The notes beneath the pieces are model-generated. The model was not told where the DNA came from. It made no database searches and worked only from the letters and a program-made list of their open reading frames with translations. Shown piece after piece: positions 1 through 34,878 of a DNA stretch of 34,878 bases. Where the stretch lies: assembly GCA_903933815.1 (NCBI GenBank), contig CAIZLN010000079.1:1-34878 (forward strand), given 5' to 3'. The position numbers and the translations under genes are program-made. The DNA is from an uncultured Solirubrobacterales bacterium (lineage in GTDB: Bacteria; Actinomycetota; Thermoleophilia; Solirubrobacterales; 70-9). The first letter of the stretch is position 1. Each line of letters begins with the position of its first letter.

Positions 1-89
1 GCCATTTCCGGCGCGACATCAAGATCGCTCGGCCCGCCCCCCTGGGCGGACTTGACTTCGGGAGCAGCTATTCCGGAGGAATTGGCCAT
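1..89 (-). CDS. N-terminal fragment of an unidentified gene leaving the window
   Basis: An open frame runs from ATG at 89 (or the adjacent ATG at 92) to the window edge, giving 29 residues (MANSSGIAAPEVK..., ending DLDVAPEM). It is divergent from the PucR-type gene. A TAATAT hexamer ends exactly 6 bases before the ATG at 89, the same spacing seen at other starts here, so a leaderless start is likely. The SDLDVA stretch faintly recalls the N-terminus of formate-tetrahydrofolate ligases, but 29 residues are too few to name it. Confidence 0.5.
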   Translation of the reverse strand, partial: MANSSGIAAPEVKSAQGGGPSDLDVAPEM

Positions 90-95
90 CATTGA

Positions 96-101
96 ATATT
101 A
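96..101 (-). promoter_or_regulatory. -10 box (TAATAT) of the truncated divergent gene
   Basis: Read on the minus strand, TAATAT is followed by 6 bases and then ATG at 89. It lies in an AT-rich island (about 93-180) that contrasts with the GC-rich surroundings. No good -35 is visible. Confidence 0.5.
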
Positions 102-115
102 TTTATAAATTAGGC

Positions 116-132
116 AGCATTTCTTAGCATTT
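116..132. repeat. Direct repeat AGCATTT x2, one helical turn apart
   Basis: AGCATTT occurs at 116-122 and 126-132, a 10-bp period. This places both copies on the same DNA face, between the two divergent promoters. It may be a regulator half-site array. Confidence 0.35.
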
Positions 133-174
133 TGGCAAGGCATCCGTAGTAGATGTTATAAGTCTGGTTATAAC
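132..174 (+). promoter_or_regulatory. Putative promoter and operator of the PucR-type gene
   Basis: TTGGCA (132-137) is followed after 18 bases by TTATAA (156-161), a plausible sigma-70-type promoter with a leader of about 55 bases to the GTG at 224. A perfect inverted repeat, GTTATAA-6 bp-TTATAAC (155-174), covers the -10. An operator used for autoregulation is the natural reading, but it is inferred. Confidence 0.4.
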
Positions 175-223
175 TTCTTTCGAACGAGAACCGTGGAGAA
201 ACCTCCAACCCGAAGTAGCAGAC

Positions 224-1348
224 GTGGTCGAGCCCGAGCTGCCTGCCGTGGCCGCCGAGATACTCGAGACGATCGGCCGTGAAGTTCCGGGCTACGCAAT
301 GCCGCTCGAGGGCTCCTTTGGCCGCGGCGTCCACCGGGGCGTGGCCGAGGCCCTCAGGCAGTTCGTGGGCCTGATCCGTAACCCTGATGCCGGCCGTGGG
401 CCTTCCCGCAGCGTCTACGTAAGCCTGGGCAGGGGTGAGTTCGAAAGCGGGCGTACCCTCGACTCGCTGCAAGCCGCCTATCGGGTCGGAGCAAGGATCG
501 CCTGGCGCCGGATTGCCGCCGCCAGCCTCGAGGCTGACCTCGATGGCAAGACGCTGAGCCTGCTTGCGGAATCGATCTTCGTCTACATCAATGAGCTCTC
601 ATCAGATTCCACCGAGGGTTATGCCGAGGCCCAGTCCGAAGGACTCGGCGAGAGGCTTCGGCATGAGCGCGATCTGATCGCTGCCCTGTTGCGCCATCCA
701 CCGATGGCTGGCACCGAAATCCACCCGCTTTGCGCCGCCGCCGGGTGGCAGTTGCCAGAGCGGGCTTCCACACTTTCCTGTCACGAGCGCGACCTGGCCG
801 AGATCACCCGTTTCCTCCCGATCGAGGTGATCTCGGCCATGGTCGATGCGACTGGCTGCATCGTGATACCTGACGCTGCCGGACCGGGTCGGCTGAGACT
901 CCTCCGGAAGGCGGTCGGAGGAAGATCCGCCAGCCTCGGTCCCGAGATGGCAATCAGCGAACTTCGGACCTCCTGGCGACTCGCTGGAAGTGCTCTCAGG
1001 GCGATCGAGGCAGGTGCGATCAGGAGTTCAGGGTTGACCAGGGCTGACGAACACCTCGCTGACCTCGCCCTTTTCGAGAGCCGGGATCTGATTTCCCGCC
1101 TCGGACGCAGCCGGCTGGCTCCACTCGAAAACCTGACTCCGAACGCGAAGTCACGAATGGCGGAGACCACGGCGGCCTGGCTCGATCACCGGGGGAATGC
1201 CGCCGAGATGGCCCGTGCGCTGCACATCCATCCACAGACTGCCAGGTACAGGGTTGCCCGATTGCGGGAGCTGTTTGGTGATTCGCTCGACGACCCACGC
1301 TCCCGCTTCGAACTGGAACTCGCAATCCGTGGAAAGGAGACCGTGTGA
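224..1348 (+). CDS. PucR/CdaR-type helix-turn-helix transcriptional regulator
   Basis: This 374-residue cytoplasmic DNA-binding regulator has a C-terminal PucR-type helix-turn-helix at about residues 312-371 (AAWLDHRGNAAEMARAL, then HIHPQTARYRVARLRELFG). The N-terminal 300 residues are helical and resemble the sensor part of PucR-family actinobacterial regulators. I see no recognisable ligand-binding motif in them. The start is GTG at 224, because no ATG lies in frame after the stop at 125-127; no strong ribosome site is visible. The stop overlaps the enoyl-CoA hydratase-like start (GTGA), so both are probably translated from one message and the regulator may control that gene. An inverted repeat upstream suggests autoregulation. 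Family assignment is firm; the effector is unknown. Confidence 0.85.
   Translation: MVEPELPAVAAEILETIGREVPGYAMPLEGSFGRGVHRGVAEALRQFVGLIRNPDAGRGPSRSVYVSLGRGEFESGRTLDSLQAAYRVGARIAWRRIAAASLEADLDGKTLSLLAESIFVYINELSSDSTEGYAEAQSEGLGERLRHERDLIAALLRHPPMAGTEIHPLCAAAGWQLPERASTLSCHERDLAEITRFLPIEVISAMVDATGCIVIPDAAGPGRLRLLRKAVGGRSASLGPEMAISELRTSWRLAGSALRAIEAGAIRSSGLTRADEHLADLALFESRDLISRLGRSRLAPLENLTPNAKSRMAETTAAWLDHRGNAAEMARALHIHPQTARYRVARLRELFGDSLDDPRSRFELELAIRGKETV
1334..1339 (+). promoter_or_regulatory. Ribosome binding site AAGGAG for the overlapping hydratase gene
   Basis: AAGGAG lies inside the end of the PucR-type gene, 5 bases before the GTG at 1345. It fixes that start and supports coupled translation. 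Confidence 0.65.
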
Positions 1349-2118
1349 AGCCCGTCAGGCTGGACCGGGACGGCCCACTGGCCACCATCACGATCGACAG
1401 CCCACCCCTGAATCTCTTTGACACCGAGATGATCAAAGGGCTCGACCGGGCGATCGAAAGCCTGCAGGCAGACCTGCCGCGGGCACTGCTGATCCGAGCC
1501 GAAGGCAGGGTGGTGTCCGGCGGCGTCAATGTCGCCGAGTTCGAAGGCCTGAGTCCGGCTCAAGGCTCGAAACTGTGGTCTGAGCTGCTCTCTCTGGTTG
1601 ATCGCGTCGAGGCCCTGCCACTTCCAGTGGTCTTCGCCGCCCACGGACTGACCCTGACCGCAGCCTTTGAGCTCTCACTGGCCTGCGATCTGATTCTCGC
1701 CTCTGAGTCCGCCAGCTTCGGCCTGGTTGAAACCGTGGTCGGGCTCACCCCTTCGATGGGTGGCCCTCAGCGGCTGGCCGAGCGGGCCGGCTCCGGACGG
1801 GCCCGCCAACTTGTCATGACCGGCGACCTCTTCGACGCCTCAACGCTTGAACGGTGGAACGTGATCAACGAGGTACTGCCCGACGATCAACTTGCCGGCC
1901 GGGCCGACTCGCTTTCGCGGCGCCTCGCCGAGGGTCCGACCCTGGCCCATGCCATGACGAAACGCATTCTCCGGGCGTACGTCGAAGGTGGCGTTCCGGC
2001 GGCGGACCGGGTGACCCGCCGTGACGCTGCCGAGTTGTTTGCCACCGAGGACCTGATCGGGGCAGTGCGGACGTTCCTTGAGGAAGGTCCGGGAAACGCT
2101 CGCTTCTCCGGTCGCTAA
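1345..2118 (+). CDS. Enoyl-CoA hydratase/isomerase family protein with altered oxyanion motif
   Basis: This 257-residue protein has crotonase-fold length and layout. The two glutamates equivalent to the catalytic pair of rat enoyl-CoA hydratase (E144/E164) are present as E109 (AAFELSLACD) and E129 (FGLVETVVGL). The glycine run before the first Glu, normally GGG, reads TAA (105-107). The usual GAD of the other oxyanion strand reads GVN (60-62). Hydration of an enoyl-CoA is therefore plausible, but substrate or even reaction may differ, since crotonases include isomerases, hydrolases and decarboxylases. The GTG start overlaps the regulator stop. The next gene begins 28 bases downstream but has its own upstream hexamer. 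Confidence 0.8.
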   Translation: MKPVRLDRDGPLATITIDSPPLNLFDTEMIKGLDRAIESLQADLPRALLIRAEGRVVSGGVNVAEFEGLSPAQGSKLWSELLSLVDRVEALPLPVVFAAHGLTLTAAFELSLACDLILASESASFGLVETVVGLTPSMGGPQRLAERAGSGRARQLVMTGDLFDASTLERWNVINEVLPDDQLAGRADSLSRRLAEGPTLAHAMTKRILRAYVEGGVPAADRVTRRDAAELFATEDLIGAVRTFLEEGPGNARFSGR

Positions 2119-2145
2119 ACCGGGTCCATAGTTCATCATTGACCC

Positions 2146-4125
2146 ATGGCGTTCAAGGCAATCAGGCTCGACTCCGGTGGCGGTCTCTCGGCGACCGTCA
2201 TTCCGGAGGCAGGGATGATCACTGTTTCCCTGGCCTTTGAGGGTGAGGAGTTCCTGGGCCAGCGCCATGGGCTTGCCGGATACGTTGAGTCGTCCAGCAC
2301 GATGGGAATCCCGATCCTCTACCCCTGGGCCAACCGACTGGCCCGTGACTCCTGGAAGTTCGGCTCCCGGCCGGCCAGGATCGATCCGGATGCCAGCCAC
2401 ATCAAGCGGGATTTGAACGGCCTCGCGATTCACGGCACGCTGGCGGCGTCCCCACTCTGGGAAGTCAACGAGGCAAAGGCCGGGGATGACCTGGGCTCGG
2501 CCACTGTGAAAGCGACCCTCGAATTCGGTGACCACCCGGAACTGCTCCAGACCTTCCCCTTCCCCCACCGGCTCGAACTGGAGTTCCGTCTCGCCGGACC
2601 GAAGCTGAGCGTGCGAACGACGGTCACTCCGACGGGTGAGTACGCGGTACCACTGGCTTACGGGTTCCATCCGTACCTGACCCTGCCCGGCAGCAGGCGC
2701 CCTGAATGGACCGTGCGCCTTCCCGCCATGTTTGCCCTGGAAACCGACTCCCGCCAGATCCCGACGGGTATTGGCAAAGCAACTGATGCTCATGAAGGTC
2801 CTCTGGAAGATCGGGACTACGACGACGCCTGCTCAGGCCTGGAAGACGGTGCCAGGTTCTCGGTCGCTGACGAACGCCACCAGGTCACGGTCAGCTTTGA
2901 ACGCGGATACCGGGCCGCCCAGATCTATTCACCTGCCGGGGAAAACTTCATCTGCTTCGAACCGATGAAGGCTCCCACCAACGCGCTGGTCAGTGGCCGG
3001 GATCTGGCCTCTGTCGAACCGGGTGACAGCGATATCTCCGAGTTCAGCATTGCGATCGGCAAGCCGGAGCCACCATCGACAACCAGCCAGGTCCATTCCG
3101 TGGGTAAGGGTGTCGAGCATGGAGGGTCGGTGAATCAACCCTCAACAGCGCCGGACAGAGGCCCAGCTCCCGGTTCCGCAGAGGCCGGGAGATCGGTGTC
3201 GACACGTTTCCGGATCGATCGCGAAGACCCCGCCGAGAGCGTTCGAAGAGTCGCCCGCAGCCGGGTGGAGTCAGCAGTGGCCAGCCTGCGTCAAGGGGCC
3301 GAATCCGACAGGGCCACGGCAGTACACACTGCCCGGAAGGACATGAAGAAGATGAGGTCGGTGCTGCGACTGGTCCGAGGCGAGCTCGGCAAGAAGACCT
3401 ACCGCGAAGAGAACCGCCGCTTTCGCGATGCGGCCAGACTGCTTTCGACCACACGTGACACCGAAGTCCTGGCTGGGACCCTCGATGCGGTTCTCCGTGA
3501 CTATCCGAGTGACGGCCCGTCGGTTGAAGGCCTGGCGAAAGACCTCGAACGACGCCGTCAACGAGCTTCTTCGGAAAGGGGAAGCTCTATCGAAGCATCT
3601 CTCGGTGAAGCCGCCGACCGGATCGAGGGCGGAGGCCGGATGATCGCGAGCTGGCCGCTCACGGAATCAGGCTGGAAGATGTTCGAGCCGGGCTTGAAGC
3701 GCTCCTACTCGGCAGGATGCAGGGATCTCGAGAGGGTGGATAAGTGTTTCCGTCGTGACCGAAGACCCGAGTCGGAGCTCATGCATGACTTCCGAAAGAG
3801 AGTCAAGGACCTCTGGTACGAGACGAGACTGCTGCGTGAAGCGTGGCCGGCCGGGCTGGAGGGGCCGGAGGCGGAAGCCGGCCTGCTTGCGGACCTGCTC
3901 GGCGAGTACAACGACCTCTCGGTACTGGCGGAAGAAATCGAGACCCGCCGTAGCGCGCCCGGCGAAGGTGAAGGGCACGATCAGGACGACTTCTCGGTGC
4001 TGGTAGAAACGATCGATGACCGCCAGAGCGTTCTGCTCGGCGAGTGCATTCCGATTGCCCGACGGCTCTTCGCTGAAGAGCCCGGCGCCTTCACGGCCAG
4101 AATCGGTGCCTACTGGTCAGCCTGA
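2146..4125 (+). CDS. Aldose 1-epimerase-like domain fused to a CHAD domain
   Basis: This single 659-residue frame carries two unrelated modules. Residues 1-305 are an aldose 1-epimerase (galactose mutarotase) domain: WANR at 61-64, H96, H175 (YGFHPYL), DD at 226-227 and the putative catalytic E272 (CFEPMKAP). Residues 306-350 are a Pro/Ser/Gly-rich linker. Residues about 355-655 form a CHAD domain, an all-helical basic fold with conserved histidines known to bind polyphosphate, seen in VHTARKDMKK (H394), MHDFRKRVKD and LLGEYNDLSVL. No signal peptide is visible, so it is probably cytoplasmic. I see no frameshift. An internal ribosome site and GTG at 3130 could also produce the CHAD part alone. 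A CATCAT hexamer 6 bases before the ATG is a weak leaderless -10. The gene converges with the VIT gene, 6 bases away. Confidence 0.85.
   Translation: MAFKAIRLDSGGGLSATVIPEAGMITVSLAFEGEEFLGQRHGLAGYVESSSTMGIPILYPWANRLARDSWKFGSRPARIDPDASHIKRDLNGLAIHGTLAASPLWEVNEAKAGDDLGSATVKATLEFGDHPELLQTFPFPHRLELEFRLAGPKLSVRTTVTPTGEYAVPLAYGFHPYLTLPGSRRPEWTVRLPAMFALETDSRQIPTGIGKATDAHEGPLEDRDYDDACSGLEDGARFSVADERHQVTVSFERGYRAAQIYSPAGENFICFEPMKAPTNALVSGRDLASVEPGDSDISEFSIAIGKPEPPSTTSQVHSVGKGVEHGGSVNQPSTAPDRGPAPGSAEAGRSVSTRFRIDREDPAESVRRVARSRVESAVASLRQGAESDRATAVHTARKDMKKMRSVLRLVRGELGKKTYREENRRFRDAARLLSTTRDTEVLAGTLDAVLRDYPSDGPSVEGLAKDLERRRQRASSERGSSIEASLGEAADRIEGGGRMIASWPLTESGWKMFEPGLKRSYSAGCRDLERVDKCFRRDRRPESELMHDFRKRVKDLWYETRLLREAWPAGLEGPEAEAGLLADLLGEYNDLSVLAEEIETRRSAPGEGEGHDQDDFSVLVETIDDRQSVLLGECIPIARRLFAEEPGAFTARIGAYWSA
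3121..3132 (+). promoter_or_regulatory. Possible internal ribosome site and GTG start for a separate CHAD protein
   Basis: GGAGGG (3121-3126) precedes an in-frame GTG (3130-3132) inside the linker between the epimerase and CHAD domains. Spacing is short (3 bases). If used, it would give a free CHAD protein of about 331 residues. Confidence 0.3.
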
Positions 4126-4131
4126 GCCGAA

Positions 4132-4908
4132 TCAGCTGATTCCCTGAAGCAGGACTCCAACCAGATAGGCAACTGCTGCGGCAGACCCCCCCAGGGCGGC
4201 AGTTTCGAAGGCTCCCCTCCAGGCAGACTGTCCGATGACCAGCGCCTTGAGGAGACCGACCAGCGCAAATGCGACGCCGGTCAGAACTGCCGCAACCAGA
4301 AAGGGTGCACCGAAGGTTCCTGGAAAGGCGAGGTTCACCAGAAACGGCAATAACGGGATCGCTCCGATGGCGAGAAACGCGACAAAGGTGGCGGCCGCCG
4401 AGCGGGAGGCCGATCCACTGTCTGAAGGAAAACCGAGCTCCTCCCTCATCATCATGTCGACCCACCGCTCACGGTCACTGGTGATCACCTCAACCGCCCG
4501 CTCAAGATCTTCCCCGCTGAACCCCTTGGCCGCGAAAAGCTGACGGACCTCCTCCCGCTCACCTTCCGGGTAGAGGTCGATATGCCTTTCCTCGGCCCGG
4601 CGGGCGACTTGCCTTTGCTGCTCGGCAGCCCGGGTGCCGAGAAAATTGCTCACTGCCATGCTGAACCCATCGGCGAACAGATTCGCCAGTCCCATGATCA
4701 AAACCACCCTCGAAGCCAGGCTGGCACCGGCCGCTCCTGCAACCACCGCGAAGGTGGTGACTGCTCCGTCGATCGCTCCGTAGACAAAATCCCGGACGTA
4801 GCTGGTGGAGGGCGCGCGGGACAGTCGCCGTCTCACCCCGTCGGGGGTGTGTTGTTCCTCAAGGTCGGAGTCGAGACCTCGTTTGCGGTCCAGCGAGCGG
4901 CTGATCAC
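4132..4908 (-). CDS. VIT1/CCC1-family Fe2+/Mn2+ transporter
   Basis: This 258-residue membrane protein matches the vacuolar iron transporter family. TM1 carries DGAVTTFAVVAG (47-58) and TM2 carries GLANLFADGFSMAVSNFLG (73-91). A charged cytoplasmic segment (about 96-160) follows, rich in Glu and Met (EERHIDLYPEGEREE, WVDMMMREELG), like the metal-binding domain of plant VIT1. Three further hydrophobic spans complete a five-TM layout. The family exports or sequesters Fe2+ and Mn2+ by proton antiport; in a bacterium this would mean metal efflux. The start is GTG at 4908, with TATGTT exactly 6 bases upstream, so it probably has its own leaderless message although it lies 35 bases after the DUF2252 gene. 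Confidence 0.88.
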   Translation of the reverse strand: MISRSLDRKRGLDSDLEEQHTPDGVRRRLSRAPSTSYVRDFVYGAIDGAVTTFAVVAGAAGASLASRVVLIMGLANLFADGFSMAVSNFLGTRAAEQQRQVARRAEERHIDLYPEGEREEVRQLFAAKGFSGEDLERAVEVITSDRERWVDMMMREELGFPSDSGSASRSAAATFVAFLAIGAIPLLPFLVNLAFPGTFGAPFLVAAVLTGVAFALVGLLKALVIGQSAWRGAFETAALGGSAAAVAYLVGVLLQGIS

Positions 4909-4914
4909 TCCGCA

Positions 4915-4920
4915 AACATA
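4915..4920 (-). promoter_or_regulatory. -10 box (TATGTT) for the VIT transporter
   Basis: On the minus strand TATGTT is followed by TGCGGA and then GTG at 4908, a leaderless-type arrangement. Confidence 0.5.
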
Positions 4921-4943
4921 TTCCGTCCTGCCGACGAGTCCCC

Positions 4944-6335
4944 TCAGATGCCTCGCTCGGCTGGCAGGCGACCAGACCTGACTGCCCCTCCCAGCGCCTC
5001 GAAGTCCTGTTCGGACCGATCAGCGTAGGCCTTGGCCCAGTCTACGATCGCGCCGTCGAATACCTCCGACTGACCCAGATAGCCGTCAATAGCTGCCGAT
5101 CCGGGGCTCTGGCTGTGAGCCCGGGCCAACAGCCTGCCGCACAGGGTCGCGTACCGGAGGAAGCTGTCTGCCGACAGCAGATCCAGACTGACCGAACCCT
5201 TCATGTCGCGAAACTGCCTGACATAGAAATCCACTCCGGCACTTGTCCGAACCCAGCCCAGAAACGGGTCCGAGGCAGCCTGAAGCACCTGCTGGCACGA
5301 GACCACCCGGTAGCCCTCCAGCCTGCGGTCCCTGTCACCGAGGCCGCGAATCGGCATCGGCTTGATTCGACCCCAGGTTTCGAGGACGGAAGGCTGCGCC
5401 TCCTTGAACTGAAGAAACAGAGGGAAGTCCGACGGACCCAGCATCAGGGCAATCGCACAGCGGGTACCGACGCTGCCTACGCCGACGATGCGCAAGGCGT
5501 AGTCAACCATTCGGAACTTTGAAAAGACCAGACTCAGATCCGGGCGCAGAGTCTCCAGATAGCGTTCGATCACATGCTCCACTTCATCCCTGCCTATCGC
5601 GGTGAAGTGCTGGAGGATCGGAGGCTGATCGACGATCTTCGGGACCCCGTCCACGTCCGATGTCGTGATCTGCCTGAGCACTTCTGCGGAGTTCTTCCTG
5701 CGTGCCTTTCTGTTCAGCTTGTGCAGCTGCTCGAGGACCTCGCCGGAAGCCAGGGACTCCAGATCTTCGTACTCAACCCGGTAGTAGTACCGGTCGAGGG
5801 CAGACATCTCGTGGAGCTCGCGCGTTGTCGTGCGGTACGAACGGACTGCGGCGCGTGTCGCTTCAAGAACCTGGTCTTCCCGAAAACCGTTGTGTCGGGA
5901 GCCGATCATGACGCTGCCGGCCAGCCGCTTCACATCCCATTCCCAGGGCGCGGGGGCGGACTCATCGAAGTCGTTGAGGTCAAAGAGCAGCCTCCGCTCC
6001 GGGCTGGCAAAAAAGCCAAAGTTGGCTACGTGGGCATCCCCGCAACTGACCGCGAAAATATCCGTCCGGGCTTCGTCGGCGAGGTCGTTGGCCATCACTG
6101 CGGCGGTTCCCCGGTAGAAGGCGAACGGCGACTCCAGCATCCGCCCGATCCGCACCGGGACCAGGCCCTGAAGGCGCGATGAATTCTGCTTCTCGATGAT
6201 CGCCACCGGATCCCGATCGGATGGGTGAGGCTCACAGTGTCGGGTTCGCGGCATGGTCGACCTCAGACTCTTGCCCCAGGCGCGCGCGTCAGACGTACTG
6301 TGCTCGAAGCGGAATGAAGGGTCCACCCTGGCCAT
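4944..6335 (-). CDS. DUF2252 family protein (first copy)
   Basis: This 463-residue protein of unknown function is clearly DUF2252. Diagnostic segments are PVRIGRMLESPFAFYRGTAA, CGDAHVANFGFFASPERR and LLFDLNDFDESAPAPWEWD. The GDAHxxNFG then FDxNDFDE pattern resembles the catalytic loop and metal-binding DFD of aminoglycoside phosphotransferase-like kinases, so a kinase-like fold is my inference, not a demonstrated activity. Its ATG overlaps the helicase stop by one base (TGATG), implying translational coupling to that gene. A second DUF2252 gene lies at 27401-28957, with the same motifs but a different N-terminus. No signal peptide or membrane span is seen. Confidence 0.88.
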   Translation of the reverse strand: MARVDPSFRFEHSTSDARAWGKSLRSTMPRTRHCEPHPSDRDPVAIIEKQNSSRLQGLVPVRIGRMLESPFAFYRGTAAVMANDLADEARTDIFAVSCGDAHVANFGFFASPERRLLFDLNDFDESAPAPWEWDVKRLAGSVMIGSRHNGFREDQVLEATRAAVRSYRTTTRELHEMSALDRYYYRVEYEDLESLASGEVLEQLHKLNRKARRKNSAEVLRQITTSDVDGVPKIVDQPPILQHFTAIGRDEVEHVIERYLETLRPDLSLVFSKFRMVDYALRIVGVGSVGTRCAIALMLGPSDFPLFLQFKEAQPSVLETWGRIKPMPIRGLGDRDRRLEGYRVVSCQQVLQAASDPFLGWVRTSAGVDFYVRQFRDMKGSVSLDLLSADSFLRYATLCGRLLARAHSQSPGSAAIDGYLGQSEVFDGAIVDWAKAYADRSEQDFEALGGAVRSGRLPAERGI

Positions 6336-8104
6336 CAGGACAGGTCCCGGAGGAGGATGGCGTTGCCTTTTTCCAGCTGGTCACGGGTCGCTTTGCCAAC
6401 CGCTGTGGCACCGGTCATCCGGTTGATCCGGGCATGAACCTCGCGGTGGCTCTCGCCTGTCCTGCGGGAAACGTCGGCGACCATCGCGCGACGCTCTGCC
6501 CGCAACCGCTCCCGGGCCGCAAAGGCTGATTCCCTTGCGGGCACCCCGGACTCTGGTGGGGTGGCCGGCCGCTCAGGAGCAATCCCTCCATCAGCAGCCA
6601 GACCAGACGACCCGGCTTGCGCGGCCTTCTGCCTGATTACGCCGCCGGTCACCGCCGACACCGGGTCGGGAACGGTGTCGATGTCATCGGTGGCGAAAAG
6701 CTGCATCGTCGTCTGGGCAAGGATTGCTTCATCGAGTTCAGCCCCGGTGGAGCTGAGCGCCTGAAAACCTTGTCCGGGCTCGGAGCGCTCCGGTAGCTCG
6801 CTGTCGAGTTCCTCGAGCTCTTCGTTCAGGCCAGGAGCCAGATCAATCGCGTGACGGCGCTCCCGCTCGATCTCGAACGCCAGCTGCTTGAGGCGTCCGT
6901 CGGCCGGGAGCAACAGGTAGCTCATCTGCCGCTTCGGCGAAGGGGTCGTCCGGATGAACCGGCCAACCACCTGGCGAAAGAAGAGTTCCGTTCGGGCAGC
7001 GGTCGCGTAGACACCCACTCTCAGCCGGGGGATGTCCACGCCTTCGGAGACCATCAGCACCGACACCAGCCAGCGTTGGTCGGAGGCGGCAAAAGAGGTG
7101 ATCCTGGCGCTGGCACCGGCCTCGTCGCTCATCACTATCTCGGGCGGCTCGCCGGAAACGAGGCTGAGCCGGCGGGCGATTGCCCGGGCGTGGTCCTGGT
7201 CCGAGGCCACCACCAGGCCACCGGCGTCGGGATGACCGGCCTCCCTCACCTCAGTCAGCCGGACATCGGCGTCGGAAAGGACCTTGCCCATCCACTCGCC
7301 CCCCGCGTCGAGGGCGGTCCGCAGACGGCGGGCCGACTCAGCGGCCGGAAGGACAAGATCGAAATCAGCCGACCGCATCTGGCCGTCACTGATCCACTCC
7401 ATCTCGCCGTCGTACGGGAGAAAGGTGATCGGACGGCAGACCCGGTCGACCAGAGCTTCCGGATAGCCGTAGGTGAAGTCCGCTGTGCTCAACCCGTCAT
7501 CGTCATAGCGGACCCACGGGATCGCTTCATCGTCAGAGCGGAATGGCGTGCCGGACAGCAGCAGTCTGAAGGTTGCCTCGCCGAATGCCTGCTTCGCACT
7601 TTTGCCCCAGCTGGCCTGCTCGCCCATGTGATGTGGCTCGTCCGCGATCACCAGTGTCGGCCGACGAGCGGCAGACTGATGGAGCGCCGGACCAGCGGCA
7701 ACCGTCTGGTACGTGACCGCCACTCCGTGGAAATCCGATGTCTCAGGCCCGTCGGCGTTGGGCCGGTTCGGTTCGAGGTCTATTCCGTAGCGGGCGGCGT
7801 CCAGTGCCCACTGCCGACAGATATGGGTGGTCGGACCGATGATGACGACCCGTCGCACCCGCCCGCTGCTCAACATCTCGTGTGCCACCCTGAGGCCGAA
7901 GGTGGTCTTTCCCGCCGCAGGGGTGGCAGAAGCGAGAAATCCGGTGTGCGGGTGCGTGCGGACAACCTCGAAGGCCCCCTGCTGCCAATCCCTCAACGGT
8001 CGGTCGACCGGCCACGGAGGCAGATCAGCCCCTGCCGTCGCGGGGTTGGTCGCCGGGTGTCCTCCGGACGGCTCGAAACCAGGTGTCAAAGACGATGTAG
8101 TCAA
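6335..8104 (-). CDS. DEAD/DEAH-box superfamily II helicase
   Basis: This 589-residue ATP-dependent nucleic-acid translocase is of the type III restriction Res-subunit/UvrB-like kind. Motif order is Walker A ATPAAGKTT (60-68), motif II DEPH (155-158), motif III SGTPFRSD (184-191), motif V SEGVDIPRL (353-361) and motif VI QVVGRFIRT (378-386). The C-terminal 150 residues are charged, with a helical basic tail that could contact nucleic acid. Nuclease and methylase motifs are absent, and no R-M partner is next to it. The frame begins with TTG at 8104; no ATG or GTG precedes the helicase domain, and TACTCT lies 9 bases upstream. It is followed directly by DUF2252 and preceded by DUF1461 on the same strand. 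Confidence 0.85.
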   Translation of the reverse strand: MTTSSLTPGFEPSGGHPATNPATAGADLPPWPVDRPLRDWQQGAFEVVRTHPHTGFLASATPAAGKTTFGLRVAHEMLSSGRVRRVVIIGPTTHICRQWALDAARYGIDLEPNRPNADGPETSDFHGVAVTYQTVAAGPALHQSAARRPTLVIADEPHHMGEQASWGKSAKQAFGEATFRLLLSGTPFRSDDEAIPWVRYDDDGLSTADFTYGYPEALVDRVCRPITFLPYDGEMEWISDGQMRSADFDLVLPAAESARRLRTALDAGGEWMGKVLSDADVRLTEVREAGHPDAGGLVVASDQDHARAIARRLSLVSGEPPEIVMSDEAGASARITSFAASDQRWLVSVLMVSEGVDIPRLRVGVYATAARTELFFRQVVGRFIRTTPSPKRQMSYLLLPADGRLKQLAFEIERERRHAIDLAPGLNEELEELDSELPERSEPGQGFQALSSTGAELDEAILAQTTMQLFATDDIDTVPDPVSAVTGGVIRQKAAQAGSSGLAADGGIAPERPATPPESGVPARESAFAARERLRAERRAMVADVSRRTGESHREVHARINRMTGATAVGKATRDQLEKGNAILLRDLS

Positions 8105-8113
8105 CGGCGCGGG

Positions 8114-8119
8114 AGAGTA
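8114..8119 (-). promoter_or_regulatory. -10-like box (TACTCT) upstream of the helicase
   Basis: On the minus strand TACTCT is followed by 9 bases and then TTG at 8104. It could serve a near-leaderless message separate from the DUF1461 gene. Confidence 0.3.
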
Positions 8120-8183
8120 GGCATCGGTCCGGTCGGAAGCCGCGATTCCAGATCTGAAGCGAAGCGATCCGGAGGCGTCGTCA

Positions 8184-8852
8184 TCACCGGCCCGGGCTGG
8201 ACCTGCAGCGCAGAAACAGCAGCATGGCCTGGGTCAGGGCAAGCCCCGCAAGCAGGCCCGAGGCGATTGCCCAGAATGCGTCCGGATAGAGCCTTCGCAG
8301 CGTTTCATCGTCACCGAATGTCCACGTGCCCGGCTCGAAGAAGATTTCGTGAAAGCCGTCGAATATCGCGTCGAAGCTGACCAGCATGGCGACACCGATC
8401 AAGGCCATGGCGCCGATCGTGATAGCCGAACCCAGTCTCAGGCCCCGGCGGACAGCATCACTGCGGCCAGCCCTGCGCAGCCTTGAGGCGGCCACCGCAC
8501 CGACAGCAAGCGAGATCAACCAGAGTGCGAAGCAGCCCTGAACCAGACCACGCACATCACCCATGTGACGTATCTCGACCGGTCCGAATGCCATCGAACC
8601 ATCGGGCAGCCTGGCATCCACCAGGAGGTCGGTCCCCGGGCCGATCGGCCAGATCGACCGGATACCGGTTGCCCCGAGTGATGCCCGGTCACCGCCTGCG
8701 AGCCCGAACGGGTCATCAGGAAAACCCGGCAGCGCATACTGAAGGTCGGCAAACCACGGTATTAGCAACACGATCAGGGCGTTGCCGAGTATCACCAGTG
8801 GTACAGCTGCCGCAATCACGGCGATCAGTGGGCCGACAGCCTTGTCACTCAC
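8184..8852 (-). CDS. DUF1461 / TIGR01906 family integral membrane protein
   Basis: This protein of 222 residues has about four membrane spans: residues about 10-30, one near the middle, one before FDAIFDGFHEIFFEPGTW, and a C-terminal one after DAFWAIAS. FHEIFFEPGTWTFGDDETL followed by RRLYPDAFW is the hallmark of the DUF1461/TIGR01906 family, whose function is unknown. A longer frame from ATG at 8921 would overlap the divergent SRPBCC gene. GTG at 8852 is preferred because TACGAT lies exactly 6 bases upstream and the hydrophobic N-terminus starts there. It precedes the helicase gene by 79 bases on the same strand. Confidence 0.82.
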   Translation of the reverse strand: MSDKAVGPLIAVIAAAVPLVILGNALIVLLIPWFADLQYALPGFPDDPFGLAGGDRASLGATGIRSIWPIGPGTDLLVDARLPDGSMAFGPVEIRHMGDVRGLVQGCFALWLISLAVGAVAASRLRRAGRSDAVRRGLRLGSAITIGAMALIGVAMLVSFDAIFDGFHEIFFEPGTWTFGDDETLRRLYPDAFWAIASGLLAGLALTQAMLLFLRCRSSPGR

Positions 8853-8858
8853 CGGGCG

Positions 8859-8864
8859 ATCGTA
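8859..8864 (-). promoter_or_regulatory. -10 box (TACGAT) of the DUF1461 gene
   Basis: TACGAT, then CGCCCG, then GTG at 8852 on the minus strand. This leaderless layout decides the start codon. Confidence 0.5.
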
Positions 8865-8902
8865 GCGGGGCCGACACACGCGATCCGTCATCATCCCGGT
8901 AC

Positions 8903-9337
8903 ATGGCCTCCTACAGAACAACAGCCAAAAGCCCGATGACCCCTGAGCAGACGTTCGAGTACCTCGCCGACTTCAGCACGGCAGCCGAATGGGATGCGAA
9001 CACAAAGTCTTCCGACCTGGTCAGCGGGGAAGCAACGAGCGAAGGGGCCGAGTACAGGGTGGTCACCGAATTCGCCGGTCGCGACCTGACCCTCACCTAC
9101 CGGACCACTGAGCTTCAGCGGCCCGGAAAGATCGTCTTCCAGAGCGGAACTGCTGTGGCCGACATCGAGGACGTGATCACGATCACTCCGGACGGCTCCG
9201 GCAGCAAGGTCAGCTACGAGGCAAACATCAAGCCGAGATCGATAGCCATCGTGCTCGACCCGCTCTTCAGCCTGATCTTCAAGCGGGTCGGCGACCGTGC
9301 GGCAAAGAGCCTCAAGGAGACACTGGCCTCGAAATGA
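8903..9337 (+). CDS. SRPBCC (START/polyketide-cyclase-like) family protein
   Basis: This 144-residue single-domain protein shows the SRPBCC hydrophobic-pocket pattern: an opening strand (MASYRTTAKSPMTPEQTFEY), then LADFSTAAEWDANTKSSDLV, a central series of strands, and a long C-terminal helix (FKRVGDRAAKSLKETL). The family binds or transforms small hydrophobic ligands. The specific ligand cannot be read. The frame is open further upstream, but ATG at 8903 is where family similarity begins. A CATCAT hexamer lies 8 bases upstream. The stop overlaps the next start (ATGA), coupling it to the FAD protein and suggesting a shared substrate. Confidence 0.8.
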   Translation: MASYRTTAKSPMTPEQTFEYLADFSTAAEWDANTKSSDLVSGEATSEGAEYRVVTEFAGRDLTLTYRTTELQRPGKIVFQSGTAVADIEDVITITPDGSGSKVSYEANIKPRSIAIVLDPLFSLIFKRVGDRAAKSLKETLASK

Positions 9338-10602
9338 CCGGTGCGCCGGTCGCAATCGTCGGGGCCGGATTGGCCGGACTGCGCTGTGCCGGCCTGCTGG
9401 CCGAGCAGGGGGTGGCAGTGGAGGTTCACGAAGCCTCCGACGGAGTCGGCGGCCGCGCCCGGACCGACGAGGTGGACGGCTTCCTGCTCGATCGGGGCTT
9501 CCAGGTTCTGCTCACTGCCTACCCTGAAGCACGCCGCGCGCTGGACTACGAAGCGCTCGGCCTCGGTGGCTTCGAACCGGGAGCGATGGTCCGGATGGAC
9601 GGTGGCTTCACCTGCTTGTCCGATCCGCTCAGGCGACCACGGACCGCCCCGGCGGCCCTGCGCTCACCCGTCGCGACCCTGCCCGACAAACTCAGACTGG
9701 GCTGGATGCGCCACGAACTCGTCTCGGGAAAACCCTCACGGACGCTCTCCAGACCCGACCGCCCGGCGCGCGAAGCACTTCAGGCCCGCGGCTTTTCAGA
9801 GGGTGTGATCGAGCGCTTCTTCAGGCCATTCTTCGGAGGCGTGTTCATCGATCCGGACCTGGAGACCTCGAGTCGGCTGATGGAGATCTTCTTCCGCTGT
9901 TTCTCCTCTGGAGAGGCAGCGCTTCCCGCCGGCGGAATGGGAGCGATGGCAAGGCAGCTGGCAGACCGACTCAGGCCCGGTACCGTCAACTTCGGCCACC
10001 GGGTCGCCGAGGTCCGAGCGGACGGATTGCGTCTGGACGACGGCCAGTGGCGGAAAGCTTCAGCAGTGGTCGTAGCCACTGAGGAGCGCGAAGCGTGTCG
10101 CCTGCTCGGCTCGGAACCCCCCCGGGTCAACCGGACCACTACCTGCGTCTCTTTCGATGCACCTGCTTCCGAGATCGACGGACGCCTGCTCGTACTGGCC
10201 CCGCCGGGCGAAGGACCGGTCAACGAGCTGGCCGTTCCGAGCGCAGTCTCTCCCGGCTACGCACCCCCTGGACGCTCACTCGTCTCAGTAAGCGCGGTCG
10301 GAGAGCAGGCAAGGCGGGATGACCTGCTCGAAGCCGTAAAGGCACAGATCGGGGGCTGGTTTGGCCATGGCACGGTCGAAGGGTGGCGACACCTGGCAAC
10401 GCGCCGAATCGACTACGCGCTACCCGACTTCGGGCCGGGAAGGTTCGTCCCCGGAGGGCTGCCACCGGAGCTTGACTCGGGCCTGTTCATCTGCGGAGAT
10501 CACCGAGAGTCCCCCTCCATCCAGGGGGCGCTCGTTTCGGGCCGCAAGGCGGCCGAGGCAGTGGCGGCCATGCTTTCGGCTGTCAAGGCCAGGGTGGCCT
10601 GA
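9334..10602 (+). CDS. FAD-dependent amine-oxidase/protoporphyrinogen-oxidase-like oxidoreductase
   Basis: This 422-residue flavoprotein opens with a dinucleotide-binding motif GAGLAGLRCAGLL (10-22), the acidic strand end VEVHEAS, and GGRARTDE (39-46), typical of the amine oxidase/phytoene desaturase superfamily. The C-terminal FAD-binding segment is GLFICGDHRESPSIQGAL, followed by SGRKAAEAV. The substrate is unknown. It overlaps the SRPBCC gene by 4 bases and ends 4 bases before the MpaB-like gene, so the three should be co-translated. It differs from the CrtI-like FAD protein at 13829-15241, so the two are not recent duplicates. Confidence 0.85.
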   Translation: MTGAPVAIVGAGLAGLRCAGLLAEQGVAVEVHEASDGVGGRARTDEVDGFLLDRGFQVLLTAYPEARRALDYEALGLGGFEPGAMVRMDGGFTCLSDPLRRPRTAPAALRSPVATLPDKLRLGWMRHELVSGKPSRTLSRPDRPAREALQARGFSEGVIERFFRPFFGGVFIDPDLETSSRLMEIFFRCFSSGEAALPAGGMGAMARQLADRLRPGTVNFGHRVAEVRADGLRLDDGQWRKASAVVVATEEREACRLLGSEPPRVNRTTTCVSFDAPASEIDGRLLVLAPPGEGPVNELAVPSAVSPGYAPPGRSLVSVSAVGEQARRDDLLEAVKAQIGGWFGHGTVEGWRHLATRRIDYALPDFGPGRFVPGGLPPELDSGLFICGDHRESPSIQGALVSGRKAAEAVAAMLSAVKARVA

Positions 10603-10606
10603 CCAG

Positions 10607-11521
10607 ATGGAACGCGCGCTCAGGGCATTCGGACTTCTCTCCCCCCTTGGCATTGGCCGCAGCGAAGACTCCGAGGCCGCTGCCAGCGAGGTGGATGGCT
10701 ACTTTCCCGCCGACAGCATGATCAGGCGAATCCACTCCGAGCGGTTGATTGCGTTCTCCGGAGTCAGAGCGCTGCTGATGCAGGCATGTGACCCACTGGC
10801 CGTAGTGGGGTTTCGCAAGCACTCGATCCTGTTCGACGATCCCCGCACCAGGCTGATGAGCACCGACCTGCGCATGAGCCGGATGTACTTTGGCGATGTG
10901 GACCTGGCCGAGAGCACCGGTGAGGCCATCCAGGCGATGCACCGCAAAGTCAAGGGCACCGTCAAGGAGCAGTACGGCCCCGTCGCCAAGGGCACGACCT
11001 ACTCGGCAAGCGACCCGGAGCTCATGCTCTGGACCCTGGCGACCCTTGCCGACTCGGCGCTGGTCTACCGGGAGCGGATCTTCGGTGCTCTCCGACCGGA
11101 GGAGCGTGAGGCCTACTGGGCTGACTACCGCCGGGTCGGGATGCTGCTCGGGATGCCTGCCGACTCCATGCCTGGGAGTGAACCGGAACTCCGCGAGTAT
11201 GTGCGCGGAAGACTGAGCGACGGCAGCCTCTACATATCCCCTGAGGTCCGCGACCGCTCGACTGCGATCGTCTTCGATCCACCATTCGATGGCTGGCTGA
11301 AGCTGGTCCTGACACCGGTAAGCGAAGCGATCAAACTGAGTTCGATCGGCTTCCTGCCGGACGAGATCCGAGAGATGTATGGCTTCGGCTGGGACCCGGC
11401 CCGGGAGACGGTGCTGCGCACGTCCCTGCTCCAGATCCGGATTGCCAGCCGACTCTGGCCGGAGGTAATCCGACGACACCCCGCCTCCCGCGAACCCTCT
11501 GACGCACTGAGGGGCATCTGA
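10607..11521 (+). CDS. MpaB/DUF2236 family oxygenase-like protein lacking two usual histidines
   Basis: This 304-residue protein follows the DUF2236 (MpaB, latex-clearing-protein relatives) pattern: SGVRALLMQACDPLAVVGF, KHSILFDDPRTRLMST, QAMHRKVKGT, SASDPELMLWTLATLADSAL. From memory of the family, the positions reading QACDP and LWTLATL usually carry His (as in QxAHP and WVHATL). Here they are D62 and L144, while H72 and H112 remain. The family binds haem b in characterised members, so haem binding here is doubtful. The frame is open far upstream through the FAD gene. ATG at 10607, 4 bases after the preceding stop, is the sensible start. Confidence 0.78.
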   Translation: MERALRAFGLLSPLGIGRSEDSEAAASEVDGYFPADSMIRRIHSERLIAFSGVRALLMQACDPLAVVGFRKHSILFDDPRTRLMSTDLRMSRMYFGDVDLAESTGEAIQAMHRKVKGTVKEQYGPVAKGTTYSASDPELMLWTLATLADSALVYRERIFGALRPEEREAYWADYRRVGMLLGMPADSMPGSEPELREYVRGRLSDGSLYISPEVRDRSTAIVFDPPFDGWLKLVLTPVSEAIKLSSIGFLPDEIREMYGFGWDPARETVLRTSLLQIRIASRLWPEVIRRHPASREPSDALRGI

Positions 11522-11568
11522 ACCGGTTCCGGAATGGGACGAAGATGTTTCCATGGTCACGCACCGGA

Positions 11569-11574
11569 TACGCT
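11569..11574 (+). promoter_or_regulatory. -10 box (TACGCT) of the DUF2855 gene
   Basis: TACGCT, then CGCCAC, then ATG at 11581. It supports that start over the longer frame beginning at 11545. Confidence 0.5.
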
Positions 11575-11580
11575 CGCCAC

Positions 11581-12687
11581 ATGGAGAACTCATTCAATTT
11601 TCTGGTCCGGCGTGACGATCTCGGGACGACCGAAATACGTCCCGGCCCGCCTGCAGGGGAAATCGAACTCGACCAGGGCCAGGTTCTGCTGGCAATCGAC
11701 ACCTTCTCGGTAACCGCCAACAACGTCACTTACGGGGCAATGGGCGAAGCGATGAGGTACTTCGACTTCTTCCCGGCCGACGAAGGCTGGGGCAAGGTTC
11801 CGGCCTGGGGCTACGCTGATGTGATCGCCTCCAAGGCCGCTGGCGTCGAAGTTGGTGCCCGCATCTTTGGCTTCTTTCCCATGGCCAGCCATGTCGTCTT
11901 CATGCCGGGTAAGGTCTCGGATTCCGGATTCGTCGACGAGGCGGAGCACCGCACCGGCCTGCCTGCGATCTACAACCGTTACGGGTTCACATCACCCGAC
12001 TCAGGTGACACCTCAAAACGCGAACCGTTCACCGCACTGTTCGCCCCGCTTTTCACTACTGCCTGGCTGGCGATGGATTGGCTTGATGAGGAAGGCTTCT
12101 TCGGGGCTTCCCGGGTCCTGGTCTCGAGTGCTTCGAGCAAAACCGCGCTCAGCCTTGCCTTCCTGATCCAGCGGGATCACGGCGAGCAGGTCGAACTGGT
12201 CGGCCTGACCTCACCAGGCAATGTCGGGTTCACCGAAAAGACCGGCTACTACGACCGGGTGCTCAGCTACGAGGACCTTGAGAGTCTCGAGTCCGGCGCT
12301 CACACCGCTTATCTCGACTTCTCCGGCAACGGAGAACTGCGCGCCCGCATCCACAACCACTTCGGGGAGTCCCTGCTTTCGAGCACCGTGGTCGGAGCCG
12401 CCGACTGGGAGAGCCTGACCCCGCCCGGTGGCAACGCCGAGCTACCCGGGCCGGCACCTGAACTCTTCTTCGCTCCGACCCGCGTCGCGAAACGAAACGA
12501 AGACTGGGGAGCTGCCGAGGTACGCCGCCGGGTTGCCGCCGACCAGGACCGGTTCATCGACTCGAGCGGCACCTGGCTCAACATCCGCCCGGCCTTCGGC
12601 CCGGAGGGAATCTCCACGACCTGGCAGTCGATGATCGCGGGCGAGGTCGACCCGTCCGAAGGCTGGATCGTTTCGCCAGATGGCTGA
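11581..12687 (+). CDS. DUF2855 family protein
   Basis: This 368-residue protein of unknown function matches DUF2855. It starts MENSFNFLVRRDDL and carries FSVTANNVTYGAMGEAMRYF, VPAWGYADVIAS and LVSSASSKTALSLAFL. The last resembles the cofactor-binding segment of medium-chain dehydrogenase/quinone-reductase-like proteins, and the N-terminal part a degenerate GroES-like fold, so distant kinship to zinc-free MDR proteins is an inference. ATG at 11581 is chosen over 11545 because of the TACGCT box 6 bases upstream and because family similarity starts there. It follows the MpaB-like gene by 59 bases and probably has its own promoter. Confidence 0.8.
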   Translation: MENSFNFLVRRDDLGTTEIRPGPPAGEIELDQGQVLLAIDTFSVTANNVTYGAMGEAMRYFDFFPADEGWGKVPAWGYADVIASKAAGVEVGARIFGFFPMASHVVFMPGKVSDSGFVDEAEHRTGLPAIYNRYGFTSPDSGDTSKREPFTALFAPLFTTAWLAMDWLDEEGFFGASRVLVSSASSKTALSLAFLIQRDHGEQVELVGLTSPGNVGFTEKTGYYDRVLSYEDLESLESGAHTAYLDFSGNGELRARIHNHFGESLLSSTVVGAADWESLTPPGGNAELPGPAPELFFAPTRVAKRNEDWGAAEVRRRVAADQDRFIDSSGTWLNIRPAFGPEGISTTWQSMIAGEVDPSEGWIVSPDG

Positions 12688-12712
12688 AGCGACGCACCCC
12701 TCCACTTCGAAC

Positions 12713-12718
12713 TAGTAT
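12713..12718 (+). promoter_or_regulatory. -10 box (TAGTAT) of the FKBP gene
   Basis: TAGTAT is followed by 7 bases and ATG at 12726. The alternative ATG at 12717 overlaps the box itself, so a leaderless start at 12726 is more consistent. Confidence 0.5.
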
Positions 12719-12725
12719 GGACTCC

Positions 12726-13214
12726 ATGGACCGTCGACTAATCACCCTCATTTCTGCATCTGCCCTGCTTGCCGTGATCGTTGCGGTAGTACTGATCTCG
12801 GGGGGGTCTGATGAAAGCTCATCTTCTGCCGACCTGACTGACGTATCGGTCAAGCCGACAATCGAAGCTCCAGGGGGCACGGCGCCGACCGAACTGGTGA
12901 TCAACGACATCGTAGACGGCACCGGTCCGGCCGCCAAGGACGGCGACAAGGTCAAAGTCCAGTACGTCGGCGCGCTCTTTGACACCGGCCAGGAGTTTGA
13001 CGCCTCCTGGGACCGGGGCGAGCCCTTCGAACTCACTCTTGGCGGCGGCACGGTTATCCAGGGCTGGGACCAGGGTCTTGTCGGCATGAAGGCCGGTGGG
13101 CGCCGTGAGCTGATAATCCCGCCCGACCTCGGCTACGGTCCCCAGGGCAGCCCCCCGTCGATCCCGGCCAACGCCACACTGATCTTCGTGGTGGACATGC
13201 TCTCAATCAACTAG
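12726..13214 (+). CDS. Membrane-anchored FKBP-type peptidyl-prolyl cis-trans isomerase
   Basis: This protein of 162 residues has an N-terminal anchor (residues about 5-26, LITLISASALLAVIVAVVL) and no lipobox cysteine. A Ser/Asp-rich linker follows, then a complete FKBP domain from about 55 to the end, seen in VKVQYVGALFDTGQEFDASW, GGGTVIQGWDQGLVGMKAGG, IIPPDLGYGPQG and a terminal FVVDMLSI strand. The domain catalyses proline isomerisation in protein folding and here should act outside the membrane. A hairpin terminator follows the stop, so it is probably monocistronic. ATG at 12717 is the alternative start, three codons upstream. Confidence 0.9.
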   Translation: MDRRLITLISASALLAVIVAVVLISGGSDESSSSADLTDVSVKPTIEAPGGTAPTELVINDIVDGTGPAAKDGDKVKVQYVGALFDTGQEFDASWDRGEPFELTLGGGTVIQGWDQGLVGMKAGGRRELIIPPDLGYGPQGSPPSIPANATLIFVVDMLSIN

Positions 13215-13226
13215 GCACATCCGGCA

Positions 13227-13254
13227 GGGAACAGACGACTTCGTCTGTCCCTTT
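13227..13254 (+). terminator. Hairpin terminator after the FKBP gene
   Basis: GGGA-a-CAGACG, loop ACTT, CGTCTG-TCCC, then TTT. It is a 10-bp stem with a one-base bulge, 12 bases after the stop codon. Confidence 0.65.
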
Positions 13255-13291
13255 GAGCCCGGGTCGCCAGTCTCGCCCCCAGACTGATCGG

Positions 13292-13297
13292 TAAGAT
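13292..13297 (+). promoter_or_regulatory. -10 box (TAAGAT) of the carbonic anhydrase gene
   Basis: TAAGAT, 7 bases, then GTG at 13305. No ribosome site is present between them, consistent with a leaderless message. Confidence 0.5.
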
Positions 13298-13304
13298 TCA
13301 GATC

Positions 13305-13820
13305 GTGAAGGTCATCGACTCTCTGCTCGCGAACAACGAAATGTTCGCGTCTTCAACACCGGAGCAGAAGCTCGCGTTGAAGCCGAGTCTGCAGTTGGCG
13401 ATCGTCACCTGCATGGATTCACGGCTTGATGTCTTCCAGGCCCTTGGTCTCCGGGACGGTGAAGCACATGTGCTCAGGAACGCCGGCGGCGTCATCACCG
13501 ACGATGTGATCCGCTCTCTTTCAATCTCACAGCGCAAGCTCGGCACGGAGCGCGTGATGCTGATTCACCACACCGACTGTGGCATGCAGACCCTGACCGA
13601 CGATGGCTTCAGGGCCGAGCTCCAGGATGCGACCGGCATCGCACCAGCCTTCGCGATCGAATCATTCACCGATGCCTCCGCGGACGTGCGCCAGTCAATT
13701 CTCCGGGTCCGGCGTTCTGACTTTCTGCTCCACCGGGACCGGGTTCGTGGCTTCATCTACAACGTCGACACTCATCGGCTCCACGAAGTCCAGGTCGAAG
13801 AAGACGACCCGACCACCTGA
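13305..13820 (+). CDS. Beta-class carbonic anhydrase
   Basis: This 171-residue protein is the short form of the beta-carbonic anhydrase family, which interconverts CO2 and bicarbonate using zinc. The zinc and catalytic residues are visible: C36, D38 and R40 in TCMDSR, and H89 and C92 in HHTDCG, separated by the conserved RNAGG (58-62). It acts in the cytoplasm; there is no signal peptide. GTG at 13305 is chosen because TAAGAT lies 7 bases upstream. It converges with the CrtI-like gene with only 8 bases between stops, leaving no room for a terminator. Confidence 0.92.
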   Translation: MKVIDSLLANNEMFASSTPEQKLALKPSLQLAIVTCMDSRLDVFQALGLRDGEAHVLRNAGGVITDDVIRSLSISQRKLGTERVMLIHHTDCGMQTLTDDGFRAELQDATGIAPAFAIESFTDASADVRQSILRVRRSDFLLHRDRVRGFIYNVDTHRLHEVQVEEDDPTT

Positions 13821-13828
13821 AGCGAAAG

Positions 13829-15241
13829 TCACAGGGCTCGCAGGACTGATCTTGCCGCGTTGGCCCCGCACATTCCGTGAACCCCGCCCCCGGGCGGTGT
13901 GGACGACGAGCAGATGAAAACCCTCGGGATGCCTGTCTCATAGGGACTGAGCCCGACCCGAGGCCTCATCAGCATCTGGCGTGGCGTGTTTGCCCCCGTC
14001 GCGATATCTCCCCCGACCCAGTTTTCGTTGTACTGCTCGAAGCCCCCCGGCGAACGTACCGAGCGGCCGATGATGCGTTCCCTCAGGCCGGGGGCGAAAC
14101 GCTCGATCTGGTTGATGACGGCATCGGTGGCGTCCCGCGTATACCCGGCCGGCACATGGGCGTAGGCCCAGACCGGGTGCACATCGCCGGCGGAGCGAGA
14201 CGGATCGGCCAGGTACTGCTGACAGACCAAAACGAACGGCCGCTCCGGCATTGTGCCCCTGTTGACCAGTTTCTCGGCTTCAGCGATCTCCTCGAGGGTT
14301 CCCCCGACGTGGACCGTGCCGGCGCGGCGGCAGTCTTCGTCGAGCCAGGGCACCCCACCCTCCACCGCCAGGTCCACCTTGAACGATCCCGGCCCGTACC
14401 TGTACCGACGGTAGGCCTTGCGAACCCGGTCCGGTAGTGCGTCCCCGGCCAGGCGGAGCACTCCAGCAGGCCCGGTATCCAGCACCACCACATCAGCGGG
14501 CAGGACCTCATCGAGGGAGTCGATCCGCCTGCCGGTCTCGATGCTGCCACCGTTTTCGTTTATGACCGATGCGAGCGCCTCCGACACCGACTTCGAACCT
14601 CCCCGTGCGACCGGCCACCCTCCGCTGTGGCCCGAGACGATCAGAGCCATGCCGACCGCGGCACTCATCGGCTGGTTCAGCGGGCTGAAAGAGTGTGCTG
14701 CCGCTCCCGCAAAGAGTGCCCGCCCACGCTCGGTCCGGAAGATACGGGCCAGGGCGGTCGCCGAAAGCAATGAAGGCAGGCCGAACCGGGCAAGGTCCAC
14801 CGGATGGCGGGGCCGGTGGATGACCGGTCCCAGGATCTCGTGCCGAAGGCGGTCGAAGGCTGCCGTCGGTTTCCCGAACAGGCGCCCCCAGGCAAGCGCA
14901 TCGTCTCCAAGGCCGGTGGCTGTCCTGGACAATGAGCGGTGGACCACGCCTGCCCCTCCATGATCGAGTGGGTGGGCCATGTCAATTTCTGGCCAAAGCC
15001 ACTCGAGTCCATGTGAGGCGAGATCAAGTTCTTCGAAAACCGGCGATGCCACGCCCATCGGGTGAACTGCCGAGCAGTGATCGTGGAGCACTCCCGGAAC
15101 GGTCAGCTCGGAACTTCGCGTTCCGCCCCCGATTGTCCCCGAAGCTTCGTAGACCTTCACCTTCATCCCGGCCCGAGCGAGGACCGCAGCACACGCGAGA
15201 CCGTTGGGGCCGGAACCTACGATTACTGCTTCGCTCATCAA
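13829..15241 (-). CDS. CrtI/PYROXD2-like FAD-dependent oxidoreductase
   Basis: This 470-residue flavoprotein of the phytoene-dehydrogenase-like group has FAD-binding VGSGPNGLACAAVLARAG (8-25), VKVYEASGTIGGGTRSSEL (28-46) and a C-terminal PRVFICSSSTPPGGGVHGMC segment. Such proteins oxidise or isomerise hydrophobic substrates, and many members, including PYROXD2-like ones, have no assigned substrate. No carotenoid genes are nearby, so calling it a phytoene desaturase would be unjustified. It is the last gene of the run sqr-osmC-methyltransferase-this gene, 28 bases after the methyltransferase stop. The two adjacent ATG codons at its start are equivalent choices. Confidence 0.83.
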   Translation of the reverse strand: MMSEAVIVGSGPNGLACAAVLARAGMKVKVYEASGTIGGGTRSSELTVPGVLHDHCSAVHPMGVASPVFEELDLASHGLEWLWPEIDMAHPLDHGGAGVVHRSLSRTATGLGDDALAWGRLFGKPTAAFDRLRHEILGPVIHRPRHPVDLARFGLPSLLSATALARIFRTERGRALFAGAAAHSFSPLNQPMSAAVGMALIVSGHSGGWPVARGGSKSVSEALASVINENGGSIETGRRIDSLDEVLPADVVVLDTGPAGVLRLAGDALPDRVRKAYRRYRYGPGSFKVDLAVEGGVPWLDEDCRRAGTVHVGGTLEEIAEAEKLVNRGTMPERPFVLVCQQYLADPSRSAGDVHPVWAYAHVPAGYTRDATDAVINQIERFAPGLRERIIGRSVRSPGGFEQYNENWVGGDIATGANTPRQMLMRPRVGLSPYETGIPRVFICSSSTPPGGGVHGMCGANAARSVLRAL

Positions 15242-15269
15242 GGCAGGGTCGCAGATCCGGCCTGCCTGC

Positions 15270-15935
15270 TCAGCCCGGTCGTGCCGTCCCGGCGACTATC
15301 GGGCGGGCAACCGGTGGCATCAGAGCTTTGTCGGCAACGCTCTTGAGCTCAACGGTGAAGCCTCCCGCCTCGATCATCTCGATCGTTCGCCGATTGCACT
15401 GGCAACCGTCAGCAACGCTGGCCCAGGGGCGACGAATCCGGTCCTGGATGCGACCGATGGCCGGCCTGTCCGAGCGGATGTGCTCAATGAAGAGCCAGCA
15501 CCCACCGGGGCGCAGCACCCGCCTGAGTTCAGCGATCGCCTGCTCCGGCTCGCCCACCGTGCAGAAGACGAGGGTCGCAACGATGGTGTCGAAGCTTTCA
15601 TCGTCGAAGGGCAGAGCCTCCGCCGATGCCCGAACGAACTCTGCCTCGACGCCCAGTTCTTTCGCCTTCTTCAGCAGCCGCGCCGCCTTGTGCTCTTCAG
15701 GTTCGGTCAGAACAAGGCGTTTCAGTCCGGACGGATAGTGCGCCAGGTTCAGCCCGGTGCCAGCACCGATCTCAAGCACTTCGCCCCGGGCTGCCTGCAG
15801 CAGCCGTTCCCGCTTCTTCGAAAGCCCACCCTTCTCCCCCCACCAGAGAAAGGGGTCATAGAGGCGGGCCGAGAGACCACTGCCGTGAACCCGGTCGGCA
15901 AGTCGCTCGACCTCGACTTCATCAGGGGCGCTCAC
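15270..15935 (-). CDS. Class I SAM methyltransferase resembling METTL7/TMT1 thiol methyltransferases
   Basis: This 221-residue Rossmann methyltransferase has SAM motif I VLEIGAGTG (53-61), motif II acidic TEPE (77-80), TLVFCTVGEPEQAI (121-134), RRVLRPGGCWLFIEH (138-152) and ADGCQCNRRT (175-184). The combination of TLVFCTV, RPGG...EH and a later DGC.. is the pattern I recall from animal METTL7A/B (TMT1A/B), which methylate H2S and alkyl thiols. Generic UbiE-like proteins share only the first motifs. Its GTG start overlaps the OsmC stop by 4 bases, and a sulfide:quinone oxidoreductase heads the set, so a sulfide or small-thiol substrate is a reasonable but unproven inference. It lacks the N-terminal membrane anchor of the animal enzymes. 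Confidence 0.82.
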   Translation of the reverse strand: MSAPDEVEVERLADRVHGSGLSARLYDPFLWWGEKGGLSKKRERLLQAARGEVLEIGAGTGLNLAHYPSGLKRLVLTEPEEHKAARLLKKAKELGVEAEFVRASAEALPFDDESFDTIVATLVFCTVGEPEQAIAELRRVLRPGGCWLFIEHIRSDRPAIGRIQDRIRRPWASVADGCQCNRRTIEMIEAGGFTVELKSVADKALMPPVARPIVAGTARPG

Positions 15936-16462
15936 TGAGGGTCCAGAATCTCCAGGTGCGTGTTCAGCTCGATCGGGTTGCTGATGCAGTACGCCCCGGG
16001 ACAGCGCTCGTCAGAGTCAGCTTTGATCTCGGCGAGCAGCTCGGGAGAGGCATCAGCGTCGACCTCCAGGTACCAGTCGATCCCCTGGACCGGTGGACGA
16101 TCGCTGACGCCCAGGGCGCGGCTCATGTCGAGTTCGGTCGAGACCCGGGCGCGCAGTGACTTGATCTCCACTCCCTTGACGGCAGCCTCCTGCGCGAAGG
16201 TCATCGCGAAACAGGCGATGCCGCCCCAGAAACAGTAGGCGAGCGGGTTCGGGGCGCGGCCGGTGCCACCCATGTGTGGCGGATAGTCACACTCGAAGGT
16301 GACCGATTCACCGTTTGGCAGCGGGATGTCGGTGCGGAACTGGGCGGCACCCTCCTCCGTCTGCCATTGCCCGTCGAAGGCCACCGGCTGCACAGCTGCG
16401 GCGGGATCCTGCCTGGCAACTGCGATCGTCTGTTCGACAGCCTCGACGTTCATGTTGTGCAT
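15932..16462 (-). CDS. OsmC family protein
   Basis: This 176-residue protein is of the OsmC/Ohr superfamily, whose members reduce organic hydroperoxides through two cysteines. The pattern is visible: an N-terminal strand region, PPHMGGTGRAPNPLAYCFWG (the loop after the first strands), the first Cys on the central helix (GIACFAMTFAQEA) and a second in DERCPGAYCI. Two extra cysteines (in YCFW and YCI) sit near these, so I cannot assign the redox pair with certainty. The ATG at 16462 has AAGGAG five bases upstream. It lies 57 bases after sqr and overlaps the methyltransferase, which ties it to sulfur chemistry rather than a stand-alone peroxide response. Confidence 0.88.
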   Translation of the reverse strand: MHNMNVEAVEQTIAVARQDPAAAVQPVAFDGQWQTEEGAAQFRTDIPLPNGESVTFECDYPPHMGGTGRAPNPLAYCFWGGIACFAMTFAQEAAVKGVEIKSLRARVSTELDMSRALGVSDRPPVQGIDWYLEVDADASPELLAEIKADSDERCPGAYCISNPIELNTHLEILDPQ

Positions 16463-16519
16463 GCTTGCTCCTTGTCCGCGCGTGGCGCAGGTATTTCTCT
16501 TTGTCTGGATGCCGGCCCG

Positions 16520-17743
16520 TTAGAGGATCGGATGGCCGCGCTTTCGGCTGCCCATGAAGATCTTCTCAAAGGCGATCTTTGCCCAGTGGGCCTGTGGGCC
16601 CGCCATCACATGAGGATGCTCGGATTCCCCCAGGACATGGTCGGCCTTGAAGATGATTCCAGCGTTGCCGGCGTCAAGGATGCAGATCGCCTCCATCTCC
16701 GACATCGGCATCTCCCGCCGCTCACCGCCCTGGATGTCGGCCGCCATGTTCTGGGCGGCTACTTTGGCCATTACTTCGCTCATCTGCCCGGTCTTCGGAA
16801 CACCCGCTGGGACTTCGGTTTTCTGCGGCGGGGCAACGGCAACATCCACACCTGCGGCGTAGACGTTCTCGACCTCTTCGTGGCGAAACTCGTCGTTCAC
16901 GGGGATGAAGCCCATCGGGTTGCCAAGTCCTTCCGTGTCCCGCACCGCATCTACCCCGGTGAACGGGGGCACGATCATCGACAGTGCGAACGGCAGCATC
17001 CGACCCCCGTCGAGTTCGATCTCACCATCGCGAACCTCACTGATCACATTGTTTGGAATACCTTCGATGCCGAGTTTGTCGAAGTACTTCTCCACCCGCT
17101 GCCGGGAGTCCGATACCCCTCCCAGCCCGAAGTGACCAAGGAACGGTTCGGCGGTGATGAAGGTCATCGGTGCTACATCCTCGAGTCCCGCCTTCTTGAT
17201 CCGGTAGTGGGTGTTCAGCAGGAACTCGTAAGAGGCGCCAAAGCATGAACCTCCCTGAGCCGTTCCTACGACCACCGGGCCGGGATTCTCGAGGAACTCT
17301 TCCCAGGCGCCGCGGGTCAGCATCGCGTGCTCGAGGTTGCACACCGACTGGGTATAACCATCATGCGGGCCGAGCCCTTCTATCTTTTCGAAGGCCAGAC
17401 GGGGGCCGGTTGCCACCAGCAGGCTGTCGTACTCGACCTCCTGGCCGCCGGTCGTGACCACCTTTCGACCTTCGAGGTCGAAGCTCGCCGCCGCATCGTT
17501 GATGAACCGGATGCCCTTCTTCGAGTAGACCGGCTCAAGTTCGAAGGTCACGTCTTCCGGGTCACGCATTCCAAAAGGGACCCAGATAAGGGAGGGGATG
17601 AAAGTGAATTGTTCACGCGGCTCAATCACCACTACCTCGTGTGCGGCATCAAGCCGTTTGCGGAGCTCAAAGGCAGCGGTCAGGCCCGCAAAACTCGAGC
17701 CGATGACCACGGCCCGCTTCGAAGCTGGAGCTGAAGAACTCAT
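16520..17743 (-). CDS. sqr: Sulfide:quinone oxidoreductase (SQR-type flavoprotein)
   Basis: This 407-residue membrane-associated flavoprotein is expected to oxidise sulfide to polysulfide or sulfane sulfur and pass electrons to quinone. FAD binding is VVIGSSFAGLTAAFEL (12-27) and VVIEPREQFTFIPS. All three redox cysteines of SQR (C128, C160, C356 in the Acidithiobacillus enzyme) appear to be present: C135 (SVCNLEHA), C167 (QGGSCFGASYEF) and C354 (AICILDAGNAG). The C-terminal VPKTGQMSEVMAKVAAQN and HWAKIAFEKIF blocks also fit SQR and distinguish it from type II NADH dehydrogenases. A longer frame to 17989 exists, but ATG at 17743 has a GAGGTGA ribosome site and starts at the FAD fold. It heads a four-gene set with osmC. 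Confidence 0.88.
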   Translation of the reverse strand: MSSSAPASKRAVVIGSSFAGLTAAFELRKRLDAAHEVVVIEPREQFTFIPSLIWVPFGMRDPEDVTFELEPVYSKKGIRFINDAAASFDLEGRKVVTTGGQEVEYDSLLVATGPRLAFEKIEGLGPHDGYTQSVCNLEHAMLTRGAWEEFLENPGPVVVGTAQGGSCFGASYEFLLNTHYRIKKAGLEDVAPMTFITAEPFLGHFGLGGVSDSRQRVEKYFDKLGIEGIPNNVISEVRDGEIELDGGRMLPFALSMIVPPFTGVDAVRDTEGLGNPMGFIPVNDEFRHEEVENVYAAGVDVAVAPPQKTEVPAGVPKTGQMSEVMAKVAAQNMAADIQGGERREMPMSEMEAICILDAGNAGIIFKADHVLGESEHPHVMAGPQAHWAKIAFEKIFMGSRKRGHPIL

Positions 17744-17748
17744 TTTTT

Positions 17749-17755
17749 TCACCTC
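17749..17755 (-). promoter_or_regulatory. Ribosome binding site GAGGTGA deciding the sqr start
   Basis: On the minus strand GAGGTGA precedes a run of A and the ATG at 17743 by 5 bases. It rules against the 82-residue N-terminal extension that the open frame would allow. Confidence 0.65.
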
Positions 17756-17843
17756 GGTTTTGGGGTTTCGGGTGGTGACCGCCCCGTCTGCCCGGTCAGA
17801 CCAACCTTCGTAGCCAAGATATCCCCATGCCGGAGGCCTTCTT

Positions 17844-17860
17844 TCAGTAGGAACTACTGA
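17844..17860. promoter_or_regulatory. Perfect 17-bp dyad between sqr and the flavin-reductase gene
   Basis: TCAGTAG-GAA-CTACTGA is a perfect 7-bp inverted repeat with a 3-bp centre in the 173-bp divergent region. It lies 100 bases before the sqr ATG and 56 before the flavin-reductase ATG, so one bound regulator could control both operons. No regulator gene is adjacent. Confidence 0.5.
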
Positions 17861-17904
17861 TTGCCGGAAGGGTTTGGCCGTGGACGATGCCACCCGGGTG
17901 GGTA

Positions 17905-17910
17905 TAGGCT
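17905..17910 (+). promoter_or_regulatory. -10 box (TAGGCT) of the flavin-reductase gene
   Basis: TAGGCT, then CGTCCC, then ATG at 17917. The same hexamer and spacing occur at the DUF1295 gene (29820-29825). Confidence 0.5.
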
Positions 17911-17916
17911 CGTCCC

Positions 17917-18537
17917 ATGGCTGAAGAGCAGGAAGTTCCACTCCAGCGATCGGTTTCGCTGTCGGTGGATTCGCCGATCTGGCCCTCATTCTTCACAGTG
18001 GCCCCGCTGGTAATCGTCGGCACGATCGAACCGGACGGCGAGAGCCACGATCTGGCCCCGAAGCACATGGCGATGCCCCTCGGTTGGAGCAACTATTTCT
18101 GCTTCGCCTGCAGCCCCCGGCACGCTACCCAGACGAATGCTCAGCGAACCGGAGAGTTCACCGTCAGCTTCCCTCGGCCCGAGCAGATCGTGCAGACCAG
18201 CTTCACTGCGGGGCCGCGAGATGAAACCGGCGAAAAGCCCGACCTGGACACGGTCCCGACAGTTCCGTCCCGGGAAGTCAGGGGAGTCCTGGTGCGCGAC
18301 TCCTACCTCTGGCTGGAGTGCCGGCTGGACAGAGTAATCGACGGGTTCGGTGAAAACACCCTGATCATCGGCGAGGTGGTAGCCGCTGCGGTTGCGGAAG
18401 GCTCGATGCGCACCGAAGAGGATGATGACAGCGACCTGATCGCCGCCTCGCCAATGCTCGCCTACATCAGCCCTGGCCGGTTTGCGAGCATCTCGCAGAC
18501 TTACTCGTTCCCGTTCCACACCAACTTCAAGCTTTGA
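17917..18537 (+). CDS. Flavin reductase-like FMN-binding split-barrel protein
   Basis: This 206-residue protein resembles the flavin reductase-like domain family, which binds FMN and may reduce it with NAD(P)H. Supporting segments are PLVIVGTIEPDGESHDLAPK, HMAMPLGWSNYFCFACSPRH, ATQTNAQRTGEFTVSFPRPE and VLVRDSYLWLECRLDRVID, which follow the order of that fold (xxTVxxxG, A.xSxF, T..N....G.F.vn). No partner monooxygenase is adjacent. Its stop overlaps the next gene (TTGA), making it first in a three-gene coupled operon with the M20 peptidase and DUF1611 protein. It is divergent from sqr across the 17-bp dyad. The start is well fixed by TAGGCT 6 bases upstream. Confidence 0.8.
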   Translation: MAEEQEVPLQRSVSLSVDSPIWPSFFTVAPLVIVGTIEPDGESHDLAPKHMAMPLGWSNYFCFACSPRHATQTNAQRTGEFTVSFPRPEQIVQTSFTAGPRDETGEKPDLDTVPTVPSREVRGVLVRDSYLWLECRLDRVIDGFGENTLIIGEVVAAAVAEGSMRTEEDDDSDLIAASPMLAYISPGRFASISQTYSFPFHTNFKL

Positions 18538-19709
18538 AACCAGACGCGAGGGACCTTTCAGGCTGGCTGAACAGCCGCCAGGAGGAAATGACCAAACTGC
18601 TGGCTGATCTGGCCAAGGCGGAGTCCCCCTCGCTCGAAGGCATGGCCCAGGAGCCGGTACGCAGGATGCTGAGTGCCTTGCTCAAAGACATCGGCTTCAC
18701 GGTCGAGCGGTTACCCGGAGCCGAGGGGTGCGACCACATCAGGGCAACCCTGGGCACAGGCGCTCGGCCACAGCAGCTCCTGCTCGGCCACTTCGACACC
18801 GTCTGGCCGGTCGGAACTGTCGGGCAGATGCCCGTGGAGATGCGCGAGGGATGCCTCTACGGGCCGGGAGTATTCGACATGAAAGGTGGGCTGGTCCAGA
18901 TGATCTTCGCCCTTCGCGCGAACCTGGAGCTGGGGGTCGAGATGCCCTGCGATCCCGTGATCCTGCTCAACTGTGACGAGGAGATCGGCAGCCCGGATTC
19001 GCGTCGTCATGTCGAGGCCATGGCGGCAGAGGCGGACCGGGCGTTGGTCATGGAACCTTCATACGGGCCCGACGGAAGACTGAAGACCGGGCGTAAGGGC
19101 GTCGGGCGCTTTGCCTTGAAGGTGAGTGGCGTTGCGAGCCATGCCGGTCTCGATCCAGGGGCAGGTGCGAGTGCAATCCTGGAGCTCTCCAGGCAGGTCG
19201 AGCGACTGTTTGAGCTAAATGACGCCGAGCGCGGGGTGACGGTGAATGTCGGCACCATTGACGGAGGCATGCAGGCCAACATCGTCGCACCGGAGGCGAG
19301 CGCCGAGATCGAAACCCGTGTCCCGACTGCCGCGGACGCTGAAAGTGTCGAGGCCGCAATCCGCAGCCTCGTGCCGGGCGATGATCGCGTCTCCCTGGAG
19401 GTTGAAGGAGACTTTCGCCGTCCCCCGCTCGAACCGACCCCCCGCAACCGGATGCTCTGGGAACGAGCCCGTGAGGCGGCGGCCGAAATAGGGCTGGAAA
19501 TTGACGAGGCTCAGGTTGGCGGCGCCTCTGACGGTAACTTCGCCAGCACGCTCACCGCGACCCTCGACGGACTCGGCGCGGTAGGCGACGGAGCACACGC
19601 GGACCACGAGCACGTGGTCGTGGAGCGGATGCCGGAGCGCGCAGCCCTCCTCGCCCTGCTGCTGGCCGGGCCGCCCGGTCCATCCAGCCCGATGGAAGGC
19701 AGCCGATGA
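18534..19709 (+). CDS. M20-family metallopeptidase (carboxypeptidase G2/ArgE-like)
   Basis: This 391-residue dinuclear zinc hydrolase has metal ligands and catalytic acids in family order: H86 and D88 in LLGHFDTV, D115 in GVFDMKGG (bridging), the catalytic pair E149-E150 in NCDEEIGS, E174 in VMEPS, and a C-terminal His in GDGAHADHEHV. A dimerisation domain with SGVASHAGLDPGAGASAI lies between. Relatives cleave C-terminal glutamate, or remove acyl groups from amino acids; the substrate cannot be read here. No signal peptide is evident, so it is probably cytoplasmic. It starts at a TTG overlapping the flavin-reductase stop, and its own stop overlaps the DUF1611 ATG, so the three are made together. 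Confidence 0.88.
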   Translation: MKPDARDLSGWLNSRQEEMTKLLADLAKAESPSLEGMAQEPVRRMLSALLKDIGFTVERLPGAEGCDHIRATLGTGARPQQLLLGHFDTVWPVGTVGQMPVEMREGCLYGPGVFDMKGGLVQMIFALRANLELGVEMPCDPVILLNCDEEIGSPDSRRHVEAMAAEADRALVMEPSYGPDGRLKTGRKGVGRFALKVSGVASHAGLDPGAGASAILELSRQVERLFELNDAERGVTVNVGTIDGGMQANIVAPEASAEIETRVPTAADAESVEAAIRSLVPGDDRVSLEVEGDFRRPPLEPTPRNRMLWERAREAAAEIGLEIDEAQVGGASDGNFASTLTATLDGLGAVGDGAHADHEHVVVERMPERAALLALLLAGPPGPSSPMEGSR

Positions 19710-20722
19710 GCCGACAGGAGCTGCTTCTCGGAAGCCTGACCCGGATCACCGACTTCGGGAGCCTTCCCCCGGAGTCAGTTGAGCTGCCACGCGAAGAGTG
19801 GTCACGCGGGGATTACGTGATTGTCGAGATGCTCGATGAAGGACCTGACTCATATCCCGTCGAGACTCCCGACGGGTCCACAGTGCCGATGTACCCGGGT
19901 GACCGGCTCGTCGGTGCCCTCGGCACCAGGGCAGCGACCCTGGAGGTCGTAGGCGACTGGCGCGAGGTCGGCAGTGACCTGAAGATGCAGACGCTCACCG
20001 CAGCAGGAGTTCTTGGCGTCTGTACTTCGGCCGCCATTCAGAGCTCTGAGCTGGCGAATGTGATGTATGTCGGCCATGCGAGCCGGAACGGCGAGCCCTG
20101 TCGCATGAAGGACTTCCTGGTGCCTGTCGAACCACACCGGCTGGAAGTTCCGGTGATCCTGATTATCGGCACCTCGATGGAGTCCGGCAAGACCGTGTCC
20201 GCCATCGCTCTGATCCGTGAACTGGTCAGGATGGGAAAGCGGGTCGCGGGGGCGAAGGTGACCGGGGTTGGTCGCCTGCGGGACATCCTGGCAATGAAAG
20301 CCGCTGGAGCAGATCCGATCATGGACTTCGTCGATGTTGGCCTGCCCTCGACAGTCGTGCCACCTGACGAGTACAGGAAGAGCCTGAAGCTTCTCTGCTC
20401 CAGGCTGGCCGCGGCCGAACCCGATGTAGTGGTGATCGAAGCAGGTGCATCTCCCCTCGAGCCCTACTGTGGCGATGTCGCGATGGAGGTTCTCGCGGAC
20501 AGCGTCACGGCGACGATCCTCTGCGCCTCCGACCCCTACGCCGTTGTAGGCGTGGTCGAGGCATTTGGGATGAAGCCCGATCTGGTTTCAGGGCGCTCGA
20601 CAAGCACAGAGGCCGGGATCCGGCTGATCGACAAGCTGGTCGGAGTGCCGGCCATAAACCTTTTCGACCCGGGCAGCGGTCCCGAGCTTCGACAGCTGCT
20701 GGGCGAGTGGCTCAAGGATTGA
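19706..20722 (+). CDS. DUF1611 family P-loop protein (DgcN-like)
   Basis: This 338-residue protein has an N-terminal Rossmann-like domain and a C-terminal P-loop domain with GTSMESGKT at 155-163, followed by AKVTGVGRLRDILAMKAAG and DPYAVVGVVEAFGM, matching DUF1611. One characterised member, DgcN, is a D-glutamate N-acetyltransferase that works with an N-acetyl-D-glutamate racemase (DgcA). That racemase is absent from this window, but an M20 hydrolase that could remove an acyl group is directly coupled upstream (ATGA overlap). A role in D-amino acid or acyl-amino acid metabolism is thus an inference. Two hairpins follow the stop. Confidence 0.8.
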   Translation: MSRQELLLGSLTRITDFGSLPPESVELPREEWSRGDYVIVEMLDEGPDSYPVETPDGSTVPMYPGDRLVGALGTRAATLEVVGDWREVGSDLKMQTLTAAGVLGVCTSAAIQSSELANVMYVGHASRNGEPCRMKDFLVPVEPHRLEVPVILIIGTSMESGKTVSAIALIRELVRMGKRVAGAKVTGVGRLRDILAMKAAGADPIMDFVDVGLPSTVVPPDEYRKSLKLLCSRLAAAEPDVVVIEAGASPLEPYCGDVAMEVLADSVTATILCASDPYAVVGVVEAFGMKPDLVSGRSTSTEAGIRLIDKLVGVPAINLFDPGSGPELRQLLGEWLKD

Positions 20723-20760
20723 AACCCCGGGTTTCACCGTGGTCCGGATCCCGGCCGGAC
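20720..20760. terminator. Two hairpins between convergent genes (probable bidirectional terminator)
   Basis: TGAAACC-CCG-GGTTTCA (20720-20736) includes the DUF1611 stop codon. GTCCGG-7 bases-CCGGAC (20742-20760) follows. Together they fill the 52-base gap before the convergent propeller gene stop. Confidence 0.55.
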
Positions 20761-20774
20761 GACGAAGCCTCGAA

Positions 20775-22133
20775 CTACCTGACGGCCACCCGGGCGATAG
20801 TAGTCATCGACTGGTAGTAAAAGTCACGTTCGAATCCGGGCGCCGGGAAGAGAAATGCCTGGGAGGGCGAAGGCACCCTGACCCTTGCCTTGTCAGACCC
20901 GGTGTCAAGGTCCAGCAACACAAGGTTATCCGTGCCAATGGGCCTGGAGAGTTGGCGTACCCTGGCCGAATGACCCAGCCTGCGAAGTGAAGGACGGACC
21001 AGCCGGCGCACCGTCGGCTGCCGGAGGAGCGCCGGACTCTGCCAGTCCTGGGCGAGCACCTCCCGGGTGTCCGGATAGAGCACCAGGTGCCCGGCGTGGG
21101 CAAACCCGTCCCTGCGCCACAGTGGCTCGAGCTCATCACCCTTCATTCGCCACGCCCGCAGCACGGCGTTTCCGGCGTCGTACGCTATTACCGTCTGCTT
21201 CACCGGGTCCCAGGCCGGCGGGTTCGACTCGGTGCCGTAGGGAAGTCCGCTGATTTCGACCGAACGAAGGGCCTGCGGGTCGTCGATCCTCGCCCACCAC
21301 AGCCGGACCGGCGCGGAGTCCTCTCCAGTGCCGACCATCGACCAGTCGGTCGAGTTCCTGCCCTGATCCATCCAGAAAACATGCTCGTCCGTCACAACGG
21401 GGTCCCAGCCGTAGCTGCGACCCGGCGCCGGGCCGTAACGTGGATTCCATGACTGGTCGATCTCGAGCCGCCCGGCGTCCCGGTCAAAGATCAGCCGGAA
21501 GATGGTTTCCGTTCCGACCGCGATCACCGTGACTCCATCCGAGGACAGCCGGGCGATACTCGGCTCCGGAAGCTCAAGCTCCGGGGCGAGTGATTCAAGG
21601 GTCTCCGGATCCAGCACCGAAACGGTCGAGGGCGCGAGGCCTGCCGGCGCATCGCAGTCTTTGGTTACCAGCTCGCCGCCGTCGAGCAGAACAAACGAGT
21701 TGTATGGCCGGTCGACCGGCAGCCTCCGCGAAGCGAGTGGTTCAAGTTCGGGGGTGAGCCGGTGGGCGGAGTGCCCGAAGACCATGTGGAGGTCTCCGTT
21801 TGAATGTGCGGCGATTCCACCTGGCCAGTACCGGCCGGATGCGACGCGGGGACTCGACGCGGTGACGGCGAGCGTCTCCGGGTCCAGCTTCTCGACCCAG
21901 CCTTCGACTTCTCCGGCAAGTGGGTCTCCGAACGGCAGGGTGTGGCGCAGCGCGAACAGCTCACCCGGCTCCCGGCGGATCACCATGTCAGAGGCAAAGG
22001 CGTCCTTCTTCGCAACGACCTTCAGCTCCTCTCCCGGCTTCAGACCGGGCCCTGCCTGTCCCTCAGCGTTGCACCACCGCCTCGGCCCGCCGTCTTCGCC
22101 GGTCCATGGCTGAGGCCAGTAGGAACCGCTCAC
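20775..22133 (-). CDS. Predicted beta-propeller protein of unknown function
   Basis: I do not recognise a named family for this 452-residue protein. Its sequence is a series of short blade-like repeats with aspartate turns, such as EKLDPETLAVTASSP, SVLDPETLESLAPE, RLSSDGVTVIAVGTE and NPPAWDPVKQTVIAYDAGN. This suggests a YVTN/WD-like or SMP-30-like propeller. The N-terminus (MSGSYWPQPWTGEDGGPRRW) shows no signal peptide, so it may be cytoplasmic. GTG at 22133 overlaps the DUF1330 stop (GTGA), so the two are coupled. The function could be ligand binding or lactonase-like, but no metal-binding set can be assigned. Confidence 0.7.
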   Translation of the reverse strand: MSGSYWPQPWTGEDGGPRRWCNAEGQAGPGLKPGEELKVVAKKDAFASDMVIRREPGELFALRHTLPFGDPLAGEVEGWVEKLDPETLAVTASSPRVASGRYWPGGIAAHSNGDLHMVFGHSAHRLTPELEPLASRRLPVDRPYNSFVLLDGGELVTKDCDAPAGLAPSTVSVLDPETLESLAPELELPEPSIARLSSDGVTVIAVGTETIFRLIFDRDAGRLEIDQSWNPRYGPAPGRSYGWDPVVTDEHVFWMDQGRNSTDWSMVGTGEDSAPVRLWWARIDDPQALRSVEISGLPYGTESNPPAWDPVKQTVIAYDAGNAVLRAWRMKGDELEPLWRRDGFAHAGHLVLYPDTREVLAQDWQSPALLRQPTVRRLVRPSLRRLGHSARVRQLSRPIGTDNLVLLDLDTGSDKARVRVPSPSQAFLFPAPGFERDFYYQSMTTIARVAVR

Positions 22134-22528
22134 GCGAGCCGGTTCGAGAGAATCAGCCGACTGTCGCCCAGGGCGGCCGAGCGGTGTCTGGCAACCTCCT
22201 GGTAATCCGCGTTGCCTACCATCTGCAGGAAGGCCTCACGCGACGGATACTCGACCATGATGACCATGTGCCACTCGGGCTCAGCCGGACCGATAACGCT
22301 CTGGCTGCAGGCGACGGCGCTGAGCACCTTGCCGCCTGCTTCATCCAGGAAGGGTGCCACGCCCTGGCTGTAGATCCCGTAAGCCTCCGCGCCTGACATG
22401 CCCTCATCCGGCGCCAGAGCCTGATCCCGGAATCGCAACAGGTTGACCATGGTGATCGGTCCCTCCTGCGAAGAATCCAAAAGAGCCTTGATCTGCTCGC
22501 CAGTCGGTTCGATCGTCGGTTCGCTCAT
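22130..22528 (-). CDS. DUF1330 domain protein
   Basis: This 132-residue protein resembles DUF1330, a small ferredoxin-like alpha/beta-barrel fold. Evidence is ITMVNLLRFRDQAL, AYGIYSQGVAPFLDEAGGKV, WHMVIMVEYPSREAFLQMVG and the ending DYQEVARHRSAALGDSRLI, the usual order in this family. No enzymatic function is known for the family. It overlaps the propeller gene by 4 bases and lies 17 bases after the sulfatase stop. A TAGGGT box 9 bases before its ATG may start a separate message. Confidence 0.82.
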   Translation of the reverse strand: MSEPTIEPTGEQIKALLDSSQEGPITMVNLLRFRDQALAPDEGMSGAEAYGIYSQGVAPFLDEAGGKVLSAVACSQSVIGPAEPEWHMVIMVEYPSREAFLQMVGNADYQEVARHRSAALGDSRLILSNRLA

Positions 22529-22537
22529 ATGACGGCG

Positions 22538-22543
22538 ACCCTA
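22538..22543 (-). promoter_or_regulatory. -10-like box (TAGGGT) upstream of DUF1330
   Basis: On the minus strand TAGGGT is followed by 9 bases and ATG at 22528, within the 17-base gap after the sulfatase gene. Confidence 0.35.
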
Positions 22544-22545
22544 CT

Positions 22546-24210
22546 TCAACGGCAGGACGAACCGCGACAGGTGCTGAGTCGCTTGGAGATCTGTTCGAGG
22601 CGGGCGACGGTATCCGCGTAGGCCGGGTCTTCTGCCAGGTTCACCAACTCGTCCGGATCCTGTTTCAGGTTGTAGAGCTCGGTCGCGTCGAAAGACCAGT
22701 TGAGGTACTTGAAGCCCTCAGTGCGCACCCCGTAAAACGGCTGGTCGAAGGCGGTCAGCGGAGTGTAGAAGCGGAGCAGCGGGCGCATGGCCTGAAGCAG
22801 GACTGCGCGTTCCGGTATGCGGCGCCTGTTCTCGGCGGCAGGAAGCAGGGAGGTGCCGTCCATCACCCGCCCGGACTTCACGTTCGCTATGTCGAGGATG
22901 GTCGGGGCAAGGTCGACGTCAATCGCGTTGCCTGTCCTGACCTGGCCCTTCCTGACCCCCGGCCCGCTGATCAGGGTAGGTACCCGGATCGAGTTTTCAT
23001 ATGGCAGGAACTTGGAACCACGGAGACGGTGCTCACCCTGCAGGTAGCCATTGTCCGAGCTGAAGATGAAGTAGGTGTTTTTCATCTCCCCCGCCCGACG
23101 AACCTCGTCAACTATCCGACGGACCTGGTCGTCCACCGCACGAACTGCCCCGAGACGACCCCGGTAGTTTTCGGTCATCTCGGCAATCTGTGGCTCGGTC
23201 AAAAGTGGCAACCCGCTCAGGTTCACCGCCTTGTCAGACACATCCGCCTCATTGAAAGACGGGGGCCTCGGGAGCGGCACGTTGTCGAAGGTGTCGCGAT
23301 AACGGGCCGGCGGGCGCGGATCGGGTCCAGGTGCCCCCGGCCTCAGCCCCTGAAGATGATTGGTGTCCTCGGCGTGGGGTCCTGGTGGCGAGTAGTAGAG
23401 GAAAAAAGGCTTTCTGGACGGGGCTGAGTTACGGACGAAGTCGGCGGCGAAGGACCCGCCGACATCCATTGTGTAGTCCTGCTCGCGCTGCCAGCCGAAG
23501 TAATCGAAAGGTACGAAGATCGAACGGAAGTCGGCCAGCAGCTCGGGGAAGCTGGTGGGCGGCTCCGTCGCATTCAGGGTCGCGAGATCCAGCTGTGCCT
23601 CCGCGTAGTCCGGATCACCGTAGTAGCGCAGCTTGCCGTTGATGTTCAGGGCGTAGTTGAAGTAATCGTAAGTCGAGTTATCGAGCAGGCCGACCCAGCG
23701 ATTCCATCCGGGTGGAACCTCGGTGCGGTCAAGCGCTCCGTACTCGTTCAGGTACTTGCCGACCAGGGCGGTCCGGTACCCGGCCCCCTGGAGCCAGGGT
23801 CCGAGAGAGTTGCGCTGGTTGAGCTTCCCGGGCAGGTCGCGGAAGGTGTAGTAGCCACCGTCGTTGGCCCTGAAGTTGCTCAGCACCCGGTGGTTGTGTG
23901 AAAACTGACCGGTCAGCAGGGTAGTCCGCGCAGTGCAGCAGAGCGAATACGAAACAAAGTAGTTGGAGAAGCTGGTGCCGCCGCGCTTCATCAGGCGCTT
24001 CACATTCGGCATGTACTGAAGGTCACTGACGACCGCATCGTCGGCCTGGATCAAAACGATGTTCGGCCTCGGCTGGCCGGCTTTCGCTGCCCCGGCGTGG
24101 GCGGCCGGCCCGGCCGCAACGAAGGCCCAGGCAACTGCGACTGCCAGCAGCAGGAAAACCCGGCCAGTGGTTCCGGTCATGTACCTGCGGTGTACAAGCG
24201 GCTGATTCAA
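22546..24210 (-). CDS. Secreted sulfatase with variant active-site motif
   Basis: This protein of about 554 residues has an N-terminal signal sequence (TGRVFLLLAVAVAWAFVAAG then PAAHAGAA) and a sulfatase domain resembling N-acetylglucosamine-6-sulfatases. Metal ligands are in NIVLIQADDAV (D57, D58). The modified-cysteine site reads SLCCTARTTLLTGQ with C91 in the nucleophile position; the usual CxPxR or CxAxR has Thr in the third place. Later landmarks are FSSDNGYLQGEHRLRGSKF and the C-terminal KYLNWSFDATELYNLKQDPD. It should act outside the membrane on sulfate esters, if the cysteine can still be converted to formylglycine. TTG at 24210 is chosen for GGAGAGG six bases upstream; ATG at 24180 and TTG at 24231 are alternatives. 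Confidence 0.85.
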   Translation of the reverse strand: MNQPLVHRRYMTGTTGRVFLLLAVAVAWAFVAAGPAAHAGAAKAGQPRPNIVLIQADDAVVSDLQYMPNVKRLMKRGGTSFSNYFVSYSLCCTARTTLLTGQFSHNHRVLSNFRANDGGYYTFRDLPGKLNQRNSLGPWLQGAGYRTALVGKYLNEYGALDRTEVPPGWNRWVGLLDNSTYDYFNYALNINGKLRYYGDPDYAEAQLDLATLNATEPPTSFPELLADFRSIFVPFDYFGWQREQDYTMDVGGSFAADFVRNSAPSRKPFFLYYSPPGPHAEDTNHLQGLRPGAPGPDPRPPARYRDTFDNVPLPRPPSFNEADVSDKAVNLSGLPLLTEPQIAEMTENYRGRLGAVRAVDDQVRRIVDEVRRAGEMKNTYFIFSSDNGYLQGEHRLRGSKFLPYENSIRVPTLISGPGVRKGQVRTGNAIDVDLAPTILDIANVKSGRVMDGTSLLPAAENRRRIPERAVLLQAMRPLLRFYTPLTAFDQPFYGVRTEGFKYLNWSFDATELYNLKQDPDELVNLAEDPAYADTVARLEQISKRLSTCRGSSCR

Positions 24211-24216
24211 GCTAAT

Positions 24217-24223
24217 CCTCTCC
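24217..24223 (-). promoter_or_regulatory. Ribosome binding site GGAGAGG for the sulfatase
   Basis: On the minus strand GGAGAGG lies 6 bases before TTG at 24210. The ATG at 24180 has no comparable site. Confidence 0.45.
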
Positions 24224-24309
24224 GTCTCCAATGCATCTACGCAGAGCAGCAGATCCGCCCCACGTGTCCCGTCCCTACCATAACGCGGCCGGAGCAGGTT
24301 TGTTGCGAT

Positions 24310-24573
24310 TCAGTCCAGTGCGCCAGCTAGCGAGACCACGGTGTATGCCAGTCCGGCCGCACCGAGAAACCTGCGAAACCCGTTGACGCCGTCGCTCAGC
24401 TCCAGCCAGGCCCAGATCCCCAGCCCGACAAAAAAGACCGCTCTGGCCAGCGCGTGTGCGGCCGAACCGGATGACAGGATCCAACCCGCCACGAGGCCCA
24501 CCAGCGCCAGTCCAAGGGGAAGGTTCGGAAACTGCGCGACCGTGTAGCCACGGATTTTAAGGTCCTTTCGCAT
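24310..24573 (-). CDS. Small membrane protein of unknown function
   Basis: This 87-residue protein begins MRKDLKIRGYTVAQFPNLPL and has three hydrophobic stretches: about residues 18-33, 42-58 and 69-85 (GAAGLAYTVVSLAGAL). I do not recognise a family. A longer frame extends upstream into the dikinase gene but is antisense there. ATG at 24573 is supported by TAAGCT 7 bases upstream. Its product would sit in the membrane. It lies 45 bases from the divergent ppdK gene and about 100 bases upstream of the sulfatase on the same strand. Confidence 0.65.
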   Translation of the reverse strand: MRKDLKIRGYTVAQFPNLPLGLALVGLVAGWILSSGSAAHALARAVFFVGLGIWAWLELSDGVNGFRRFLGAAGLAYTVVSLAGALD

Positions 24574-24580
24574 GGCCTTC

Positions 24581-24586
24581 AGCTTA
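24581..24586 (-). promoter_or_regulatory. -10 box (TAAGCT) of the small membrane protein gene
   Basis: TAAGCT, 7 bases, then ATG at 24573 on the minus strand, in the 45-base divergent gap with ppdK. Confidence 0.45.
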
Positions 24587-24618
24587 TTGCAGGTCCGAAA
24601 GCAATATGAATATCGGTA

Positions 24619-27333
<2,715 letters not shown>

Positions 27334-27368
27334 TTTCCGGGACCCTCCGATCCGGTCCACCCAGCCGA

Positions 27369-27404
27369 CTCCCGAGATCCCCGGGAGGCTGACGCAGGAG
27401 TCAG
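27369..27404. terminator. Hairpins between ppdK and the second DUF2252 gene
   Basis: CTCCCG-AGATCCC-CGGGAG (27369-27387) and CTGAC-6 bases-GTCAG (27389-27404) lie in the 67-base convergent gap. The second overlaps the DUF2252 stop. There is no U-tract, so termination efficiency is uncertain. Confidence 0.45.
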
Positions 27405-28957
27405 TCTGATGGCTCCTCTACCTCTATGCGGCCGCTGTCGCGGGCATCGAGCAGGGCCCGGTAATCACGCTCGTTCTGATCGGCATACGCGACAGAAAAG
27501 GCAGCAATCGCCCGATCAAAGCTGTCATTCTTGCCGAGATATGAGGCCAGCGCGAAACGGTTTCCGGTTCGGGCATGGGACCGGGCGAGGGTCCGGCCAC
27601 AGAGCAGACCGTAGATACCCATCGCACGGGGACTCATCTTTTCCACCCGGGCAGTCCCTTTCCAGTCCCAAAGCTGTCGAACGTAGAAGTCCCGCTTGAT
27701 ACCGTCGAAGCCCTCAGCGGTGGTCCACCCGAGAAAGATGTCGCTCGCGGTCTGGGTCAGCCTCTGTCCCTCGACGACCCGACGGCCGTGCTTGCCATAA
27801 CGACTGGCCCCGACAAACGGCTCAAGTACCGATTCCTGTGCCTCCTTCAGCTGAAGGAAGAGTGGGTCGCCCGTGTCGCGTCCGACCATCAGCACGATCC
27901 AGGCGCGCGTACCGACACTTCCGACGCCGACAACCTTGAACGCAGCGTGCACGTACTCGTACTCATCCAAGAGCACCCGACGGTCCGGGTTGAGGCTCTC
28001 CCGGTAAGAAGCGAGGATCTTCCGGACCCGATCGTCGAGTTCGAGGTGCTTCTCCGGCGGAACGAGGTGGTCCAGGGGAGTGATCGTAGGGGGATCTTCA
28101 ATGATCCTGAGTTGGCCGTCGACGATGTGGGTCAGCTTGGAGAACGCCCTGAGCCTGTCTTTTCCCTTCGCCTTGGCCACACGGCGTTCCAGGCCAAGAC
28201 GCTCGGACTCGCCGAGGTCCCCGGACCGCTCCGCGTAGACCGAATCAACATCAAGATGCCAGTTCCAGACATCGAGGTTTCCCATGGCCGCAAACTCAGC
28301 CATCGCCTCTCGGTACTGGCCGGCAACAGCGAGAACCACCTGCCTCCGCTCTTTCCTGCTGAAACCGCGGTCGCGACCACCTATCTCAAAGCTCGCGGCA
28401 AGTCGCTTTATATCCCACTCCCAGGGGCCCGGGAGGGTCTCGTCAAAGTCGTTGATGTCAAAGACGAGACGTCGTTCCGGAGAAGCGAAAGCCCCGAAGT
28501 TGGAGAGGTGCGCGTCACCACAAGCCTGAACCTTCATGCCCGTGACCGGACTCCTGGCCAGGTCGGCCACCATGATTGCCGCTGCTCCGCGGTAGAAAGT
28601 AAAAGCAGAAGCGAGCATCCGGCCGTAGCGGACCGGAATCAGCTGAGGCAAACGTGTCTTGGCCTGATCCTCAAGGATGTCAACCGGATCCGGACGATCC
28701 TCTGGCAGAGCGAGGTCCGCCAGGGTCGAACGCGGTACCCGCTTCCGCGCTGCCTTGCCCGTCGCCTCGCCTTCAGCCAGGTGCCGGCCTGTGCCGGGGA
28801 CAGCAGCGAGCACCTGCTGCTCTTCCCTGGCCTCACGCACCTGCTTACCGATCCTTGAGCGGGAGGCCTCCGCTTCCCGCGCAGCAGCCTTTTTGCCTGA
28901 GCTGGACCTGGATCCGGGCTTCGACCTGGACTTTGACTTCGACTTCGACTTGGCCAT
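27401..28957 (-). CDS. DUF2252 family protein (second copy) with Lys/Ser-rich N-terminal tail
   Basis: This 518-residue protein is paralogous to the product of 4944-6335. Shared segments are PVRYGRMLASAFTFYRGAAA, CGDAHLSNFGAFASPERR, VFDINDFDETLPGPWEWD and, later, VGVGSVGTRAWIVLMVGRD. The GDAHxxNFG/DFDE pattern again resembles an APH-like kinase loop (inference). Unlike the first copy it starts with a basic low-complexity tail (MAKSKSKSKSRSKPGSR...), encoded by hexamer-like DNA repeats. The tail could bind polyanions such as nucleic acid or polyphosphate; PPK2 is encoded 1 kb away. ATG at 28957 is supported by TATCAT 8 bases upstream. It converges with ppdK. Confidence 0.88.
   Translation of the reverse strand: MAKSKSKSKSRSKPGSRSSSGKKAAAREAEASRSRIGKQVREAREEQQVLAAVPGTGRHLAEGEATGKAARKRVPRSTLADLALPEDRPDPVDILEDQAKTRLPQLIPVRYGRMLASAFTFYRGAAAIMVADLARSPVTGMKVQACGDAHLSNFGAFASPERRLVFDINDFDETLPGPWEWDIKRLAASFEIGGRDRGFSRKERRQVVLAVAGQYREAMAEFAAMGNLDVWNWHLDVDSVYAERSGDLGESERLGLERRVAKAKGKDRLRAFSKLTHIVDGQLRIIEDPPTITPLDHLVPPEKHLELDDRVRKILASYRESLNPDRRVLLDEYEYVHAAFKVVGVGSVGTRAWIVLMVGRDTGDPLFLQLKEAQESVLEPFVGASRYGKHGRRVVEGQRLTQTASDIFLGWTTAEGFDGIKRDFYVRQLWDWKGTARVEKMSPRAMGIYGLLCGRTLARSHARTGNRFALASYLGKNDSFDRAIAAFSVAYADQNERDYRALLDARDSGRIEVEEPSD
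28919..28953 (-). repeat. Imperfect hexamer repeat coding a Lys/Ser tail
   Basis: GACTTC-like hexamers (plus-strand sense) are repeated several times with small changes, coding alternating Lys and Ser at the start of the second DUF2252 protein. Such repeats can change length by slippage. Confidence 0.5.
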
Positions 28958-28965
28958 TGTGCGCG

Positions 28966-28971
28966 ATGATA
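28966..28971 (-). promoter_or_regulatory. -10 box (TATCAT) of the second DUF2252 gene
   Basis: On the minus strand TATCAT is followed by 8 bases and ATG at 28957. Confidence 0.45.
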
Positions 28972-28992
28972 CTCACGATCGCTCAACCGCAC

Positions 28993-29009
28993 CCGGCCTG
29001 ATCGGCCGG
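28993..29009 (-). terminator. Hairpin between DUF1295 and DUF2252 genes
   Basis: CCGGCC-TGATC-GGCCGG is a perfect 6-bp GC stem with a 5-base loop in the 82-base gap downstream of the DUF1295 stop. No U-tract follows. Confidence 0.4.
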
Positions 29010-29039
29010 AGTCCAGAGCGTTGACCGGAGGGCAGTCCG

Positions 29040-29813
29040 CTACTTCTTTGGTGGCAGCGGCACGAAAGCGCTGGTCTGGCGGATGTACTGGCTGTACCCG
29101 GGCCGGCGCTTCGCGATGTCGGCCTCGGTCATCGCCACGCCCGAAACCTTGACCAGCAGGAATGTCATCAGGGCCGGTCCGATCAGGGTCCACCATGCGC
29201 CGCCGGAACCGACGGCTACCAGCCACAGCCCCCACCACACGACGGAGTCGCCGAAGTAGTTCGGATGCCGGGTGTACCTCCACAGTCCCTGGTCCATTAC
29301 CTTGCCGCGACTGTCTGGATCAGCCTTGAAGCTGGAGAGCTGATTGTCCCCGATCGCCTCGAATGCCAGGCCCACCAGGAAAATGCCGGCGCCCAGCCAG
29401 GAGACCACCCCGATCGAGTCATGACCCACGGCGGCCAGCGACTGGATCGGGAGTGAAACGACGAGTGCGATCAATCCCTGCAGGGCGAAAACTCCGAAAA
29501 GCGACCAGATCCAGAATGTAGACGGCCGCTTTCGCCTCATCTCGATGTAGCGGGGATCCTCACCGTGGCCGATGTTGCGCCGGCCAATATGAAAAGCGAG
29601 CCGGAATCCCCAGGCCGTGGTCAGGACGGCGACCAGAACAGTCGCGGGGCCGCCGTCTCCCGCGGCCCAGGCGACCCAGGAGATCAGGACGAACAGCAGG
29701 CCCCAGGTGATGTCGACGATTGAGGCATCGCGAACGGCCAGACTGACCAGCCACAGCAGGAACATCCCTGCACCAACCGCTGCTGCGACGCCGAGGGTGA
29801 CGGTCAGATCCAT
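29040..29813 (-). CDS. DUF1295 membrane protein (steroid 5-alpha-reductase/ICMT-like)
   Basis: This 257-residue protein has about six membrane spans and matches DUF1295, a branch of the steroid 5-alpha-reductase/isoprenylcysteine methyltransferase fold. Diagnostic blocks are DASIVDITWGLLFVL (29-43), AWGFRLAFHIGRRN, GHGEDPRYIEMR, GLWRYTRHPNYFGDSVVWWG and a C-terminal RRPGYSQYIRQTSAFVP. The RHPNYFG segment is where ICMT-type enzymes bind cofactor. The substrate is unknown; lipid or isoprenoid reduction is the usual suggestion. ATG at 29813 follows TAGGCT by 6 bases, so a leaderless message is likely. PPK2 diverges from it. Confidence 0.87.
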   Translation of the reverse strand: MDLTVTLGVAAAVGAGMFLLWLVSLAVRDASIVDITWGLLFVLISWVAWAAGDGGPATVLVAVLTTAWGFRLAFHIGRRNIGHGEDPRYIEMRRKRPSTFWIWSLFGVFALQGLIALVVSLPIQSLAAVGHDSIGVVSWLGAGIFLVGLAFEAIGDNQLSSFKADPDSRGKVMDQGLWRYTRHPNYFGDSVVWWGLWLVAVGSGGAWWTLIGPALMTFLLVKVSGVAMTEADIAKRRPGYSQYIRQTSAFVPLPPKK

Positions 29814-29819
29814 GAGGTG

Positions 29820-29825
29820 AGCCTA
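29820..29825 (-). promoter_or_regulatory. -10 box (TAGGCT) of the DUF1295 gene
   Basis: TAGGCT, then CACCTC, then ATG at 29813 on the minus strand. Confidence 0.5.
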
Positions 29826-29924
29826 CTCCGCGACTGTCGAGGTGCGCAGTAAAGGTCGCTGATGCCAGGCGTTGTCGCCACGACCGGGACATCTATTCAG
29901 GACTGCCAGACAGCCCATCGGCGG

Positions 29925-29930
29925 TAGACT
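29925..29930 (+). promoter_or_regulatory. -10 box (TAGACT) of ppk2
   Basis: TAGACT, then CGCTCG, then ATG at 29937. There is no ribosome site between box and start. Confidence 0.5.
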
Positions 29931-29936
29931 CGCTCG

Positions 29937-30743
29937 ATGGGCAAAGGACCGGAAGAACCTCGGGAACTCAGCAAGCGCCAGTACGAAAAGGAGCTCGAAC
30001 TGCTGCAGACCGAGTTGGTGCGGATGCAGGAGTGGATCGTCGAGGCCGGCCTGCGGGTCGTGGTGCTCTTCGAAGGCCGTGACACGGCTGGCAAGGGCGG
30101 AGTGATCAAGCGCATCACGGAGAGGACGAGCCCCCGCGTGATCCGTACCGTAGCCCTTACGACACCGACCGAGCGCGAGAAGACCCAGTGGTACTTCCAG
30201 CGGTATGTCGCGCACCTGCCGGCTGCCGGCGAGATGGTCCTGTTCGATCGCAGCTGGTACAACCGCGCCGGGGTCGAGCGTGTCATGGGTTTCTGCACCG
30301 ATGACGAGTATCAGGAGTTCATGCGTTCAGCCCCGCGCTTCGAACGCATGCTCCAGCGCTCCGGAATCATTTTGATCAAGTACTGGCTCTCGATATCCGA
30401 CGAGGAGCAGGAGAAGCGGTTCAAGGCCCGCATCAAGGATCCCTCCAAGCACTGGAAGCTGAGCCCCATGGACATAGAGGCCCGTGCCCGCTGGGTTGAC
30501 TACGCCGAAGCCAAGGACGAGATGTTCGCCTACACAGACACGAGACAGACCCCATGGTTTGTGGTCGACACCGACAGCAAGAAGACCGCCCGGCTGAACC
30601 TGATCAGCCACCTGCTCCAGCAGGTCCCCTACAAGTCAGTCAAGCAGGACAAGATCAAACTGCCGCCCCGGCAGGAGCGCTCATACGTGCGGCCTCCGGC
30701 CGACTCCCAGACGTATGTGCCAACCCGTTTTCTGGTCGACTGA
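29937..30743 (+). CDS. ppk2: Polyphosphate kinase 2
   Basis: This 268-residue single-domain PPK2 (class I-like length) transfers phosphate between polyphosphate and nucleoside di- or monophosphates. Walker A is FEGRDTAGKGG (45-55), the Walker B region is VLFDRSWYNRAGVERVMGFC (101-120) with D104, and the lid-like segment is RFKARIKDPSKHWKLSPMD. The basic residues K53, R48 and R105 are in place for polyphosphate binding. It is cytosolic. The start is fixed by TAGACT 6 bases upstream. It is the only clear polyphosphate enzyme here, but a CHAD fusion lies at 2146-4125. A strong hairpin separates it from the convergent acyl-CoA dehydrogenase. Confidence 0.93.
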   Translation: MGKGPEEPRELSKRQYEKELELLQTELVRMQEWIVEAGLRVVVLFEGRDTAGKGGVIKRITERTSPRVIRTVALTTPTEREKTQWYFQRYVAHLPAAGEMVLFDRSWYNRAGVERVMGFCTDDEYQEFMRSAPRFERMLQRSGIILIKYWLSISDEEQEKRFKARIKDPSKHWKLSPMDIEARARWVDYAEAKDEMFAYTDTRQTPWFVVDTDSKKTARLNLISHLLQQVPYKSVKQDKIKLPPRQERSYVRPPADSQTYVPTRFLVD

Positions 30744-30754
30744 GCGGCTGATCC

Positions 30755-30776
30755 CGGCCGCCGCTTCAGGCGGCCG
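30755..30776. terminator. GC-rich hairpin terminator between ppk2 and the acyl-CoA dehydrogenase
   Basis: CGGCCGCC-GCTTCA-GGCGGCCG is a perfect 8-bp stem with a 6-base loop, in the middle of the 44-base convergent gap, so it may serve both genes. Confidence 0.65.
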
Positions 30777-30787
30777 CTACCAGGCCC

Positions 30788-31966
30788 TCAGAGGCCCATG
30801 CCGCGGCCGATCAGCTCCTTCATGATCTCGGTTGTGCCGCCGTAGATCCTGGTTATCCGGGCATCAACCCAGGCGGCAGATATCGAATACTCGTGCGTGT
30901 AGCCGTAGCCGCCATGCAGCTGCAGGCAGCTGTCGGTGACCCTGCCGAGCAGTTCGGTCGTCCACCACTTCGACATCGCAGCCTCTTCGATCGACAGCTC
31001 TCCAGCGCAGTGCTTCGCGATGCACTGGTCGATGAAGGCGCGTCCGACCGTCAGTTCGGTCTTGATCTCGGCCATGACGAATCGTGAGTTCTGGAAGCTG
31101 CCGATCGGACGCCCGAAAGCGGTGCGCTCCTTGACGTACTCAAGGGTGGTCTCGAAAGCCGCCTCGGCACCCGAAAGGGCTCCGACCGCGATTATCAGCC
31201 GCTCGGGGACGAGCTTGTCCATCAGCTGGAAAAAGCCGCTGCCTTCGTCACCGATCAGGTTCTCGGCCGGTACCCGGATGTCATCGAAGAAAAGTTCGGT
31301 CGTGTCTGAAGCATGCTGGCCGAGCTTTTCGATCTGGGGGCCGCGTGAGAAGCCCTCGGAGTCGGTGTCGACCATCAGCAGGGAGATGCCGGCGTGTCCG
31401 GCGTCGGGGTCCGTCTTGGCGACGACGATCACCCGGTCGGCATGGCCGCCGTTGGTGATGAAGGTCTTGGACCCGTTAAGGATGTACTCGTCACCCTCCA
31501 GCCGGGCGCTGGTCGTGACCGCCGCAAGGTCGGAGCCGGTCCCGGGCTCGGTCATCGCTATCGCGAGCACGTGGTCGCCGTCCGCGATTCCGGGCAGCCA
31601 GCGCTGCTTCTGCTCTTCGGTCCCCGAGCTGAGGATGTACGGCAGGCAGATGTCGGTGGTCAGCATCGGTCCACCAAAAGCGGCACCCACCCCGGCCTTG
31701 ATCGCTTCTTCGGTCAGGACGACGTTGAACCTGAAGTCATCGGCCCCTGACCCCCCGTACTCCTCCGGAATGGCCATGCCCATGAACCCGTGGCCGGCAG
31801 CCTTCTTGAAGAGATCCCGCGACACAACACCGCTGGCGTCCCATTCGGCGAAGTTCGGCGTGACCTCAGCCGCCAGGAAGGAGCGAAAGCTCTCGCGGTA
31901 ATCCTCGTGCTCGTCGTCAAAGATCGGTCGCCGTGACGAAACCTTGGGTTCAGTTGCCGGGTTCAT
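30788..31966 (-). CDS. Acyl-CoA dehydrogenase, long-chain (LCAD/IVD) type
   Basis: This 392-residue flavoenzyme performs alpha,beta-dehydrogenation of acyl-CoA, passing electrons to an electron-transfer flavoprotein. Visible features are MTEPGTGSDLAAV (138-150), KTFITNGGHADRVIVVAK (167-184), ERTAFGRPIGSFQ and LHGGYGYTHEYSI. The C-terminal motif is IYGGTTEIMKELI, not the IYEGT of medium-chain enzymes whose Glu is catalytic. The catalytic base is instead predicted at E255 in KLVPERLIIA, as in isovaleryl- and long-chain acyl-CoA dehydrogenases. ATG at 31966 has AGGAGA six bases upstream. The gene is divergent from furA, and the 190-bp gap between them carries no third gene. Confidence 0.93.
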   Translation of the reverse strand: MNPATEPKVSSRRPIFDDEHEDYRESFRSFLAAEVTPNFAEWDASGVVSRDLFKKAAGHGFMGMAIPEEYGGSGADDFRFNVVLTEEAIKAGVGAAFGGPMLTTDICLPYILSSGTEEQKQRWLPGIADGDHVLAIAMTEPGTGSDLAAVTTSARLEGDEYILNGSKTFITNGGHADRVIVVAKTDPDAGHAGISLLMVDTDSEGFSRGPQIEKLGQHASDTTELFFDDIRVPAENLIGDEGSGFFQLMDKLVPERLIIAVGALSGAEAAFETTLEYVKERTAFGRPIGSFQNSRFVMAEIKTELTVGRAFIDQCIAKHCAGELSIEEAAMSKWWTTELLGRVTDSCLQLHGGYGYTHEYSISAAWVDARITRIYGGTTEIMKELIGRGMGL

Positions 31967-32118
31967 GTTTGTCTCCTGTTGAGGGAAGTGCGGTCCGTTG
32001 CCATGAGGAAGTCGTTCATGCGGGTCGATCGGGTAGAAAATGCCTCCGCGGGCAGAGAATACCGGGGCGCACTTACCCCCTCCCGGCTTGAAGCCGCGTC
32101 CGGCTGGCTGGAGCTAAC

Positions 32119-32147
32119 CTTGATCGATTCAAGAAAGCGGATAGAGT
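32119..32147 (+). promoter_or_regulatory. furA promoter with overlapping palindromic operator
   Basis: TTGATC (32120-32125), 16 bases, then TAGAGT (32142-32147) form a promoter whose -10 ends 9 bases before the furA TTG start. CTTGA-TCGAT-TCAAG (32119-32133) is an inverted repeat covering the -35. Repression by FurA binding there would fit the autoregulation known for actinobacterial furA-katG operons. Confidence 0.55.
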
Positions 32148-32156
32148 CCGGGGACC

Positions 32157-34857
<2,701 letters not shown>

Positions 34858-34878
34858 GTCGAAGCGGATCCGACTGAC

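Follow-up and report, generated by a model that had tools for sequence, protein, structure and literature searches.

A single frame joins an aldose 1-epimerase to a CHAD domain

We analyzed a window of 34,878 nucleotides, which is one whole contig of a 2.03-Mb assembly (genome G000) that comprises 168 contigs and is about 95% complete. Judged by its genes, the source may be an actinobacterium. On the forward strand, positions 2146-4125 form a single open reading frame that runs from an ATG start to a TGA stop and encodes 659 amino acids with no internal stop. Annotation with Pfam places an aldose 1-epimerase domain (Aldose_epim, PF01263) at residues 5-295 (positions 2158-3030; E 5.3e-19, 69.1 bits against a cut-off of 27) and a CHAD domain (PF05235) at residues 384-598 (positions 3292-3939; E 1.1e-27, 97.9 bits against a cut-off of 25.6). 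Between them lies a linker of residues ~306-353 (positions 3061-3204). CHAD domains are known alone or joined to CYTH enzymes that cut polyphosphate (polyP). Both families, and enzyme-CHAD fusions in the case of CYTH, are already known; a search of the literature found no published mutarotase-CHAD protein, and papers that mention CHAD domains together with epimerases look unrelated from their titles.

Elsewhere in the window, a PPK2 polyphosphate kinase is encoded at 29937-30743 on the forward strand (PF03976, E 9e-105). On the reverse strand are two DUF2252 genes, at 4947-6335 (E 5e-126) and 27404-28957 (E 5e-140), the latter about 1 kb from PPK2. A further reverse-strand frame (8187-8921) matches the Lit lipoprotein transacylase family (E 1e-15), and a homologue of it follows the fusion in one congener (G017).

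The fusion is conserved within the genus

The genus set comprised 18 genomes, namely G000 and 17 congeners, all relatives being known from sequence alone and several as incomplete assemblies. Full-length orthologues of the fusion were found in G003, G004, G005 and G017, so that it is present in 5 of the 18 genomes. These four proteins are 46-59% identical to the window protein over the whole length and are each encoded in one frame, which bears out the original prediction of one uninterrupted epimerase-CHAD frame. The same frame in four other assemblies also rules out a stop loss or an assembly error. Compared with G004, the window protein is 68% identical in the epimerase half, 56% in the CHAD half and 21% in the linker, and in both domains third codon positions are about twice as divergent as first and second positions. 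G003, G005 and G017 have a far shorter linker than the window and G004, and that of the window protein is predicted to be disordered (pLDDT below 50 over residues 313-354 of a predicted structure). The constraint on the domains and the drift of the linker argue that both domains and their joining have been maintained. Judged by these comparisons, the epimerase-CHAD fusion is a conserved gene and not a chance frame.

Outside the genus, no fusion was found among family (50), class (399) and phylum (396) genomes, about 760 different genomes in total, in a search queried with the window protein, which fusions of very distant halves may escape. In these other relatives the epimerase and CHAD halves are separate and unlinked. 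Relatives encoding the two halves as adjacent separate genes, named earlier as the observation that would speak against a genuine fusion, were looked for among the ~760 genomes and not found. Three other long epimerase frames (L055, L059, L060) were considered as fusions and rejected, as no second Pfam domain lies inside them.

The epimerase half is expected to be an active enzyme

The original prediction had named H96, H175 and E272 as putative catalytic residues. All three sit where claimed (codons at 2431-2433, 2668-2670 and 2959-2961) and, together with a predicted active-site aspartate, D226 (2821-2823), they do not vary across 15 aligned homologues, among them acidobacterial sequences of 35-37% identity. 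E272 is the predicted catalytic base. The residue classes are of the GalM type and match the positions named in the titles of Lactococcus lactis GalM mutant entries (H96, H170, D243 and E304), an equivalence taken from the family alignment and not from superposition.

Profile matches in the PDB include Bacillus subtilis GalM (E 2e-35), Slr1438, human GalM and yeast hexose-6-phosphate mutarotase. The predicted structure shows a GalM fold for the epimerase half, with pLDDT mostly between 70 and 95 and TM-scores (target length) of 0.84 to Slr1438 (3k25) and 0.80 to B. subtilis GalM (4bze). The additional alignment rows supplied to this model were epimerase homologues only, and its CHAD half is of low confidence and was left uninterpreted. 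The invariant catalytic residues and the fold match lead us to expect that the epimerase half is an active enzyme.

The protein resembles the GalM enzymes of L. lactis, B. subtilis and Slr1438 in its fold and in the positions of the two histidines, the aspartate and the glutamate, but differs from them in adding a CHAD domain and in scoring 42.6 bits on the NCBIfam aldose-1-epimerase equivalog, far short of its cut-off of 251. No specific epimerase subfamily was assigned by NCBIfam. Yeast GAL10 (1z45) offers a precedent for a mutarotase fused to another module, although its partner is UDP-galactose 4-epimerase, an enzyme of the same pathway and not a polyP-binding module. No Aldose_epim other than the fused copy was found in G000 or G005; G003 and G004 have an additional, separate Aldose_epim that scores better than the fused copy.

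The CHAD half appears to retain most of the central polyP contacts

A profile built from eleven relatives matches the CHAD protein CtCHAD (6qv7 and 3e0s, E 7e-7). CtCHAD has been crystallized with polyP bound, and its residues H253, R256, R260, R296, R418 and Y419 were mutated and tested (PMC6537752). After checking the numbering offset against every residue named in that paper, we aligned these six contacts to H394, R397 and K401 (3325-3348), R437 (3454-3456) and W557-Y558 (3814-3819) of the window protein, respectively. Four are identical, including the invariant R437; the replacement of R260 by K401 is conservative, and R418 is lost to W557. Most of the central contacts thus appear to be kept. 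Tryptophan at W557 is invariant throughout this CHAD subgroup, CYTH-CHADs included, and so its presence does not indicate that the fusion is decaying. The distal basic patches of CtCHAD (R385, K386, K389, K390, R438 and K441) are less well matched, with two of six falling on a consensus arginine in a region where the alignment is weak.

Across fused and CYTH-linked CHADs, 39 columns are invariant, including the HxxRK-xxKKxR and RD motifs. As a whole, this half carries a net charge of -2 in the window protein, though local charge may differ. The original prediction had pointed to the conserved histidines of the CHAD domain; these turn out to be a poor guide, as polyP binding in CtCHAD is credited to basic residues and one histidine (PMC6537752). 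The CHAD half of the fusion is likely to bind polyP.

Phylogenies suggest that the epimerase replaced a CYTH domain

The CHAD tree unites the five fused CHADs with a CHAD-only protein from G002 (100/98), and this clade lies inside a group (100/100) holding CYTH-CHADs of the same family. The fused copies also form a single clade (100/98) in the epimerase tree, where they join (100/99) stand-alone copies of another family of the same order and not their own family's stand-alone epimerase. Of the congeners that lack the fusion, six (G001, G007, G009, G010, G011 and G013) carry a CYTH-CHAD, and no CYTH was seen in four of the five fusion genomes (G003, G004, G005 and G017). The fifth, G000, has CYTH as a separate gene of 158 amino acids on another contig, C36 (L140:1492-1965, forward strand); it ends where CHAD begins in related CYTH-CHAD proteins, and its placement in a small tree is without support. 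Read by eye, the frames next to it are glutamyl-tRNA synthetase-like and thioredoxin-like.

The nesting of the fused CHADs among CYTH-CHADs, combined with the kinship of the epimerase half to stand-alone copies of another family, suggests as the simplest reading that an epimerase took the place of CYTH ahead of CHAD. The window protein resembles CYTH(TTM)-CHAD proteins, of the Escherichia coli YgiF short-chain polyphosphatase type, in having a C-terminal CHAD behind an N-terminal enzyme domain. It differs in that its N-terminus is Aldose_epim, a sugar mutarotase with no obvious action on polyP, and not a triphosphate-tunnel phosphatase of the CYTH family with the ExExK motif. Stand-alone CHADs beside ppk, one of which adjoins PPK1 in G000 itself, share the CHAD family but have no enzyme domain, and the fused CHAD falls into a different subgroup, one derived from CYTH-CHADs.

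The G002 locus holds CHAD without the epimerase at the syntenic site, followed by DUF2855 and FKBP genes as in G003 and G005. The G002 CHAD and the fused CHAD of G005 are sisters (100/100), and the tree of ppk-linked CHADs also pairs G002 with G005 (98/99). This second tree serves as a rough species tree, in which the six fusion-locus genomes are weakly grouped (54/68) and one row, G006, is misread. Given the sisterhood of G002 and G005 in both trees, it is most likely that the fusion is older and that G002 lost the epimerase domain. Compared with the G003 locus, that of G002 is missing just the epimerase domain and the gene for fructosamine-3-kinase (FN3K), and the upstream FAD_binding_4 proteins are 48% identical. 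One deletion might yield the G002 locus from a G003-like ancestor, but this step is uncertain, since the sister G005 has other genes upstream. The retention of CHAD without the epimerase implies that the link between the two has been dispensable at least once.

G002 also has its own family's stand-alone epimerase at another locus. In G002 and G061 a gene for cytochrome bd oxidase subunit II immediately precedes this epimerase (L084:6369-8463; L090:1-1488). The read-through of the two genes at L090 (G061) was rejected as a fusion; it is probably a frameshift, as the frame breaks inside the epimerase.

A candidate polyP-anchored mutarotase

We infer activity, binding, localization, substrate and benefit from sequence, and on this basis we give an even chance to the reading that the mutarotase is active and that CHAD, as a borrowed adaptor, tethers it to polyP. 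More specifically, the gene would encode one two-domain protein in which a catalytically competent GalM-fold mutarotase is connected through a flexible linker to a polyP-binding CHAD. It would have arisen when the CYTH domain (short-chain polyphosphatase-type) of a CYTH-CHAD was swapped for an epimerase related to the copies of another family. CHAD, a pre-existing adaptor, would concentrate the mutarotase at polyP or polyP granules, where it could help the anomers of a locally used sugar to interconvert faster, possibly for a sugar or ketosamine kinase.

PolyP itself is probably made in this organism. The genome has PPK1 beside its second, stand-alone CHAD and PPK2 in the window, in agreement with the polyP link drawn in the original prediction. 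Several observations nevertheless weaken the tether reading: R418 is replaced by tryptophan, the distal basic patches do not survive as a group at the aligned positions (in a weakly aligned region), the overall charge of the CHAD half is only slightly negative, though with possible local differences, and G002 keeps CHAD without the epimerase. In addition, no polyP glucokinase scored above the NF045942 cut-off in any of the 18 genus genomes. Such an enzyme would draw on polyP and glucose alike, and without it the most obvious role for a mutarotase at polyP falls away.

If the tether reading is true, CHAD would serve here as an exchangeable targeting tag on an enzyme with no use for polyP, and polyP granules would be tied to sugar metabolism. 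The genus would then offer a natural series of species with CYTH-CHAD, species with epimerase-CHAD and one with CHAD alone at the fusion locus. More tentatively, and with rather more doubt than belief, we consider that a polyP-anchored mutarotase may occupy the enzyme slot of CYTH-CHAD, with polyP organizing or regulating sugar or glycation-repair chemistry and CHAD as a modular address tag.

The main alternative to the polyP tether, which we regard as unlikely but worth weighing, is that the fusion serves glycation repair or ketosamine/sugar metabolism together with FN3K (PF03881). The epimerase would supply or clear an anomer, and CHAD would be secondary, contributing solubility, oligomerization or general anion binding. 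Wherever a fusion genome has FN3K, namely in G003, G004 and G017 (L080:9940-10956, L081:2098-3009, L083:1556-2404), the gene is the divergent neighbor of the fusion, and its joint absence with the epimerase domain from the G002 locus, relative to G003, points in the same direction. Two stand-alone epimerases elsewhere adjoin sugar kinases, a glucokinase and a PfkB kinase. However, FN3K is absent from G000 and G005 and present in five congeners without the fusion, and a single deletion can take out neighbors that have no functional link.

Slightly less probable still is that the CHAD half has no polyP function and is a relic or scaffold, which would make the protein a mutarotase with a C-terminal extension. 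The lost R418 contact and the incomplete distal patches would fit such a history, as would the somewhat faster evolution of the CHAD half seen against G004. On the other hand, the invariant columns shared with CYTH-linked CHADs and the 98-bit Pfam score speak against it, and in G002 it is the epimerase that was lost and CHAD that stayed, contrary to the expectation for a relic.

The original prediction had also raised the possibility that the epimerase fold is reused as a sensor. In this form, a non-enzymatic sugar sensor or scaffold would control a CHAD effector, and chains of the plant NDH-PSI complex among the structural matches suggest that non-enzymatic uses of the fold may exist. We found no support for the idea and consider it very improbable, as the four GalM catalytic positions are invariant with those of stand-alone enzymes and the searches of G000 and G005 found no Aldose_epim besides the fused one.

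A conserved upstream motif supports the annotated start

No Shine-Dalgarno sequence lies ahead of the full-length ATG. Instead, the start codon is preceded by CATCAT and 6 nucleotides (2134-2145), and the corresponding motif NATCAT-N6-(A/G)TG precedes six of six starts, those of the five fusions and of the G002 CHAD-only frame (relatives' loci L080, L081, L082, L083 and L085). The ATCAT core at start-codon spacing has two matches on both strands of the window, one of which is the fusion start. The conservation of the motif suggests that it is the -10 element of a leaderless mRNA, and supports the annotated ATG as the start of the mutarotase-CHAD protein.

The earlier proposal of two products, the full fusion and a CHAD-only protein from an in-frame internal GTG (3130-3132, codon 329), can draw on a GGAGGG (3121-3126) and on the missing Shine-Dalgarno sequence at the full-length start, but we give it hardly any weight and take the signal as probably incidental, as the spacing is a short 3 nucleotides, the linker is the least conserved part of the protein, and the linkers of G003 and G004 have no in-frame start codon and those of G005 and G017 none with a comparable signal, so that a CHAD-only product is not a conserved feature.

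Other starts in the window, at 4908 and 29813 on the reverse strand and at 29937 on the forward strand, carry the motif TANNNT-N6-(A/G)TG.
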